Of a stretch of 64,000 nt of DNA, positions 1-64,000 are shown piece after piece. Each line of letters opens with the position of its first letter. Position 1 is the stretch's first letter. Location: contig JAJDYI010000035.1 in assembly GCA_022825235.1 (NCBI GenBank), positions 1-64,000 on the forward strand, written 5' to 3'. A program made the position numbers and the translations under genes. The DNA is from Alphaproteobacteria bacterium (GTDB taxonomy: Bacteria > Pseudomonadota > Alphaproteobacteria > TMED109). The notes under the pieces are model-generated. The model was not told where the DNA came from. It saw nothing but the letters and a program-made list of their open reading frames with translations, and did not search any database.

Positions 1-110
1 AGGCCATGCCTTGATCATGTCAAGGTCTGCTTATGTAAGTATGCATCCAGGCTATGACGCCCTGCCGGCTGTAGAAAGCCATTACGGTTCAGGGCCTTGG
101 ACGCGCGAAA

Positions 111-210
111 GGGCTGTTTACCAGCTTGAAGTTCCGTCTAGCGGACAGCCGCTTAAATTGGGGGTCTGTCCGCTCTCTCAAGTGAGTTGATAGCCTCGAG
201 TGAACAGCCC
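111..210. repeat. Nested inverted repeat near the integrase 3' end
   Basis: A 9-bp perfect inverted repeat (AGCGGACAG at 140-148, CTGTCCGCT at 166-174) lies inside a longer one whose outer arms are GGGCTGTTTA (111-120) and TGAACAGCCC (201-210), 9 of 10 bases pairing. The whole forms an imperfect structure of about 100 bp, 50 bp beyond the stop codon of the integrase gene. It could be an insertion-element end, a terminator without a T-tract for the minus-strand integrase, or part of an attachment site. None of these can be decided from the sequence. Confidence 0.45.
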
Positions 211-260
211 AGATTGATCGGTCCAAGCCAAAACATGCCGAGTGGGTCGCGATTCCGTGC

Positions 261-1412
261 TCAGAAATCCAGGTAGTCGGCCCATTCCTGCATCAGCGCC
301 CGCCGCCGCTCGAAGAGGTCGGTTCGCCGGTAGGCGGCCTCCACCCGATCCGAATTGACATGCGCGAGCGCCAGTTCGCAGACGTCGCGCGGCGCGTCCG
401 AGCACTCTGCCGCCCAGTCGCGGAACGACGATCGGAACCCGTGGGGCACGGCGCCGATCTTCAGTTCCCGCAGGAGCTTCGACAGCGTGGAATCGCTCAT
501 CGGCCGGCCCCGGGCCGTGGGGAACACCAGCTCCGACCCGCCCGTGCGCCCGCGCGCCTCCTCGAGGATCGCCACCGCCCGGTCCGGGAGCGGCACCCGG
601 TGCTCCCGCTCCCCCTTCATGCGGCCCATCGGGACCGTCCAGGTGAGCGCCTCCAGATCCATCTCGCTCCATTCTGCGAGGCGGACCTCGCCCGACCTGG
701 CAGCCGTCAAGACAAGGAACTCGAACGCCGCCTTCGTTGCCCAGTGCGCCTGCGCGGAGCCCCGCACGGTGGCCACCGCCGCCCCGACCTCGCGAAACGG
801 GAGTGCTCGATGGTGCACCTTTGGCTTGTTCCGCTTCGGAAGCGCCGCCCCGATTGCGTCCCCTGCAGGGTTGTCGGCGCGGAACCCCTCCGCCACCGCC
901 CACTGCATCACCGCGCTGATCCGCTGTCGGACCCGGCGCGCCGTCTCGTGCTTCTGCACCCAGATCGGCAGCAGCACCGCCATCACGTCCGCCGTCGTGA
1001 TCGCGTCCACCGGCTTCTGCCCGAGGCGCTTCATCGCGTAGTCCCGGAGCGAGGCCCGCCACTGGCCCTCGCTCTTGCCCGCGTCCTTCCAGGCCGCGCG
1101 GTGAATCGCGATGACCCGGTCGACCGCAGCCGCGAACGTCGGCGCCTCCTTCGACCGCTTGAGCGCGCAGGGGTCGCCGCCGGCGCGCGCCAGCTTGCGG
1201 TTGGCCATCGCCTGCTCGCGCGCCTCCGCGAGACCGACCAGCGGATACCCGCCGAGACCCAGCTGGCGGGCGCGCCCGTGCACGTCGAGGCGCTGCACCC
1301 ACTGGCGCGTGCGCGCCGGCGTCACGCGCAGGTTGAGCGTCGGACAGCCGCCGTCGCTGTAGAATCCCGGGGCGGCATTCCGGACGAATCGATCGGTGAG
1401 ATTGTGTGCCAT
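261..1412 (-). CDS. Tyrosine recombinase (P4-type integrase)
   Basis: Site-specific tyrosine recombinase of 383 residues. The N-terminal arm-binding region (residues 1-90, DUF4102 type) is followed by a SAM-like core-binding domain (about 90-185) and the catalytic domain (200-375). The catalytic set is complete: R239 in AARSGE, K266 in GRMKGE, H324 and R327 in HGFRSSFR, H351 in LAHVNSD, and Y361. The ATG at 1412 is preferred over a longer reading (to 1505) because the family begins with a sequence like MAHNLTDRFVRNA. The product normally integrates a genomic island, usually into a tRNA gene, but no tRNA gene lies in the 260 bases beyond its stop. It appears functional and marks one side of the degraded element that runs to about 5.8 kb. 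Confidence 0.9.
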   Translation of the reverse strand: MAHNLTDRFVRNAAPGFYSDGGCPTLNLRVTPARTRQWVQRLDVHGRARQLGLGGYPLVGLAEAREQAMANRKLARAGGDPCALKRSKEAPTFAAAVDRVIAIHRAAWKDAGKSEGQWRASLRDYAMKRLGQKPVDAITTADVMAVLLPIWVQKHETARRVRQRISAVMQWAVAEGFRADNPAGDAIGAALPKRNKPKVHHRALPFREVGAAVATVRGSAQAHWATKAAFEFLVLTAARSGEVRLAEWSEMDLEALTWTVPMGRMKGEREHRVPLPDRAVAILEEARGRTGGSELVFPTARGRPMSDSTLSKLLRELKIGAVPHGFRSSFRDWAAECSDAPRDVCELALAHVNSDRVEAAYRRTDLFERRRALMQEWADYLDF

Positions 1413-1803
1413 TTCCCAGCCCCGTCGTTGTATATAAGCCTGTACACAACTCACAGGGAGTATATACAGATACATCCACAGATGCGACACGGATTTGGCA
1501 GGCATGGAAAGAACACTACAGGAACACTTTGGAAGACAGTATTTCCGTATGATGCTGATTATTGACTATCTTACGGCATTCCGATAGCACTGCAAGGAAC
1601 ATGGTGGCACACTACGCTGGCGGGCGCCCCATCCGCCACATCTCTCGTATAAGCTATTGTACTGAAATCTGTTATCAGGGCCTCCTGCAAACATATTTAC
1701 AAACGAATATGCAATTGAGCAGGCACTTCCATCCGTCGCCGCATTTGCGGTAATCGCGGCCCCACCATGTACAGCGGGTTGCTCGGGTGCCATCAGTCAC
1801 CTT
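1413..1803. other. Gene-free stretch upstream of the integrase
   Basis: About 390 bases, more AT-rich than its surroundings, holding the presumed integrase promoter on the minus strand. TATATA-like tracts sit near 1430 and 1460, but no convincing -35 box was found. No convincing gene or RNA was recognised. Confidence 0.4.
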
Positions 1804-2038
1804 CAGCTCAGCCCGCATCCGTTCCTCGACGACTGCGCCGTAGATGCCGCGGTCGTCGGTACAGGCACCGTTCATTACCTGGTTCAAGCAGCCGTAACGG
1901 GGTCCTGCCCGCGCACAGCGGATGGGCCGCCGCGGGTTCCGTTCCAGAGCCAACAAGGAGGGTTCGATCCTTGATCGGCGGCGCCATTCTGTGGGCAGGA
2001 TGGTCAGCGGACACAGCCCTGCTCCGGACGCCCTGCAT
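1804..2038 (-). pseudogene. Remnant of a serine recombinase zinc-ribbon region
   Basis: The minus-strand frame over 1804-1917 reads CARAGPRYGCLNQ, then NGACTDDRGI, then VVEERMRAEL. This follows the pattern of the recombinase zinc beta-ribbon in large serine recombinases (RYGCSN, then GTC-N-R-I, then VE-RV--GL). Upstream a neighbouring frame (to about 2038) shows a weak LL-G match that may be the preceding part, so at least one frameshift is needed. No catalytic serine domain is present. It is called a remnant because only a short conserved patch survives and no frame carries the rest. The call rests on pattern memory, not an alignment. Confidence 0.4.
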
Positions 2039-2112
2039 TGTCGTCCGTCCACCCCATTGCCGGTGAAGCCGGTCAGGTCATGTCGCCGGAGAGACTTGCC
2101 CATAGCTGACGT

Positions 2113-2520
2113 TCAGACCGGTTTCCGCCGTGACGTTGGAGAGATATCCGTCGGCTTCGGCCAGTACGCGTATTCAAGCAGCGGGCCCACAGCGTTTCGT
2201 AATGCGAGTCACGGGCTGATGTCAGTCTTGATCTCGTAGAACTCAAGCGCCCCGTCCCGGCGGGCCACAATGTCGATATATCCGCTCTTGCCGTCAGGGT
2301 GTTCCGTGCCGACCTCGGCACATTCGCGCTGGAACTCGTGCTTGAGTGCGTCCTGCAGAGCGCGATGGGTCAGGGAGACGGTCGAGGCGCCGATGGTACG
2401 ACGTGCGGTTGTCTCGGTGGGACGCTCACCGACGACGTTGTCCGGACCGGGCGTGAAGACGAAGCCGCCTGACGGTTCGGGGCATGTTTCCTGATGTGCG
2501 TGGCAGACGTGATCGCTCAA
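2113..2520 (-). pseudogene. PD-(D/E)XK nuclease-like fragment with internal stop
   Basis: The frame starting at a TTG (2520) encodes about 103 residues ending in SGYIDIVARRDGALEFYEIK then TDISP. The spaced D...EFYEIK is the metal-binding core of PD-(D/E)XK restriction-like nucleases. A TGA at 2209-2211 interrupts it, but the same frame resumes with LALRNAVGPLLEYAYW to a second stop at 2113-2115. This continues the fold as expected, with the helix after the core ending in LLEYAYW. A single CGA-to-TGA change explains the break. The N-terminal part of the parent protein is not visible upstream of about 2577. The fragment belongs to the decayed island. Confidence 0.6.
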
Positions 2521-2819
2521 GCGCCGCTCGGGCTGACGGCCGTTTACAAATCGGTTTGCTTCACCTGAACGTTTGAGTAGTCAGGAAGCGGGACGGAATC
2601 GCCCTGCGGCGGATCGGGGTCACACCCCCTGTCGCAGCTTGGCGCGGCGGTCAGCGGTCGGCGGTTGCTTGACAAGGGAGGCGTCCGTGAAAAGGGTTTC
2701 GACCTTGACATCGGTCCGCCACCCGGCGGCTGCAATGAGCCGGTCACCGGCAGCCAGGCAACCGGCATCAGCGCCGCGGGAAGCGGCAAGATGGCGAACG
2801 GCACGAAGGGAAACGCATC

Positions 2820-3929
2820 ATGGCGTCTGGCGATTGGATCTGGCAGGTCTGGTCTCACGTCTACAGGATCGAATCTGCAGGGGCCATCGTCCTGAGCATC
2901 TTGACCGCCGTCCTGATCGCGTCTCCCCGGGTCGTCAGGGACAAGTTGCTTTCCGCGTTCGACAAGTCCCGGCACCCCGGATCGGAAGACTTCAGCAAGC
3001 GTTTGCCACACTACAACTCGCGCCTGGAACTCTACAACGAGAACGAAACGTTTAAGGGCAAATGCGAGTTCCTGTGCGTCCTGCCTGAGCAGCCCAAGCT
3101 GCATCCGGGTGAAAGGTGGTTTGACTTGGAAGGCCTTGACGACAGCAGGTACAGGCAGGAACTGGACGAACTGGAAAACGACAACGAGTACATCGCCGTG
3201 TACCATGAGGCTCGGAGAATAAACTGGGACTTGAGTCCTCCGAACATCTCCTATCAGACGATCCAGTACTCGGAATTGCGCGCGCTGATGGAGAGCGGTG
3301 AGCGACCCGTAAGCATAAGCTGCGGAGCGTTGCTCGTGTGCGACGAGAGCGGAAAGATGCTGCTCCACGAACGGGCAAGGTACCTTCATTCCCATCCGGG
3401 AAAGCGGCACACCTTTGGCGGGAGATGGCGCGGCAAGCGTGGCGGAAAGGGCCCGTCTGACAAAAGCTGCTGGGAAGCGATGAAGAGAGAGGTTCTCGAG
3501 GAAACCGGGATAGGCCTGGGGCAAGAATCGGGAGAACATCCAGTCTATGTGGGCAGGCAGTTCGGTGGAAAAGAGGGCTTTGAATGGCTTCAGATCTATT
3601 TCCTGGGAGTGCCGGTGACGCAAGAGCAACTCCGTGGCGCAATTGAAGAGAATGACAAGCATTGGGATGGGAACGTGACGTCGCTCGATTTCGAGAGTCT
3701 CGACACGTGGTTCGACGAACCGGAAAGCTATGTCTTGTCAGGGCTGCTGCAGATCCTGTGCTGGCTGGAAATGGACGCTCCGGGTCTGGATGATGGAAAG
3801 TGGCGCAAGCGTGTGAAGAAATGGAAGCGCGAAAGGGCGACGAAGGGAAGAGACGGCGCTTTCGCCGGCACATGGCGCGCCATTGAATGCAGTGAGAGGG
3901 AACTGAAGGGCCTGTCCTTCGGTCGTTGA
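2820..3929 (+). CDS. Membrane-anchored NUDIX hydrolase-like protein
   Basis: A 369-residue protein with one predicted membrane segment (about residues 19-38), a linker region (40-160) and a NUDIX domain (about 163-290). The NUDIX box ends in REVLEETGIG (223-232), which carries the metal-binding REXXEE. The conserved first glutamate of GX5EX7REUXEEXGU is lysine here (K215), with G209 in register. NUDIX enzymes cleave nucleoside diphosphates linked to another group; the substrate cannot be read from the sequence. The C-terminus (about 320-369) is rich in basic residues. It sits alone on the island between degraded genes, so a role in nucleotide metabolism or defence is only a guess. The ATG at 2820 has a GGGAAA-type ribosome site about 10 bases upstream. 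Confidence 0.75.
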   Translation: MASGDWIWQVWSHVYRIESAGAIVLSILTAVLIASPRVVRDKLLSAFDKSRHPGSEDFSKRLPHYNSRLELYNENETFKGKCEFLCVLPEQPKLHPGERWFDLEGLDDSRYRQELDELENDNEYIAVYHEARRINWDLSPPNISYQTIQYSELRALMESGERPVSISCGALLVCDESGKMLLHERARYLHSHPGKRHTFGGRWRGKRGGKGPSDKSCWEAMKREVLEETGIGLGQESGEHPVYVGRQFGGKEGFEWLQIYFLGVPVTQEQLRGAIEENDKHWDGNVTSLDFESLDTWFDEPESYVLSGLLQILCWLEMDAPGLDDGKWRKRVKKWKRERATKGRDGAFAGTWRAIECSERELKGLSFGR

Positions 3930-4328
3930 GAATTCGCCGTGCCCGCGACCTGACTGGGAAAGGTCCCTGGGAAAGGTCCGTCAGGGAAGTCGGTTCGTGA
4001 TGAGGGCCGGAACGGCCTGTTTCGTGCGGAACCTGCCCGGCCCTGACCTTGCCGAGAACGGCAGTGTCAGACGGCGTGCCGGCTCCATGCAAGGCTTGGC
4101 GGAATGCTCATCCTGCCGTCACCAGCATTCCGAGAGGCCGTGCGAGTCGCAATTGGAGTGGCGACGCTGGTTGAAGAAACCGAAGAAATTTCTGTCGTCA
4201 CGGTGGCCCATGATACGCACCATTTTCGAATCTCCACGGTTTGGTGGAACGCTTACCCTGCCGTCCGGGCATCGGTTCTGTCATGGTGATGACACGGGAA
4301 CTGAATGGTTCGGAATCTCAAGTGGCAA
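3930..4328. other. Gene-free stretch between NUDIX gene and IS-like repeats
   Basis: About 400 bases with no reading frame that resembles a known protein. A short direct repeat of GGGAAAGGTCC occurs near 3957-3979. It may be eroded insertion-element DNA, since IS21-like ends follow immediately, but no transposase remnant was recognised. Confidence 0.4.
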
Positions 4329-4372
4329 TGACAACCGAAAACTGCACATTCCTGACAACTGAAAACTGCACA
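4329..4372. repeat. Tandem IS21-like terminal repeats
   Basis: Two 20-base units, TGACAACCGAAAACTGCACA (4329-4348) and TGACAACTGAAAACTGCACA (4353-4372), differ at one position and start 24 bases apart. Multiple short terminal repeats read outward as TGTGCAGTTTTCRGTTGTCA are typical of IS21-family ends. No istA or istB gene is present on either side, so this is a solo end or a relic. The repeats stop 7 bases before the next reading frame, suggesting the insertion cut into that gene's 5' region. Confidence 0.5.
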
Positions 4373-4379
4373 CTTTCGC

Positions 4380-4781
4380 GTGGCCGCGAGGGCGGTCAGG
4401 GCGGTGTTGTCGTCGCCCGCACTGGCTTACCCAGATGGGCATACTCTGTTGGGTGCGCTCGACTCCAACGATCCATCTATCTCGGACCAAGCAATCGCGT
4501 ACGTAACGGGAGTCCTTCATGGTTATCAAGTGTTCAATCCGACGTTCGACCAAGAGCGCGAGGAGAAAACGGTCGACCATTTGCTGCGCTGTGTAAACGT
4601 TCCCGACACTCTCACGTCCAGAGACATTGCAGCTGTCGTGCGTATCTGGTTGCGCCGTCAACCTCCAGAGATATTCCTTAGGGTTAAGGGGAAGGAAGAT
4701 CCGATTTCGCTCGACCCCCTAGAGCACCCAGCCCCGAACTTGGTGGTAACTGCACTAAGAGAAAGGTTCCCTTGCCATTAA
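4380..4781 (+). CDS. Rap1a/Tai-like immunity-family protein, possibly 5'-truncated
   Basis: A 133-residue product with the layout of the Rap1a/Tai domain: an early AIAYVTGVLHGYQ helix, a central CVNVPDTLTSRDIAAVVRIW segment and the closing ALRERFPC. Family members are small periplasmic proteins, some of which neutralise type VI amidase effectors. The only start in frame is a GTG at 4380, directly after the IS21-like repeats. The N-terminus then reads as a short, weak signal-like stretch ending ALA before YPDG. The original start and signal peptide may have been lost to the insertion. No effector gene lies nearby. Confidence 0.55.
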   Translation: MAARAVRAVLSSPALAYPDGHTLLGALDSNDPSISDQAIAYVTGVLHGYQVFNPTFDQEREEKTVDHLLRCVNVPDTLTSRDIAAVVRIWLRRQPPEIFLRVKGKEDPISLDPLEHPAPNLVVTALRERFPCH

Positions 4782-4859
4782 TTCGTGATTGTGACTCACC
4801 TCTATAATCCCCCTTCTGCCGGTGGAAATCAGGACAGGCATTGAGCTTAGGAGGGTAAG

Positions 4860-5081
4860 ATGACCGACACGCTGATCGACCGGAATCCGGACATCCTTGG
4901 CGGAACGCCGGTGTTTGCCGGGACCAGAGTCCCGGTGCGCATCCTGATGGAACACCTCGAAGCCGGCGACCGGCTGGAGGATTTTCTGGCCGACTACCCG
5001 ACGGTGTCGCGACACCAGGCTGTTGCGTTGCTGGAGCGCGCAACGACCATGCTGGTGTCCACCGATGAAGCTGCTGCTTGA
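4860..5081 (+). CDS. DUF433 antitoxin
   Basis: A 73-residue DUF433 protein, a VapB-like antitoxin family usually encoded just upstream of a DUF5615 PIN-type toxin. The family signature is clear: DRNPDILGGTPVFAGTRVPV (8-27) and then LEDFLADYPTVS. A strong ribosome site, GGAGG, sits 5 bases before the ATG. The last codons overlap the toxin start at 5065. The gene is intact while its partner is frameshifted, so it is probably an orphan antitoxin. Confidence 0.85.
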   Translation: MTDTLIDRNPDILGGTPVFAGTRVPVRILMEHLEAGDRLEDFLADYPTVSRHQAVALLERATTMLVSTDEAAA

Positions 5082-5390
5082 CGAATCGGTGCCGCGTCGC
5101 CTCGGTGCGACCTTTCCCGCACCATTCACGACACGCACGGTTCAGGAGATGGGTTGGGCAGGCACTGCTAACGGCCTATTGCTGTCGCTTGCCGCCCGCC
5201 ATGGTTTCGGGCCCTTGTCACCGTCGATCGGGGCATTGAGTATCAGCAGAGCCAGAGCACTCTTCCCATACCGATAGTCATCATGATTGCCGCGCGCAAT
5301 CGTCTGGAGGAATTGCAGCCGCTGGTTCCTCAGGTAGTGAACGTTCTGTCAGATGACCCGGAAGCTCGGATTTATCGAGTCCCGGAATGA
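5065..5390 (+). pseudogene. DUF5615 (PIN-like) toxin, frameshifted
   Basis: The ATG at 5065 lies inside the antitoxin gene. The product begins MKLLLDESVPRRLG, the normal start of DUF5615 PIN-like RNases, with the first acidic active-site residue in LLLDES. Near 5205-5210, at TTCGGGCCC, the frame is lost by a 1-base deletion. The next frame continues ALVTVDRGIEYQQ, with the expected TxDxG motif, to a TGA at 5388-5390. Joined, the two parts make about 108 residues, the usual size. In the genomic frame translation runs on to a stop at 5277 with unrelated residues, which removes the second active-site aspartate. Confidence 0.8.
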
Positions 5391-5528
5391 ACCAGCAGCG
5401 GCGGACCTCAAGGTGCCCGCGTGGCGGAACGCCAAATGTGGGGGGGATTGGGCGCTAGGGGCTGCTTCCGCAGGCCGAAGTACGCGGTGGCCTCAGCGGT
5501 CTGCCAATGGCCCTTGGTCATGTGCCCA

Positions 5529-5765
5529 CTATGACATCGCCGCGTACCAGTGATGATTCTCCTGCCAGCACTTGATCAGCCCGTCCTTGGCCAGTTTTTG
5601 TCCGACGACGCTCGCGACGGCCCGTGCGTCCGCCTCGCCGTACATCGTCATCCAGCCGAGTTGTTCCGCGATGCTGGACGTGTCCATCTTTTGGCCGCCG
5701 TTCTCCAGGAGCGCCTTCAAAAACTGTATTTCGAGGCTCGGCGATAGGCCGTCGGGTTGGTTCAT
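5529..5765 (-). CDS. Small winged-helix-like hypothetical protein
   Basis: A 78-residue protein that I do not recognise by name. Its composition looks like a compact winged helix: a first helix (LEIQFLKALLE), a second (TSSIAEQLGW), a recognition-type helix (ADARAVASVVGQKLAKDGLI) and a closing strand KCWQENHHWY. This suggests DNA binding, but no partner is encoded beside it. A TATAGT box on the minus strand (5815-5810) lies about 45 bases upstream with a weak -35. The ribosome site is weak. The 250 bases upstream, to 6015, hold no other gene that could be supported. Confidence 0.5.
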   Translation of the reverse strand: MNQPDGLSPSLEIQFLKALLENGGQKMDTSSIAEQLGWMTMYGEADARAVASVVGQKLAKDGLIKCWQENHHWYAAMS

Positions 5766-6015
5766 GGGTCACCGTGCCGGTCGTTCGGTAAACAGGTAGC
5801 GGAGTCGCCACTATAGTCCACCTGACGCGCTGTTGAAGGTAGCGCTGCTCTTCCAGACGCTGGATTGTGACAAAATGGCCCGGCGTCCTGACAACCGCCG
5901 GACGTCGCGAGGCAAGGTCAGCGAAGCAGGCATCAGACAGCGCAAGGTGCATCCCCGCCATTCGCTTGAACTGCGCAAGATCGTTTGTGGTTGCCCGGTC
6001 GTCTTGATTGGGTGA

Positions 6016-7038
6016 TCAGGTACGGCCGACCGCGGCTTCGCCGGTTTCCGCGAGTGCGCGTGCCAGCATCGCGGGATCCGCGTTACCGCCTGACAGTACG
6101 AGCAGCGCGGTCTTGTCGCGTAGCTCGATGCGCCCTGCCAGCGCTGCAGCCATGGCTGCCGCCCCACCCGGCTCCACGACCAATTTCAACCGCAGCAGCG
6201 AGAAGGCAATTGCCTCCAGCACCTCCGCGTCCGACACGACGAGCCCCGGCCCCAGGCACTTGGTTCCGACCTCGAAGGCGATGTCTCCCACCTGGGGCGG
6301 CAGGAGCGAATCACAGATCGTGGCGACTCCTTCATCGGCTGCCACGCGTCGGCCGTCGGCAAGTGAGCGCGCCATATCGTCATGGACTGCCGGCTCCACG
6401 CTGCGGACGTCGATGTCCGGGAATTCCGACCGCAGTCCGATCGTCACGCCGGACACAAGGCCGCCTCCGCCACACGGAACCAGGGCAATGTCGGGGATGA
6501 CGTCGCGCGCGCGCATCTGGTGCGCTGCCTCGAGGCCGGCCGTCCCCTGGCCGGCCACCACGAACGGGTCGTCGTACGGATGCACGAACGTCCCTCCGCG
6601 CTCACCGAGCACTTCGGTCCCCCGTGCCTCGCGCCCTTCGGTCTGGCGGTCGTAGAACACGATCTCTGCCCCGAAGTGCCGAACGCCGGCGACCTTGATG
6701 CGGGCAGCGTCATTCGGCATGACAATGGTCGCCGGCATCCCGAAGAGACGTGCCGCACACGCGACGCCCTGGGCATGATTTCCCGAGGACCAGGCCACGA
6801 CCCCCCCGGCACGGTCTTCAGCCGGTATCGCGGCAAGCCGGTTGTAGGCCCCCCGGAACTTGAACGATCCGGTCCGTTGCAGGCACTCGGGCTTGATCAG
6901 GACCCGCCCGCCGGTTCGCGCGTTGAGCGTGCCGGACTCCAGCAGGGGGGTCACCCGGGCGCGTCCCTGGATGATCCTGCTGGCCGCGACGATTTCGCTG
7001 CGCGAGACTCCTGCAATCCCGGCGTCTAGCGCGGGCAT
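6016..7038 (-). CDS. Serine/threonine dehydratase (PLP fold type II)
   Basis: Pyridoxal-phosphate enzyme of 340 residues that deaminates threonine or serine to the 2-oxo acid. The PLP lysine is K60 in TGSFKFRGA. The SSGNHAQG loop (84-91) and the glycine loop CGGGGLVSG, which binds the cofactor phosphate, are intact. There is no C-terminal ACT regulatory domain, so it resembles the catabolic, short form rather than IlvA. Some members of this group are serine racemases or hydroxyaspartate dehydratases, which sequence reading alone cannot separate. The ATG at 7038 overlaps the end of the upstream lytic transglycosylase gene by 13 bases; an ATG at 7056 is the alternative. Confidence 0.85.
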   Translation of the reverse strand: MPALDAGIAGVSRSEIVAASRIIQGRARVTPLLESGTLNARTGGRVLIKPECLQRTGSFKFRGAYNRLAAIPAEDRAGGVVAWSSGNHAQGVACAARLFGMPATIVMPNDAARIKVAGVRHFGAEIVFYDRQTEGREARGTEVLGERGGTFVHPYDDPFVVAGQGTAGLEAAHQMRARDVIPDIALVPCGGGGLVSGVTIGLRSEFPDIDVRSVEPAVHDDMARSLADGRRVAADEGVATICDSLLPPQVGDIAFEVGTKCLGPGLVVSDAEVLEAIAFSLLRLKLVVEPGGAAAMAAALAGRIELRDKTALLVLSGGNADPAMLARALAETGEAAVGRT

Positions 7039-9131
7039 GTGAGCGGCATTTCCCATTGCCCCGTAATTCCGTTGCCGACAGCCAGACGATAGATCACAAG
7101 CCCTTCGAGAACCCGCTGCACATAGTTGCGGGTCTCGTTCACCGGGATCAGTTCGAGCCAGTCGAGCATCGCAATCTCCCCGCCACGGGGGTCGCCGTAC
7201 CGCCGGAGCCACCGCTTCACCCGTCCGGGGCCAGCGTTGTACCCAGCCAGGGCAAGCGGATACGATTGGTCATAGTCCTCGAGCAGGCCGGCGAGGTAAC
7301 GCGAACCGATCGCGACGTTGTAGGCGGCGTTGGTAAAGAGTTTCTCCCTGTCGTACTTGATGCGTTCGCGGCGAGCCACGAATTCCGCGGTACTGGGCAG
7401 AACCTGCATCAGCCCCCGCGCGTTGGCAGAACTCCTGGCATCGGCCTGAAATGCGCTTTCCTGTCGGGCCACTGCCAGCAGGAGAGCCCTCTCAACCCCG
7501 ACATCGACGGCATCGAATGCGCTGGCGTGCACGTCATCGGGGAAGGCAAGTCCCGGCTCGTAGAGGCCTGCGCGCGTGGCTTTCCGCAGCATGGCCAGCC
7601 CCAGATGCGCATGTCCCGCCGCGTGCAGGAGCCGGTAAAGGCTTCTCACCTCCTCCAGCGATGTCGCCGAGGACCCGAGCTGCCGGGCAATCAGGCGGGC
7701 AAAATCGTGTCGGCCGTGCTCCGCCAGGAGGAGCATGGCCCGCACCTCAGGCAGGGCTTCCCAGCGGGCCGCATCGGCAGCTGCCGGGGGCGGCGAAAGC
7801 GCAATCGGACGACCGCGACACCGAGCCGCCATTTGGCCGTAGAACGTGGCGGGGTACAAGGCCGCCTCATCGAGCCAGCGCGTCGTCTCCTCATCCCCTT
7901 CGGCCGACAGTCCGGCCCAGTAGGCGGCCCGCGCGATCGAAACCGGCATGGTGACGGTGCTGTGCATGGCCCTGAAATGCCGGTAAGCCGCGCGGGAATC
8001 GCCGAGAAACCGGAGCGCAATCCACCCCGCCAGCCAGTCCGCTTCGACACCCGGAACCCCGTCCAGCGTCGAGTATGCGGAGACGAGCCGGTAAGCGTCG
8101 CCAAAACGCTCCGAATTGATCAGCCGCCGGGCATGCAACCGAACCTCGAACCACCAGCGGCGGGGCCTCAGGCCGAATTCCGCCGGTGGATCGATCAGCA
8201 GTTCAAGGGACCGGTCGTGCATGCCGGATCGTCGCCTCCAGCGTGCCCGCTCGAAGATCAGCCCGGGATCCGAGAGCAATGCCGATGGCACCCTTGCAAC
8301 CGCAGCATCGACGCCGTCGGACCGTCTGCCGAGCCGAATCCGGGCGGTACCCAGACGGCGGACATCGGCCGGCACGCGCCGCAGCTGCGCCCGCGCCGCT
8401 CCCCACTGCCGGTCCCAGATGAGCCGGTCGAGCCGGGCGGCATGGTCCGCCTCGTCCAGGTGCCGGCCGTAACGCCGCAGAAAGGACCGGACCTCCGCCG
8501 CCTGGAAGCTGCCCGTCCTCCAGACGGTCCGGGCTTCGGCCGCCACGTCGACTTCCGCGCCCACGGCGGCCAGCGCTTCCGCGTAACGGACCTGTCCCGG
8601 ACCGGTCACTGGAGGAAACCGTTCGAACCAGTCCCTGACGTCCGATTCCGGAAGGTCCGCTGGCATCCGGCGCTCGGCCAGCGCTTGCCGCTGCTCTGCG
8701 AACGGCCAGTGCGAATGCCCGAAGTGAAAGTCGCGGGCCTGCTGCCACGTTGCGAGCCCGTCCCTGGCTGACAGCCAGCGCCATTTTGCGATGGTGTGCA
8801 GCAGAGGGTCGCGGGCCTTTCGGGTCAGGTCGAGCGCACGCTTCCATTTCGCCCGGTCCATGGCCACGAGTGCTTTGCTGAACAGTGCGTTGTCGTCGCT
8901 CGACAGAAGCGGCGTCGCCGCCTGGACCGGCGACGGATTGGCGGCAATCACCGAGGCCAGCAGCGCCACACTGCAGGCAGCCCAAACGGCCCGGCGAAGG
9001 TGCCCGGTACCGGAGGCCGGCGACCGGGACCAGGCGGAACTTTTCCTGGCCGCTGGCGAACCAAGGGGACGTTCGAGGCTGCGCGGGCATGCAGTGCTGG
9101 TGGGTCGCATCGACAGGGAACTCGCTGGCAT
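7026..9131 (-). CDS. slt: Soluble lytic murein transglycosylase
   Basis: Exported lytic transglycosylase that cleaves peptidoglycan strands between MurNAc and GlcNAc. A hydrophobic signal segment (about 48-70) ends SPVQA. A long helical-repeat region (80-520) forms the doughnut-shaped domain, and the SLT catalytic domain occupies 530-690. Catalytic E558 is in ARQESAF, followed by GLMQVLP (573-579), the AGYNAGPGRV loop (629-638) and ETRNYVQRV. At 701 residues it is close to E. coli Slt70 length plus a 45-residue basic leader, so the true start may be downstream of 9131; no clear ribosome site marks either start. It lies in the minus-strand convoy after the creatininase gene. Confidence 0.88.
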   Translation of the reverse strand: MPASSLSMRPTSTACPRSLERPLGSPAARKSSAWSRSPASGTGHLRRAVWAACSVALLASVIAANPSPVQAATPLLSSDDNALFSKALVAMDRAKWKRALDLTRKARDPLLHTIAKWRWLSARDGLATWQQARDFHFGHSHWPFAEQRQALAERRMPADLPESDVRDWFERFPPVTGPGQVRYAEALAAVGAEVDVAAEARTVWRTGSFQAAEVRSFLRRYGRHLDEADHAARLDRLIWDRQWGAARAQLRRVPADVRRLGTARIRLGRRSDGVDAAVARVPSALLSDPGLIFERARWRRRSGMHDRSLELLIDPPAEFGLRPRRWWFEVRLHARRLINSERFGDAYRLVSAYSTLDGVPGVEADWLAGWIALRFLGDSRAAYRHFRAMHSTVTMPVSIARAAYWAGLSAEGDEETTRWLDEAALYPATFYGQMAARCRGRPIALSPPPAAADAARWEALPEVRAMLLLAEHGRHDFARLIARQLGSSATSLEEVRSLYRLLHAAGHAHLGLAMLRKATRAGLYEPGLAFPDDVHASAFDAVDVGVERALLLAVARQESAFQADARSSANARGLMQVLPSTAEFVARRERIKYDREKLFTNAAYNVAIGSRYLAGLLEDYDQSYPLALAGYNAGPGRVKRWLRRYGDPRGGEIAMLDWLELIPVNETRNYVQRVLEGLVIYRLAVGNGITGQWEMPLTCPR

Positions 9132-9177
9132 ACGGAAGGAAGCGCCGCCCGCTCGGGCGACAGCTGCGCCGTCGCGC

Positions 9178-9942
9178 TCAGATGGAAGCGGTCTTCAGGC
9201 TTTCAATGAAGGCGACGGTCCGGTTGACCGCAGTCTCGACAATGTCCCGTCCCGCCTCGACCGACGCCAGGCGGGCATCGCCGAACGCTCCGTTGGCGGT
9301 CTGTCGGTCGAACGGTACCGGAACCTGCAGCGCGAACGGATCGTTGTTGAAGCCATGGACGAGCCCGGTCTCCTTCACTGCGCCGGCGGCAAGCGCATCG
9401 GTCCGGACGTAGTCCGCGTCGAGGTGCATCAGGACGCTGGTCTCCACTTCGCAGGCGTGGCCGAAACGCGGGGTGCGCCCGTGCGCGCGCACGCGGTCCG
9501 ACGCCTGGGCGAAGTAGAAGGCGACCGCCGCACGCATGCCGAGGTCGTAGCGGATCTTGGTGGCGGCGACCTGGAGGACAGCCGAATTGCCGTTGTGCCC
9601 GTTGACGAACACGATGGCCTTGATGTCCTGCCGGTCAAGCGAACGCGCGACGTCGAAGCAGAGCTGAATCACCGTCTCCGGTCCCAGCGTGATCGTGCCG
9701 GGAAAGCCCATGTGGTGCGGGGACAGCCCGAACGGCAGCACGGGCAGGAGCAACGCCCGACGCCCCAGCTCAGCGGCCACACGCCTGGCGATCCGGTCGG
9801 CCGCCACGAAGTCCGTGCCCAACGCGAGGTTCGGGCCGTGCTGTTCCGTGGCCCCGATCGGTTGCAGGGCGACTTCGAGGTCCGGAATGGCAGCGGCCAT
9901 TTCCGGTGACGTCAGACGCGCCATTTCGAGGATGTCGGTCAT
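9178..9942 (-). CDS. Creatininase-family amidohydrolase
   Basis: A 254-residue metal-dependent hydrolase of the creatininase superfamily, which includes creatinine amidohydrolase, the FAPy deformylase and the mycofactocin peptidase. Metal ligands are visible in ATEQHGPNLALGTD (E33, H35, D44), in the GHNGN loop and in the glutamate of HACEVETS. The substrate cannot be assigned. The start at 9942 is chosen because its ATG overlaps the stop of the upstream epimerase gene by 4 bases (ATGA); the longer reading has an arginine-rich leader without support. Confidence 0.82.
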   Translation of the reverse strand: MTDILEMARLTSPEMAAAIPDLEVALQPIGATEQHGPNLALGTDFVAADRIARRVAAELGRRALLLPVLPFGLSPHHMGFPGTITLGPETVIQLCFDVARSLDRQDIKAIVFVNGHNGNSAVLQVAATKIRYDLGMRAAVAFYFAQASDRVRAHGRTPRFGHACEVETSVLMHLDADYVRTDALAAGAVKETGLVHGFNNDPFALQVPVPFDRQTANGAFGDARLASVEAGRDIVETAVNRTVAFIESLKTASI

Positions 9943-10898
9943 GCCTTTCCTGCCCCTTGTGCGGTTTCGTCCAGCCAATCGGAGATCATCGCCACCGTGT
10001 CAAAGCCCGGCTCGAAGCTCGTATCCTTGCGCAGCTTCGCGTCGGAGAGGGTACGCCACGTGGGAAGCTTGTCGACTGCGTCCGGATTCGGCACGGTCAT
10101 CGTCCCGCCGCTCTCGTCGACGAGGCACTGTACGAACTCCGAGAACCGGAGCGGAAAGGACGGCGCGTTGTAGACCGGGGCGAGCACCCCGGGAAACTCG
10201 GCCAGCGATACCAGCAACCGGGCGGCATCCTTCACGTACAGGACGTCGCTCCCGAAATCCGCGGGCAGTGGCGTCGGGATCTCGCCCGCCGAGGTGACGC
10301 TCATCATCACGTCGAGGAAATGTGCAGCCGCGCCGCGGTAGTGAAGACCGGGGCCCAGCACCAGCGGCAGACGGACACCGGTCGCTTCGACGGAGTGGTG
10401 CGTCCGAAACCACTTCGCGGTGATCTCGGCCAGTTGTTTCGAAAGACCGTAGGCGGTGTCCGGATCCGCCGGCAGCGTCTCGTCGGCTGGCGGCAGGCCG
10501 GCGGTGTCGGTCCGGCCGTACACCACCGTGGAGCTGGTCCACAGGACCCGACGGATGCCGGCCCCGGCCGCCGCCTGCAGCAACGTCGCGAGGCCGCCTG
10601 CGTTGACCGTGATGGCGGCCCCGGGATCGGAGTCCGAGGCCGCCAGAAGCCCCTTGCCGCCGGCTCCGAACGCGCCCAGGCCGACCAGGACCCGGGGCGG
10701 ATCCGTCGCCACGATCGAATCGAGGACCTCGGCATCCAACGGCTTGGCCACACTGGCGCAGCCCTCCGGCACCCGATCGCTAAGCGCGGCGGCGGGATCC
10801 ACAACGGTCACGCGCCAACCCGCGGCCAGGAATGCCCGCGCGGTCCAGCCGCCGACGAAGCCCGCGCCGCCGGCGACCAGGGCATGCGGAGCCTTCAT
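9939..10898 (-). CDS. NAD-dependent epimerase/dehydratase
   Basis: Extended short-chain dehydrogenase/reductase of 319 residues. The Rossmann motif GGAGFVG lies at 10-16 and an acidic residue ends strand two (VVDP). The active-site pair YxxxK is in TAYGLSKQL. This family converts or reduces nucleotide sugars and related substrates; nothing in the sequence fixes which. The start overlaps the stop of cinA and the end overlaps the start of the creatininase gene, both by 4 bases, so translation is probably coupled. Confidence 0.85.
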   Translation of the reverse strand: MKAPHALVAGGAGFVGGWTARAFLAAGWRVTVVDPAAALSDRVPEGCASVAKPLDAEVLDSIVATDPPRVLVGLGAFGAGGKGLLAASDSDPGAAITVNAGGLATLLQAAAGAGIRRVLWTSSTVVYGRTDTAGLPPADETLPADPDTAYGLSKQLAEITAKWFRTHHSVEATGVRLPLVLGPGLHYRGAAAHFLDVMMSVTSAGEIPTPLPADFGSDVLYVKDAARLLVSLAEFPGVLAPVYNAPSFPLRFSEFVQCLVDESGGTMTVPNPDAVDKLPTWRTLSDAKLRKDTSFEPGFDTVAMISDWLDETAQGAGKA

Positions 10899-11392
10899 GG
10901 CTGCGCCGCCACCTGCATCAGCAATCCCAGCGCCCGTACGGCCGCCTGCTCGCGGATCCGTTGCCGGTCGCCCGCCAGCAACAGACGTTCGTGGCGCGGC
11001 CGATGACCGCGCCGGCCGGCCGCGATGTGCACCAGGCCGACCGGCTTCTCGGGAGTCGCGCCGGCCGGCCCGGCAATCCCGGTCACCGCGACCGCCAGAT
11101 CGACCGGTGCGTTCGCCAGCGTGCCCTCGACCATGGCCAGCGCGGCCTCTTCGCTCACCGCACCGCTCGCCGCCAGGACAGCGGGCGACACGCCCAGCAA
11201 CTGCGCCTTGGCGTCATCCGCGTACACGACGAAGCCCCGGTTCACAACGCGTGAGGCACCCGGGTGATCGGTCAGGGCCGCCGCAATCATCCCGCCCGTG
11301 CATGACTCCGCCGTCGCTACCGTCAGGCCGTCGCGACCGAGCAGCCGCAGGCATTCCTCGCTAGCCTGCGTGAGTTCAGGCCCAGCCGTCAC
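10895..11392 (-). CDS. cinA: CinA C-terminal family, nicotinamide-nucleotide amidase
   Basis: A 165-residue stand-alone CinA C-terminal domain, homologous to PncC, which deamidates nicotinamide mononucleotide in pyridine nucleotide recycling. Family landmarks are TVATAESCTGGMIAAALTD, with the nucleophilic serine, VVNRGFVVYADDAK and AVTGIAGPAGATPEKPVGLV. The long N-terminal MoaB-like domain of full-length CinA is absent, as is common. The GTG at 11392 is preferred because it overlaps the end of pgpA by 17 bases; a longer frame to 11434 adds a tryptophan-rich leader not seen in the family. Confidence 0.88.
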   Translation of the reverse strand: MTAGPELTQASEECLRLLGRDGLTVATAESCTGGMIAAALTDHPGASRVVNRGFVVYADDAKAQLLGVSPAVLAASGAVSEEAALAMVEGTLANAPVDLAVAVTGIAGPAGATPEKPVGLVHIAAGRRGHRPRHERLLLAGDRQRIREQAAVRALGLLMQVAAQP

Positions 11393-11855
11393 GCAACGCT
11401 CCCACCCCCAACGTGCCGGCCAGCGCCACCGCACCTGCGGCCAGATCGTCCGCCATGACTCCCAGCCCGCCCGGGATCCTGGCGTCCAACCAGGAAATCG
11501 GGAACGGCTTGGCGATGTCGAGCAGCCGGAACAGGCCGAACGCCGTCACCACCAGCACGACGTCGCTGCCGGCCACGGCAAGCGGCAGCAGCATCCCGGC
11601 CACCTCGTCCACCACGACTTCAGGCGCATCGTGGCGTCCGGTCATGCGGCCGTACCGCTCAGCCGACCACCAGCCCACCACCACCACGCACGCGAGCGCC
11701 GCGACGACCGCCACGGCGCCACCCAGCGCGTGCAGCGCCACGCCGACCGGGACCGTCACCAGGGATGCGAGGGTCCCGGGGGCCGGCCCGAATCGGCCCA
11801 GGCCGCCAACCACGGCTACGGACGTGGCCAGGCGATCGCCGCCGAGGATTCTCAT
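11376..11855 (-). CDS. pgpA: Phosphatidylglycerophosphatase A
   Basis: Integral membrane phosphatase of 159 residues that makes phosphatidylglycerol from its phosphate. It has three to four hydrophobic segments, the GRFGPAPGTLASL start, the VVVDEVAGM motif and the C-terminal GGLGVMADDLAAG motif with conserved acidic residues. It overlaps ispDF upstream by 4 bases and cinA downstream. This ispDF-pgpA-cinA order is commonly seen in alphaproteobacteria. Confidence 0.93.
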   Translation of the reverse strand: MRILGGDRLATSVAVVGGLGRFGPAPGTLASLVTVPVGVALHALGGAVAVVAALACVVVVGWWSAERYGRMTGRHDAPEVVVDEVAGMLLPLAVAGSDVVLVVTAFGLFRLLDIAKPFPISWLDARIPGGLGVMADDLAAGAVALAGTLGVGALRDGWA

Positions 11856-13024
11856 CTGCCTGCAGGCGGCACGAGCAGCGTGGCCAGCGCCAAAGCAGCG
11901 ATCCCTTCACCACGCCCCGTAAACCCGAGGCCTTCGGTCGTGGTCGCCTTCACGCTGACCGCCTCCACCGGAATACCGAGGAGCCCCGCCACCGACCGGC
12001 ACAGGCGATCGCGGTGGGGGGCGATGGCGGGTGCCTCGCAAATGATGGTGACGTCCACGTGCGCGATCTCGGCACCCGCGTCGCGCGCCATGGTCCTGGC
12101 GTGCTGCACGAATTCGGCGGAATCGGTGTCGCGCCAGCGCGGATCCCCCGGAGGAAAGTGCTGTCCGATGTCACCCTTGCCAAGCGCGCCCAGGAGAGCA
12201 TCGGTCACCGCGTGAAGCCCGACATCTGCGTCGGAATGCCCCATCAGCGCCTGGCTGTGCGGGAGGTCCACGCCAAGCAACCGTACCGTTTCGCCTGGCC
12301 CGAATCGATGCACGTCGAAGCCCTGACCCGTCCGCGGCAGGCGTTCGCCCAGCAGGCCCTCGGCCCTCGCGAAATCATCGGGCTCGGTCACCTTCAGGTT
12401 GGCGGGATCCCCGGGCACCACCCGGACGACATGTCCGGCGGTCTCCACCAGCGCGGCATCGTCGGTAGCGGCCAGTTCGCCGGCAGCCGCCCGATGCGCG
12501 CCCAGGATCACCTCGAACCGAAACCCCTGGGGCGTTTGCGCACCGTGCAGGCCGCTGCGCGGTACGGTGCGCCGAACGCGCCCGTCACTGTCGGTCTCCT
12601 TGAGGGTATCGGTAAGCGGCACGGCCGGCAGGGCTCCGTCGGCGCCGGACAGGGCTTCGATCACCCGGTCGATGAGCGCTGCGCCCGGCCGGGGCCTAGC
12701 GCCGTCGTGGATAAGCACCGACCCCGGCGGATCCGCCGCCAGTGCCTCCAGACCCGCTGCTACGCTCGTCTGCCGGGTCGCACCGCCACGGTCCAGAATA
12801 CGGACATCGAGACCCGCCAGGGCGCCGCCGGCCTCGGCGGCCCGCCCGGGCGCGACGACCACCAGCACCCGGTCGACGCGGGGGTGGCGTGTGAACGCCT
12901 CTACAGCCCACCGGACGAGTGGCCTGCCCCGGACGACGCGGAACTGCTTGGGCGCGCCCCCGCCGGCCCGTTCGCCCCGGCCGGCCGCGACGACCAGCGC
13001 ATCGACCCGGTCCGATGGCGTCAC
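11852..13024 (-). CDS. ispDF: Bifunctional IspD/IspF of the MEP isoprenoid pathway
   Basis: A 390-residue fusion. Residues 1-228 are IspD (2-C-methyl-D-erythritol 4-phosphate cytidylyltransferase), with the nucleotide loop AAGRGERAGGGAPKQF, VLIHDGARP and TLKET. Residues 232-390 are IspF (cyclodiphosphate synthase), beginning GQGFDVHRF with metal ligands in DVH and HSDADVGLHA and ending TTTEGLGFTGRGEGIA. The enzyme carries out steps 3 and 5 of the MEP pathway. The fusion is common in alpha- and epsilonproteobacteria. Its GTG start at 13024 overlaps the stop of the oxidoreductase gene (GTGA). Confidence 0.97.
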   Translation of the reverse strand: MTPSDRVDALVVAAGRGERAGGGAPKQFRVVRGRPLVRWAVEAFTRHPRVDRVLVVVAPGRAAEAGGALAGLDVRILDRGGATRQTSVAAGLEALAADPPGSVLIHDGARPRPGAALIDRVIEALSGADGALPAVPLTDTLKETDSDGRVRRTVPRSGLHGAQTPQGFRFEVILGAHRAAAGELAATDDAALVETAGHVVRVVPGDPANLKVTEPDDFARAEGLLGERLPRTGQGFDVHRFGPGETVRLLGVDLPHSQALMGHSDADVGLHAVTDALLGALGKGDIGQHFPPGDPRWRDTDSAEFVQHARTMARDAGAEIAHVDVTIICEAPAIAPHRDRLCRSVAGLLGIPVEAVSVKATTTEGLGFTGRGEGIAALALATLLVPPAGR

Positions 13025-14634
13025 GCGCGCGCGTCCTGGCGAATCAGCTCCGCGCCCCGTTCCGCGATCATCATGGTCGGGGCGTTCGTATTTCCATGCG
13101 TGATCGTGGGCATCACCGATGCGTCCGCAACCCGCAAGCCCCGAACCCCGTGCACCCGGAGCCGTTCATCGACCACGCCATCGCGGCCCATCTGGCACGT
13201 CCCGACAGGGTGGAAGATCGACGTCGCAATCGCCCCGGCGGCCGCGGCCAGACTCTCGTCATCGTCCGGCGTGGACCCCGGACGAACCTCCGTGGCACCG
13301 TAACGCCGCAGCGCCGGCTGCGCACAGATCCTCCGGGTCAGGCGGATCGCATCAGCCGCCACCTGTCGATCCTCGGGGGCCGAGAGATAGTTCGGCCGAA
13401 TGGCGGGTGCGACGCGGGCGTCCGGGGATGCGGCGTGCACGCTGCCGCGCGACTCCGGCGCCAGGTTGCAGACACTGGCGGTAAAGGCGGGATACGGGTC
13501 CAGCGGTGCCCCGAAGCGCTCCAGGCTCAGGGGCTGAATGTGGTATTGCAGGTTGACCGCATCACGTCCCGGGTCGGAACGGGCGAAACACCCCAGCTGA
13601 CTGGGCGCCATCGTCATGGGGCCGCGGCGGAACAGCAGGTATTGCAGCGCAATTCCCGCCTTGCCCCACAGTGTTCCGGCAGTTTCGTTGAGGGTGCGCA
13701 CATCGCGTACCTGGTACACCAGCCGTACCTGCAGGTGATCCTGAAGATTCTCGCCCACCGCGCCGCGATCCACGATCGGCGTCACGCCGAGTTCCGCCAG
13801 CCGCCCGGCCTGGCCTACCCCCGACAACTCCAGGATCTGTGGCGAGCCGATGGAACCGGCCGCGAGTACCACTTCGCCGGCCGCGTCCACGCGAACCGCC
13901 TCGGTTCCCTGCCAGAAGTCGAGCCCGACGGCCCGCCCCTCCTCGATCCGAATGCGGCGGACGTGCGCGTCCTGTAGCACTTCGAGGTTGGGCCGCCGGC
14001 GCACCGGGTCGAGGAAACCCCGTACCGCATTCCAGCGCATGCCCCGCCGCTGGTTGACCTCGAAATAGCCGCAACCCTCGTTGTCACCCCGATTGAAATC
14101 CTCGGTCGGCGGAATGCCCGCCTCGCGGGCAGCGGCCCGGAAGGCGTCGAGGATCTCCCACTGGACCCGCGCCTGCTCGACCCGCCACTCGCCGCCCTGG
14201 CCATGCATCGAATCGCCGGCCCGCCAGTGATCTTCGGCGCGAATGAAGTACGGGAGCACGTCCTCCCAGGACCAGCCGGCGTTGCCGAGCTGGCGCCAGT
14301 GGTCGTAGTCCGCGGCATGGCCGCGCATGTAGATCATGCCGTTGATGGACGAACTGCCGCCCATGACCCGGCCGCGCGGATAGGGAATCGCGCGGTCCCC
14401 CAATCCCGCTTCGCTCTCCGTCGAGTAGCACCAGTCCACACGAGGGTTGCCCATGCAATAGAGGTACCCCACTGGAATGCGAATCCAGTGCCAGCGGTCC
14501 GAGCCGCCCGCCTCGAGGAGCAGGACGCGCACACCAGGGTCCGCGCTGAGACGATTGGCGAGCACGCACCCCGCCGACCCTCCGCCCACCACCACATAGT
14601 CGAACGTGCCGAGGCTTCGCGTCGGTGCATCCAT
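13021..14634 (-). CDS. GMC-family FAD oxidoreductase (choline dehydrogenase-like)
   Basis: Flavoprotein of 537 residues from the glucose-methanol-choline oxidoreductase family. The ADP-binding fold is YVVVGGGSAGCVLANRL near residue 12, followed by GSSSINGMIYMRG (GMC signature 1) and AAGSIGSPQILELSGVG (signature 2). The C-terminal active-site pair is in FHPVGTCQMG and HGNTNAPTMMIAE. Many genomic homologues are annotated as choline dehydrogenase, but the alcohol substrate is not set by these motifs, and no betaine aldehyde dehydrogenase or choline transporter lies nearby. The ATG at 14634 follows a GGGAGG ribosome site; the longer reading to 14739 crosses the hairpins upstream. Confidence 0.88.
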   Translation of the reverse strand: MDAPTRSLGTFDYVVVGGGSAGCVLANRLSADPGVRVLLLEAGGSDRWHWIRIPVGYLYCMGNPRVDWCYSTESEAGLGDRAIPYPRGRVMGGSSSINGMIYMRGHAADYDHWRQLGNAGWSWEDVLPYFIRAEDHWRAGDSMHGQGGEWRVEQARVQWEILDAFRAAAREAGIPPTEDFNRGDNEGCGYFEVNQRRGMRWNAVRGFLDPVRRRPNLEVLQDAHVRRIRIEEGRAVGLDFWQGTEAVRVDAAGEVVLAAGSIGSPQILELSGVGQAGRLAELGVTPIVDRGAVGENLQDHLQVRLVYQVRDVRTLNETAGTLWGKAGIALQYLLFRRGPMTMAPSQLGCFARSDPGRDAVNLQYHIQPLSLERFGAPLDPYPAFTASVCNLAPESRGSVHAASPDARVAPAIRPNYLSAPEDRQVAADAIRLTRRICAQPALRRYGATEVRPGSTPDDDESLAAAAGAIATSIFHPVGTCQMGRDGVVDERLRVHGVRGLRVADASVMPTITHGNTNAPTMMIAERGAELIRQDARA

Positions 14635-14649
14635 GAATCGCCTCCCAGG

Positions 14650-14694
14650 CTCCGGCGCAATGTGCCGGAGCGGGCACGGCGGCGCAATGCGCCG
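14650..14694. repeat. Two tandem hairpins in the divergent intergenic region
   Basis: CTCCGGCGC (14650-14658) and GTGCCGGAG (14662-14670) form a 9-bp stem with one G-T pair around AAT. Ten bases on, CGGCGC (14680-14685) and GCGCCG (14689-14694) form a 6-bp stem, again around AAT. They lie between the divergent oxidoreductase and ntrB genes, just upstream of the oxidoreductase ribosome site. They may act as a leader structure, an operator or a REP-like repeat. Confidence 0.5.
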
Positions 14695-14828
14695 GCCCGG
14701 AGCCGCCGGGGGCGACGCCGTCACCCCGCCCCGGCCCACCGAGCGGGCCGAAGGCGGCCCCGATGCTGGGCCGGGGCGGTTCTGGTATTAGTGTGTTCTG
14801 CCTAATCATTGTGCAGGAGTACTGCGCT

Positions 14829-15968
14829 GTGGCGGAATCCACCGAGACCTCCACCGAAACGTCGGTCGGTCCGCAGGATTTGCTCGAATCCATGGCAGTT
14901 CCGGTCTTCTTGGTGTCGGACTCTGGCCACATCCTGTACGTGAACCCGGCTGGCGAGCAGCTGTTCGGGACCGGCGCCCGGAGCCTGCTGCGGCGGCCGA
15001 TCAGGAACTTCCTCTCGGGTGACAGCCCGGTGCTGGCCATGCTCCACCGTGTTGGTCGCCGTGGCAGCAGCGCCGTCGAGTACGGCATTCGCCTGACCGG
15101 GCCGGCCGTGACGCCGCGGATCGTCGATGCCCGGGCGTCCCCCTGCCATGATGCGCAGCGCCAGATCGTACTGACGCTGCACGCCCGGTCGGTCGCGCAG
15201 TCGATCGGCGGGCACCGGCTCGGCCAGTTGAGCGCGGCCCGCTCGGCGACCGGCTTTGCCGAGACCCTGACCCACGAGATTCGCAATCCGCTGTCTGGGA
15301 TCCGCGGCGCCGCGCAGTTGCTGGAGGCTGCCGTCGGCCCGTCGGATCGCGAGCTCACCCGGCTGATCTGCGACGAGACCGACCGGATCGGCAAGCTGCT
15401 TGCCCGGTTCGACACGTTCGTGGATGGCGGTACGATGCCGACCACGCCGGTGAACGTGCATGTCGTGCTCGACCGGGTGTTCATGCTGGCCAAGAACGGG
15501 TTTGCCAAGCACGCCAAGTTCACGCGCGAATACGATCCTTCCATCCCGATGGTGCCGGGAGACCGAGACCGTCTCGTGCAGGCCTTCCTGAACCTCGTCA
15601 AGAATGCCGCGGAGGCCAATCCCGCCGGGCCGCTTCGGCTGGTCACCGGCATTCGGCACGGGCTGCGGGTCCAGACGGGGACCGCGGCGCACCGGGGCTT
15701 GCCGGTGTATGTGGCGATCGAGGACAGCGGGCCCGGCATTCCCGAGGATCTGCGCCAGCATCTCTTCGAGCCGTTCGTCACGACCAAGGCGGGCGGGCGC
15801 GGCCTCGGACTGTCGTTGGTGGCCCGCGTGATCGAGGATCACGGCGGCGTGGTGGAAGTCGCGGACGCCCGGGCGGGACCCGGGACCCGCTTCACCGTGT
15901 ACCTCCCGGCCGCGAAGGCCCCGACCGACCACGCCGCAGACCCGGCCCCGGCGGAGATGACGCCCTGA
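14829..15968 (+). CDS. ntrB: Nitrogen-regulation sensor histidine kinase NtrB
   Basis: Cytosolic PAS-containing histidine kinase of 379 residues that phosphorylates or dephosphorylates NtrC according to nitrogen status relayed by PII. The PAS domain spans about 15-120. The phosphorylation site is in [19 protein letters not shown], followed by the N-box [10 protein letters not shown], the G1 box DSGPGIPED, and [10 protein letters not shown]. The GTG at 14829 has a CAGGAG ribosome site 8 bases upstream; a longer frame from 14763 lacks one. It begins the plus-strand block ntrB-ntrC-ntrY-ntrX-trkA-trkH. In many alphaproteobacteria dusB precedes it, but here the divergent oxidoreductase gene does. 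Confidence 0.94.
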
Positions 15969-17428
15969 ATACGCCGCTGACGACCGGCGCCACCGTCCTG
16001 GTAGGCGACGACGACGCGGCCATCCGGACCGTGGTCCGGCGGGCGCTGCACCGGCACGGTTTCGCCGCCCGTGACACCGGCGACATGGGGGAACTCTGGT
16101 CCTGGATCAGCGCCGGGGCGGGCGATCTCGTCATCACCGACGTGGCGATGCCGTCCGGTAACGGGCTCGACCTGCTGCCCCGGGTCCGGAAAATCCGCCC
16201 CGATCTCCCGGTCATCGTGATCAGCGCGCGCTCGACGATGCTGACGGCCCTGCGCGCGGGAGAACGCGGGGCCTTCGAGTATTTCCCGAAACCGTTCGAT
16301 CTGGACGAACTGGTGACAACGGTTCGGCGTGCCATCGCCGAAACCCGCGTGCCGTCGCCGTCGGCTGCCGACTCGTCGCCCGACGATCTGCCGATGGTCG
16401 GCCGGTCAGCCGCCATGCAGCGCGTGTACCGGGTGGTCGCGCGCGTCGTGAACACCAACCTCACGGTGCTCGTACTGGGCGAATCGGGGACCGGCAAGGA
16501 ACTCGTCGCCCGGGCGCTGCACGACTTCAGTCCGCGCCGGGCACGCCCGTTTGTCGCGCTCAACATGGCGGCCATCCCGCGCGACCTGATCGAGAGCGAG
16601 TTGTTCGGGCATGAACGGGGCGCGTTCACCGGCGCCCACCGGGCGTCGGCAGGCCGCTTTCGGCAGGCCGAAGGCGGCACCCTGTTTCTCGACGAGATCG
16701 GGGACATGCCGCCGGACGCACAGACCCGCCTGCTTCGCGTGCTGCAGGAAGGCGAGTTCAACCCGGTAGGGGGAATGACCCCGGTTCAGGCAGATGTCCG
16801 CATCGTGGCCGCCACGCATCGGGATTTGGGCGCCTTGGTGCGCGAGGGCCTCTTCCGGGAGGATCTGTACTACCGGCTGAACGTGGTCCCGATCCGCATG
16901 CCGCCGCTCAGGGACCGGCTCGAGGATCTTCCCCTGCTGACCCGGCATCTTCTCGCCCGCGCCGCAGAGGACGGGATGGAGCCCAAGCGGATCTCGGAAG
17001 AGGCGCTGACCCGACTGGCCGAGCACACGTGGCCCGGAAACGTCCGCGAGCTGGAGAATCTCCTGCGGCGAATGGTGGTGCTGACGGCCGGCGACGTCAT
17101 CAGCACGGACACCGTGGCGGAAGAACTGGGCGGGGCGGACCAGACACCGGTCCGGGCGGACACCGAGGGCTCCACGCTGGGGGCCAGCGTGGAGCGCCAC
17201 CTGCACCGCTATTTCGCAGCGCACGGTGACGCCCTGCCGCCGGCAGGGCTGTACAAGCGGTTCGTGCAAGAGGTCGAACGGCCGTTGATCGTGCGAACCC
17301 TGCGCGCGACCGGCGGGAACCAGATCCGGGCCGCGGAACTGCTGGGCATCAACCGCAACACGCTCCGCAAGAAGATCCGGGACCTCGACCTCCGGGCCCT
17401 GCCGCGGCGGCGGCGAGCGTCCGAATGA
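15965..17428 (+). CDS. ntrC: Nitrogen-regulation response regulator NtrC, CTG start
   Basis: Sigma-54 activator of about 487 residues: a receiver domain with the acidic pocket in [10 protein letters not shown], the phosphorylated aspartate in LVITDVAMP and lysine in FPKPFD; an AAA+ domain with Walker A GESGTGKE, the sigma-54 loop GAFTGA and Walker B LFLDEIGD; and a C-terminal Fis-type helix-turn-helix ([18 protein letters not shown]). The first ATG or GTG in frame (GTG 16031) would delete the acidic pocket. In frame before it only CTG codons can start the domain. The CTG at 15965 overlaps the ntrB stop (CTGA) and has GGCGGAG 8 bases upstream, so it is the best start; CTG 15977 is the alternative. 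Confidence 0.9.
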
Positions 17429-19635
17429 CCACCACCGCGTTCACCTGGACGCCGCTGCGGACCCGTATCCGACGGCTGGCGGGCAACAAGCGGGTCAAGC
17501 TGTGGATGGCCTGGACCCTTGCGCTCACCGGTGCGGTGCTGGGCGTCGTCACCTTCGCGGTCCTGACCCCGAGCGCCGATTCGGATCCCGACCTGATCCT
17601 CTCCCTGTTGTACGCCGACCTGATCGTCCTCATCCTGCTGACGCTGATCCTCGCGCGCCGGGTGGTGCTGCTCTGGGTACGCCGGCGGCGAGCGCAACCG
17701 GGCGCACGCCTGCATGTCCAGCTGGTTGCCGCATTCAGCCTGCTGGCTGCCACGCCGGCGATCATCGTGGCCGCCGGGGCAGCCGGGTTCTTCACGATCG
17801 GCATCCAGGGCTGGTTCTCGGAGCGGGTCTCCTCGGCGCTGACGCATTCGCTGGCCGTGGCGGATGCCTACTACGAGGACCACCGGAAGCTCGTGCTCGC
17901 CGACGTGCTGTGGATCGCCAACGGTCTCGCCCGTGCACCGTCCGAGAGTCGCCTGGAGACGGCGACGCTCGACCAGCTGGTGACCGAGCGCGGGATTGCG
18001 GAAGCGCTCGTGCTCCGCTCGGACGGGCAGATCCTGGCGCGGAGCTCCCTGAGCCTGCTGCTGGCCTTCGACCAGCTCCCCGCCGGGGCGCTCCAGCGGG
18101 CGCTGCAGGGCGAGACCGTCGTCTTCCAGATTCGCGGCGGCGACCGGGTGCGGGCCCTGGCACCGCTCACCGGGCTCGCTGACCAGCTCCTTTACGTGGG
18201 CCGCTACATCGACACGAACGTGCTCCGCAACATCGATGCCGTGCGCACGGCAGTGGGGGAGTACCAGCTGGCGGAACGCGAGCGTGCCAGCCTGCACATC
18301 ACCTTCACGATGGTCTTCATCGCGGTGGCCGTGCTGCTGGTGGCCGTGGCGGCCTGGATCGGGTTCCAGGTCGCCAACCGGTTTGCCGGTCCGATTTCGG
18401 AACTGGTTCATGCCGCCAACCGGGTGCGCGACGGCGACCTGAGCGCCCGCGTGCGCGAAGAGGGGCAAAGCGGCGAACTCATGCTGCTGCTCCGCGCGTT
18501 CAACCGGATGACGGGCCAGATCGAGGATCAGCGCTACGAACTGGTTGCCACCAACCGTGAACTCGACACCCGCCGGCGCTTCACGGAAGCGGTCCTGGCC
18601 GGAGTCAGCGCCGGGGTCGTTGCGGTGGATTCGCGCGGGGTGATCTTCCTCTCCAACCACTCCGCATCCGACCTTCTCGGCATGCCCGAGGATTCGCTTA
18701 CGGGACAGCCCTTTGCCGACGCCATTCCCGCGATGTCGGACCTCTTCCAAAAGGCCGTCATCCACCCCACCCAGGTCAATCAGGACCAGGTCATGGTCGT
18801 CCGCGGCGGCCAGCAGCGCATCCTCCTGGTCAGGGTGAACGCCGCGACCCGGGACACCCGCGTACAGGGCTATGTCGTTACGTTCGACGACATGACGGAA
18901 CGCATTCTCGCCCAGCGGGCTGCTGCCTGGCGGGGGGTGGCCCGACGCATCGCCCACGAGGTGCGCAACCCGCTGACCCCGATTCGGCTCGCCGCCGAAC
19001 GCCTCAAGCGCCGCTATGCCGGGGAAGTGCAGACGGATCCGGCGGTCTTCGAGTCGTGCATCGATACCATCGTCCGCCAGGTCGTGGAAATGACACGCAT
19101 GGTCGACGAGTTCTCGGAGTTCGCGCGGATGCCGCCTCCGGCCCTGCGGCGGGTCGACATGGTCGCCCTGATCAATGGCGTCCAGGCCATCAATGACACG
19201 GCGCACGCCGACATCAGGGTCAGTGCACGCGTCCCCGACCTCCCGGTCTACGTCCTCTGCGATCCGAGCCAGATGGACCGGGCGCTCGGCAACCTGGTCC
19301 AGAACGCCGTGCAGGCGATCCAGGGTCGCCGCGACAGCGGGCCCGCGACGGGCAACATCGAGATCCTCCTCGAAGCCACCGCCGATGGGGATACCTACCG
19401 GGTGGCAGTGGAAGACGACGGGGGCGGATTTCCCGACGACTTCCTGGACCGCGCGACCGAGCCCTATGTCACCACGCGCCGCGGCGGGACCGGCCTTGGA
19501 CTGGCGATCGTCCGCCGCATCGTCGAGGATCAGGGCGGGCGGATCAGCCTCGCCAACACGGATCGGGGCGCCCGCGTGGTACTGACCCTTCCGTGTGCGC
19601 CTTCGACACCGACCTCGCCAGCCGTGGCCGCCTGA
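17425..19635 (+). CDS. ntrY: Transmembrane nitrogen sensor histidine kinase NtrY
   Basis: Membrane histidine kinase of 736 residues and partner of NtrX. Hydrophobic segments lie near 27-48, 60-82 and 98-122, then a periplasmic region, then a further segment near 290-316. A HAMP domain (about 317-370), a PAS domain (380-490), the H-box [20 protein letters not shown] and the ATPase motifs [20 protein letters not shown] and GTGLGLAIV follow. It overlaps ntrC by 4 bases. NtrY/NtrX systems in alphaproteobacteria affect nitrogen use, redox response and envelope functions. Confidence 0.94.
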
Positions 19636-19640
19636 TCACC

Positions 19641-21074
19641 ATGGCCACCGCGCGCAAGCGTTCGAAGCCCGCCAACTGGAAGGGCGAGGTCCTGGTCGTC
19701 GACGACGAGCCGGACATCTGCGGAGCCGTGCAGGACCTGCTGCAGGATGAGGGGTACAGCACCCGAACGGCCAACGATACGGACAGCGCACTGGCGGCCC
19801 TTGCGGAACGGGTGCCGTCACTGGTGCTGCTCGATATCTGGCTTCGCAACGGCGAACGGGAGGGCATCGACCTCCTGAAGACCATCGGCAGTCGCTTCCG
19901 CGGCCTCCCGGTCGTGATGATCAGTGGCCATGGATCGGTCCGAACGGCGGTCGACGCCATGAACCTCGGGGCCGTCGACTTTCTCGAAAAACCGTTCGAC
20001 AGCGGACTGCTGCTGCACGTGATCGGGCGGAGCCTGGAAACCCAGCAGCTCCGGCGCGAAAACGCCGCCCTGGTGGACCGGACCGGGGCCACGGACGTGA
20101 TCGTGGGGAATGCGCCTGCCATCCGAGCCCTCAAGAACGCGATCGCGAGGGTGGCGACCACCAACAGCCGGGTCCTGATCACCGGTGCGCCCGGCTCCGG
20201 CAAGGAGACCGCCGCCCGGGCCATTCATGGTCAGTCGCACCGTCGCAGTGCCCCGTTCGTGGTGATGAATGCACCGCGCACCGCGGCCGACCGGTTCGAG
20301 GAGGAGCTGTTCGGCCGGGAGGATGAAGACGGGCGGGTGCTGCGCGTCGGCCTGCTCGAGCAGGCGCATGGCGGAACGATGTTTGTGGACGAAGTCGCCG
20401 AGATGTCCATGGACGCCCAGGCATGGTTGCTGCGGGCACTCCAGAATCCCAGCTTCACGCGCGTCGGCGGGCAAACACCGGTCAAGGTCGATGTCCGCGT
20501 GATCGCGTCGACCAGCGTGGATCCCGAGACCTACATCCGTCAGGGCCGGCTGTCGGCCAGCCTCTACTACCGAATCAATGTCGTGCCGATCCGCGTCCCG
20601 TCCCTCGCCGAACGGCGCGAGGACATTCCGGCGCTGGCTCGGCACTGCATGGCACAATGCGCGCGGGCCCTCGGGCGACCGCCGCGCCCCATCGACGCCG
20701 AAGCCGAAGCCCGGTTGCAGGCCCATAACTGGCAGGGCAATGTCCGCCAGCTCCGGAACGTGATCGAACGTGTCCTGATCCTGGCACCGGATTCAGAGGC
20801 CAGCCCGGTGCGCGCCTCCATGCTGCCGGACGATGTGCTCTACGAACGCGGAGAAACTGGCGGAGGATTTGGCGCCGACCCGATCATGAGCCACCCGCTG
20901 AAGACCGCCCGGGAACAGTTCGAGCGGCAGTACCTGTCTTCCCAGCTCGCACGTTTTGGCGGAAATATCACGCGCACGGCGGCCTTTGTCGGCATGGAAC
21001 GGACGTCACTGCACCGTAAACTTCGGCTGCTGGGCATCTCTGACGAGAGCGGCCCCAAGCAGGAGGCGCCGTGA
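19641..21074 (+). CDS. ntrX: Response regulator NtrX lacking the GAFTGA loop
   Basis: NtrC-family regulator of about 477 residues. The receiver domain shows VLVVDDEPDI, LVLLDIWLR and FLEKPFD. The AAA+ core has a Walker A variant, GAPGSGKE, and Walker B MFVDEVAE. A Fis-type helix-turn-helix ends the protein (ITRTAAFVGMERTSLHRKL). The sigma-54 contact loop GAFTGA is absent: the sequence after EELFGRED passes straight to LLEQAHGG. This is known for alphaproteobacterial NtrX, which can act without sigma-54. The ATG at 19641 lies 5 bases after the ntrY stop; a longer reading from 19593 overlaps ntrY and is less likely. Confidence 0.93.
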   Translation: MATARKRSKPANWKGEVLVVDDEPDICGAVQDLLQDEGYSTRTANDTDSALAALAERVPSLVLLDIWLRNGEREGIDLLKTIGSRFRGLPVVMISGHGSVRTAVDAMNLGAVDFLEKPFDSGLLLHVIGRSLETQQLRRENAALVDRTGATDVIVGNAPAIRALKNAIARVATTNSRVLITGAPGSGKETAARAIHGQSHRRSAPFVVMNAPRTAADRFEEELFGREDEDGRVLRVGLLEQAHGGTMFVDEVAEMSMDAQAWLLRALQNPSFTRVGGQTPVKVDVRVIASTSVDPETYIRQGRLSASLYYRINVVPIRVPSLAERREDIPALARHCMAQCARALGRPPRPIDAEAEARLQAHNWQGNVRQLRNVIERVLILAPDSEASPVRASMLPDDVLYERGETGGGFGADPIMSHPLKTAREQFERQYLSSQLARFGGNITRTAAFVGMERTSLHRKLRLLGISDESGPKQEAP

Positions 21075-22462
21075 ACGAGGACGCCCAGTTCCGCGCGATC
21101 GTCTGCGGGGCCGGCGAGGTCGGCCGCAGCATCGCCCAGCACCTCGCCGAAGAGGAAGCGGCCGCAGTCACGCTGATCGCCCAGGAAGCCGAACTTCTAG
21201 ACCGCGCGCGCCGGGACACCGCCGGGATCGAAACCCTCCGCGGGCATCCGGCGCATCCGCCGGTGCTGCGCGAAGCGGGCGCCGACAACGCAAACCTGCT
21301 GGTGGCTGTCACCCGGAGTGACGAAATCAACATGGTTGCCTGCCAGGTGGCACACAGCGTGTTCTCCATTCGGACCCGCATCGCGCGCGTCAGCAATCCG
21401 GCCTACCAGGAGGAGGACTGGCCGCAACTGTACGGTCGTAATGATCTCCCGGCGGAAATCATCGTGCCGGAACGGGAGGTGGCGATCGCGCTGTCCCGGC
21501 TGGTCGCGCTGCCGGGAGCAAGCGACGCTGTTGGCTTCGTGGGCGGCCGGGTCCAGCTCATCGGGATGAAGCTCGATCACCAGACGCCCGTCCTCTCGCA
21601 CCCGCTCCGTGAGCTGACCGAGCTGTTCCCGGAACTCCACGCCCGGGTCGTCTACATCGTGCGCGATGGTCGCGGCATCGTGCCGAGGAAGGACGAGACG
21701 CTGGCCGTGGGCGACGAGGTCTTTGTCGTCACCGAAGCCAACCGCGTCAATCGCGTGCTGCGGTCATTCGGCCGGGAAATCGGGGCGCCAAGACGCATCC
21801 TGATCGTCGGTGGCGGCAATCTTGGCCGGCTGGTGGCGCAGCGGATCGCGAAGCAGGAGTCGGCCGAAGGTGTGACGGTGCTCGAGGCCGACCCGAACAT
21901 CGCCCAACAGGCCGACGAGATTCTCGACGGAATGAAGGTGCTGCTCGGCGATCCCCGTGACGACGGAGTCCTGGAAGAGGCCGGAGTCAACGATGCGGCC
22001 ATGCTCCTCGCGCTGACCGAGAACGACGAGGTCAACACCCTCGTATCGGCGCTGGCCAAGCAGAAGGGCTGCCCGTATGCGGCCACCGTCACGCACGACA
22101 ACAAGTACGGGTCCTTGCTGAGCCAGCTCGGGATCGACCAAGCCATCGTCCCCCGATCCGCGACGGTATCGAAAATCCTGCGATGGGTCCGGCGCGGCCG
22201 GGTCCAGGCGGTCCATACCCTGCACGACGGCCGCGCGGAGGTCATGGACTACGAAGCGCTCGACACCTCCAACATCGCCGGCACGTCGCTCCGCAGCCTG
22301 AAGCTGGATTCCGACATCGCCATCGGCGCCATCGTGCGGGACGGCGAAGTGATCCTGCCGGTGGGAGATACCGTGATCCGCCCGGGGGACCGGGTCATCG
22401 TTCTGGTGACGCACGAAAAGGTACAGGTGCTCGAGGCTGCATTCGGAACCGCCAAGCTCTAA
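21071..22462 (+). CDS. trkA: Potassium-uptake regulatory subunit TrkA
   Basis: Peripheral membrane protein of 463 residues that binds NAD and gates the TrkH potassium channel. It has two RCK halves, each with a Rossmann motif: CGAGEVGRSIAQHL near 15 and IVGGGNLGRLVAQRI near 240. Each is followed by a TrkA-C domain (about 140-225 and 370-455). The GTG start overlaps the ntrX stop (GTGA), and the stop is directly followed by the GTG of trkH. TrkA after NtrX is the usual order in alphaproteobacteria. Confidence 0.95.
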   Translation: MNEDAQFRAIVCGAGEVGRSIAQHLAEEEAAAVTLIAQEAELLDRARRDTAGIETLRGHPAHPPVLREAGADNANLLVAVTRSDEINMVACQVAHSVFSIRTRIARVSNPAYQEEDWPQLYGRNDLPAEIIVPEREVAIALSRLVALPGASDAVGFVGGRVQLIGMKLDHQTPVLSHPLRELTELFPELHARVVYIVRDGRGIVPRKDETLAVGDEVFVVTEANRVNRVLRSFGREIGAPRRILIVGGGNLGRLVAQRIAKQESAEGVTVLEADPNIAQQADEILDGMKVLLGDPRDDGVLEEAGVNDAAMLLALTENDEVNTLVSALAKQKGCPYAATVTHDNKYGSLLSQLGIDQAIVPRSATVSKILRWVRRGRVQAVHTLHDGRAEVMDYEALDTSNIAGTSLRSLKLDSDIAIGAIVRDGEVILPVGDTVIRPGDRVIVLVTHEKVQVLEAAFGTAKL

Positions 22463-23845
22463 GTGGTACCTGCCTTCATTTCACGATCGCTGGCTTTGGC
22501 GCTGGGCACCGAAGGTCTGCTCGCCGGCCTGGTCGGGATCTGGGCATGGTTCGCAGGGCTCCCCTCGGCCGGCGGATTTCTGCTCCTGGCCGCCGGTACG
22601 GTGTTTGTCAGCGGCGGCGTCCTCCTGGCAACCCGCAGGCGAGGGCACGACTGGACGCGACGGACGGCGCTGCTCAGCGCGGCGGCATGCTGGGGGGGCT
22701 TGTCGGTCGGTGGGCTGGTGCCGTTCTGGGTCGCCGGTGCAGAACCCTACGCGGCGCTGTTCGATTCCGTCTCCGCCGTGACCACCACCGGTTACTGGTC
22801 GCCCCAGTCCGGCGGCGCCGATCCGGCCCTGGTGCTGTGGCGGGCCGTACTGCAGTGGATCGGCGGGCTTGCGACGCTACTGCTGGCAGCCGTCGTGTTC
22901 CTTCCGGCCGGGCTCGGCGGCGCGGCGCCTGCGGTCACGGGGGAAGCGGCAGGGGGCAGCCCCTTTGCGCGCTCGGCGTTCCGCGGAATCACGGGCACCT
23001 ACGCGTTACTGACGGTGCTGTGCATGTTCCTGCTCGGCTCCGGCGGAGCGGGAGCACTCGACAGCGTTCTCTACGCCCTGTCGGCGATTGCTACCGGTGG
23101 TGATCCAAAGGGGTATCCCTCGCTGGTCCCAGGGGCGGGCACGCAAATGATCCTGGGCATCTTCATGCTTGTGGGCGCCCTGTGGTTTCCGGGCAGACCC
23201 GATCGACACCGTCCGTCCCTGACGGCGCTGGTCCGGAGCCGCGAAACACTTCTGCTGGCCGCGCTGATGACGGCGGGCATCGGATTTGCCTGGCTGGTGG
23301 TGCCGGAGACCGGCCTGGTCGACAGCTTCTTCCTCACCGCATCACTGCTCAGTACCTCCGGCATCGTGACCGAGGCCCGTGACCCCGCGGTTACGCCGCT
23401 GCTGGCATTGGCGGTCATTGGCGGCTCGGTGGCCGGGGCCGCCGGCGGGCTCCGCCTGCGCCGCGCCTGGCTCCTCGGCGCGATCATTTGGAACGAACTG
23501 AACCGCGGTGCACAGCCACATGAGGTCCGGACTCTCCGCTATGCCGGGCGGGCGGCGGAACCGGGGCTGATCCCGGCCCTGTTCGCATTCGCAGTCCTGT
23601 GGTTCAGCGCCTGCGCCGGATTGGCAGCACTCCTGTCCGTGACCGGCGTGAGCGCCGAAGACGCCATCCTGGGGGCGGTCGCGGCGCTCACCAATACGGG
23701 CCCGGGCATGTCCACGCTCGTCGGCGCCACTGCCGGGCCGACGGATTCCTTCGGCACCGCGGTGCTGATGGCCGGGATGCTGCTTGGGCGACTCGAAATC
23801 ATTGCCCTGGTCGCCGTGCTCAGTCCCTCCTTCTGGACCCGATAG
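22463..23845 (+). CDS. trkH: Potassium transporter TrkH family
   Basis: Polytopic membrane protein of 460 residues, about ten to twelve hydrophobic segments, forming the potassium-conducting subunit with TrkA. The selectivity-filter P-loops have the form T-T-G-Y, T-G-G, S-G or T-G: SAVTTTGYWSP, AIATGGDP, LLSTSGIVT and ALTNTGPGM. The first base of its GTG follows the trkA TAA directly, so the two are translated together. It is slightly short of E. coli TrkH (483). Confidence 0.9.
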   Translation: MVPAFISRSLALALGTEGLLAGLVGIWAWFAGLPSAGGFLLLAAGTVFVSGGVLLATRRRGHDWTRRTALLSAAACWGGLSVGGLVPFWVAGAEPYAALFDSVSAVTTTGYWSPQSGGADPALVLWRAVLQWIGGLATLLLAAVVFLPAGLGGAAPAVTGEAAGGSPFARSAFRGITGTYALLTVLCMFLLGSGGAGALDSVLYALSAIATGGDPKGYPSLVPGAGTQMILGIFMLVGALWFPGRPDRHRPSLTALVRSRETLLLAALMTAGIGFAWLVVPETGLVDSFFLTASLLSTSGIVTEARDPAVTPLLALAVIGGSVAGAAGGLRLRRAWLLGAIIWNELNRGAQPHEVRTLRYAGRAAEPGLIPALFAFAVLWFSACAGLAALLSVTGVSAEDAILGAVAALTNTGPGMSTLVGATAGPTDSFGTAVLMAGMLLGRLEIIALVAVLSPSFWTR

Positions 23846-23856
23846 ACCACGGATGG

Positions 23857-23879
23857 CCCGGCGTCGGCCCGTCGCCGGG
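23857..23879 (+). terminator. Possible terminator after trkH
   Basis: CCCGGCG (23857-23863) and CGCCGGG (23873-23879) form a perfect 7-bp stem around a 9-base loop, 12 bases after the trkH stop. There is no T-tract, so Rho-independent termination is uncertain. The remainder to 24141 holds no recognised gene. Confidence 0.35.
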
Positions 23880-24141
23880 GCATGCATGGAGCAAGCGTGC
23901 TCGGTCTCGTGTCTCACCGAGCTGTTTCCCTCCGCGACCGCCCGACCATCGTCCTGACGGGCCGCGAAACCAGACGGCCGGCAACCGGGCCATCGACCCG
24001 GCGGTCTGCCCGCCAGCAAGCGTCATGACGATGGATCGCATTCCCAAATGACCTAAATCATGGATACGTACAGAACGTGACAATTGCTGGACGAATGAGC
24101 GGCCGGCCGTTAGGTTCACCGCGTCTTGAGACAGGTTGTAG

Positions 24142-24783
24142 ATGGAACAATCTTTGGGCAGGACTGCGCTATCCGCGTGCACGCGCCCCAACCACTCCGA
24201 TGCCGATGAGAAGCGCACCGTACTGGTGTTCTGTGGTTCCAGGGAAGGCAGGAATCCCAAGTTTGCTCAGGAGGCCCGCCGGTTGGGACGACGACTGGGC
24301 GAAGCAGGCTACGGCATCGTCACCGGCGGCTCGCAGCACGGGCTGATGGGGGCCGTGACCAACGGCGCCCTGGAAGCAGGGGTCCTGACCACCGGATTTG
24401 TCCCCGTCTACATAGCGTCGATGCAGGAGACGCATTCGGCCCTGGAACGGACCGTCGTCGTGGATTCGCTGGCCGACCGCAAGACCATGATGTTCAACGC
24501 GTCCGACATCTGCGTGGCCCTCCCCGGCGCAATCGGGACCATGGACGAAATCATGGAAACGCTGGTGCTGCGGGAACTCAAGCAGCATCCGCGTCCCGTC
24601 GTGGTGGTCGACATCGACCGCTACTGGGAGCCCATGTTCACGATGCTGGAACGCATGGTCGAACAAGAGTTTCTTCCGGACATTCTTGATTCCATCGTAG
24701 TCAAGGTGGACTCCGCCGAGGCAGCCGTGCAAGCGGTCAGCGAGCAGCTCGCAACGCCGGTATCAGTGGCGCACGGCGGCTGA
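24142..24783 (+). CDS. LOG-family Rossmann-fold protein (TIGR00730)
   Basis: A 213-residue protein of the LOG (lysine decarboxylase-like) family. Characterised members release adenine or cytokinin bases from nucleoside 5'-monophosphates. The family features are [26 protein letters not shown], the SLADRKTMM helix with its conserved arginine and lysine, and the nucleotide loop [15 protein letters not shown], here PGAIGT instead of PGGxGT. Whether the variant keeps phosphoribohydrolase activity is unknown. It lies 46 bases upstream of icd on the same strand. The ribosome site is weak, so a start further in is possible. Confidence 0.8.
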
Positions 24784-24829
24784 GCGCCGTCGCCAGTCTT
24801 TCATTTCCCACATTTGGAGCACGCATTCC

Positions 24830-26041
24830 GTGAGCAAAATCAAGGTCGCATCCCCTCTGGTCGAACTCGAAGGGGACGAAATGACCCGGATCATCTGGGA
24901 AATGATCCGGGAACGTCTAATTCTCCCCCATCTCGACGTCGACCTCGTGACCTACGACCTGCACGTCAAGAGCCGCGATCAAACCGACGACCGCGTGACG
25001 GTGGAAGCGGCACACGCCATTCGCGAGCACGGCGTCGGCATCAAGTGCGCGACGATCACGCCGGACGAGGACCGGGTGAAGGAATTCGGCCTCAAGAAGA
25101 TGTGGCGTTCTCCGAACGGAACCATCCGCAATATCCTCGGGGGCACGGTATTTCGCGAGCCCATCATTTTCCGCAACATCCCGCGGTACGTGCCTGGCTG
25201 GACCAAGCCGATCATCATCGGTCGCCATGCATTCGGTGACCAGTACCGCGCCACAGAATTGCGGGTCCCCGGCCCGGGCCGCCTGGTGATGCGCTTCGAA
25301 CCGGACGGGCGGGAGCCGCCGACCGAAACCGAGGTCTTCCGGTTCCACGAGGCCGGTATTGCCCTCGGAATGTACAACCTCGACGAATCCATCCGCGGCT
25401 TCGCGAGGGCATGCCTGCGGTACGGGCTCAATCTCAAGATGCCCGTCTACCTTTCGACCAAGAACACCATTCTGAAACAGTATGACGGGCGGTTTCGGGA
25501 TGTCTTCCAGGAAGTGTTCGACTCCGAATTCGCCGATGCGTTCGCGGAAGCGGGCCTGGAGTACGGTCATCGTCTGATCGACGATCTTGTGGCCAGTGCG
25601 GTCAAGTGGGAAGGCGGGTTCGTCTGGGCCTGCAAAAACTATGACGGCGACGTGCAATCCGACCTCGTGGCCCAGGGCTTCGGATCCCTCGGCCTCATGA
25701 CCTCGGTGCTGATGACGCCCGACGGGCAAACGATCGAGGCGGAGGCCGCCCACGGCACCGTGACCCGTCACTACCGGGCCTACCAGAGGGGCGAGGCGAC
25801 CTCGACCAACCCGATCGCATCGATTTTCGCCTGGACCCGGGGGCTGTGGCACCGCGGGCGATTTGATGACACGCCCGACGTGCAGAAGTTCGCCGAAACG
25901 CTGGAGAACGTGTGCCAGGCTACGGTCGAGTCCGGCAAAATGACCAAGGATCTGGCCCTGCTCGTCGGTCCGGACCAGGGCTGGCTCGAAACCGAACCGT
26001 TCCTCAACGCGATCGCAGACAACCTACGGGACGCGCTCTGA
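24830..26041 (+). CDS. icd: Isocitrate dehydrogenase (NADP+)
   Basis: Citric-acid-cycle enzyme of 403 residues that oxidises isocitrate to 2-oxoglutarate. It is the eukaryote-like homodimeric form common in alphaproteobacteria: [18 protein letters not shown] near the start, [18 protein letters not shown] for substrate binding, [20 protein letters not shown] with the metal aspartates, and [12 protein letters not shown] for NADP. The GTG at 24830 has GGAG 11 bases upstream. It converges on alaS with a gap of only 13 bases. Confidence 0.97.
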
Positions 26042-26054
26042 ACCGCCGATCCGC

Positions 26055-28706
26055 CTATCCGGCCCTTCCGATCGCCTGCTGGACCGCTTCCAGCGCCTTG
26101 CCGGCCGCCGCCCCGTCAGGGCCGCCGCCCTGTGCCATGTCACGCCGGCCGCCCCCCTTCCGCCCGCCGAGCGCGGCGACGCCTGCCTGCACCAGGTCGA
26201 CCGCATCGAAGCGGTCCGTGAGGTCCTCGCTGACAGCGACCGCCAGGGAGCCCTTCCCCTCGAAGGATGTCACCACGACCGCCAAACCGCTTCCGAGTGC
26301 ATTCCGCAGGTCCTCGGCCTGGCCCCGGAGCACCTTCGGGGGGACGCCATCCAGCACCCTCCCGGCAACGCGCACGCCGGCGATTTCGCTTGGGGCAACG
26401 GTTCCGGTGTCTCCACGCGCCAGCTTCTGACGCAGGTCGGCAATCGTCCGCTCGAGGTCGCGACGTTCCTTGAGGAGCCGCTCGATTCGGTCGGCTAAAT
26501 CGTGCTGCCGGACGCCGAGGCCATTGGCGACGGAATCGAGGGTGCGGGCGTGGTCCTGAAACAGTTGCAGCGCCGCTTGGCCCACGACTGCCTCCAGTCG
26601 CCGAACTCCGGAAGCAAGGGCTGACTCCGAGACAATTTTCAGCAACCCGATCTCGCCGGTTCGAGCCACATGCGTGCCGCCGCAGAGTTCCAGCGAGAAC
26701 GTCGGTCCGGCCTCCGGGCCCATCCGGACCACCCGAGCCTCGTCCCCGTATTTTTCGCCGAACAGGCCAAGGGCACCGGCTTTCATGGCGTCGGCCGGCG
26801 GCAGGAGACGGGTCTCAACGGATGCATCCGCCCGTATCCATCCGTTGACCTTGCGTTCGATGTCCGCGAGTTCCCCGGCCGTCACCGACCGCGGGTGACT
26901 GATGTCGAAGCGGAGGCGATCGGGGGCGACCAGCGATCCCTTCTGGGTGACGTGCCCACCGAGGTGCTCGCGCAGTGCCGCGTGCAGGAGGTGGGTTGCC
27001 GAGTGGTGGATCCGCAGACCGCCACGCCGCTCCTCGTCGACCGCCAGTTCGACGGCATCGCCGACACGCAACTCGCCTTCCTGAACAGTCCCGAAATGGA
27101 CGTGCAGTACTTCCGCGCAAACGCGTGTGTCCGTCACCTGCACGGCTCCGTTCGGCCATCGGATCGTGCCGGTGTCGCCGACCTGTCCCCCACTCTCGGC
27201 GTAGAACGGAGTCTGATTGCACACCACCCCGATGACACCGCTCCCGGCATCGGCCCGGCCAATCTGCCTGCCGTCAGCCACAATCGCCGATACCACCGCC
27301 TCGGCGCGGGTGCCGGCGTAGCCCAGGAACTCGGTGGGCTCGGTGGCATCACGAACGTCAAACCAGACCCCGTCCGCCTTGGTATCTCCTGACCCGGCCC
27401 AGGCAGCGCGCGCCATCCGCCGCTGCTCGGCCATCGCCTCGTCGAACCCCGCCCGGTCGAGCGCCCGGCCTTCGCCGCGCAGAATGTCCTCCGTCAGGTC
27501 GACCGGAAAACCGTAGGTGTCATACAGCTGGAAGGCGGTTGCTCCAGGCAAGGCGACGCCGTCTCCCAGCTTCGACGTCTCGCTCGCAAGGAGACGCATG
27601 CCGCGCTCAAGCGTCTCGCCAAATCGGGTCTCCTCCCCCCGCAGAGTCTCGGCGATCAAGGTCCGCGCCTGGACAAGTTCCGGGAAGGCATCCCCCATTT
27701 CGGCGACCACGCTGCTCGCAATCTTCCAGAGCACCGGTTCACGGACACCGAGCAGGTGGGCATGCCGCATGGCCCGGCGCGCGATGCGGCGCAGGACATA
27801 ACCACGCCCTTCATTGGAAGGGAGCACGCCCTCCGCGATGACGAACGCCGAGGCCCGGAGGTGATCCGCAATGACCCGGTGCGAGACGGCGCGCCCGTCG
27901 TTCTCGTCCGTGCCCGTCGCCGCCTTCGATGCCTCGATCAGGACACGGAACAAGTCAATGTCGTAGTTGTCCGTGTATCCCTGCATGACGGCAGCCATGC
28001 GTTCGAGCCCCATGCCCGTGTCGATCGACGGCCGCGGCAACGCGACCCTCCGATCCGGGGCCTCCTGTTCGTACTGCATGAAGACGAGGTTCCAGATTTC
28101 GATGAACCGGTCGCCGTCCTCATCCGGACTCCCCGGCGGCCCACCGGGCACCTGGTCCCCATGATCGAAGAAGAGTTCCGAACACGGTCCGCACGGACCC
28201 GTGTCCCCCATGGCCCAGAAATTGTCCGACGTCGCAATCCGAAGAATGCGTTCTGTCGGCAGCCCGGAGATCTTTCGCCACAGATCGAATGCCTCATCGT
28301 CGTCCGCGTAGACCGTGGCCAGCAGCCGCTCGGCACTGACGCCGAACTCCCGGGTGACCAGCGTCCAGGCGTGCCCGATTGCTTCTTCCTTGAAATAGTC
28401 GCCGAAACTGAAGTTACCGAGCATTTCAAAGAACGTGTGGTGACGCGCGGTATAGCCGACGTTCTCCAGGTCGTTGTGCTTGCCGCCGGCCCGAAGACAT
28501 TTCTGCGATGTCGTGGCGCGGGGGTGACTCCGCTTTTCCTGACCCGTAAAGATGTTCTTGAACTGCACCATGCCGGCGCTGGTAAACAGCAGCGTCGGAT
28601 CGTTTCGAGGCACGAGCGGCGATGATGGCAGTACCTCGTGCCCGTGCACCCGAAAGTAGTCAAGGAATGCGGCGCGAATCTCCGATGTGGTCGTGGCTGT
28701 CGCCAT
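26055..28706 (-). CDS. alaS: Alanine-tRNA ligase
   Basis: Full-length alanyl-tRNA synthetase of 883 residues. The catalytic class II domain begins [20 protein letters not shown] and includes [19 protein letters not shown] and [20 protein letters not shown]. The editing domain has [17 protein letters not shown] and the zinc motif [12 protein letters not shown]. The C-Ala domain ends [15 protein letters not shown]. No sign of truncation. It is convergent with icd. An 89-base gap separates its start from the end of the small secreted-protein gene upstream. Confidence 0.98.
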
Positions 28707-28795
28707 AGCGTCGTCAAATCCGGCAATGAGCAGCGAGCAGGCTGGGCATGCAAAACTGCGTGGGTTGGTAATTGGCCTGAACGGGCGACGTCAAG

Positions 28796-29140
28796 TCACT
28801 CGGCGCAGGCGTACGTGTTCGCCAAATCGAAAATCACGGTGTTCTCGGCCCGCGCCGTCTCGCAGATCGACACACACTCGCCGGAGACCGCATGTTCGCC
28901 TGCCAGGAAATAACGGGTGCCCGCGGTCACCAGATCCGCGGCAAAGCAGCCGGTCTCCCCCTGCTTGACACGCACCGAAGGCCCCTCACACAGATACTCG
29001 TCCTCGTTCGCGTAGAAATAGATTCCGGGATGCACCCACGCGACCTCGAAGGTATTGGTCACGCATACCGCCTCGGCCGCGGCCATGCCCGGCACGAGGC
29101 ATGCAGCGCCCATCAGTACGCTGGCAAACAAGCGCGTCAT
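28796..29140 (-). CDS. Small cysteine-rich secreted protein
   Basis: A 114-residue product with a clear signal peptide (about residues 1-23, ending GMAAAEA) and six cysteines in the mature part (C26, C51, C65, C89, C93, C112), enough for three disulfides. No family is recognised. Its ATG overlaps the stop of acs (ATGA), so translation is coupled to acetyl-CoA synthetase, although nothing in the sequence links it to acetate metabolism. Periplasmic location is inferred from the signal peptide only. Confidence 0.7.
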
Positions 29141-31074
29141 CGATTGAGCCTATTCTGAACCAGGTCGTCGACGGCCGCAGGGTCAGCGAGCGTCGATGTA
29201 TCTCCGAGTTCGCCGTGTTCGTTCGCTGCGATTTTCCGCAGAATGCGCCGCATGATCTTACCCGACCGCGTCTTGGGCAGCGCCGGCGCCCACTGCAGAA
29301 GGTCCGGTCTCGCAATCGGGCCGATTTCGCTTCGCACCCACGCACCGAGCTCGCCACGAAGATCGTCCGTGGCTTCAACCCCGGCAACCAGCGTCACGTA
29401 GGCGTAGATCCCCTGACCCTTGATCTCGTGGGGATAACCGACCACGGCAGCTTCGGCCACGGCCCCGTGCGCGACCAGGGCGCTCTCGATCTCAGCGGTT
29501 CCCATCCGATGTCCGGACACGTTGATCACGTCGTCAACACGGCCCGTGATCCAGTAGTATCCGTCCTCGTCCCGTCGGGCACCATCTCCCGTGAAGTACA
29601 TGCCCGGGAACGTTGCGAAGTATGTATCAACGAATCGCTGGTGATCGCCGTATACCGTCCGCATCTGCCCGGGCCAGCTGTCGAGCAACACCAACTTGCC
29701 GGAGGCAGGCCCTTCGACGAGGGTCCCTTCGTCGTCGACGATGGCGGGACGAACCCCGAAGAACGGCAGCGTGGCCGAGCCGGGCTTCAGTGCCGTAGCA
29801 CCCGGGAGCGGCGCAATCAGGATTCCACCCGTTTCGGTCTGCCACCACGTATCCACAACGCGGCAGCGCCCTTCCCCAACAACCCGGTGGTACCAGAGCC
29901 AGGCTTCCGGATTGATGGGTTCGCCAACCGAGCCAAGGATGCGGAGCGATGACCGATTGGTCTTGCGCACCGGCTCTTCGCCATCCCGCATGAGCGCCCG
30001 GATGGCGGTCGGGGCCGTATAGAAGATGTTGACCTTGTGCTGATCGCAGATTTGCCAGAATCGGGAAGAATCCGGCCAATTGGGCACTCCTTCGAACATC
30101 AGCGTCGTCGCCCCGTTGGCGAGCGGGCCATAGACGATGTAGCTGTGTCCGGTCACCCACCCGACATCCGCGGTGCACCAGTAGACATCCCCGTCGCGAT
30201 AGTCGAAGACGTAGCGGTGGGTCATGGACGCGTAGACAATGTACCCGCCTGACGTATGCAACACGCCCTTGGGGCGCCCGGTGGAGCCCGACGTGTAAAG
30301 GATGAAGAGCGGATCTTCTGCAGCCATCTCCGCCGGCGGGCAGCTTGCATCCGCTGCAGAGCGCATGGTGGACCAGGACACATCCCGGCCTTCCTGCATG
30401 GCAACATCGCCACCGGTGCGTTCGACGACCAACACTGTGTGGACGTCGGGACAACGACGCAGCGCGCGGTCCGTGTTCTCCTTGAGAGGGACCAGCTTGC
30501 CCCCTCGCGGTCCCTCATCGGCCGTGATCACGCAAGTTGATCCGCAGTCCAGAATCCTCTCGGCCAGCGACTCCGGCGAAAATCCTCCAAACACTACCGA
30601 ATGGACCGCGCCAATCCGCGCACAGGCCAAGAGGGCGTATGCCGCCTCCGGAATCATAGGCATGTAGATCGTGACCCGATCACCCCGCTGAACGCCGCGT
30701 TTCAGCAGGACGTTGGCCATCCGGCAAACCTCTTCGTGGAGCTCGCCGTAGCTAATCGTGCGTGTGTCCCCGGGACGATCTCCCTCCCACACGATAGCCG
30801 CCCGATCGCGACGAGTTTCGAGGTGCCGATCGACACAATTCGCGCACACATTGAGAGTTCCGTCGTGGAACCACCGAATGTGGACATCGTCGCGCGCGTA
30901 ACTCACATCGCGTACTTGGGTGTAGGGACGAATCCAATCGACCGCTCGACCGTGTTCGGACCAGAAGGCATCCGGATCTGCGATCGAGGCGCGGTACATG
31001 GCCTCATACTGCTCTGCATCGACGTGAGCGGTCGCAGCGGTTGCGTCCGGTACCGGGAATAGTGTGTCGTTCAT
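29137..31074 (-). CDS. acs: Acetyl-coenzyme A synthetase
   Basis: AMP-forming enzyme of 645 residues that activates acetate to acetyl-CoA. The N-terminal ACAS_N region includes IRPYTQVRD and VNCVD-like patches. The P-loop [18 protein letters not shown], the WWQTETGG and [20 protein letters not shown] motifs, and the C-terminal [10 protein letters not shown]-type sequence ([15 protein letters not shown]) with the acetylation-regulated lysine are all present. The ATG at 31074 follows a GAGAGG ribosome site; the longer reading to 31110 is not needed. Confidence 0.96.
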
Positions 31075-31737
31075 GAACCTCTCACCAGCTTGCTGATCCT
31101 CGAATCGCACTTGGGTCGTTTTTCTCGGATGAAAATTACATCCGAACGGTCAACGGGACCCGCGGTCCATGCCGCATCGTAACCCGATCGGACCGGAAGC
31201 CGATACTCCGTTCGGAAGCGCGCTCCGGATTGACCGCACCGCCGGACACCCGCGATGGCCAGGGCACTTGTGGGCCCAGAGTCTGAAATTAGTGCGCGGA
31301 TCGATAGATCGCGAGCCCGTGTCCAGCACCTGCCATCCTGGTGCGGCGCAATCGCGAAACCCGGCTGGCATGACCGTCCGTTGCGCTCACTCCACGACTC
31401 AAATGGGGATACCCGCTGGTCTTTCCCCCCGGCGCGTTGGGGCGGGCGCCATGCAGATGGCACAGCTATCAGGCCTCCGAAATGCGCCTGATCCGAACGA
31501 TTGACGGCAGATCCCCAGAAACGCAGCGCACGGCCCGGCACCAGGCAATCGTCTCGCGATGATAGCCCGGCACCGTCCCGGCGCGGGATGCGATGGCCCC
31601 GACGGTTATCGCATCAGACATCAAGCACCGGACTGCCGGCGTGATCCTTGACGGTGTCCTGGTGGCTCGGCTCTCGAGGCTGTTCCACTTCGGACAGCGT
31701 CAGCGCCGTGCCTCGCTACCGCGAAGCCCGGCGTCAC
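31075..31737. other. Gene-free stretch between acs and the STAS gene
   Basis: About 660 bases without a reading frame that resembles a protein. GATGCGAT (31587-31594) and ATCGCATC (31608-31615) form an 8-bp perfect hairpin with a 13-base loop, downstream of the minus-strand STAS operon; it could help end transcription. The part nearest 31075 presumably holds the acs promoter, but no clear boxes were found. Confidence 0.4.
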
Positions 31738-32076
31738 CTATACGAAGTTAAGTTGGAGCGACGGGTGTAGCTTCCTCAGGTTCGGTAGCGACTTTGATTG
31801 CCAGGGGATTCGCGTCGAGCCCTTAACGAGAATTGCCATACTCTTTTGCTTCCGCACTTCTATCGTAAAGCGTGCTAGCAAATTGATGCCGGAACTGTTT
31901 AGGAAGTCCAGGCCCACCAAGTCCAGTGTAATTTCCTCAGGTTCTGAATTGAGAACATTGTGCATCAGCTCCATTATCGGCTGATAGGCCTCCGTTCCCG
32001 ATAGTCGCATCGTTCCTTCGTAATGGATGACCGCATCCTCAACCCATATGCGGTATTCACTCGTTTTGATTTCCAT
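31738..32076 (-). CDS. STAS-domain protein, anti-sigma-factor-antagonist-like
   Basis: A 112-residue single STAS domain. The hallmark is LDLVGLDFLNSSGINLLARF, where a serine in NSSG is the site phosphorylated in SpoIIAA/RsbV proteins. Its partners are encoded immediately upstream: a HATPase (possible kinase) and a PP2C phosphatase. The ATG at 32076 is chosen over a TTG at 32085, with GGGTG about 11 bases upstream. It is the last gene of the five-gene operon and lies 71 bases after the HATPase. In a partner switch its phosphorylation state would set which protein it binds. Confidence 0.8.
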   Translation of the reverse strand: MEIKTSEYRIWVEDAVIHYEGTMRLSGTEAYQPIMELMHNVLNSEPEEITLDLVGLDFLNSSGINLLARFTIEVRKQKSMAILVKGSTRIPWQSKSLPNLRKLHPSLQLNFV

Positions 32077-32147
32077 GTGGCACAATCACCCGTAGCTCAT
32101 TTGGGGGGGATGCGTTTGAATACACGCGAGTACCAGCATATCGCACT

Positions 32148-32699
32148 CTACGCCAACGGCAAAACTGCATAGGTACCCAGCTGGACCGTTCCATTCTCCT
32201 CGGCCGGCTGCCGGAAGTCCCAGCCCAGTTGCACACCGTAATCGCTCATCAACGTGAGCAGGCCGAGTCCCGAACCGGTTTCCGTTGGATCGGCGGCGTT
32301 CCGCTCGATTCGTTCAATCAAGAGATCCGAGGGATCACGCCCCTGTAACCCGCTCAAAATCTCCTGAAAACGAAGCGCACCCTCTTCACTGATCAAGTTG
32401 ACAATGCGAAGCCGAAATCTCCCGTCCTCCACCAACGTATCGATCACAATATCGCCTGAGGCCTTGAACTTCAGGGCATTTTCCAGGATTTCGTTGACGA
32501 GATAAGTCACATTGTGACGAATCTCGTTCGCTTCGATGGAACCCCGGGAGGAGCGAGCTGAATAAATGTCCCCCAGGAAGTCCGAGGTAATTCCGCAATG
32601 CTTCCAGGCCAGGTCAAGCGGACCGTCGAAAAGTCGCAGACACAATGATCCCGCCCCAAACGTCCTGATGACATCAGTATTTCCGAATTGTTGGGGCAT
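32148..32699 (-). CDS. HATPase regulator of slr1658/anti-sigma type
   Basis: A 183-residue GHKL ATPase without a histidine phosphorylation domain. The N-box is LVNEILENALKF (67-78) and the ATP lid TGSGLGLLTL (141-150). This is the layout of serine-kinase anti-sigma factors and of the cyanobacterial slr1658 group, usually encoded beside STAS and SpoIIE-type genes. The likely role is to phosphorylate the STAS protein or the STAS-like methyltransferase domain. It starts 15 bases after the PP2C gene. The G1 box is not evident, so a binding-only role is possible. Confidence 0.75.
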   Translation of the reverse strand: MPQQFGNTDVIRTFGAGSLCLRLFDGPLDLAWKHCGITSDFLGDIYSARSSRGSIEANEIRHNVTYLVNEILENALKFKASGDIVIDTLVEDGRFRLRIVNLISEEGALRFQEILSGLQGRDPSDLLIERIERNAADPTETGSGLGLLTLMSDYGVQLGWDFRQPAEENGTVQLGTYAVLPLA

Positions 32700-32714
32700 C
32701 CCGCCGCAGTCCTG

Positions 32715-35096
32715 CTATCGATGCTTCATGACGACGAGCGTAATATCGTCATGGATTTTCTGCACCCCGATGTGCGACTTTAGATCCATGACGATGCCGT
32801 TGACGGTGTCAACGGCGGAGCCGTTGCTGTTTGCCTTCACACTGTCGCAGAGGCGATCGAGTCCATACAACTCACCTTCCGAATTCTCCGCTTCAGTCAC
32901 ACCGTCCGTGTGAAGAATGAGGATATCACCGCTATTGAACGTCAACTTGCGGGTACCAATGAAGGGGGCTATGTCGAACTCGAGGCCGATCGGGAAGCCG
33001 AGATCCATGGTATCGATGCGCTCCAGGGAGCCATCACTTCGGACCATCAAGACTTCCTCGTGCTGCCCGGTCAACGTCACTTCGTTGTCATCGTAGTCCA
33101 CAAACGCCAGCGTCAGGTGCTTGTCGGACTCGGTGCGCTCAATATTCTTGAAGATCGCCCGGTTCACGATTTCAAGGAACCGCTCGTTGTCCTGGTCGCC
33201 TTTCTCATAGAGAGCCCGAGCCACTGACTGAACCATCAGCATCAGCACGCCGCTCTCAAGGCCGTGCCCCGTTACATCGCCGATACCTACCTTGATGCGG
33301 GAGCCATCCTGCAGCACGTCGTAGTAGTCGCCGCCAACTTCATCGGCCGGCTCCATGTAACCGGCGATCTCCAGCTTCGGTATCTGGTCCAGTTCGCTGA
33401 CCCGGGGCAGCACCATCTTTTGAATCCGGTGCGCCACGTCAAGCTCGGCACCCAGACGCAGATTCTCGCTTCGAAGCTGCTCGTTAAGGGAAACGATCTC
33501 CCGGTTAGCCTCTTCTAGATTCCGCGTCCGTTCTTCCACCAGGTTCTCAAGATTCTCCGTATGGTACTGGATCTCCTGCACCATGCTGTTGAATGCGACT
33601 CCTACCTTGCCAACCTCATCGCGCGTGGGGATCCTGACGCGCACCGAATAGTCCTTCTGTTCCAGCCTTCTGGCCGCGCCGGCGAGGGCGCTCAAGCCGG
33701 CTGTAATGCGCCCAGATATGGCGTAAACGGCGAAGAAAACGATCAGCAGACTGACCAGCAAGACCCCGATCTGCAAGTTATAGATGCGCGAAGTGGCATC
33801 AGAGATCCCGCCTTCGACGGCCGTCAACAGCTGATACAACTCCTCTTCCGACACCACAAAACCGACGGTCATGGTCTCCCTGACGATACCGTCCGGATTC
33901 CACAAGTTCGCCGGCAGCATCTGCTTCTGGATGACCAGGTAGTCGGTCCCCTCGCCGTTCTCATCAAGGGTCAAGTGCTGGATCGTGACATCGCTTCCGG
34001 TCGGCAACTGCATGTCCGCAATCGCCGGATGCATGCTGTTGCGGATTGATCGATCGATTCCGGTCACACCCTGTCCGCCCACATCACTGGCAACCAGCCC
34101 GATGGTCTTTTCGCCGGACTCATTGATGGCGATGACATTGCCGTTCGACATCAGCAAGTAACCGAAACCGGTATCGGCCAACGTGATGCTCTCAACCAGC
34201 GAAGTCAGCTGGTCGAGCGTGATGTCGACGGCAACCATTCCGGCGACGTCGCTGCGATCGGGCGTCCAGAGCGGATGGAAGAAACTGACGATCAGGATGC
34301 CGGTAATCGCGTCGACATAAGGCTCGGTCATCACGATATTGGATTCGACCAGCCTGGTGCTCGGGTCGGCCAGCCAAGACTGCCAGCCCTCGTACACGCC
34401 AGGGAAAAAGAAATCCCAGAAATTGGGGCCGTCATTGTGACCCGGGTACAACTTGTCGAACGTCTGGGCCTGTTCCGAATACGGCGTGGCCCTAAGGATC
34501 GAGGCGTGCTTCGGCCCCACGTAATAGACCTGCAGTTTGGGTGCGCCGGTCTTCATGAGTGCCGGCCCCATCAAGTCGAGAAACTTGCTATCGCGAATTT
34601 CCTGCGCGGTGTCCGGCAGGGGCTGGCGATTCTCATCCAGCAGGTACCCCCAGACGCTGACCGCGGAAGGCGCACCGGGCAGATTCTGTGACCATCCGCC
34701 TTCCGGGCTGTAGACCAGCGGGCTCGTTAATTCAGGGTCGGCGGTGATCGCCGCGCCGAGATCGCCCTTCACATCGGGATGATCGATCAGGAACTGCATG
34801 CCGTTGGCCAGCATCGTGACCTCGGAATGCACCCGTTCCAGCAGCAGGTCACCCTGCGCAGTCGTCATTTCGATGGAAGTCTGCAGGAACTGCTCAGTGG
34901 ACTGCGTCAGACCTTCACTGATCTCCTGCCTCGCACGTTCGGACAAACGCTGCATGTTCCATATCGACACCCCGCCGGACAGTGCCAGATCGAACACCAC
35001 TGCAGCGCCAACCACCAGCACGAACTTGGCGCGAAAACTGCGGAGTGAAAAGCGCCCCAGTATTGATCTGCCGGTATCGTCCTGCGCCGAGCTCAT
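32715..35096 (-). CDS. Membrane sensor with dCache-like, HAMP and PP2C/SpoIIE domains
   Basis: A 793-residue transmembrane phosphatase. Membrane segments lie at 25-46 and 443-462 and enclose a periplasmic region of about 395 residues of dCache type, with SFFHPLWTPDRSDVAGMVAV at 271-290 as a typical repeat. HAMP (463-515) and a coiled coil (515-550) follow. The PP2C phosphatase domain (560-793) has its metal sites in EVGGDYYDV (586-594), GIGDVTGHG (604-612), LHTDGVTEA (729-737) and HDDITLVVM (782-790). An extracellular signal would control removal of phosphate from the STAS proteins in the operon. It overlaps the methyltransferase gene by 4 bases (ATGA). Confidence 0.88.
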   Translation of the reverse strand: MSSAQDDTGRSILGRFSLRSFRAKFVLVVGAAVVFDLALSGGVSIWNMQRLSERARQEISEGLTQSTEQFLQTSIEMTTAQGDLLLERVHSEVTMLANGMQFLIDHPDVKGDLGAAITADPELTSPLVYSPEGGWSQNLPGAPSAVSVWGYLLDENRQPLPDTAQEIRDSKFLDLMGPALMKTGAPKLQVYYVGPKHASILRATPYSEQAQTFDKLYPGHNDGPNFWDFFFPGVYEGWQSWLADPSTRLVESNIVMTEPYVDAITGILIVSFFHPLWTPDRSDVAGMVAVDITLDQLTSLVESITLADTGFGYLLMSNGNVIAINESGEKTIGLVASDVGGQGVTGIDRSIRNSMHPAIADMQLPTGSDVTIQHLTLDENGEGTDYLVIQKQMLPANLWNPDGIVRETMTVGFVVSEEELYQLLTAVEGGISDATSRIYNLQIGVLLVSLLIVFFAVYAISGRITAGLSALAGAARRLEQKDYSVRVRIPTRDEVGKVGVAFNSMVQEIQYHTENLENLVEERTRNLEEANREIVSLNEQLRSENLRLGAELDVAHRIQKMVLPRVSELDQIPKLEIAGYMEPADEVGGDYYDVLQDGSRIKVGIGDVTGHGLESGVLMLMVQSVARALYEKGDQDNERFLEIVNRAIFKNIERTESDKHLTLAFVDYDDNEVTLTGQHEEVLMVRSDGSLERIDTMDLGFPIGLEFDIAPFIGTRKLTFNSGDILILHTDGVTEAENSEGELYGLDRLCDSVKANSNGSAVDTVNGIVMDLKSHIGVQKIHDDITLVVMKHR

Positions 35097-36268
35097 AGTG
35101 GTCTCCGTCCGGAAGCCACCCAGATCGGCCAGCCCGCGTAACCCTTCGGATGCAGCGCCGCGAAGATGTGGTCGTCGAAGCCCTTCTTGAATTTCCTTAT
35201 GAATGCATCGTCGTCGCCACGCTCTTTGGCCATGCTATCAGCGAACATGTCCTTCCATGTCCGGACGACATCGGCAAATTCCTCCGGGTCTCCGTCAAGA
35301 TTGGTCACCATGAAGGACTCCATGCGGATATCCTCGAAACCGGCATCCAGCAGGAGTCTCCTGCTCTTCGGGCCGATTTCGATGTCCATGTTGAAATACT
35401 TCCATAATTTGGCAACTTCGTTATACGTCCACTGAATCGATTCCGCACGCGGCTCACCCAGACAATGGGAGTTCTTTTCGTTCGAGATGTAGACGCGACC
35501 ACCGGGCTTACAAATGCGGAACAGTTCCGACAAGATCCGTTCGGGACGATCAAAGACCTGGAGCGAATGCCGGCATGTCACGAAATCGAACTCGCCGTTC
35601 GGCAGCAGCATTTCAGCAGCATCGCCGTATACGTACTCAACGCCGGTGACGTTGAACTCCTTCGCCATCTTGCGCGCATAATCGAGGCTGGCCTTCGCGT
35701 GATCCAGGGCCACGACGTAGGTCGGATTGAACTCTCTGAACAGCAGAAGCGCGAAGTCGCCGATCCCGCAGCAGATGTCGGCGATTTTCATGCCCTCGCC
35801 CATGCCGTGGCGAAGGAGAATGTGTTTCTCGTGTCGCCACGTCATCGTTGTCTGTTTCCGTAGGACGGAGACGAACGAACTGTCCTCGACAAACGACTGT
35901 CCAGGGTAGAAGTCCTTGTCGTACTCCACGACGTCGATGCGGGGAATCTTGCGGCGTAGCGCATTGAATTTTCTTGGTGTCCAGCCCACCACGCTGGACA
36001 TCGTGATCGTCACGTTGACGTCAGGTCTCTCCTGGCAAACCTGCATCAGCACGGACGCCAGGCCGTTGAATGCCACATTGTTCGATTGCAGCAGCCGACG
36101 CACGTTGAGATAGAACATCCCGGTCGCCCGCCGCGCACACGTCTGCAGCGCTTTCAGACACGCGTCGATCTCACCGACGTCCTTGGGGCGCATCGAGCCG
36201 GCCAACGTAAAGACCTGATCGTTTTCGTCGTATCCGAACTCATACGGTGAGGAAACGGCAACCGCCAT
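35093..36268 (-). CDS. STAS-like domain fused to an SAM methyltransferase
   Basis: A 391-residue fusion. Residues 1-120 look like a slr1659/STAS-type domain; YLNVRRLLQSNNVAFNGLAS (53-72) matches the helix after the STAS phosphosite, but NNV replaces the usual NSSG serine. Residues 130-340 are a class I methyltransferase: motif I KIADICCGIGDFALLLF (161-177), the acidic end of strand two in VVALDH (185-190), and a motif III-like YGDAAEM (214-220). No substrate can be named. Overlap with the neighbours (TGATG at 36268, ATGA at 35096) shows it belongs to the partner-switching operon, and it is the likely effector. Confidence 0.75.
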   Translation of the reverse strand: MAVAVSSPYEFGYDENDQVFTLAGSMRPKDVGEIDACLKALQTCARRATGMFYLNVRRLLQSNNVAFNGLASVLMQVCQERPDVNVTITMSSVVGWTPRKFNALRRKIPRIDVVEYDKDFYPGQSFVEDSSFVSVLRKQTTMTWRHEKHILLRHGMGEGMKIADICCGIGDFALLLFREFNPTYVVALDHAKASLDYARKMAKEFNVTGVEYVYGDAAEMLLPNGEFDFVTCRHSLQVFDRPERILSELFRICKPGGRVYISNEKNSHCLGEPRAESIQWTYNEVAKLWKYFNMDIEIGPKSRRLLLDAGFEDIRMESFMVTNLDGDPEEFADVVRTWKDMFADSMAKERGDDDAFIRKFKKGFDDHIFAALHPKGYAGWPIWVASGRRPL

Positions 36269-36789
36269 CAGTCTGTCCCTTGCTCGATGACCAGGTCAAC
36301 CGTCAGACACACCGCTTTGTCTTCGACCGCAACAGCCGACATCTGAGCCTTGTATGAAATCGCAAGTTCAAACAACCCGACGCGACGATCCAGTTCGTCG
36401 TCAGAAAACAGTAGTTCCAGGTATTTTTCCGATGCGCCCGGGGCGCGGATTTCCTCGATGGTCTTCAAATAGAACTGCCGTTCATCCCGACCGCAGGGCA
36501 CAACCATGGTAATCCGGTCGACGGATCCCTTCCGGAGCATGCGAAATCGAAATTGTCCTGCTTCCTTCCTGGTGCGATAGACAGTCTCGAACAACTCGTT
36601 CAATGTGGCCGAAAGAAGATTCGAAAACATGAACGGGTCAGCGCGATTGTGACTGACCATGTTCGCAACGAATGACGACATAAAGTCACAGTAGACCCAC
36701 TGGTCATTGAGAACAGTTGTGTCCAAGTCGAATTCAATTAGAGGCTTGAAGCCGTCGTCAGGAAGGCTGTCGGTCTGGAAATCGGTCAT
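36268..36789 (-). CDS. Unassigned regulator with an N-box-like helix
   Basis: A 173-residue soluble protein, first gene of the operon. I do not recognise a named family. SNLLSATLNELFETVYR (56-72) resembles the N-box helix of the HATPase encoded two genes downstream, but no ATP-lid motif of the G-x-G-L-G type follows, so it may be a degenerate, non-catalytic relative. The ATG at 36789 is preferred to a longer reading to 36864, which adds an arginine-rich leader. The stop overlaps the methyltransferase start (TGATG). Confidence 0.6.
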   Translation of the reverse strand: MTDFQTDSLPDDGFKPLIEFDLDTTVLNDQWVYCDFMSSFVANMVSHNRADPFMFSNLLSATLNELFETVYRTRKEAGQFRFRMLRKGSVDRITMVVPCGRDERQFYLKTIEEIRAPGASEKYLELLFSDDELDRRVGLFELAISYKAQMSAVAVEDKAVCLTVDLVIEQGTD

Positions 36790-37906
36790 GTCGGTATCAG
36801 CCCCGCGATCTTGCCGACGCGAAGAGGAGTCGAATGGAAACCCATCCTCGACGCAAGTCACCACCGAAGGGATAAAAAGTGGTGCGCAACCGGTCGCCCG
36901 CCATCGTGTGAAACTCTCGGACCGACTCGACTCTGCCCCGCAATCGCTACAGCAATCCTCTTCGCTTGGGAGGCTGTCAGAATTTTGCCGGCTGCTTGAC
37001 GGTGACCTATAGCACAGGTCACCAACTATGTACAGGCTATCATAATTGTGCGAATACTATTTCGCTGACGCCTAAACGAGATGCTGCTCGTTCGCAGCGT
37101 GAAGTTGGCGGTGCGGTGGGTTGCGTCCAAGCAGCCAAAACAGCGCTTGCCGAAGAAACAGGGACGGTGGCAGCGAGCCAATTGGTCAACGGCGCCCAAA
37201 CCGGATCGTGGTACACGGATCCGCGACACGGGCGGCGGCGTCGGGATGTACCGAAGGTCAAGTGTCAAGCCCGAAAGGCCTGGTGACGACAATATGGCGA
37301 TTTGCAATCTGAGGAACCTGCAAGCCCACTGGCGCCCGTGCGAAAGGTCCGCGTGGCACGGTGCCGATATCAGCCGGCGGGCCGGAACAGCGAGATTGGC
37401 CGAGCGCAGTCGCTTTGTGGCAATCTGAAACACGTTGGGGAGGTCAGTGGAGGCGGCATGTCCCGTAGAACCTAGACGTCATTCGTCAGCTGGGGCCTTC
37501 GGCCAAGACGCGCCCCACGGGTTCCGGTCCCGGCATCGTGCCCGGAGCGCAATCCCACGATCAGTCGATCGCTCAATTGAGGAACCCGGACCCGGCGGCC
37601 GGTGATTCTCCGACCGCTCCATCCCGGCGGCCGCCCCCCGAACCAACGAATGAGCTTCCCCACCACCGTGGTACGCCCGCTCGAGCAGGCCCGCGCTCCC
37701 GCATCCTTCGGCAGATCACGGCGGCGGAGGCACCTTGGCGCGGGTCAAACCCATCTCGTCCATGCGGACCGCTCACTGTTATGAAAATCAATAACTTTTC
37801 CGGAATTTCCAAAGCGGAACAAGGACGGCGTCGAATTGACACTTTCCTGTAAGCTCATCAGAATCCCCGCAAGATCATCCTGCCCCACTGAGAACGAGCC
37901 AGACCA
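36790..37906. other. Long non-coding gap between the two PP2C transcription units
   Basis: About 1.1 kb separating divergent genes, with no convincing protein or RNA. GGTGACC (37001-37007) and GGTCACC (37017-37023) form a perfect 7-bp inverted repeat with a 9-base spacer, a plausible operator. The many open frames here have compositions unlike the neighbouring proteins. Its size is unusual in a window where most genes overlap. Confidence 0.45.
37836..37864 (+). promoter_or_regulatory. Candidate sigma-70 promoter of the second PP2C gene
   Basis: A perfect -35 box TTGACA (37836-37841) is followed after 17 bases by CAGAAT (37859-37864), a 4 of 6 match to the -10 consensus. Transcription would begin near 37871, giving a leader of about 36 bases before the ATG at 37907. 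Confidence 0.5.
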
Positions 37907-38872
37907 ATGTCCACGAAGGATGCTGATGGCTTGACCGGCCAGGCACAAGAGGAAGCAAAACAGGCTCCTGCCCTGGCTGGCCTGCTCGCAGAAACCAAAC
38001 GCAAGCTGGCCGAGTTGGAAGCCGAGCACGATGATCTCAAGTTGCTCTACGAGGCGACGATCGCGCATGGAGAAGCAGTCGAGGACCAGCTCGCAGAGAG
38101 CAACATCCTGCTGCAGCGCACCCAGGCAAGGCTGGAAGAAGAGCTAAATGAGGCCTCTCACTACGCGAGATCGATCTTGCCCGAGCCGCGAGATGAATGG
38201 CCGAGCACCCAGTGGTATTTCGAGCCGTCAACAGAACTCGGCGGTGATTCCTTCGGCTATCACCACATCGATCCCGATCATTTTGCCATTTACTTGATTG
38301 ACGTCTGTGGACATGGCGTGGGTGCCGCGCTGTTGTCTGCGACCATCATTAACGTCCTGCGGGCACAGGCGATGTCGAGCGTCGACTTCCAGGACCCAAG
38401 CTCGGTTCTTGCGACGCTGAACGATACGTTTCCGATGGAAAATCAGAACAATATGTTCTTCACGATTTGGTACGGCGTGCACGATCGGCGTACTGGGGAA
38501 CTGCGGTACTCGTCTGGAGGGCATCCGCCGGCGATCTTGCTCGGCGTCGATCATGAACGGTCTCCTGACAGCCGCGCCGTATCCACCAAGCTGCTGGGCA
38601 ACAAGGGCAACGTCGCGATTGGGACGTTCCCGGGGCTGCAATTCCCGGAAGCTACCACGACCATCAAGCCGGGCGATCAACTGCTGGTTTACAGTGACGG
38701 CGCCTATGAAATTCCCATCACGGACGACACGATGCTGTCCCAGAAGGACTTGGTCGATTTTGCCAGCGCCGATGCCAGCCGGGGACCGACGGAAGTTTAT
38801 CAGTGGGTGCAGTCGCATAATGGAGAAGGTCCGCTGCCGGACGACTTTTCGCTGGTGAAGGTCAACTTCTGA
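37907..38872 (+). CDS. PP2C/SpoIIE-type serine phosphatase with coiled coil
   Basis: Cytosolic phosphatase of 321 residues. A coiled coil (about 22-88) precedes the PP2C domain, which has LGGDSFGYH (111-119), YLIDVCGHGVGAALLS (129-144), VYSDGAYEI (261-269) and PDDFSLVKV (311-319). No receiver or membrane domain is present. It probably acts on the same STAS-type substrates as the membrane sensor phosphatase encoded on the other side of the 1.1 kb gap, from which it is transcribed divergently. Two phosphatases with different inputs acting on one switch is a known theme. Confidence 0.85.
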   Translation: MSTKDADGLTGQAQEEAKQAPALAGLLAETKRKLAELEAEHDDLKLLYEATIAHGEAVEDQLAESNILLQRTQARLEEELNEASHYARSILPEPRDEWPSTQWYFEPSTELGGDSFGYHHIDPDHFAIYLIDVCGHGVGAALLSATIINVLRAQAMSSVDFQDPSSVLATLNDTFPMENQNNMFFTIWYGVHDRRTGELRYSSGGHPPAILLGVDHERSPDSRAVSTKLLGNKGNVAIGTFPGLQFPEATTTIKPGDQLLVYSDGAYEIPITDDTMLSQKDLVDFASADASRGPTEVYQWVQSHNGEGPLPDDFSLVKVNF

Positions 38873-39369
38873 CGTCCTCCCGCCGTCGCCGAATTCGAGG
38901 CTGATGGTCTAGCACTCTCGGGGCGGGACGTAGCGGTTCCGTGGACTCAGGCCAGTGCCCGGCCGAATTCCGGACACGCCACATGCGAATGACGGGCCGG
39001 CGAATCGCCGTTCGCTGGCTATCGCCAGCCGCCTTGGCCCTCTCCTCTCCCTTTCCGATTCGGCCCGGTTGCGCGAACACCCGGCAGGGCATGGCCAACC
39101 GAGTACGGCCATCACGACGGCACGGGGGACAAACGCCCATCGACGGCGACGACACCGCCCCCATAGCTAGCGTGCGCTCGAATGCGAGGCCCGGCCTTTC
39201 GGAGGCCGGTCGTCGAACGACACTCCTGTGCTCGATGCTGGTCTCATTACTTGAGATCAATGACTGCTTGGCTGGCCGCAGCAGTATCGGATGTGTGTCC
39301 GCGATGCTCACCCGTCGGGTTGCAGGTACACTTGCCCGATAGCAAATCCGTTTCCGAAGTGGCCTGCAC
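38873..39369. other. Gene-free stretch before the ABC importer
   Basis: About 500 bases without a recognised gene. CCGGCCT (39191-39197) and AGGCCGG (39203-39209) form a perfect 7-bp hairpin with loop TTCGG, about 160 bases upstream of the ABC ATPase gene; it may end the upstream transcript or form part of the leader. A smaller hairpin, GCTGGC-TATC-GCCAGC, lies near 39012-39030. Confidence 0.4.
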
Positions 39370-40572
39370 ATGGGTTCCTCGCCACACGTCGAGTTTCATG
39401 GCGTCAGCAAGACCTACGACGGGCAGACGATGGTCGTTCAAGATCTTGATCTGTGTGTTAACGAGGGCGAGTTCTTCACGCTGCTGGGCCCGTCCGGATC
39501 AGGCAAGACGACGTGCTTGATGATGCTGGCGGGCTTCGAAGCGCCGTCCTCCGGGGAAATTCGGCTGTCGGGCCGTTCTGTACAGCATCTGCCGCCACGC
39601 AAACGCGGCATCGGAGTTGTATTTCAGAATTACGCCCTGTTTCCCCACATGACGGTCGGACGAAACCTGGCGTTTCCGCTCGAGGTACGAGGCATTTCTG
39701 CGGCACGCCGGAGAGAGCGAATTCGACAGGCGCTTGAGGTGGTCCGGCTGGACGGCTTCGAACACCGACGCCCTGGAGAACTCTCCGGCGGCCAGCAGCA
39801 ACGCGTCGCGATTGCCCGTGCGCTGGTGTTCAATCCGACTCTGGTCCTGATGGACGAGCCGCTCGGCGCCCTGGACCGGCGCCTTCGTGAAGAGATGCAG
39901 TTTGAAATTCGCCGGATGCAGCAGGATTTGGGCGTGACGGTCGTATACGTCACGCATGATCAACAGGAGGCGATGGCGATGTCGTCGCGCGTCGCGGTAT
40001 TTCACCGGGGGCACATCCAGCAGGTCGCTGCGCCGGAAACCCTGTACGAAGAACCCGAGCGCGAGTTCGTTGCGAGCTTCATCGGTGATAACAACATGCT
40101 GCGAGGGCAGGTGCTGACGGTGGAGCGCGACCACTGCGACGTCGCGACGCCGGACGGCATCGTCAGGGCGTTTCCCGTTCACCATTGTCGCCCCGGCGAC
40201 CCGTCGGTTCTGGCGATTCGACCGGAACGCGTGAGCCTGACCCGACCGGGCGTCTACACGAACGAATTCGAGGCGGTCGTCGAGGACATCCTGTTCATCG
40301 GCGACCATCTCCGTTTGCGCCTCAATCTGTGCGGGAACCCGAATTTCGTCGTCAAGATTCAGAACGTCATCGGTCACAGTGCCGTGCTGGCAGGAGACCG
40401 TGTCAGGGTCGGCTGGAGCGTGATGGACTGCCGCGCTCTGCCCGACGAAGAAGGTGCAGGTTCCGGTGTACTGACCAGACCGGCCGCACCACTCCGTTCG
40501 CCGCCCGGTGATGCTACGGGAGTGTCCGGTACCGACCGAGCGGATGTTCCGCCGTCAACCCAGGCTGTTTAG
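39370..40572 (+). CDS. potA: Polyamine-type ABC transporter ATP-binding protein
   Basis: Import ATPase of 400 residues. Walker A is GPSGSGKTT (40-48), followed by the Q-loop QNYALFPHMTV, signature LSGGQQQRVAIARAL and Walker B LVLMDEPLGALD. A C-terminal TOBE domain (about 280-365) is typical of spermidine/putrescine (PotA) and iron (FbpC) importers, plus a 35-residue low-complexity tail. First of four genes with a binding protein and two permeases. The substrate is inferred as polyamine-like from family membership. Confidence 0.88.
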   Translation: MGSSPHVEFHGVSKTYDGQTMVVQDLDLCVNEGEFFTLLGPSGSGKTTCLMMLAGFEAPSSGEIRLSGRSVQHLPPRKRGIGVVFQNYALFPHMTVGRNLAFPLEVRGISAARRRERIRQALEVVRLDGFEHRRPGELSGGQQQRVAIARALVFNPTLVLMDEPLGALDRRLREEMQFEIRRMQQDLGVTVVYVTHDQQEAMAMSSRVAVFHRGHIQQVAAPETLYEEPEREFVASFIGDNNMLRGQVLTVERDHCDVATPDGIVRAFPVHHCRPGDPSVLAIRPERVSLTRPGVYTNEFEAVVEDILFIGDHLRLRLNLCGNPNFVVKIQNVIGHSAVLAGDRVRVGWSVMDCRALPDEEGAGSGVLTRPAAPLRSPPGDATGVSGTDRADVPPSTQAV

Positions 40573-40584
40573 GAGGATGGGCGT

Positions 40585-41697
40585 ATGCGCCGACAATCTC
40601 GCATCAATCTTCAGGGCCACGCCCGGAACCTCATCGCCGCCCTGGCACTGATCTGCGTCGTCGGCACCCAGGCCTCGGCCGACGAATCGGTGACCGTGGT
40701 GTCCTGGGGCGGTTCGTACGCGGAAGCATGCAAGAAGGCGGTGCTGGACCCGTTCGCCGAAGAGACGGGCATCGAGGTCCGGCTGGAAAGCTACAACGGC
40801 GGCCTCGCCCAGATCCGCGCACAGGTCGAGACCGGCAACGTTCACTGGGATGTCGTCGATCTCGAGTTCGCGGACCTGGCGCGTGGTTGCGACGAGGGTC
40901 TGTTCGAGCTCATCGACATTGATGAACTGCCGCCGGCGCACGACGGCACACCTGCGCGCGACGACTATTTCGAAGGGACGTTTTCGGAATGCGGCGGTGG
41001 CGGAATCTTCTATTCCACCGTCTATGCCTACAACAACGAGAGCTTCGCCGGGCAGCGGCCCTCCACCATCGAGGACTTCTTCGACCTCGAGAAGTTCCCC
41101 GGACGCCGTGGCATGCGCCGGACAGCCGGTGCAAACCTTGAGTTCGCGTTGCTGGCCGACGGAGTTCCACCGGACGAGATCTATGCCGTCCTGGACACCC
41201 CGGGAGGCGTAAACCGGGCCTTTGGCAAATTGGACACGATCAAGGAACACATCGTCTGGTGGGAGGCCGGCGCTCAACCGCCGCAAATGCTGGCCGACCA
41301 GGAAGTTGTCATGAGCACCGCGTACAACGGCCGCATCTTCAACGCCCAAGTTCTGGAACAGCAGCCCTTTACCATCGTGTGGGACGGCCAGGTCCTCGAC
41401 TACGGACAATTTGCGATTGTTGCCGGAACGCCCAACCTGGAAGCTGCCAGAAGCTACCTGTTGTTCGCTTCCAGGGTGGAAAACATGGCGGCCATCGGCC
41501 ACTACATCGCCTACAGCCCGACTCGCCGTTCTGGAATCGACCTGATCACCACCCACCGCGAGACCGGTGTGGAGATGCGGCCGCACATGCCCAGCGCGCC
41601 CGAGAACATGGGTCGCGTGGTACGGAACGACTGGGAGTGGTGGGCCGACCACGGCGAGGAAATTAACGAGCGCTTCAGCGCGTGGCTCTCTCGCTAG
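40585..41697 (+). CDS. potD: Periplasmic polyamine-type binding protein
   Basis: Exported solute-binding protein of 370 residues. The signal peptide covers about 1-32, ending TQASA, and the mature protein starts DESVTVVSWGGSYAEACKK, as in PotD/PotF-like family 1 binding proteins (the SWGG motif is typical of the YdcS and spermidine/putrescine groups). It delivers the substrate to the two permeases encoded downstream. A GGAGGATGGGCGT ribosome site lies just before the ATG. The last 16 bases overlap the next permease. Confidence 0.88.
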   Translation: MRRQSRINLQGHARNLIAALALICVVGTQASADESVTVVSWGGSYAEACKKAVLDPFAEETGIEVRLESYNGGLAQIRAQVETGNVHWDVVDLEFADLARGCDEGLFELIDIDELPPAHDGTPARDDYFEGTFSECGGGGIFYSTVYAYNNESFAGQRPSTIEDFFDLEKFPGRRGMRRTAGANLEFALLADGVPPDEIYAVLDTPGGVNRAFGKLDTIKEHIVWWEAGAQPPQMLADQEVVMSTAYNGRIFNAQVLEQQPFTIVWDGQVLDYGQFAIVAGTPNLEAARSYLLFASRVENMAAIGHYIAYSPTRRSGIDLITTHRETGVEMRPHMPSAPENMGRVVRNDWEWWADHGEEINERFSAWLSR

Positions 41698-42878
41698 CAG
41701 GCGCACGAGTTCGGGCGGCGGCATTGACGCTGCCGCTCGTAGCCTTCATCGGTGTAACGTTTCTCGCACCGCTGGGGCTGATGCTGGCTCGCAGCGTCCA
41801 CGAACCGCTGGTCGCCGATTCCCTCCCTGACACCCTTGCAGTACTCGAGAACTGGGACGGCGTGTCGCTTCCCGGCGAAGACGTATTTCAGGCGTTGGCA
41901 CGGGAACTCCTGACGCTGCACAAGCAACGTTCCCTCGGCGGCGTCGCCACCCGTGTCAATCGCCTCGAATCCGGCATGCGCAGTGCGATCGTCCGCACGG
42001 CACGCCAGCTCCGCAACGCCGACCCCGGGTCTTGGCGGGAAGCCATGATCGCCGCCGCCCCCATTTGGAATGAGCCGAAGGCGTGGCGCGCGCTCCAGCG
42101 GTCGGGGGAGCGGTACACGCTCCGACACTTCCTGCACGCGCTCGACCTGGAGCGGGACTCCGAAGGAAACGTGGTTGCCCAGCCTCCGGATCAGCGCATC
42201 TACCTGTCCTTGCTGGGACGCACCTTGATGGTCAGCGTCGTGATCACCGTGATTTGCCTGATCCTCGGCTATCCGGTGGCCTATCTGATCGCCAACAGTC
42301 CTCCATCCCGATCAAATCTGCTGCTCCTGCTTGTGCTGGTGCCCTTCTGGACGTCGTTGCTCGTCCGTACCACCTCATGGATCGTCCTCCTTCAAAACCA
42401 AGGAGTGATCAATGACCTCCTGGTCGCCGTCGGGCTGACCACCGAAGAGAGTCGCATCCCGATGATCTACAACATGACCGGCACCCTGGTCGCGATGACC
42501 CAAATCCTCCTGCCTTTCATGGTCCTGCCGCTCTACGCCGTCATGCGGACGATTGCGCCATCCCAGATGCGCGCGGCGGCGGCACTCGGCGCGTCCTTCG
42601 GACAAGCGTTCGTCCGCGTGTACTGGCCGCAGACCCTTCCCGGCATCGCCGCCGGGTCGCTGCTCGTCTTCATCCTGTCGATCGGCTACTACATCACGCC
42701 CGCCCTGGTCGGCGGGCGCACAGGCCAGCTGATCTCCAACCTGATCGCCTACCACATGCAGCAGTCCCTTAACTGGGGTCTTGCCGCTGCGCTGGGGGCG
42801 ATCCTGCTGGTCTGCGTGGCGCTCCTGTTCTTCCTGTTCAACCGGCTGGTGGGCGTCGAGCGGATGCGCTTCACCTGA
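41682..42878 (+). CDS. potB: ABC transporter permease with enlarged first loop
   Basis: Inner-membrane permease of 398 residues. Membrane segments lie near 13-35 and then about 185-210, 220-245, 265-290, 315-340 and 362-385, with the EAA motif AAALGASFGQAFVRVYWPQT coupling to the ATPase. About 140 residues between the first and second segments (36-180) are extra compared with E. coli PotB (275 residues), forming a large probable periplasmic insertion; related alphaproteobacterial permeases of about 400 residues share it. GTG start overlaps potD by 16 bases. Confidence 0.85.
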   Translation: MALSLAGARVRAAALTLPLVAFIGVTFLAPLGLMLARSVHEPLVADSLPDTLAVLENWDGVSLPGEDVFQALARELLTLHKQRSLGGVATRVNRLESGMRSAIVRTARQLRNADPGSWREAMIAAAPIWNEPKAWRALQRSGERYTLRHFLHALDLERDSEGNVVAQPPDQRIYLSLLGRTLMVSVVITVICLILGYPVAYLIANSPPSRSNLLLLLVLVPFWTSLLVRTTSWIVLLQNQGVINDLLVAVGLTTEESRIPMIYNMTGTLVAMTQILLPFMVLPLYAVMRTIAPSQMRAAAALGASFGQAFVRVYWPQTLPGIAAGSLLVFILSIGYYITPALVGGRTGQLISNLIAYHMQQSLNWGLAAALGAILLVCVALLFFLFNRLVGVERMRFT

Positions 42879-43729
42879 TGACGTCGAGGACGGCATCGTT
42901 CGGTCTTGGTGACCGCCTGGCGCGGTGGCTGCACCTCGCGTTCTGTGCCGCGGTCTTCGTCTTCCTGATCGCACCGATGCTGGTGGTGGTCCCTCTCAGT
43001 TTCAACGCGGAACCGTATTTCACGTTCAGCGAAGGCATGCTGGCGCTTGACGCGGACGCGTACTCGCTGCGCTGGTACCGAAACATCGTCGAGGACGAGG
43101 AGTGGCGCCTCGCCCTGGCCAACAGCCTGTTCATCGGCCTTGCGGCGGCGGCCATCGCCACCGCCCTCGGAGTTTTGGCCGCGCTGGGGTTGGCCAGCCC
43201 GGCGATGCCTGGCCGTGCCCTCGTCACAGGTTTGCTGATTTCGCCGATGATTACGCCGATCATCATCTCGGCGGCCGGGATGTTTTTCTTCTATTCGTAC
43301 CTGGGCCTTTCGCAAACCCATCTCAGCCTGGTCCTCGCGCATGCCGCCCTCGGCACGCCATTCGTAGTCATTACGGTGACCGCCACGCTCGCCGGCTTCG
43401 ACCGCAACCTGGTGCGCGCCGCCGAGAGCCTGGGCGCCGGTCCGTTCGTGGTCTTTCGTCGCGTCCAGTTGCCGTTGATCGCTCCCGGTGTCATCGCCGG
43501 TGCGTTGTTCGCATTTGCGGCGTCATTCGACGAGGTCGTCACGGTGCTGTTCCTGGGCGGCCTTGAGCAACGCACGATCCCGAGACAGATGTGGGCCGGA
43601 ATCCGGGAGCAAATCAGTCCCGAGATCCTCGCCGTGGCGACCTTCCTCGTTGCATTCGTCCTCGTTCTCATGGGCGTGGTTGAATGGCTTCGCGGACGAC
43701 ATGGCCATCAGGGCGAGCCCGCGCGCTAG
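42878..43729 (+). CDS. potC: Polyamine-type ABC transporter permease
   Basis: Second permease, 283 residues, with six predicted membrane segments starting near residue 20. The EAA motif is AAESLGAGPFVVFRRVQLPLI. It resembles PotC in length and layout. Its ATG begins at the last base of the potB stop (TGATG), and it ends the importer operon. Confidence 0.88.
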   Translation: MTSRTASFGLGDRLARWLHLAFCAAVFVFLIAPMLVVVPLSFNAEPYFTFSEGMLALDADAYSLRWYRNIVEDEEWRLALANSLFIGLAAAAIATALGVLAALGLASPAMPGRALVTGLLISPMITPIIISAAGMFFFYSYLGLSQTHLSLVLAHAALGTPFVVITVTATLAGFDRNLVRAAESLGAGPFVVFRRVQLPLIAPGVIAGALFAFAASFDEVVTVLFLGGLEQRTIPRQMWAGIREQISPEILAVATFLVAFVLVLMGVVEWLRGRHGHQGEPAR

Positions 43730-43832
43730 GAAGGATCGGCCCGACTCCTGATCGTGGGCCGGGCTACCCGCAGCTCCGGGCCGCCAAGGTGCCGGGGTTG
43801 GAGGTCGTTCCACCTGCCGTGCAGACCGGCCA

Positions 43833-43855
43833 TGCCGGGCCCCGAGGACCCGGCA
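43833..43855. terminator. Possible bidirectional terminator hairpin
   Basis: TGCCGGG (43833-43839) and CCCGGCA (43849-43855) form a perfect 7-bp stem around 9 bases, between the convergent permease and glutathione transferase genes and 14 bases from the latter's stop. No T-tract on either side. Confidence 0.35.
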
Positions 43856-43868
43856 CGCCGACGAGCAT

Positions 43869-44507
43869 TCAGGCGCTGGCCGAAGGACGTTCCGAAAATT
43901 CGCCATGCCAGCGATGGACGCTCGGATACCGGTCCGCAACGCCCATCTCGAAGCGGTTCGCCATGTTGATCACGAAGAAGCCGGTGATGTCGGCGATGCT
44001 GACGTCATCCCCTGCAATGAACCGGTTACGGGCCAGCTGAGGTTCCAGACGCTCCAGGAATACGTGCAGCATCTCCTGGCCACGTTCCACCATTGCCGGC
44101 AGCTGCGGCAAATCGGTCCGCGTCCCCGGCACGACCCGGCCCGCGAATAGCGGCAAATGATTTCGCGTCGCATGCAGGATTGGCATGAATCCGTCGAGTT
44201 CCACCCGGCGATTCCACATGTCGATGACCGCCCGCTCCGCCGCGGTGCGGCCGAACAGCGACGGCTCCGGCTGCAGTTCCTCGAGATACCGGCAGACAGA
44301 GATCGATTCCGCAATCACCGTGCCGTCGTCGAGCTCGAGAAAGGGCACGCAGTGAAACGGATTCATCGAGGTGTAGGGTTCCTTGAACTGTTCGTCATCC
44401 CGCACATTCAACTGGACGATCGGCACTTCCATGTCCTTTTCCACCAGGAACATGCGCACACGTTTGGAATTGGCCGCCGGGCCGAAATCGTAAAGTTTCA
44501 AGACCAT
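43869..44507 (-). CDS. Glutathione S-transferase family protein
   Basis: A 212-residue protein with a thioredoxin-like N-terminal domain (1-80; MVLKLYDFGPAANSKRVRMF, NPFHCVPFLELDDGTVIAES with the cis-proline and the glutathione-binding ES pair) and an all-helical C-terminal domain (90-205) with DVSIADITGF. The usual catalytic Ser/Cys position near residue 11 is AANSKRV, so S14 may serve. ATG at 44507 chosen because of CAGGGAG upstream. Monocistronic and convergent with the importer operon. Confidence 0.85.
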   Translation of the reverse strand: MVLKLYDFGPAANSKRVRMFLVEKDMEVPIVQLNVRDDEQFKEPYTSMNPFHCVPFLELDDGTVIAESISVCRYLEELQPEPSLFGRTAAERAVIDMWNRRVELDGFMPILHATRNHLPLFAGRVVPGTRTDLPQLPAMVERGQEMLHVFLERLEPQLARNRFIAGDDVSIADITGFFVINMANRFEMGVADRYPSVHRWHGEFSERPSASA

Positions 44508-45083
44508 TGACTCCCTGGAGAGGTTCACGCGCCGCCGTGGCCCGTGGCTGGATCACATATCGCTGCCGACTATCGTGTGATCGGCGGGGCGGGCTCGACA
44601 TGGGCCCGCGGGGCGCAGGGACAGGCACCTTAATCCTTGGCCCGCGCTGCGCTGGGGTTATACACAAAGCCGGACCGCCAAGTCGCCGCCGCGGGCTTCC
44701 CGGACGGCGGGTAACCCGGCCGCATGGTCGGCGGCCGGGGGCGACGCACCGCTGGCGGTGTGCCACATCAATGAGGCGGATTTCTCGCCTGTCGTCATCG
44801 GGCCGCCGCCCGCTCTCGACGACTTGCAGGCTTGCCGTCCGGCTTCCCGATACCACCCCGATACCGCATGGAGCGCCTCGGAAGCCCAGTGGCGACAGTC
44901 GGTTGGGACACCGGTCGCAGCCCGCGATCGCCACGTTGTCTCGGCAGTTAGTCAAACATATATCTCGTATATGCCTTTTGGCCGCACCCGCCGCACACGG
45001 TGGGGATGTCCAGTACTTGCGAGACCGTCGTCAGACGGTCTCCGGCATCGCAAACATTCAAGATCCTGTAAGGAGCTGAAGAC
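44508..45083 (+). promoter_or_regulatory. Upstream region of the bufferin operon with two dyads
   Basis: About 575 bases without a gene. Two dyads occur near the operon: CATATA-TCTCG-TATATG (44957-44973), and a perfect 9-bp repeat, GAGACCGTC (45021-45029) and GACGGTCTC (45034-45042), around GTCA. The second ends 41 bases before the bufA start and could be an operator or a leader hairpin. AGGAG (8 bases before the ATG) is the ribosome site. No ECF sigma or regulator gene is encoded nearby, and no standard promoter boxes were clear. Confidence 0.5.
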
Positions 45084-45353
45084 ATGGCTGTTCACAAACG
45101 TACTTCCGCCGCCGTCGTGGCGGGGGCATTGACCGCTCTTCTCGTTGCCGCGCCGGCCTCGACCGCGCTCGCCGCCGATGGTGACATGGAAAAATGCTAC
45201 GGCGTCGCCAAGGCCGGCCAGAATGACTGTGCGGCTGGCGAGGGCACGACCTGTCAGGGCACGTCGACCGTCGATGGTCAGAAGAATGCCTGGATTTACG
45301 TCCCGGCTGGCCTCTGCGAGAAACTGGTCGGCGGCAGCCTTGAGGAAGCCTGA
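45084..45353 (+). CDS. bufA1: Bufferin-type RiPP precursor (DUF2282)
   Basis: An 89-residue DUF2282 protein. An N-terminal signal peptide (about 1-30, ending TALA) precedes a core with four conserved cysteines: C38 in [11 protein letters not shown]49 in QNDCAAG, C57 in TTCQG and C78 in [10 protein letters not shown], with AWIYVPAG between the last two. This is the bufferin precursor pattern. In characterised members the MNIO enzyme BufB converts core cysteines to thiooxazole groups and the exported product binds copper. The usual maturation genes follow on the same strand. Use of Sec export for a modified peptide is a feature of the family. Confidence 0.9.
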
Positions 45354-45406
45354 TTCGTTCCGACTGATTCGCTGAAGCCCAGCTATCCGGACCGGGGCAG
45401 TCGCCC

Positions 45407-46351
45407 GTGCCTGACGCACCAGCCGTCCAGGCATCAGCACCTGCCTCGGACCGGCCTTTGCCGGTAAGCGCGGGAATCGGGCTCAAGGCCCAGTTCTATC
45501 AGGAGGTGCTGGACACCTCCCCGCCATTGGACTGGTTCGAGGTCCATCCCGAGAACTACATGGTCGAGGGCGGGCCCCCGCTTCGGTACCTCGAGGCCAT
45601 TCGCAGCAACTACCCTCTGTCCTTGCACGGGGTTGGCATGTCGCTCGGGTCTGTCGAACCCCCCGCACTCGATCACCTTGATCATCTTTCCGGCTTGATC
45701 GATCGGTTCGAGCCCTTCCTGGTGTCCGAACACCTGTCGTGGAGCCGGACCGAAGACGCCTTCCTCGCCGATCTTCTCCCCCTCCCGATGACCCGCGAGG
45801 CGCTGGCAACCGTATCGGCCAACGTGTGCCGGGCGCAGGACCACCTCGGCCGGGCGCTCCTCGTGGAGAATCCCTCGGCCTATCTCCAGTTCCGCGAACA
45901 GGAAATCCCGGAACCCGAATTCCTCAGCGAACTGGCCCGACGAACCGGATGCGGTCTGCTGCTGGACGTGAACAACCTCTTCGTGTCAGCGTGCAACCAG
46001 GGCTTCGACCCGATCGCCTGGGTGGACGCCTTCCATCTCGAAGCTGTCGAAGAGATCCATCTCGCCGGGCATGCCGTCGACCAGGCAAACGGACACAGCA
46101 TCCGCGTCGACGATCACGGGTCAGCGGTGCCGACGGGCGTCTGGGATCTCTACCGCACGGTCATTCGGCGCCGCGGGCCGACACCGACGCTGATCGAGCG
46201 GGACGCCAACCTCCCGCCGCTTGCGGATCTGGTTGCCGAGGCCCAGACGGCCGTTCGCGTCATGCGCGAGACGGTCGCCGACACCGGCGACGATCGATCC
46301 CGGCCGGTCGGGACAGGTGCGGCACCGGCCTCCTCGATCACAGCACCCTAG
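45407..46351 (+). CDS. bufB: MNIO-family (DUF692) peptide-modifying oxidase BufB
   Basis: Multinuclear non-heme iron-dependent oxidative enzyme of 314 residues with a TIM-barrel fold. Candidate iron ligands are conserved: H74 in SLHGVGMSLG, H109 in SEHLSW, E154 and N155 in LVENPSAYLQF, D187 and N189 in LLLDVNNLFVSACN, H218 in EIHLAGH, D236 and H237 in VDDHG, and E264 in LIERDANLP. It should modify cysteines of the DUF2282 precursor encoded 53 bases upstream. The GTG at 45407 is preceded by a GGGGC ribosome site. Residues 290-314 are a low-complexity tail. Confidence 0.9.
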   Translation: MPDAPAVQASAPASDRPLPVSAGIGLKAQFYQEVLDTSPPLDWFEVHPENYMVEGGPPLRYLEAIRSNYPLSLHGVGMSLGSVEPPALDHLDHLSGLIDRFEPFLVSEHLSWSRTEDAFLADLLPLPMTREALATVSANVCRAQDHLGRALLVENPSAYLQFREQEIPEPEFLSELARRTGCGLLLDVNNLFVSACNQGFDPIAWVDAFHLEAVEEIHLAGHAVDQANGHSIRVDDHGSAVPTGVWDLYRTVIRRRGPTPTLIERDANLPPLADLVAEAQTAVRVMRETVADTGDDRSRPVGTGAAPASSITAP

Positions 46352-46359
46352 CCTCGCTG

Positions 46360-47175
46360 TTGTCCTTTCTCGCCGAAGTCCAGTCGACCTTTCGCACCGC
46401 CATGGAACAAGGGGGTGACGAGGGAATAACGAGACTGCTCGCGCGGCCCTCCTCCGGCCCCGACATCACGACGCGGCTCGACATCTATCGGAACAACATC
46501 GCCTATGCGCTGGTGAGGGCACTGGAAGCGCTCTATCCCTCTCTTCGCCGGCTCATGGGCCAGGTGTTCTTTGAACAGATCGCCTCGGACTTCGCCCGAG
46601 CCCATCCCCCGCCCCATGGCCGTCTGGTCGAGTACGGGTTCGAGTTTCCGGGCTTTGTATCCGGTTATGAGGTGGCATCCGGCTACCCCTGGTTTGCCGA
46701 CGTGGCCCGGCTGGAAGTGGCCTGGCACCGTGCCTATGTCGCCGCGGAGGCGCCAAGCCTCCCAATCAGTGAACTCGGAGCCGTCCCGCCGGATCGGATG
46801 AGCATGATCGAGCTGGTCCTGCATCCGACCTGCCGATGGATGCAGTCGCGTTATCCGGTGTCCAAGCTGTGGCGGCTTGGCCGCGAGGAGAGCGAACCTG
46901 ATGGTCCCATCGAGGTTGAGGGCGGGCCCGAATGGCTTATGGTCATACGGCCGGAGGCGGAGGTCGAAGTACGGACGCTCTCGGAAGCCGGCTACCGGTT
47001 CGGACATGCGCTGAGCGAGGGACAGGTGTTGGGGGCGGCCTGGGAGGCCGCCTGCGATGTGGACCCGGACTTTGATCTCCAGGGGCACCTTGCAGGATTG
47101 TTTGCGGGCGGGACGTTTACCGACTATCGGCTCGCATCAGAGACATCTCATTCCCACGACGGAGACCGACCATGA
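46360..47175 (+). CDS. bufC: BufC-like DUF2063 partner protein
   Basis: A DUF2063 protein of 271 residues, the usual partner of MNIO enzymes, thought to bring the precursor peptide to the enzyme. Landmarks are TRLDIYRNNIAYALVRALEA, SLRRLMGQVFFEQIASDFAR and VARLEVAWHRAYVA. No ATG fits the family N-terminus; the TTG at 46360 gives LSFLAEVQSTFRTAMEQ, which resembles the family start, and ATG 46402 is the alternative. The open frame runs upstream to 45739 through bufB in another frame and is not protein-like there. It ends by overlapping doxX (ATGA). Confidence 0.85.
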   Translation: MSFLAEVQSTFRTAMEQGGDEGITRLLARPSSGPDITTRLDIYRNNIAYALVRALEALYPSLRRLMGQVFFEQIASDFARAHPPPHGRLVEYGFEFPGFVSGYEVASGYPWFADVARLEVAWHRAYVAAEAPSLPISELGAVPPDRMSMIELVLHPTCRWMQSRYPVSKLWRLGREESEPDGPIEVEGGPEWLMVIRPEAEVEVRTLSEAGYRFGHALSEGQVLGAAWEAACDVDPDFDLQGHLAGLFAGGTFTDYRLASETSHSHDGDRP

Positions 47176-47639
47176 GTGCACAAGCCAATGTCCTGAGGCA
47201 GATCGGCACGACCGTGAGCTGCGCGAACGCCGTGATGTCGCGCGTTCCTGACGGGTTGCTGCAGCTTCTCGCGCGGGTGGCAATTGCGCCGACGTTCTTT
47301 CGGTCGGGACAGGCAAAGATCAGCGGCTTCTCGGTCAACGACAGCACGGTCTTCCTGTTCGAGCACGAGTTCGGGATGCCGTTTCCCGTTCTCTCGGCTC
47401 ACCTCGCGGCGCTTGCGGAGAACATTCTTCCGGTCCTGCTGGTGGTCGGGTTCGCCACCAGGCTGTCGGCGCTGGCACTGTTCGTCATGACCATTGTCAT
47501 CCAGATCGTGGCGCCCCAGGGGTTCTGGACCTTCCACATTCTTTGGTTCGCTGTGCTGCTCTACGTTGTGGCGAAGGGTCCCGGACAGGTGTCGGTCGAT
47601 CACCTTATCGAACGAGCCTATCGGAACCGGACTGCGTAA
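47172..47639 (+). CDS. DoxX-family membrane protein
   Basis: A 155-residue polytopic membrane protein with about four hydrophobic segments and the DoxX hallmark LLARVAIAPTFFRSGQAKI followed by AHLAALAENILPVLLVVGF. DoxX proteins commonly close bufferin operons and may work in electron supply or in the membrane step, but the exact role is unsettled. It overlaps bufC by 4 bases, and it is the last gene of the operon; the next gene converges. Confidence 0.85.
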   Translation: MSAQANVLRQIGTTVSCANAVMSRVPDGLLQLLARVAIAPTFFRSGQAKISGFSVNDSTVFLFEHEFGMPFPVLSAHLAALAENILPVLLVVGFATRLSALALFVMTIVIQIVAPQGFWTFHILWFAVLLYVVAKGPGQVSVDHLIERAYRNRTA

Positions 47640-47818
47640 TTGGCCCTACCACAGCGTCCTCAGGCGGGCTGACCGAGCTCACCCGTAGAGGTCCGAACGG
47701 CGGCGGTGCGCCGGGCGGAACACGCCCACTCCGACCGGGTGCTGGCGGGCGGGCAAACCGGCACGTCCGTTCCCGGCTCCGGTGCGCCCGCCCAGGTACC
47801 TGGTCGGCCGCGCGATGA

Positions 47819-49210
47819 CTACAGCGGACCGCCCCGGGCCTTGAGCAACGCGGCGAATTCGCGCCGCGTCTTCGGGCCAAACGTCAGGAAATGAGGGTCG
47901 GGGGCGGAGCGGTACCGGGCGCGCTGCTTGCCGACGCGGTCACGGCCTGCCCTCTGCCGCACTTCCTCCACATCGATCCCGTAGACCCTGGCCGCGTTGA
48001 GACCGAAGATCCGTGCCCGCAGGGCATCGGTCATCGGGGCGTAGCCGTGCGCCTCCTGCAGGGCTTCAGAAATCTGGAACGTGCGGAAGGCCTGGATCTG
48101 GTCCTGCGGCGAGCCGTACCAGATGCAGTCGGAGCCGTAGAGCACGTTGTTCTCGCCGATGTGCTTCACGAGCTTCCCGACCACGTGCGCGGCGCCGTCG
48201 GGGTCCCGCATCAGGAACCGCCAGGTACTGCCGAGTTCCGCGTACACGTTGGCGTTGCGGCCGATCCCGCTTTCCTCGACCGAACGAATCAGCTCGTCGA
48301 CGCCCTCGCCACGGTCCGGATCGTACGGCCCCTCGGACTGGCCGCTGATGAACCCTGAGTGATAGACGAGGAAATTCACGTCCGGGAACATCTTCGCAGC
48401 GGGCCCGATATCGCTGGACAGGCTGTGCTGATACGACCGACGGCCAAACGGTAGCCCCTTGTGCACGCAGATGTTCTTGACTCCGAGCGCTCGTGCCTTC
48501 TCGATCAGCGCAACGCCAGGCCCGGGCTCGTGCAGGAAGAACCCCGGCGCGCCGTCGGGGCCCCATTGCGTGTACGTCTTCCAGGCGGACACACCCCATC
48601 GCTCGGCCAGTTCGTCCATGCCATCCAGGTCACCGTCCTGGTTGGGGTTGACGCGGCCGTGAATCAGCAGGCGGTGGCTCCCTTCCATGGCCTCGATGAT
48701 GCGTCGGGTTTCATCTGCTTCCTCGATTGTAAGGAGTTCCCGCTCACGGTTCGACGGAATGAAGGACAGCACCATCATGTCGGTATCGGAATCCAGGAAG
48801 ATGTCCTTGATGAACGCTTCCGATCCACCAAGCCCGACCTGTCCGAGCCCGTGCTGACCCACGAAATGCCCCTGCACATCGAACACGAACTCGCGGCCCT
48901 CGAGGCTTTCTCTCGCCGCATCGACGTCCAGGGCAGCGACTTGCGGGAGGTCGAAGAATCCGCCGGTCCGTCCCGCCTCGGCATTTGCGCGGTTGAACGC
49001 GAGCAGCGACGCCGCGGCACCGGCCGAGGACACCAGGAATGCGCGCCGGGACAACCCCAAACGCCGGGAATGCTCGTTCACCCATTGGTGCGCCAGGCGA
49101 TTGGCACCGCGACCTACCGAGTCCAGCGGCACCGGAACAAACTCACCATTCGAGGTGGAATCGATTTTGATCGGCAGCCTCACGCCGTCCGGGTCGTTCC
49201 GAAATTTCAC
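47819..49210 (-). CDS. Tat-exported amidohydrolase-2 family protein
   Basis: A TIM-barrel metal-dependent hydrolase of 463 residues in the amidohydrolase-2 (ACMSD-like) family. The twin-arginine signal SRRAFLVSSAGAAASLLAF starts near residue 54 after an unusual 50-residue cytosolic leader. Barrel markers include FVFDVQGHFVGQHG (HxH-type metal site replaced by QGHF), WKTYTQWGPDG, NICVHKGLPF and GSDCIWYGSPQDQ near the C-terminus. The substrate is unknown; some homologues decarboxylate or hydrolyse aromatic compounds. The long leader may mean a later start. Monocistronic. Confidence 0.8.
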   Translation of the reverse strand: MKFRNDPDGVRLPIKIDSTSNGEFVPVPLDSVGRGANRLAHQWVNEHSRRLGLSRRAFLVSSAGAAASLLAFNRANAEAGRTGGFFDLPQVAALDVDAARESLEGREFVFDVQGHFVGQHGLGQVGLGGSEAFIKDIFLDSDTDMMVLSFIPSNRERELLTIEEADETRRIIEAMEGSHRLLIHGRVNPNQDGDLDGMDELAERWGVSAWKTYTQWGPDGAPGFFLHEPGPGVALIEKARALGVKNICVHKGLPFGRRSYQHSLSSDIGPAAKMFPDVNFLVYHSGFISGQSEGPYDPDRGEGVDELIRSVEESGIGRNANVYAELGSTWRFLMRDPDGAAHVVGKLVKHIGENNVLYGSDCIWYGSPQDQIQAFRTFQISEALQEAHGYAPMTDALRARIFGLNAARVYGIDVEEVRQRAGRDRVGKQRARYRSAPDPHFLTFGPKTRREFAALLKARGGPL

Positions 49211-49527
49211 GAAGATCTCCCCTGACCCAGCATGTCGCCACTCACCTTACATTACATTCGTCAGCCAGCCTGCAAATGAGGTTCGCACGGTTGGGCGGAT
49301 TCGCCGCGTGCTTCCGGACAACGGGCCGCCTCCAAGCTGGCGGCACTGGGTGCCGGAATTCCCGTAAATGGTCCGTGCGGCCGCGACGTCAGGTCGCGCT
49401 GGTATCGGCCGGGTTAGGAACACGCTTGCTTCGTGAGATGGCCGCACACCTCCTCTGCCGCCGCCGGCAACGACAACAGGCCGGACTCCCTGCATCCGGC
49501 CTACCCCGGTTCTGGTAGAATCCCCTG
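49211..49527. other. Intergenic region between divergent genes
   Basis: About 317 bases between the Tat amidohydrolase (minus strand) and the small membrane protein (plus strand). It must hold both promoters, but no clear -10/-35 pair was found. No gene or repeat seen. Confidence 0.4.
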
Positions 49528-49860
49528 ATGGCCACGACAGCACCCGACGTTCACGACGCCCTTGTCAAGGCCGGCGTCGACCAGGCGGCCGCCAACGCGA
49601 TCGCCCGGGGGCTGGCTCGTCCCGCCGGGCCGTCAGCCATGTCGATCCTGACCGCGGCCACGTTGGCCGGGTTCACCCTCCTCGGCCTCGGGCTCGGCTG
49701 GGTGAAAAGCGACCTGGCCGACGTGCGTGCTGGACTACGCACGGAAATCGCCGCCGTCAATGGCCGCATCGACGCCGTCAACAGCCGGCTGTCCAGCGTG
49801 GAGGAACGCCTCACGCGCATTGAAACGCTGCTTGAGGAGCGCCTGCCTCCTCGCCCCTGA
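49528..49860 (+). CDS. Small membrane protein with coiled coil
   Basis: A 110-residue protein not assigned to a family. One membrane segment (about 37-58, SILTAATLAGFTLLGLGLGW) is followed by a coiled coil (about 60-105) with regular spacing: IAAVNGRIDAVNSRLSSVEE. Topology suggests the coiled coil may oligomerise on one face of the membrane. It resembles the hydrophobic-then-coiled-coil layout of many small phage or plasmid proteins, but nothing links it to those here. Convergent with the porin gene. Confidence 0.55.
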   Translation: MATTAPDVHDALVKAGVDQAAANAIARGLARPAGPSAMSILTAATLAGFTLLGLGLGWVKSDLADVRAGLRTEIAAVNGRIDAVNSRLSSVEERLTRIETLLEERLPPRP

Positions 49861-50120
49861 CCCGTGCAGTTGCGGATTCGCACCGGCTCCAATCGATTGC
49901 TGACATGTGTACTGGCGAGAAGCCGCCAAGGCCGACTTTGCCGGCCTAAAGTTTGAAGTTTCTGCAGGGTGGATTGCTGGGCGTCGGGATGTACCGTTCA
50001 CGCTGATCCACCGCATTCGCGCTGGGCTGACGCAGTTTGAAGGCATGGCAGATACAGCCCCGTCCCAAAATCGGGAAGCTGCGCCTGTACTCGTGAGGTC
50101 TGGCCGCGCCAAACCAAAGT

Positions 50121-50168
50121 GCCGCCATCAACTGCCCGAACCCGCGGGTTCCTGCAGTTGACGACGGC
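50121..50168. repeat. 48-bp near-perfect palindrome
   Basis: Two 24-base arms meet without a spacer at CCCG|CGGG. Going outward, GAACCCG/CGGGTTC and CAACTGC/GCAGTTG pair perfectly, and GCCG/CGGC closes the ends; 20 of 24 positions pair. It lies in the 460-base gap between convergent genes (49528-49860 plus strand; porin minus strand). It may be a bidirectional terminator, a protein-binding site, or a mobile palindrome. The remainder of 49861-50322 holds no gene that could be supported. Confidence 0.6.
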
Positions 50169-50322
50169 ACATGCGTCACTTGCCCAAATGTCTGATCCGT
50201 TTCGATGCGCCCGACTGAGCGCCATCAAGCGCAAGCACAGGCAATGTACCGGCACTGACCCAAGTCACCAGCAAGGTCAGAGGCACGACGCCGCGACCGG
50301 TTGATGACCCGCGTGTCAGTCG

Positions 50323-51039
50323 TCAAAAACCTCGCGAAATTGACACGCCGAAAATTCCGTCCTCCTGCACAATTTCGCTGGGGCGACTTGCAAGACCACT
50401 GCACCTCGGCTCACGGTCACTGCGATCAGAATAGAACGCGCTCAAGCCAAAGCCGTTGAACGAGGTGTCCAGCGACACGTGATACCAGTCATAGTCGTCA
50501 CAATTCGGCCGGTTGTTGTCCTGGCCATAGGTTGCCGACACACTGAACGGAGCATCCCCGAATGGCACCGTAACTCCGAACTGAGGACGGTTGTGCCCGC
50601 TCGTAGTTTGGCCTTGGCCATCCTGATCCGGCCACGTCGGGAACAGCACCCTGCCCCAAACGCTTGCCATCCCGAGATCAGCACTCAGCTTCAAGCGAAG
50701 CTCGAACAGATTCTCTTCGGTCGCACCCGGATAGGTCAGGTAGATCAGATCGACGCTCCACCCGAGGCTATCCGTCAGCGAACCTCCGCATCCAGTCTCG
50801 TAGTCGATCTCAATGCCACTACCGTAGTTAATGCTCGACGCCCAGAACCCTGCATAGCAAGCGTCGAAATTGTAGTACATGCTGCCCTGGAGGGCCGGGT
50901 CCTCGCCAGATTCGGACCCGCCTTGCCAGGCATAGTGGGATGCCAGCTTTAGGCCGCCGGAAAACTCTGCGTTTGCTGCCCCATGCAGCGATACGCTGAG
51001 GAAGACAGCAAGAATTCCGATACCAACCGACTGTTTCAT
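50323..51039 (-). CDS. TorF-family outer-membrane beta-barrel
   Basis: A 238-residue outer-membrane protein with a signal peptide (about 1-24, ending AANA) and alternating strands typical of the TorF putative porin family (TIGR02001): FSGGLKLASHYAWQGGSES near the start of the barrel, and a C-terminal phenylalanine (SISRGF), the sorting signal for barrel insertion. A strong ribosome site, AGGGGGA, precedes the ATG. A TTGACA box (51177-51172 on the minus strand) lies upstream, but with a poor -10. Four mature cysteines are unusual for a porin. Confidence 0.75.
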   Translation of the reverse strand: MKQSVGIGILAVFLSVSLHGAANAEFSGGLKLASHYAWQGGSESGEDPALQGSMYYNFDACYAGFWASSINYGSGIEIDYETGCGGSLTDSLGWSVDLIYLTYPGATEENLFELRLKLSADLGMASVWGRVLFPTWPDQDGQGQTTSGHNRPQFGVTVPFGDAPFSVSATYGQDNNRPNCDDYDWYHVSLDTSFNGFGLSAFYSDRSDREPRCSGLASRPSEIVQEDGIFGVSISRGF

Positions 51040-51345
51040 GATCTGTTCCCCCTATGAACGGCGCCTTGGCCCGGGAAAGTGCCATCCGTCACGCGCTGAA
51101 TGAGCTGGACAGAAGCGGTCGTCTCTTCCGGTGCACTCCGGCTGAGTTTCCCTACTACCCTAGTGCCGTTTTGTCAAGTAATGCGATAGGTTAAGCCGAG
51201 CTTCGCCCCTGGCCGCATCATGATGGTGCGGACCTTCCTTGCGCGTGATACCGATCCGGCAGCGCGGATCACGCAGGGGAGGTGGCGGTCTTCGACGGGG
51301 CAGGACATCAGGTACGGCCGCGACGAAAAAACTACGTGCCTATAC
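51040..51345. other. Intergenic region upstream of the porin gene
   Basis: About 306 bases between the DUF1499 gene and the TorF porin gene, both on the minus strand. A perfect TTGACA -35 box (minus strand, 51177-51172) is present, but the -10 region is weak. No gene seen. Confidence 0.35.
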
Positions 51346-52122
51346 TCAGATCGACTTGTCAAGGGCATCTAGATACGCACGGATGCGCGCTGCGTTGACC
51401 CCCACGTCACTGCGACCGACCCGGCTGAGGGAGCGCACGTCAACGCGAGACCCCGCATCGCCGTCGGCCGCAAGCACCCGGACCACGATATCGTCCTTGA
51501 AGCCATACCAGGTCGACGTGTCCGTCGCCTCAATTCGGCCCAGCGCGCGATCTGCCGCGACGATCTCCCATTCCATGCTTTCGGCGACCTCGAGGGCGCG
51601 GTCATACGCCGTCTCGGGATCCGCCTCTGCGAGCAGCGACGTGAGGTCGGGATACCCGCATTCCTGCTGACGGGCGATCGGGTCCCCTGCATAGTCATGG
51701 GGATTGGCGCCCTCCGCCTCGCGCGCCGCAACCACCGCGATGAAAGCGGGCGGATTGACCGTGTCCGTCGTGATGTCATGGATGAACGGGACGCTCTTCA
51801 CGGTCACCCACTGCTGGTAAATCGTGTGGCAGCTGTAGCCACCGACGACAACCCCGATCAGCGACAGCACCATGCCCGGAACCTTGCCCGGAAGGCTTCG
51901 GCCCAAGCCGATCAGCGAGATCGCGCCGCCGGCAAACGCAGCGTAAGCGGCATAATCCGTGAGCGTCAGCAATGCGAAACCGTACGACCAAAGGCCAAGA
52001 CGGTAGCCAAACGCGGCCGCCATCATCACGACCGCTCCCAGGATCGCCACCCCAAACCCCAGAAGGGCAATTCGCGAAATCGGCGCGCGGCCGCTCGAAA
52101 TGTTCTCGCGTTGCTCGCTCAT
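51346..52122 (-). CDS. DUF1499 family membrane protein
   Basis: A 258-residue protein. The N-terminal half has three to four hydrophobic segments (about 16-42, 50-72, 80-102). The C-terminal half (140-255) is a DUF1499 domain with YDRALEVAESMEWEIVAAD, IEATDTSTWYGFKDDIVVRV and SRVDVRSLSRVGRSDVGVN. The function of DUF1499 is not known; it is widespread in alphaproteobacteria. The start at 52122 is the first ATG of the frame. Confidence 0.75.
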   Translation of the reverse strand: MSEQRENISSGRAPISRIALLGFGVAILGAVVMMAAAFGYRLGLWSYGFALLTLTDYAAYAAFAGGAISLIGLGRSLPGKVPGMVLSLIGVVVGGYSCHTIYQQWVTVKSVPFIHDITTDTVNPPAFIAVVAAREAEGANPHDYAGDPIARQQECGYPDLTSLLAEADPETAYDRALEVAESMEWEIVAADRALGRIEATDTSTWYGFKDDIVVRVLAADGDAGSRVDVRSLSRVGRSDVGVNAARIRAYLDALDKSI

Positions 52123-52361
52123 GGTCCTCTCCCCATCGCTATCGCTGCTCTACCCCGAGGGCAGACGGCACGGCGGATGCCACCGCACGGCGGGGTGAGC
52201 ATACCGCTCACCTCTTCGATGCCCTCCTGCACCTGTTCCAGCACCGTGGACGCCGAGGCCGCTTCGCTCCGGCCCGGGCTCGCAACGGCGTGTTCCCTAT
52301 GGGCTGGGCCAAAGACCGGAAGCCGGGGCCCGCTCAGCGGCAATGGACACCCGGCCGCCCG

Positions 52362-53150
52362 TCATGAATGCCCGGCCGCTTCGCCGGTACAGGTGGCCCG
52401 GATCGTCGCGGCTCCATCCCGGAAAGCCTGTTGCAGCAGCCAAGCGTCACCCGAATAGCAAAAGAAATCCACGCCAGCGCCGAACAAGGCCGGCGCCGCC
52501 GCGGGATCCATGATCAGGCGACCCAGCGACTTGTTGTGCCGACGCGCAGCTTCCTCGGTACGTGCGACCGCATCCTTGAACGCAGGATGATCAAACTCGC
52601 CCGGTATCCCCAGGCTGACGCTCAGGTCGAAGTGCCCGATCCAGAGTAGGTCGATCTCCGGGAGTGCCGCGATGGCATCGATGTCTTCGGCCGCCCCCCT
52701 GGTCTCGACCAGCACGGCCAGCACCGTACGGTCATTGGCCGCCGAGAACTTGTCGGCCACCGGCCCCGCCGTGAAACGGTCGTGCTGAATGCTGAGGGCC
52801 ACCCCCCGTTCTCCCTCTGGCGGGTACTTGGACACCTGTATGAGAGCCTGCACGTCGGCCAGCGACTCCGCTTTCGGCACCATGACGCCTTCGGCGCCGG
52901 CGTCGAGCGCTCGGTTGACGTGGTGCCCCTCTCCGGATGGAACGCGCACCAATGTGGGCAATCCGGCCGCCTCCATGTAACGGAGCGCAGCTTTCAGCGC
53001 GTCCATGCCGAAGCCGCTGTGTTCGGTATCGAGGAAGGCAAAATCGCAACCGGCCGCCTTCAGCACATGGCCGATTCCCGGCGTGTTGAACTCGACCACG
53101 AACGTCCCCGTCTTCAGCGACCGGGACCGAGTCATCTCTTTGAGGGTCAT
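52362..53150 (-). CDS. HpcH/HpaI-family aldolase
   Basis: Class II (metal-dependent) pyruvate or oxo-acid aldolase of 262 residues. The metal and substrate sites are in FAFLDTEHSGFG, VPKAESLADV and VETRGAAEDIDAIAALPEID, and in the WIGHFDLSVSLGIPG loop. Relatives cleave 4-hydroxy-2-oxo-heptanedioate, 2-dehydro-3-deoxyglucarate or similar acids; the exact substrate is open. The ATG at 53150 has AAGGAA 8 bases upstream, and the longer reading to 53333 lacks family similarity. Monocistronic. Confidence 0.85.
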   Translation of the reverse strand: MTLKEMTRSRSLKTGTFVVEFNTPGIGHVLKAAGCDFAFLDTEHSGFGMDALKAALRYMEAAGLPTLVRVPSGEGHHVNRALDAGAEGVMVPKAESLADVQALIQVSKYPPEGERGVALSIQHDRFTAGPVADKFSAANDRTVLAVLVETRGAAEDIDAIAALPEIDLLWIGHFDLSVSLGIPGEFDHPAFKDAVARTEEAARRHNKSLGRLIMDPAAAPALFGAGVDFFCYSGDAWLLQQAFRDGAATIRATCTGEAAGHS

Positions 53151-53586
53151 GGTGATTCCTTCCACCTGCGCGGTGCATCTGGGGCTAGGTGAAGCGTTCC
53201 CGTATCTGCCAAGCCTGCAAGGATCCGATCTCAAGCCTCGGCGGTCGAGACCGGTACCGGAACCTGGCAGGATGCGCCTGCAGTCGGGATGGACGCGGCC
53301 AGAAAGGGAAGGATAGTGCTCTTCTCGAAACACGGGGTCGTGCGACGGCGTCCGCCGCTCCGGCCGGGCTCACACCGGCCGCACGAAGCGCCGCCGCGCG
53401 TGATCTGCGCTTTGACCGCGGACGCCTGGCCCCGGCGGGGCCGGGCCGCCTTGCGATCGTGAAGCGGGCAAATTGCAGCGATGCCGACTCAGCTAGCGGC
53501 GACCGCTGGGTCCGTCGGCAGGGCCGCCATCGCGGCAGGGCAGTTTTGGCCGCACTCTCTGCACGACCGCGGCGACGCCGGGCGGC
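53151..53586. other. Gene-free stretch between aldolase and apbE
   Basis: About 436 bases on the 3' side of apbE and the 5' side of the aldolase gene (both minus strand). The frames in it are antisense or low-complexity and not protein-like. The aldolase promoter should lie in it but is not obvious. Confidence 0.35.
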
Positions 53587-54609
53587 TCACGCACCCAGCG
53601 GGCGCGCCACCCCCGAATTGTCGACCACACGGACTCCGACGTTTGGCAGTCTGGCCGCGATATCCGCAGCCGCCGGTTCCGGCATGACCGCAAATGCGGT
53701 GGCCAGCGCGTCCGCCTCGGTGGCAGTCCCGGCAATCACGGAGACGCTGCGGTGGCGATGGGCAGACCGTGTCGTGGCCGGATCGAAGATGTGGTGCCAC
53801 TCCCCTTCCGCATCGAACCGCGTGCCGTAGCCACCGGATGTGGCGATGGCCTCGTCATCGAGCGGAAGCGTCTCGACCAGGGTCTCGCCACCGGGGTCGG
53901 GAATCCCGATCCGCCAGGGACGGCCCTCCGGGTGATCCCCGAGCGCACGTGTCTCGCCCAGTTCCACCAGCACGTGTTGGAGCCCCCCTTCCCGGAGGCG
54001 GTCGGCCACGCGATCCGTGATGAACCCCTGGGCGATTCCGTTCAGCGTCATGGCCATGCCGGGGCGCACAAACCGGATGGCCTGGGCCGAGGCATCCACC
54101 CCCCGCCAGTCCACGAGCCCACGGAGTAGGTCCAGGTCCTGCGGCGACGGCGGCGTTCCCGTGGTGCGAAAACTCTCGGCCGTGACGTCCCAGATCGGCT
54201 GCACCGTTGGATCGAAGGCACCGCCGCTCAGCTCCGACACCCGGGCGGATTCGTCCAGCAGCTGCAGGAAGGCCTGGTCGGGGCTGTCGAGCCGGCCCGT
54301 ACGGTTCAGCCGCGAGATCGCCGATCCGGACCGGTGCAGGCTGAACTGGTCCTCGAAGAAATGGATGTCATCGGCGACCCGCGCGAGCAACCTCCGTGCA
54401 TGTGCCGGATCCTCGTGGTACAGCACGATCCTCGCTGGTGAGCCCAAGGCAAGCCCGCTCCATTCGACGGCCTCGAGTTCTCGCGAACCGCCCAGGAGCA
54501 GCGCCCCCCCTCCCAACGTGAGTCCGCCCGCAGTAGCGCCCAGGATCGTGATGGCGCGCCGGCGACTGATTCCGCTGGCGGCGCGTTCGGGGATGCGTCG
54601 TGAAGCCAT
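53587..54609 (-). CDS. apbE: FAD:protein FMN transferase ApbE
   Basis: Exported enzyme of 340 residues that attaches FMN covalently to a threonine of redox membrane proteins. A twin-arginine signal (SRRRAITILGATAGG, from residue 15) precedes the ApbE domain, with FSLHRSGSAISRLNR, GAFDPTVQPIWD, the FAD-binding LNGIAQGFITDRVADRL, ATSGGYGTRF, and HHIFDPAT. Threonine/serine at the catalytic loop is present. ATG at 54609 follows AAGGA at 5 bases. The RND permease stop is only 8 bases upstream, so apbE probably belongs to that operon; no Nqr, Rnf or other flavinylated partner is in the window. Confidence 0.9.
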   Translation of the reverse strand: MASRRIPERAASGISRRRAITILGATAGGLTLGGGALLLGGSRELEAVEWSGLALGSPARIVLYHEDPAHARRLLARVADDIHFFEDQFSLHRSGSAISRLNRTGRLDSPDQAFLQLLDESARVSELSGGAFDPTVQPIWDVTAESFRTTGTPPSPQDLDLLRGLVDWRGVDASAQAIRFVRPGMAMTLNGIAQGFITDRVADRLREGGLQHVLVELGETRALGDHPEGRPWRIGIPDPGGETLVETLPLDDEAIATSGGYGTRFDAEGEWHHIFDPATTRSAHRHRSVSVIAGTATEADALATAFAVMPEPAAADIAARLPNVGVRVVDNSGVARPLGA

Positions 54610-54616
54610 GAAGTCC

Positions 54617-57600
54617 TTACACCTCCGACGGCTGCGGCGCGTGTATGGGCGGCAGCAAGTCCGATTCCGGCTCCGCCGCGCGCTGCTGGGGGGCCGGTCT
54701 GGTTTCACCGGCGACGAAGATTCGAAGCATGGGAGGAACAATAATCAATGTGATCAGTGCCGACAGCGTCAGGCCCCCAACGACCACCGAACCCAAGCCC
54801 CGATAGAGCTCGGAGCCGGCGCCGGGGAAGAGGATCAGGGGCATCATCCCCGCGACCGTGGTCAGCGTGGACATGAAGATCGGCCGCACGCGGTTCCGGG
54901 TGGCCTCAACAATCGCCGGCTGCGGCTGCAGGCCCTCATGGCGGATGTGCAGCAAAGACTGGTGCACGAGCAGGATGGCGTTGTTCACCACGATGCCGAT
55001 CAGGATGACGAACCCCAGCATGGTCAGCATGTCGAGCGGCTGGACCGTGTAGAAGTTCAGGATCCAGAGCCCGATCACCCCGCCTGCCGTTGCCGGCGGC
55101 ACCGACAGCATGATCACAAACGGATAGAGGAAGCTGGAGAACAGGACCGCCATCAGCAGATAGACGATCGCCACGGCCACGATGAGATTCCCCACCATCG
55201 CGTTCCACGTCTGGGTTAGTTCGTCCGCTGTTCCGGAGATTGCGATCTTCACCCCGGGGGGCAGTCCCTGGCTCTCCAGCGGGCCTACCACCTCGGCGGC
55301 AACCTTGTCGATCGCGGCTTCGAGCGGGATTTGGTCAGAGGGTCGCAGCTGGAGCGTAATCGTGCGTTCCCGCTCGATGTGCCGGATTTCCGTCGGGCCC
55401 GACGTCACCACGACATTGGCAACCGAGCTTACCGGGAGAATTTCCCCGCTTTGGGTCACGACCGGCAGGGTCTCGATGCCCTGCGTGTGATCGATATCGT
55501 TCTGCGGGCCCTGCAGCGTCAGGTCAAGGCGCTCCGAATTCACGGTGATTTCCGCGACGCGGAGCCCGGAATTGAAAGCGTCGACGCTCATGGCGAGCTC
55601 GCGGGCCGTCACGCCGTTGTCTGACAGGCGTACCCGGTCGGGGCGGACCTGCACCTCGGGGGATCCCAGATCGAGCCCGGGGATCGGACGCATCTGGTTG
55701 CCTTGCTCGCGCGGGAATCCTTGGCCGATCAGGCCAGCGGACTGTTGTGCGACCGCCACGACGTCTTCAAGGGAGGGTCCGCTGATATCGATATCGATCG
55801 CACGCCCACCCCCGAAGCCACGCTGAAACAAGCTCGGCTGCGTAAAGAATCCGAACGTGCCTGGTTCGCCGAACAACGACCGGGTCAGAACCGGAATGAG
55901 CTCGCGCACCCGCGTTTCCTGTATCGCGCTCGCACCGAAGAACGTTCGACCATCGCGAATGGCCACAAAGAAGTAGTTCTTGATCTTGGGCGGCTGACCG
56001 GGTTCCGCCTCGGGGCCAGTCTCGCTTGCCCAGAGCGGCCGAACCGGAACCTCCACGCGCTCCGCAATCTCGGTAAGCGTTTCAAGATTGTAGCCGGGGG
56101 GCGGGAGCATCACGCCGAATATCAGGTTCCGGTTGCCTTCCGGCAGGTACTCCAGCTTCGGCAGCAGCTGCCAGCTCACGAACAGCGCTACCGCCGCGAC
56201 ACTCAACGCAATCGCCGCCGAAGCAATCCGGGAACGGAGAACCAACTTCACGTATCCGGTGAAGAAACGTGCCACCAAACGCGGAATCCAGTCAATGGGG
56301 CCAAGGCTGATCCGGCGGTATCCGCGGCCCGGCCCGAGCAGCCAAGTCGCCAGCGCCGGAATCACCGTCACCGAAACCAGCAAGGACATCAGGACGGCCA
56401 CCGAGATGGCCACGGCGATGTCGCGGAACAGCTGCCCGGCTTCGAGCTCCATAACGAGGATGGGAATGAAGACCAGTACCGTCGTGAGGGCGGAGACCAT
56501 CACGGCCGACCAGACCTGACGGGTGCCGTCATGCGCCGCCTCCGGCCCCGAGCGACCACCCTCCCTGAGACGGTAGATGTTTTCCAGCACCACGATGGCC
56601 GCATCGACGACCATGCCGACGGCAAAGGCGATGCCGGCCAGCGATATCACGTTGAGCGAACGCCCCAGCGCCGCCATTGCGACGAAGGAAGCCACGACCG
56701 ACACCGGGATGGCGAGTCCGATGATCACAGTCGCACGCCAGGAACGAAGGAACAGCAACAGGACCACCACGGCGAGTAACCCGCCGATCCAGATGTTCTG
56801 GCGGACCAGTTCGATCGCCGAATCGATGTAGATGGTTTCGTCGTACACCTGCCGCATGGTGAGGCCCACGCTCGGCAGGGCGAACTCGTTCAGTTCGTCG
56901 ATCGCGTCCCGCACTCCGTCCATCGTGTCAATGATGTTGGCGCCGCTCTGGCGCATCGCGTTCACGGCAAGTGCCGATTCCCCGAGGAAGCGGATATCGG
57001 CGCGCGGAGTCTTGTACCCGAAGTCGACGTTGGCGATATCTCCGATCCGGGTGCGTCCGATACGTCCGGACGCCGTTTCGTCGGTTACCAACACCACGTC
57101 CCGAACCTGCTCGGGGGTCTGGAGTTCGCCCTCGGCCCGCACCACGTACCGGCGCTTGCCCTCGTCAACATCCCCTGCGGACACCGAAGCGTTGGCGAGC
57201 CGCAACGAATCCACGACAGCCGGAACCGTGAGGTGATGGGTGGCGAGCTGTTCTGGTTGCACGGTGACCTGGAGCTCACGCTGCGTCCCGCCGTACAGGT
57301 TGGTCCGCGCAACGCCGGGAACCCGCTCCAGCCGGTCCTGGATCACGTCCTCGACGTAATCGCCATACGTCGAGATGGGGCGCTCGTTGCCCTCGGTGCG
57401 CGTGAGAATGAACCACGCGACTGCATTGTCATCGAGACCGGCAGTATCGAGTTGTGGTTCGCCGGCATCATCCGGGTAGTCGTCGATCTGGTTGAGCCGG
57501 TTGGAGACCAGCAGGAGCGCCCGGTCCATGTTGATCCCAACATTGAACTCGAGCTTCACCTCGGCCTGCCCGTCCCGCGAGGTGCTCTCCATACGTTCGA

Positions 57601-57829
57601 GCCCCTCCAGACCTCTGAGCACCTCTTCCTGGCGATTGACAATCTCGCGCTCGATTTCGTACGGGCTGGCGCCGTACCACCAGGTCGTCACCGAGATCAC
57701 CGGCGTAAACACGTCGGGCGCCAACTGGATCGGGATCCGGGTGAGGGCCAGAAAGCCCAGCACCACGATCATGACGACCAGCGCCAGGACGGCGATCGGC
57801 TTCTCGATGGAAAGGCGGATGAGGTTCAT
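54617..57829 (-). CDS. RND-family efflux permease
   Basis: Inner-membrane transporter of 1070 residues with 12 membrane segments and two large periplasmic loops, in the AcrB/HAE group. It begins MNLIRLSIEKPIAVLALVVM. The proton-relay region reads GMVVDAAIVVLENIYR, with one aspartate where AcrB has a DD pair, as in several RND subgroups. The C-terminal half contains GFVILIGIVVNNAILLVHQS and TTVAGMMPLILFPGAGSELY. It overlaps the adaptor by 4 bases. The exported substrate is unknown. Confidence 0.92.
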   Translation of the reverse strand: MNLIRLSIEKPIAVLALVVMIVVLGFLALTRIPIQLAPDVFTPVISVTTWWYGASPYEIEREIVNRQEEVLRGLEGLERMESTSRDGQAEVKLEFNVGINMDRALLLVSNRLNQIDDYPDDAGEPQLDTAGLDDNAVAWFILTRTEGNERPISTYGDYVEDVIQDRLERVPGVARTNLYGGTQRELQVTVQPEQLATHHLTVPAVVDSLRLANASVSAGDVDEGKRRYVVRAEGELQTPEQVRDVVLVTDETASGRIGRTRIGDIANVDFGYKTPRADIRFLGESALAVNAMRQSGANIIDTMDGVRDAIDELNEFALPSVGLTMRQVYDETIYIDSAIELVRQNIWIGGLLAVVVLLLFLRSWRATVIIGLAIPVSVVASFVAMAALGRSLNVISLAGIAFAVGMVVDAAIVVLENIYRLREGGRSGPEAAHDGTRQVWSAVMVSALTTVLVFIPILVMELEAGQLFRDIAVAISVAVLMSLLVSVTVIPALATWLLGPGRGYRRISLGPIDWIPRLVARFFTGYVKLVLRSRIASAAIALSVAAVALFVSWQLLPKLEYLPEGNRNLIFGVMLPPPGYNLETLTEIAERVEVPVRPLWASETGPEAEPGQPPKIKNYFFVAIRDGRTFFGASAIQETRVRELIPVLTRSLFGEPGTFGFFTQPSLFQRGFGGGRAIDIDISGPSLEDVVAVAQQSAGLIGQGFPREQGNQMRPIPGLDLGSPEVQVRPDRVRLSDNGVTARELAMSVDAFNSGLRVAEITVNSERLDLTLQGPQNDIDHTQGIETLPVVTQSGEILPVSSVANVVVTSGPTEIRHIERERTITLQLRPSDQIPLEAAIDKVAAEVVGPLESQGLPPGVKIAISGTADELTQTWNAMVGNLIVAVAIVYLLMAVLFSSFLYPFVIMLSVPPATAGGVIGLWILNFYTVQPLDMLTMLGFVILIGIVVNNAILLVHQSLLHIRHEGLQPQPAIVEATRNRVRPIFMSTLTTVAGMMPLILFPGAGSELYRGLGSVVVGGLTLSALITLIIVPPMLRIFVAGETRPAPQQRAAEPESDLLPPIHAPQPSEV

Positions 57830-59019
57830 TGGGTGGTTTCTTTCGCGCCTTCCGACGTCGCAGCGGTCTCAGCGACCGCATCGGATTCACCGCCCTCCCC
57901 ACCTTCGGCGGGCGGTGCCACTGCCACCGCCTGGCCGGGAAGCAGACGTTCATTGCCACGGACGACGGCGACCTCGCCGGGTTGTACGCCGGAGAGCACC
58001 ACGAACCGGTCTCCCACCGCATCGCCCAGCTGTACCGGGCGAACCTCTGCCTTGCCGTCGACGACGACGTACACCACCGAAATGCCCCGCCGCTGCAGGA
58101 TGGCATCCTTATGAACCGTCGGAAGCACGGCGGTGTCGCTGATGGGAACGTGCACCGTTACGCCCTCGCCGATCGGGGGAATGTGCTGCAACTCGGCAAG
58201 TTCCGGAACCAGTCGCACCCGCCGGGTGCGGGTCCGCGGGTTCTCGACCGTACCGACCGCGCGCACCGTCGTCCCGATGGAATCGCCGGACGCGCGCGTC
58301 ACCTCGATCCTCGCGCCCGGATTCAAAGCGGCGACCCGCTGTGATGGAACGTCCGCCTCAATCTCAAGGGCCTTCTCGCTGACCAACGTGACCACCGGAC
58401 CGCCGGGTTGCACGGCCTCGCCGAGATCCGCATGGCGCTCCTCGACCACTCCGTCGAACGGCGCGACGACGGTGCCGCGCGCGAAGTCATCCTCAGCGGT
58501 ATCCAGCCGGGCATTGGCCTCTTCGAGCGCCGCCAGGGCAACCTGAACCTGCGCCGCCGCAATGTCCGCTTCGCCCCGTGCGTCGTCGCGCTGCGCCTGA
58601 CTGAATGCCGTGGATTCACGCAGGCCCTCGGCCCGCTCCAAACGCCGCTGGGCAAGTTCCGCCCGCGCCCTTGCCACGGCCAGCCCTGCCTCGCTCTGAG
58701 CGACGCTCGCTTTCGCCTGCTGGACCTGCCAGCGCAGGCGGTCGATATCGAGCACCGCAATGATGTCGCCCTCGGCCAACCGATCACCGATGTTGACCGG
58801 AATTTCGGTGACATGACTCGCGAGCAGCGCCGGGACGACAGCCTCGAACAGTGTCACGAAGCGACCGATGGTCGGAGCCGTCTGATCGACGGCTTCTGCC
58901 GTCACCTTGTCAGTCCCCACCACCGCCGGCTGCTGCGCCATGGCCGGCGCCACTGCCCACACCACTGCCGCGGCCGCAAGGCAGCAGCGACCGGTTCCTG
59001 CGACACGCCGATTCCACAT
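57826..59019 (-). CDS. RND efflux periplasmic adaptor subunit
   Basis: Membrane-fusion protein of 397 residues that links the RND permease to an outer-membrane channel. A signal peptide (about 5-30, ending AMAQQ) is followed by the lipoyl and hairpin regions (55-200, with VPVGD-type NIGDRLAEGDIIAVLD and a long coiled coil), a beta-barrel (205-300) and a C-terminal acidic, low-complexity tail (GGEGGESDAVAETAATSEG). The ATG at 59019 is preferred to a TTG at 59028. No TolC-type gene is nearby. Confidence 0.9.
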   Translation of the reverse strand: MWNRRVAGTGRCCLAAAAVVWAVAPAMAQQPAVVGTDKVTAEAVDQTAPTIGRFVTLFEAVVPALLASHVTEIPVNIGDRLAEGDIIAVLDIDRLRWQVQQAKASVAQSEAGLAVARARAELAQRRLERAEGLRESTAFSQAQRDDARGEADIAAAQVQVALAALEEANARLDTAEDDFARGTVVAPFDGVVEERHADLGEAVQPGGPVVTLVSEKALEIEADVPSQRVAALNPGARIEVTRASGDSIGTTVRAVGTVENPRTRTRRVRLVPELAELQHIPPIGEGVTVHVPISDTAVLPTVHKDAILQRRGISVVYVVVDGKAEVRPVQLGDAVGDRFVVLSGVQPGEVAVVRGNERLLPGQAVAVAPPAEGGEGGESDAVAETAATSEGAKETTQ

Positions 59020-59092
59020 CACGAGCAAACCCCTACTTCACGATACGCGCGGGAGCGATGGCGTCGCGCCCGGATCCGCCAGGTGCCCAGTG

Positions 59093-59731
59093 TCAATAGG
59101 CTACCGGAACCGGATCCAAGTGGCGCCAAAGATGCCATGTAGCGCAGGAACGCCACGGTTCCCACCGCTCGCCGAACTCCGTCGCCGCCGAGCGCTCACC
59201 CTTCGCACTACCATACAGCTCACCGAGCGCCCGTAGAAGCCCGAGGTCGTCCACGGGGAACACATCGGGCCGCAAGAGACAAAAGATCAGGAACATCTCC
59301 GCCGTCCAGCGCCCGATGCCCCGGCGCTCCGTGAGGATGGCGATGACCTCCGCATCGGTGAGTTCCGGCCAGTGGATGCGGCGCCCGGCGCCGGAGGCGA
59401 ACCAGGACGCCAGTTCCTTCAGGTATTCGGCCTTCCGGGCCGACAGCCCGGCGCTTCGCAGCATCGCGAGGTCCGAGGCCGACACCTGGCGGTGCGATAC
59501 CCGCCCCAGGCTCGCCTCCAGGCGCCCCCACACGGCGTGCGCCGCCTTGACCGAGATCTGCTGGCCGACGATCGAGCGGGCCAGGGACTGGAAGGCGTTG
59601 CCCCGGGACCTGAGCACCACGCCCCGGGAATCCCGGATCACCTGCCGCAGCACGGGATCGCGCCGGGCCAGCGAGCGGGTCGCCTGGTCCCACCAGTCCG
59701 GCACCGTCCCCCGGGCGGGAACCTTGCGCAC
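59093..59731 (-). CDS. DNA-3-methyladenine glycosylase II (AlkA-like)
   Basis: Base-excision repair glycosylase of 212 residues in the HhH-GPD superfamily, without the N-terminal domain of E. coli AlkA. FQSLARSIVGQQISVKAAHAV starts the core, and the helix-hairpin-helix plus catalytic aspartate follow in LTERRGIGRWTAEMFLIFCL and DVFPVDDLGLLRAL. The GTG at 59731 is chosen; the same frame runs far upstream to 60481 but is not protein-like there. The start overlaps the last codons of the upstream membrane-protein gene. Confidence 0.88.
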   Translation of the reverse strand: MRKVPARGTVPDWWDQATRSLARRDPVLRQVIRDSRGVVLRSRGNAFQSLARSIVGQQISVKAAHAVWGRLEASLGRVSHRQVSASDLAMLRSAGLSARKAEYLKELASWFASGAGRRIHWPELTDAEVIAILTERRGIGRWTAEMFLIFCLLRPDVFPVDDLGLLRALGELYGSAKGERSAATEFGERWEPWRSCATWHLWRHLDPVPVAY

Positions 59732-59733
59732 GG

Positions 59734-61779
59734 CTACTGTGCTTCCCGGTGCCAGGCGAGAAACAGCGCCCCGACCGCCAGCGCCAGGAGGACCGGCCAC
59801 GGCAGCAGCGGCGACTGCGCAAGCCCGGTCACCGTGTGGCGACCGTGCCGCCGCAGGCCAAGCCAGTTGTCGCCCGCCGCCGCCTGCCCGGCCGTCACCG
59901 GGCGGAACGGTGGCGGCCCGTCGCGGTCCACCAGCCAGAACGCCCCGCCGCCCGTGGCGGCAGTGAGGGCTGCCAGCGGACCGGGGTCTGCCCGCATCTC
60001 CGTCAGTTCCAACGCATCGGCCGCCCCGACCAGCGCGGTTGCCGTCAGGCTCCCGCCCTGCAGCGTCCACAGCCCCGGCTCGTCGGCCTCGAACGAGGCC
60101 GTTGCGGTCCCCGCCTCCGGCGATCCGAGCGGCACCGCCCGGGCGGCACCGGAGGGGCTCACCGCGGTGATTTCGCGGAGCGGGGTGTCCACGCTCCGGT
60201 ATACGACGTCGATGCGCTGCTCGAGCACGTTCGCCCGCAGCAGATGCTCCTCGAGGTCCGGCTCCTTCATCAGCCAGTGCACGACCCGGCGGAGCAGCTC
60301 CGCCCGCGGACCTCCGCCGGGTCCGGGCCGGGTCCAGACCCAGGATTGATCCGAGAGCAGCTGCGCCACCCTGCCCTCGCCCACGCGGCTGAGCTGCAGG
60401 AGCGGCCAGCCGTCGGCGCCGCGCATGAGGGACTCGCCCTTCACGGGCATGCCCCGCACCATCCGGTACCACGGCCCCCATTCCATGGCGCCGGCGGCGA
60501 GCCCCGCCGTCACCGGGTGATTCCGGCCGGCTTCCGAGAGCTCCGGGACGAAGGGGCGCTCCATGACCTCCCCGGCCGGCAGGGTCGGGAGGATCTCCCG
60601 CAGAGGCGTGTGCACGAGGCTGAAGCGACCGGCGTAGCTGGGCCCCGCAATATCGAGGAGCGCGCCGCCGCGGACCACGTACTCAGCAATGTTCGCCAGG
60701 TACTGCGGCGGCAGGATGCCCCGCAGGTGATACCGGTCGAAGATGACGAGATGGAAGTCGTCGAGGTTGGCGTCGAACAGCTCCCGGGCCGGGAACGGGA
60801 TCAGGGACAGCTCCTGGACCGGGGTGGCGTCCTGCTTGGTCGGCGGCCGCAGGATCGTGAAGTGCACGAGGTCGACGGCCGGGTCCGCCTGAAGCAGATT
60901 GCGCCAGTGGCGGAGCCCCATGCTCGGCGCGCCCGAGACGAGCATGACGCGGAGCCGGTCGCGGACCGCATTCACATGGACGACCACCCGGTTGTTGTCG
61001 GGCGTGAGCTCACCGGGGACGGCGGCCACCTCCAGGGCGACGGCCACCACGCCCGCCCGCTCCAGCGGCAGTTCGAACTCGGTGGGCGTCCCGACCTGCA
61101 GCACCCGTTCGGCGGTGTGCCCGCCGGGCACGGTGATACGGACCGGTTCCGCCTGGCCCACGGCCGCTTCATCCAGGAGCGTGACCCGGAACTTCGCGGC
61201 TTCGCCGACAATGCCGTAGCGGGGCGCCCCCTCAACGACCAGGCGGCGGTCCCGTTCTCCGGGGGCACCCGTCAGCAGGGCGTGGACGGGGGCGTCAAAT
61301 CCGAGTGCCGACGGGTCCTCGGGCACGTCGTGCACCTGCCCGTCGGTGACCAGGACGACGGCGGCGACGCCGTCCGAGGGCACGTCCGCCACGGCCGAGC
61401 GCACGGCGGCGAACAACTTCGTCCCGGGGCCCCCGCCGCTCACCGTCACGGCCCGCACTTCCAGCCCCGGATCGTCGGCCAGGTCTTCCTGCAGCGCCTG
61501 CACGGCGGACGACGTCGCGGCGGCCCGGTCCCCCAGCTGCTGGCTGGGGCTGGCGTCCGCCACCACCAGCACCACGTCGGCCAGCTCCGCCCGCTGCTCG
61601 GCGGTCACCGTCGGGCGGGCAATCGCGAGCAGCAGCGCCGCGGCCGCCACCATGCGAAAACCGATTCCGGACGACCGCTTGCGCAGGCCGAGCCCCAGCA
61701 CGACCGCCGTGGCGGCGGCCAGGACGGCGCACAGGCTCCATGGCAGGAGCGGCGCGAACGTCAGCGTGAAACCCTCCAT
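59734..61779 (-). CDS. Membrane protein with VWA-like and amidotransferase-like folds
   Basis: A 681-residue protein. Two membrane segments (about 14-32 and 41-57) precede a VWA-like region (60-185) with VVLVVADASPSQQLGD and VVLVTDGQVHD. Next comes a glutamine-amidotransferase-like fold (290-470; RVMLVSGAPSM, FHLVIFDRYHLRGILPPQYL, GGALLDIAG). A last membrane segment lies near 655-675. This resembles BatA/BatB-neighbour proteins of alphaproteobacterial MoxR clusters, which assist assembly or stress tolerance in the envelope. It lies 6 bases after the next gene's stop, so the two are co-transcribed. Confidence 0.7.
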   Translation of the reverse strand: MEGFTLTFAPLLPWSLCAVLAAATAVVLGLGLRKRSSGIGFRMVAAAALLLAIARPTVTAEQRAELADVVLVVADASPSQQLGDRAAATSSAVQALQEDLADDPGLEVRAVTVSGGGPGTKLFAAVRSAVADVPSDGVAAVVLVTDGQVHDVPEDPSALGFDAPVHALLTGAPGERDRRLVVEGAPRYGIVGEAAKFRVTLLDEAAVGQAEPVRITVPGGHTAERVLQVGTPTEFELPLERAGVVAVALEVAAVPGELTPDNNRVVVHVNAVRDRLRVMLVSGAPSMGLRHWRNLLQADPAVDLVHFTILRPPTKQDATPVQELSLIPFPARELFDANLDDFHLVIFDRYHLRGILPPQYLANIAEYVVRGGALLDIAGPSYAGRFSLVHTPLREILPTLPAGEVMERPFVPELSEAGRNHPVTAGLAAGAMEWGPWYRMVRGMPVKGESLMRGADGWPLLQLSRVGEGRVAQLLSDQSWVWTRPGPGGGPRAELLRRVVHWLMKEPDLEEHLLRANVLEQRIDVVYRSVDTPLREITAVSPSGAARAVPLGSPEAGTATASFEADEPGLWTLQGGSLTATALVGAADALELTEMRADPGPLAALTAATGGGAFWLVDRDGPPPFRPVTAGQAAAGDNWLGLRRHGRHTVTGLAQSPLLPWPVLLALAVGALFLAWHREAQ

Positions 61780-61785
61780 CGCCGG

Positions 61786-64000
61786 TCAGCGCCGCTCCGC
61801 CGCGCGCCGCAGCCGTTGCAGGATCGTCCGCGTGTGGGCCTGATCCGACTTGTAGTTCCCGGTCATCGCGTACATCGCCAGGTTCACGCCGAACCGGTAC
61901 GCCAGCTCGCGCTGCCGTTCGCCGCCAGGAGTCACCGGAAACAGGGGCCGGCCGGCCGGGTCGGTCGCCCACGCCGCCGCCCAGCCGGCCGCACCCACCA
62001 CCACGCCGGCCACCTCGTCGCGGGACCGGTCGGCGGTGCTCTCGATCCAGACCTGGTTGCCGGCCCAGCGTCCGGGGAAGCTCCCCAGCAGATAGAAGGA
62101 CCGGCCCAGCACATGGCCGCCTGACACGGGCACGAGCGGCGGCAGGTCAAGGGCGCCCAGCACCTTCGACAGGCGCGGGTCGGCGCGACGCGGCGCCTCG
62201 AGCTGAGCGACCGGCGATCCGTCGCGCGTGTCGAACACGATCAGACCGCCCGTCTGGAGATAGGCCTCGATGCGTTGCACCGCCGCCTCCGAGACCGCCG
62301 CCTGCAGATCCGTCATCGGCCAGTACACGAACGGATGAAACACCAGCGGATCCCGTTCAATGTCGATCGGCTGCGGCGGCGCCGGGACGACCGAGGTCCG
62401 TGCCGCCAGGACGCGACCCAGCGCCGTCAGTCCCAGCGCGCTGGTCCGGTCCACCTCCGCGTCACCGGTCACGACGTAGCCGAACTGGATCGCCAGCGCC
62501 CCCACGGGCACGTCATCCTCGGCGCGTGCATCCGCGACGCCGAGCACGGCAAGCGCAACCAGCGCCGTGGCCCAGGCCTGCCCGCCGATCAGCCCGCGCA
62601 GCGCCAGACCCGCCACGATGTCCACCAGGAGCAGGGCGAGCGCCAGGGCGAACAGCCATGCCGACAGATCGACGGTCGTCGTTCCGAACCGCTGGACGGC
62701 GTCCACGCCGTCCGGCAGCGGGCCGCTGTAGGCCTGCACATCTGCCACGCTGCCGCCGAGGTTGAGGGCCCGGCGGAACAGCTCGTGGCCGTAGTAGCCG
62801 GGTGGGTGGCCGGGCCCGGGGACCCCCTCCAGCAGCCGTTCCGCGCCGACCGGCACGGCGTCCGGCGGCGGCGCCATTTCCCGGCCAAAACCGTCGAGGA
62901 CCGCCACCGGGGGCAGCACCTCCGAGCCCAGCTGCCCTTCACCGCCCTCGGCCCGTTCGACCAGCCGCTGCAGCATGCTGACGAACAGCCCGGACAACGG
63001 CAGGTTGGACCAGTCCGTGTTCGCCGTCACGTGGAAGAACACCAGTTCCCCGCGCCCGCTCTGCGCCGCCGTCACCAGGGGCGTCCCGTCGGCCAAGCGG
63101 GCCAGGGTCCGATCGTCCAGCAGCGCCGATGGCTCGGCGATCATCTGGCGCCGGATCAGGATGTCGTCGGGCACCTCCAGGCCGGCAAAGGGCGATTCCG
63201 AGGGAAACGGCCCGAGCGAGAACGGCTGCTCCCAGCTGAAGGCGCCGCCCAGCGCCCGCATCTCGCCTTCGCGCAGCTTCACCGGCAGGAGCGGGCTCTC
63301 CGCATCGACCAGACGCTCGCCGGCAAAACGCACGAGGGTGCCGCCGGAATCCAGCCACGCGGCGAGGGCATCGCGCCCTTCGGGACGGAGCTGGCCGACG
63401 TCGGCCAGGACGATCACCGATGGCGGGTCCTCCAGCAGCGCCGTCAGCGGACCCTGGCGGACTTCCGCGAATGGTTCGAGGGCGCGCCTCAGGTAGTAGG
63501 TGGGGGCCAGCAGCGGGCGGGCGGCGTAGTCGTCACCCAGGGTCACCAGTCCCACCGTGCGGCGCTGCCAGCGATCGTCCACGAGCACGACCGCGCCGGC
63601 GTGGCGCTGGCCCTCGATCTCGATCCGGGTGACGTCGCGGCGCAGCTCGCGCGGCAAGCCGAGCGGCACCGTGGCGGTTCGTTCGCCGTCCGCCAGCGCG
63701 GCCGCCACCCGCGTGAGCACCCGCCCTTCCAGGCTCATGGCCCGCACCCACGCTTCCTGGTTCCCGGATTCGTGCGTGCGGCGCAGCTCAGGCACCATGC
63801 CGTCGGCGCCGTCCGGTGCCGGCAGCAGCAGCAGGGGGGCCTCGTGCTCGGGCCCGCCCATCAGACTCAGGGGACCGATCCGGGAGAGCTGCTGCGCGAG
63901 CAGCGCCGTCGCTTCAGGGTCGCCGCCGTCCGTGCCGTCCCAGTACCACAGGATCTCCCCGGTGCCCGACAGTTCGGCGCCGACGAGCGATTCGAGAAAC
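61786..64000 (-). CDS. DUF4159-domain membrane protein, cut by the window end
   Basis: Over 738 residues visible, with the frame still open at 64000, so the 5' end is missing. The N-terminal part is BatA-like, with a VWA-type or amidotransferase-like domain (FAGERLVDAESPLLP region). Membrane segments lie near the middle (WLFALALALLLVDIVAGLAL). The C-terminal 210 residues are a DUF4159 domain beginning VPVGALAIQFGYVVTGDAEVD. DUF4159 proteins accompany MoxR ATPases in alphaproteobacteria. The reading frame extends from the first ATG (63861) to the window edge with the same composition. Confidence 0.75.
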   Translation of the reverse strand, partial: FLESLVGAELSGTGEILWYWDGTDGGDPEATALLAQQLSRIGPLSLMGGPEHEAPLLLLPAPDGADGMVPELRRTHESGNQEAWVRAMSLEGRVLTRVAAALADGERTATVPLGLPRELRRDVTRIEIEGQRHAGAVVLVDDRWQRRTVGLVTLGDDYAARPLLAPTYYLRRALEPFAEVRQGPLTALLEDPPSVIVLADVGQLRPEGRDALAAWLDSGGTLVRFAGERLVDAESPLLPVKLREGEMRALGGAFSWEQPFSLGPFPSESPFAGLEVPDDILIRRQMIAEPSALLDDRTLARLADGTPLVTAAQSGRGELVFFHVTANTDWSNLPLSGLFVSMLQRLVERAEGGEGQLGSEVLPPVAVLDGFGREMAPPPDAVPVGAERLLEGVPGPGHPPGYYGHELFRRALNLGGSVADVQAYSGPLPDGVDAVQRFGTTTVDLSAWLFALALALLLVDIVAGLALRGLIGGQAWATALVALAVLGVADARAEDDVPVGALAIQFGYVVTGDAEVDRTSALGLTALGRVLAARTSVVPAPPQPIDIERDPLVFHPFVYWPMTDLQAAVSEAAVQRIEAYLQTGGLIVFDTRDGSPVAQLEAPRRADPRLSKVLGALDLPPLVPVSGGHVLGRSFYLLGSFPGRWAGNQVWIESTADRSRDEVAGVVVGAAGWAAAWATDPAGRPLFPVTPGGERQRELAYRFGVNLAMYAMTGNYKSDQAHTRTILQRLRRAAERR

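Follow-up and report, generated by a model that had tools for sequence, protein, structure and literature searches.

Buf1 bufferin clusters are described in the literature as a core of four genes, encoding a precursor, an MNIO enzyme, a DUF2063 protein and a DoxX protein, and as the source of peptides carrying copper-binding thiooxazoles derived from cysteine (PMC12452194, PMC12668002). In Caulobacter crescentus, the cluster CC3254-CC3257 has the order DUF2282, DUF692/MNIO, DUF2063 and DoxX, and its control involves SigF, the anti-sigma factor NrsF and a promoter of the form GTAACC-N16-CGAA (PMC3511200). The gig operons of Legionella and Cupriavidus are also of the bufferin type and respond, in those organisms, to copper and gold (PMC5413113, PMC13192273); near that of Cupriavidus lie rpoQ and an anti-sigma gene (PMC13192273). 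The operon analyzed here resembles that of Caulobacter in gene order and the gig operons in kind. It differs from the former in its control region, where a structured leader RNA precedes bufA, and in the lack of both NrsF and a neighboring sigma factor gene; unlike in Cupriavidus, no regulator gene adjoins it.

The DNA analyzed (the window, 64,000 nucleotides of contig JAJDYI010000035.1, to which all coordinates refer unless a locus is named) belongs to an alphaproteobacterial genome of 3.85 Mb (GCA_022825235.1). The operon comprises four genes:

45084 to 45353, forward strand: bufA, Buf1 bufferin precursor of 89 amino acids with four cysteines
45407 to 46351, forward strand: bufB, MNIO bufferin maturase
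about 46360 to 47175, forward strand: bufC, DUF2063 partner protein (TTG start assumed; alternative ATG at 46402)
47172 to 47639, forward strand: bufD, DoxX family membrane protein

A preliminary description of the locus had called it a bufferin system in which a DUF2282 precursor with four cysteines is followed by MNIO, DUF2063 and DoxX genes. At the level of sequence, this is right: the order is canonical, and all families were recovered above their Pfam cut-offs, namely PF10048 (DUF2282) for BufA (92.8 bits; cut-off 22.4), PF05114 for BufB (339 bits), PF09836 for BufC (66 bits; cut-off 27.2) and PF07681 (DoxX) for BufD (65.8 bits; cut-off 23.6). BufB also matched the NCBIfam model MNIO_BufB (NF050167) with 370 bits, above the cut-off of 310, and its His, Glu, Asp and Asn metal-binding motifs line up with those of the solved MNIOs 3bww, 8hci and 7fc0. 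BufC is HvfC-like according to NCBIfam, with a score under the cut-off of that model, and BufD, the start of which overlaps the bufC stop (ATGA), matched the HvfX family with 72.6 bits, slightly below the cut-off of 80. Judged by eye, the N-terminus of BufA has typical n-, h- and AxA regions of the Sec type, with AxA cleavage after ALA, and the order of its cysteines is common to precursors of other Alphaproteobacteria (one such comparison comprised plus-strand loci only). By these criteria, bufABCD is a canonical, ordinary Buf1 cluster, and an operon of this kind is already known. Its role in copper handling is transferred from characterized homologs, according to which BufB and BufC would convert BufA into a thiooxazole-bearing peptide able to bind excess copper in the periplasm.

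Among named records, the genus is represented by uncultured MAGs. Of the other genus genomes examined, all six contained bufB and five the complete bufABCD, the remaining one (G003) being cut by a contig end; an apparent break in bufB of G004 is due to a stretch of N in its assembled sequence. In the other genera of the family, the genomes of which are smaller and often incomplete, neither bufB nor a DUF2282 match was found. Throughout the genus the operon is syntenic and has the same neighbors as far as the contigs extend, ABC permeases and a GST upstream and an amidohydrolase downstream, which agrees with the earlier statement that no regulator gene lies alongside. Between bufA and the GST gene, most of the genus shares the conserved stretch GGTTATACACA (44655-44670), possibly as part of the GST promoter on the opposite strand.

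Two dyads upstream of bufA had been proposed to form a local control site, and both are present as described: CATATA-N5-TATATG at 44957-44973, and a perfect 9-bp inverted repeat (arms GAGACCGTC/GACGGTCTC) 41 nt before the bufA ATG. In a single sequence, the occurrence of neither is clearly beyond chance; their significance comes from conservation. With up to two mismatches, the CATATA dyad is found at 8 places in the source genome, compared with 10 for the reversed control, and exactly only here; another perfect inverted repeat of 9 bp (CCCGGCCGC/GCGGCCGGG, 44715-44739) lies within the same 611 bases, ∼300 bases upstream. This second repeat is not conserved in distant members of the genus. For comparison, eight sequences of the genus were aligned, seven of which are distinct within the leader and which fall into approximately three groups. 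The features of the putative promoter are as follows:

44936 to 44941, forward strand: putative -35-like hexamer TTGTCT, from the alignment (four of six consensus matches; TGGTCA/G in relatives)
44953 to 44975, forward strand: conserved block CAAACATATATCTCGNNTATGCC, enclosing the CATATA dyad (44957-44973)
44959 to 44964, forward strand: putative -10-like hexamer TATATC, from the alignment (four of six consensus matches; 17 nt after the -35-like hexamer)

Each of the seven genus genomes has a single copy of the block (≤3 mismatches), always before bufA. In the alignment, 21 of 23 columns of the block do not vary, compared with a background of 35% (binomial P about 4e-8, with no correction for relatedness or for the choice of the block). 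Of the relatives, however, only the nearest (p16x60) retains the perfect 17-bp dyad; each of the other six sequences has one mismatch, because both variable positions sit in the right arm. Thus, the block is conserved, but not as a palindrome. Among 385 alphaproteobacterial genomes, matches without mismatch were confined to members of the genus, and five genomes outside of it matched at three mismatches, which is approximately the frequency of the reversed control. The idea of a CATATA palindrome maintained in related operons therefore did not hold, its perfect symmetry being lost in six of seven relatives and no instance being found outside the genus. As the operator of a regulon it was rejected, too: there is one exact site in the genome, near-matches are no commoner than those of the reversed control, and, once its flanks are included, each genus genome has one copy and the 385 genomes match at background level. 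The block rather fits a -10 element plus the first bases of the RNA, which would place the transcription start near A44971. A consensus promoter scan returned nothing at threshold, the proposed hexamers, with 8 of 12 consensus positions, being below that threshold.

Downstream of this putative start, the alignment supports a structured RNA:

44971 to 45048, forward strand: structured leader RNA, 78 nt (RNAalifold consensus, 26 pairs)
44971-44975 with 45044-45048, forward strand: P1, putative closing stem of 5 bp (ATGCC with GGCAT)
44979-44983 with 45008-45012, forward strand: P2a, leader helix stacked with P2b
44987-44993 with 44998-45004, forward strand: P2b, leader helix stacked with P2a
45021 to 45042, forward strand: P3, hairpin formed by the perfect 9-bp inverted repeat (arms 45021-45029 and 45034-45042)

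The alifold energy of the leader was −33.9 kcal/mol, compared with −11.3 ± 3.0 kcal/mol for 500 column shuffles, none of which was as low (z −7.7). In contrast, z was −2.4 for the antisense strand and between about −1.5 and +1.3 for flanking upstream and coding segments. When 8.4 kb of syntenic alignment were scanned in segments of 80 columns, the leader had the lowest z of all 162 segments (−6.4), compared with −3.8 for its own antisense and −2.7 for the next independent segment. Pairing was kept in 96.7% of 182 cells, versus 31–41% in controls with slid partners, and the covariation score was reached by none of 500 shuffles, although the number of two-sided pairs and of pair types, taken alone, was not above that of the shuffles. 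Variation in the stems includes many G-U pairs as well as two-sided changes, which affect a single pair in each of P2a, P2b and P3, three in all. Because the sequences form approximately three groups, few independent changes underlie these counts, and the two-sided changes may go back to as few as three events.

Within P3, 64 of 72 cells are Watson-Crick, 6 are G-U and 2 are mismatched; one pair changes in a compensatory manner from G-C to A-U, and G-U pairs occur at two others. With its compensatory and G-U changes, and with the sense strand folding better than the antisense, the 9-bp repeat is better read as an RNA stem within a larger leader. It is kept as a stem in relatives of the same genus and was not found outside of it. 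Thus, the preliminary description was supported in that a conserved local control site exists, whereas a DNA-dyad mechanism is not the best reading of it. P2 and P3 are the secure parts of the structure. P1 is invariant apart from one broken end pair, so that it rests on invariant bases, and for four sequences (G001, G002, G004 and G005) the fold without it was more stable by about 4.6 kcal/mol; P2 and P3 are possibly closed by it. Besides structure, sequence is also conserved within the leader (ATGCC, NTTTG and TCCGGCA). The invariant AUG at the putative start and the bufA ATG (44971-45084) lie 113 nt apart in seven of the eight sequences, despite compensating indels in between.

A covariance model of the leader found it once per genome in all seven genus genomes (80–98 bits), only before bufABCD, and also before bufA on one further contig. 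No credible copy was detected elsewhere, whether in 28 genomes representing the other genera of the order or among 385 genomes of the class; bufferin operons in Brevundimonas, Hyphomonas and other genera had none, nor did the second bufA of relatives. The best distant match (G031, 25.8 bits) lies antisense within a long coding ORF resembling a quinoprotein dehydrogenase and was judged to be due to chance. No Rfam family matched the leader, the sole match, below threshold, being a snoRNA inside bufA. From these searches, the leader seems to be unique to one genus. A literature search for bufferins and riboswitches yielded one paper mentioning both, separately, which is weak evidence of novelty as most subscription literature was outside its scope. 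We regard the leader as a new, apparently undescribed candidate control element, well supported in structure and so far putative in function.

How the leader might act on bufA involves the region following it:

45064 to 45075, forward strand: Shine-Dalgarno sequence AAGGAG (45070-45075) with preceding anti-Shine-Dalgarno TCCT, a putative hairpin

The motif TCCT-N3-AGGA is present in all aligned sequences except that of G003, and the Shine-Dalgarno bases were mostly paired in the models. The small hairpin TCCT-GTA-AGGA, invariant and weak, could possibly shield the Shine-Dalgarno sequence. In G003 (L030, near 900-1000), a deletion of ∼34 nt removes the usual bufA Shine-Dalgarno sequence and start codon, and its bufA would have to be translated from an earlier ATG, located where the leader ends. 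A transcription attenuator was rejected because a scan for a terminator after the leader found none.

If the leader were a passive 5′ stabilizer, or a constant tuner of translation which raises the precursor over the enzymes, no sensing would be involved. Stabilization of mRNAs by stable 5′-terminal hairpins is common, a RiPP precursor is required in excess of its enzymes, and neither a conserved alternative fold nor a terminator was found. On the other hand, the conservation of sequence besides structure exceeds what a generic stabilizer needs, and only one operon per genome has the leader. We consider this alternative possible, if doubtful; it overlaps with the favored account given below, since neither needs sensing. 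Alternatively, a metal-responsive regulator encoded elsewhere may bind the CATATA block, the 9-bp repeat, or both, as DNA operators, the RNA fold being incidental. The block is, in fact, the most conserved stretch, beyond the needs of a bare -10 element, overlaps the putative -10 to +1 region, which is a usual position for a repressor, and is specific to bufA in every genus genome. However, the loss of perfect symmetry described above and the G-U cells of the 9-bp repeat, compatible with an RNA stem but not with a symmetrical DNA site, argue against operators, as does the far better folding of the sense strand; furthermore, a single genomic site without a nearby regulator gene would be unusual. 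Operators therefore appear unlikely.

Control by an ECF sigma factor, as in Caulobacter, could be expected from the frequency of sigma and anti-sigma genes in Buf1 clusters (PMC12452194), and five of the seven genus genomes do contain an ECF gene, which in four of them adjoins an orphan bufA. However, the source genome and G006 have no ortholog of it (best own match 33% identity) and yet keep leader and block; therefore, this ECF factor cannot explain the features they share with the others, and the ECF gene was rejected as the regulator. SigF/NrsF control was rejected as NrsF (PF06532) was absent from all seven genus genomes, while the positive control was found in Caulobacter; nor was the SigF motif GTAACC-N16-CGAA seen when the sequence near bufA was read. 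An ECF factor thus has very little probability here. The orphan bufA of the four relatives (L068, about 4640-6098; L069, L070 and L071) has a nearly identical core and sits just before the ECF gene and a gene for a protein of 196 amino acids, which has no Pfam match and may be an anti-sigma factor; the source genome and G006 lack it, and G003 has the ECF gene without a second DUF2282 match. The invariant AUG at the putative +1 might also open a translated uORF controlling bufA in the manner of CruR in Bordetella (PMC9426467) or CutF in Rhodobacter (PMC9973294). Its frame is broken by indels between the groups, which differ in frame, length (30 to 118 codons) and sequence; two versions tested matched no Pfam family, and inspection by eye revealed in them none of the features of CruR and CutF (signal peptide, Cys motif, stalling motif). 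Moreover, substitutions between G001 and G004 alter codons while the stems are kept. A translated uORF was thus rejected and is scarcely credible.

The account we favor, and hold to be probably correct as a whole, is that the CATATA block contains the promoter of bufABCD, that transcription begins near A44971, and that the 5′-terminal 78 nt of the mRNA form the hairpins P2 and P3, possibly closed by P1. This leader would control the operon in cis, in place of the SigF/NrsF control of Caulobacter, and BufA would be matured to a copper-binding peptide. The likeliest routes for the leader are access to the bufA Shine-Dalgarno sequence, ∼21 nt downstream of it, or stabilization of the 5′ end. A more specific proposal, in which the leader acts as a riboswitch for a metal, perhaps copper, directly controls bufferin synthesis and replaces the sigma/anti-sigma pair used elsewhere, is quite improbable in our estimate. 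To our knowledge, no copper riboswitch has been established.

Among known systems, the leader of CutF-cutO in Rhodobacter capsulatus is similar in that a stem-loop of the mRNA there shields a ribosome-binding site and so controls a copper gene, likewise in an alphaproteobacterium (PMC9973294). CutF, however, requires a translated and exported sensor protein (PMC9973294), and no such conserved ORF exists here; the precedents for copper control at the RNA level, CutF (PMC9973294) and CruR (PMC9426467), both need a translated sensor protein. The leader also resembles metal riboswitches and other cis-regulatory RNAs in Rfam, being a compact element, either a pair of hairpins or a three-way junction, with which a metal-related message would begin; unlike these, it matches no Rfam family. 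Operator-like repeats noticed on a single sequence can thus prove to be RNA stems once relatives are compared, and the conserved RNA before one bufferin operon of one genus is a concrete candidate for control of a copper defense peptide at the level of RNA.
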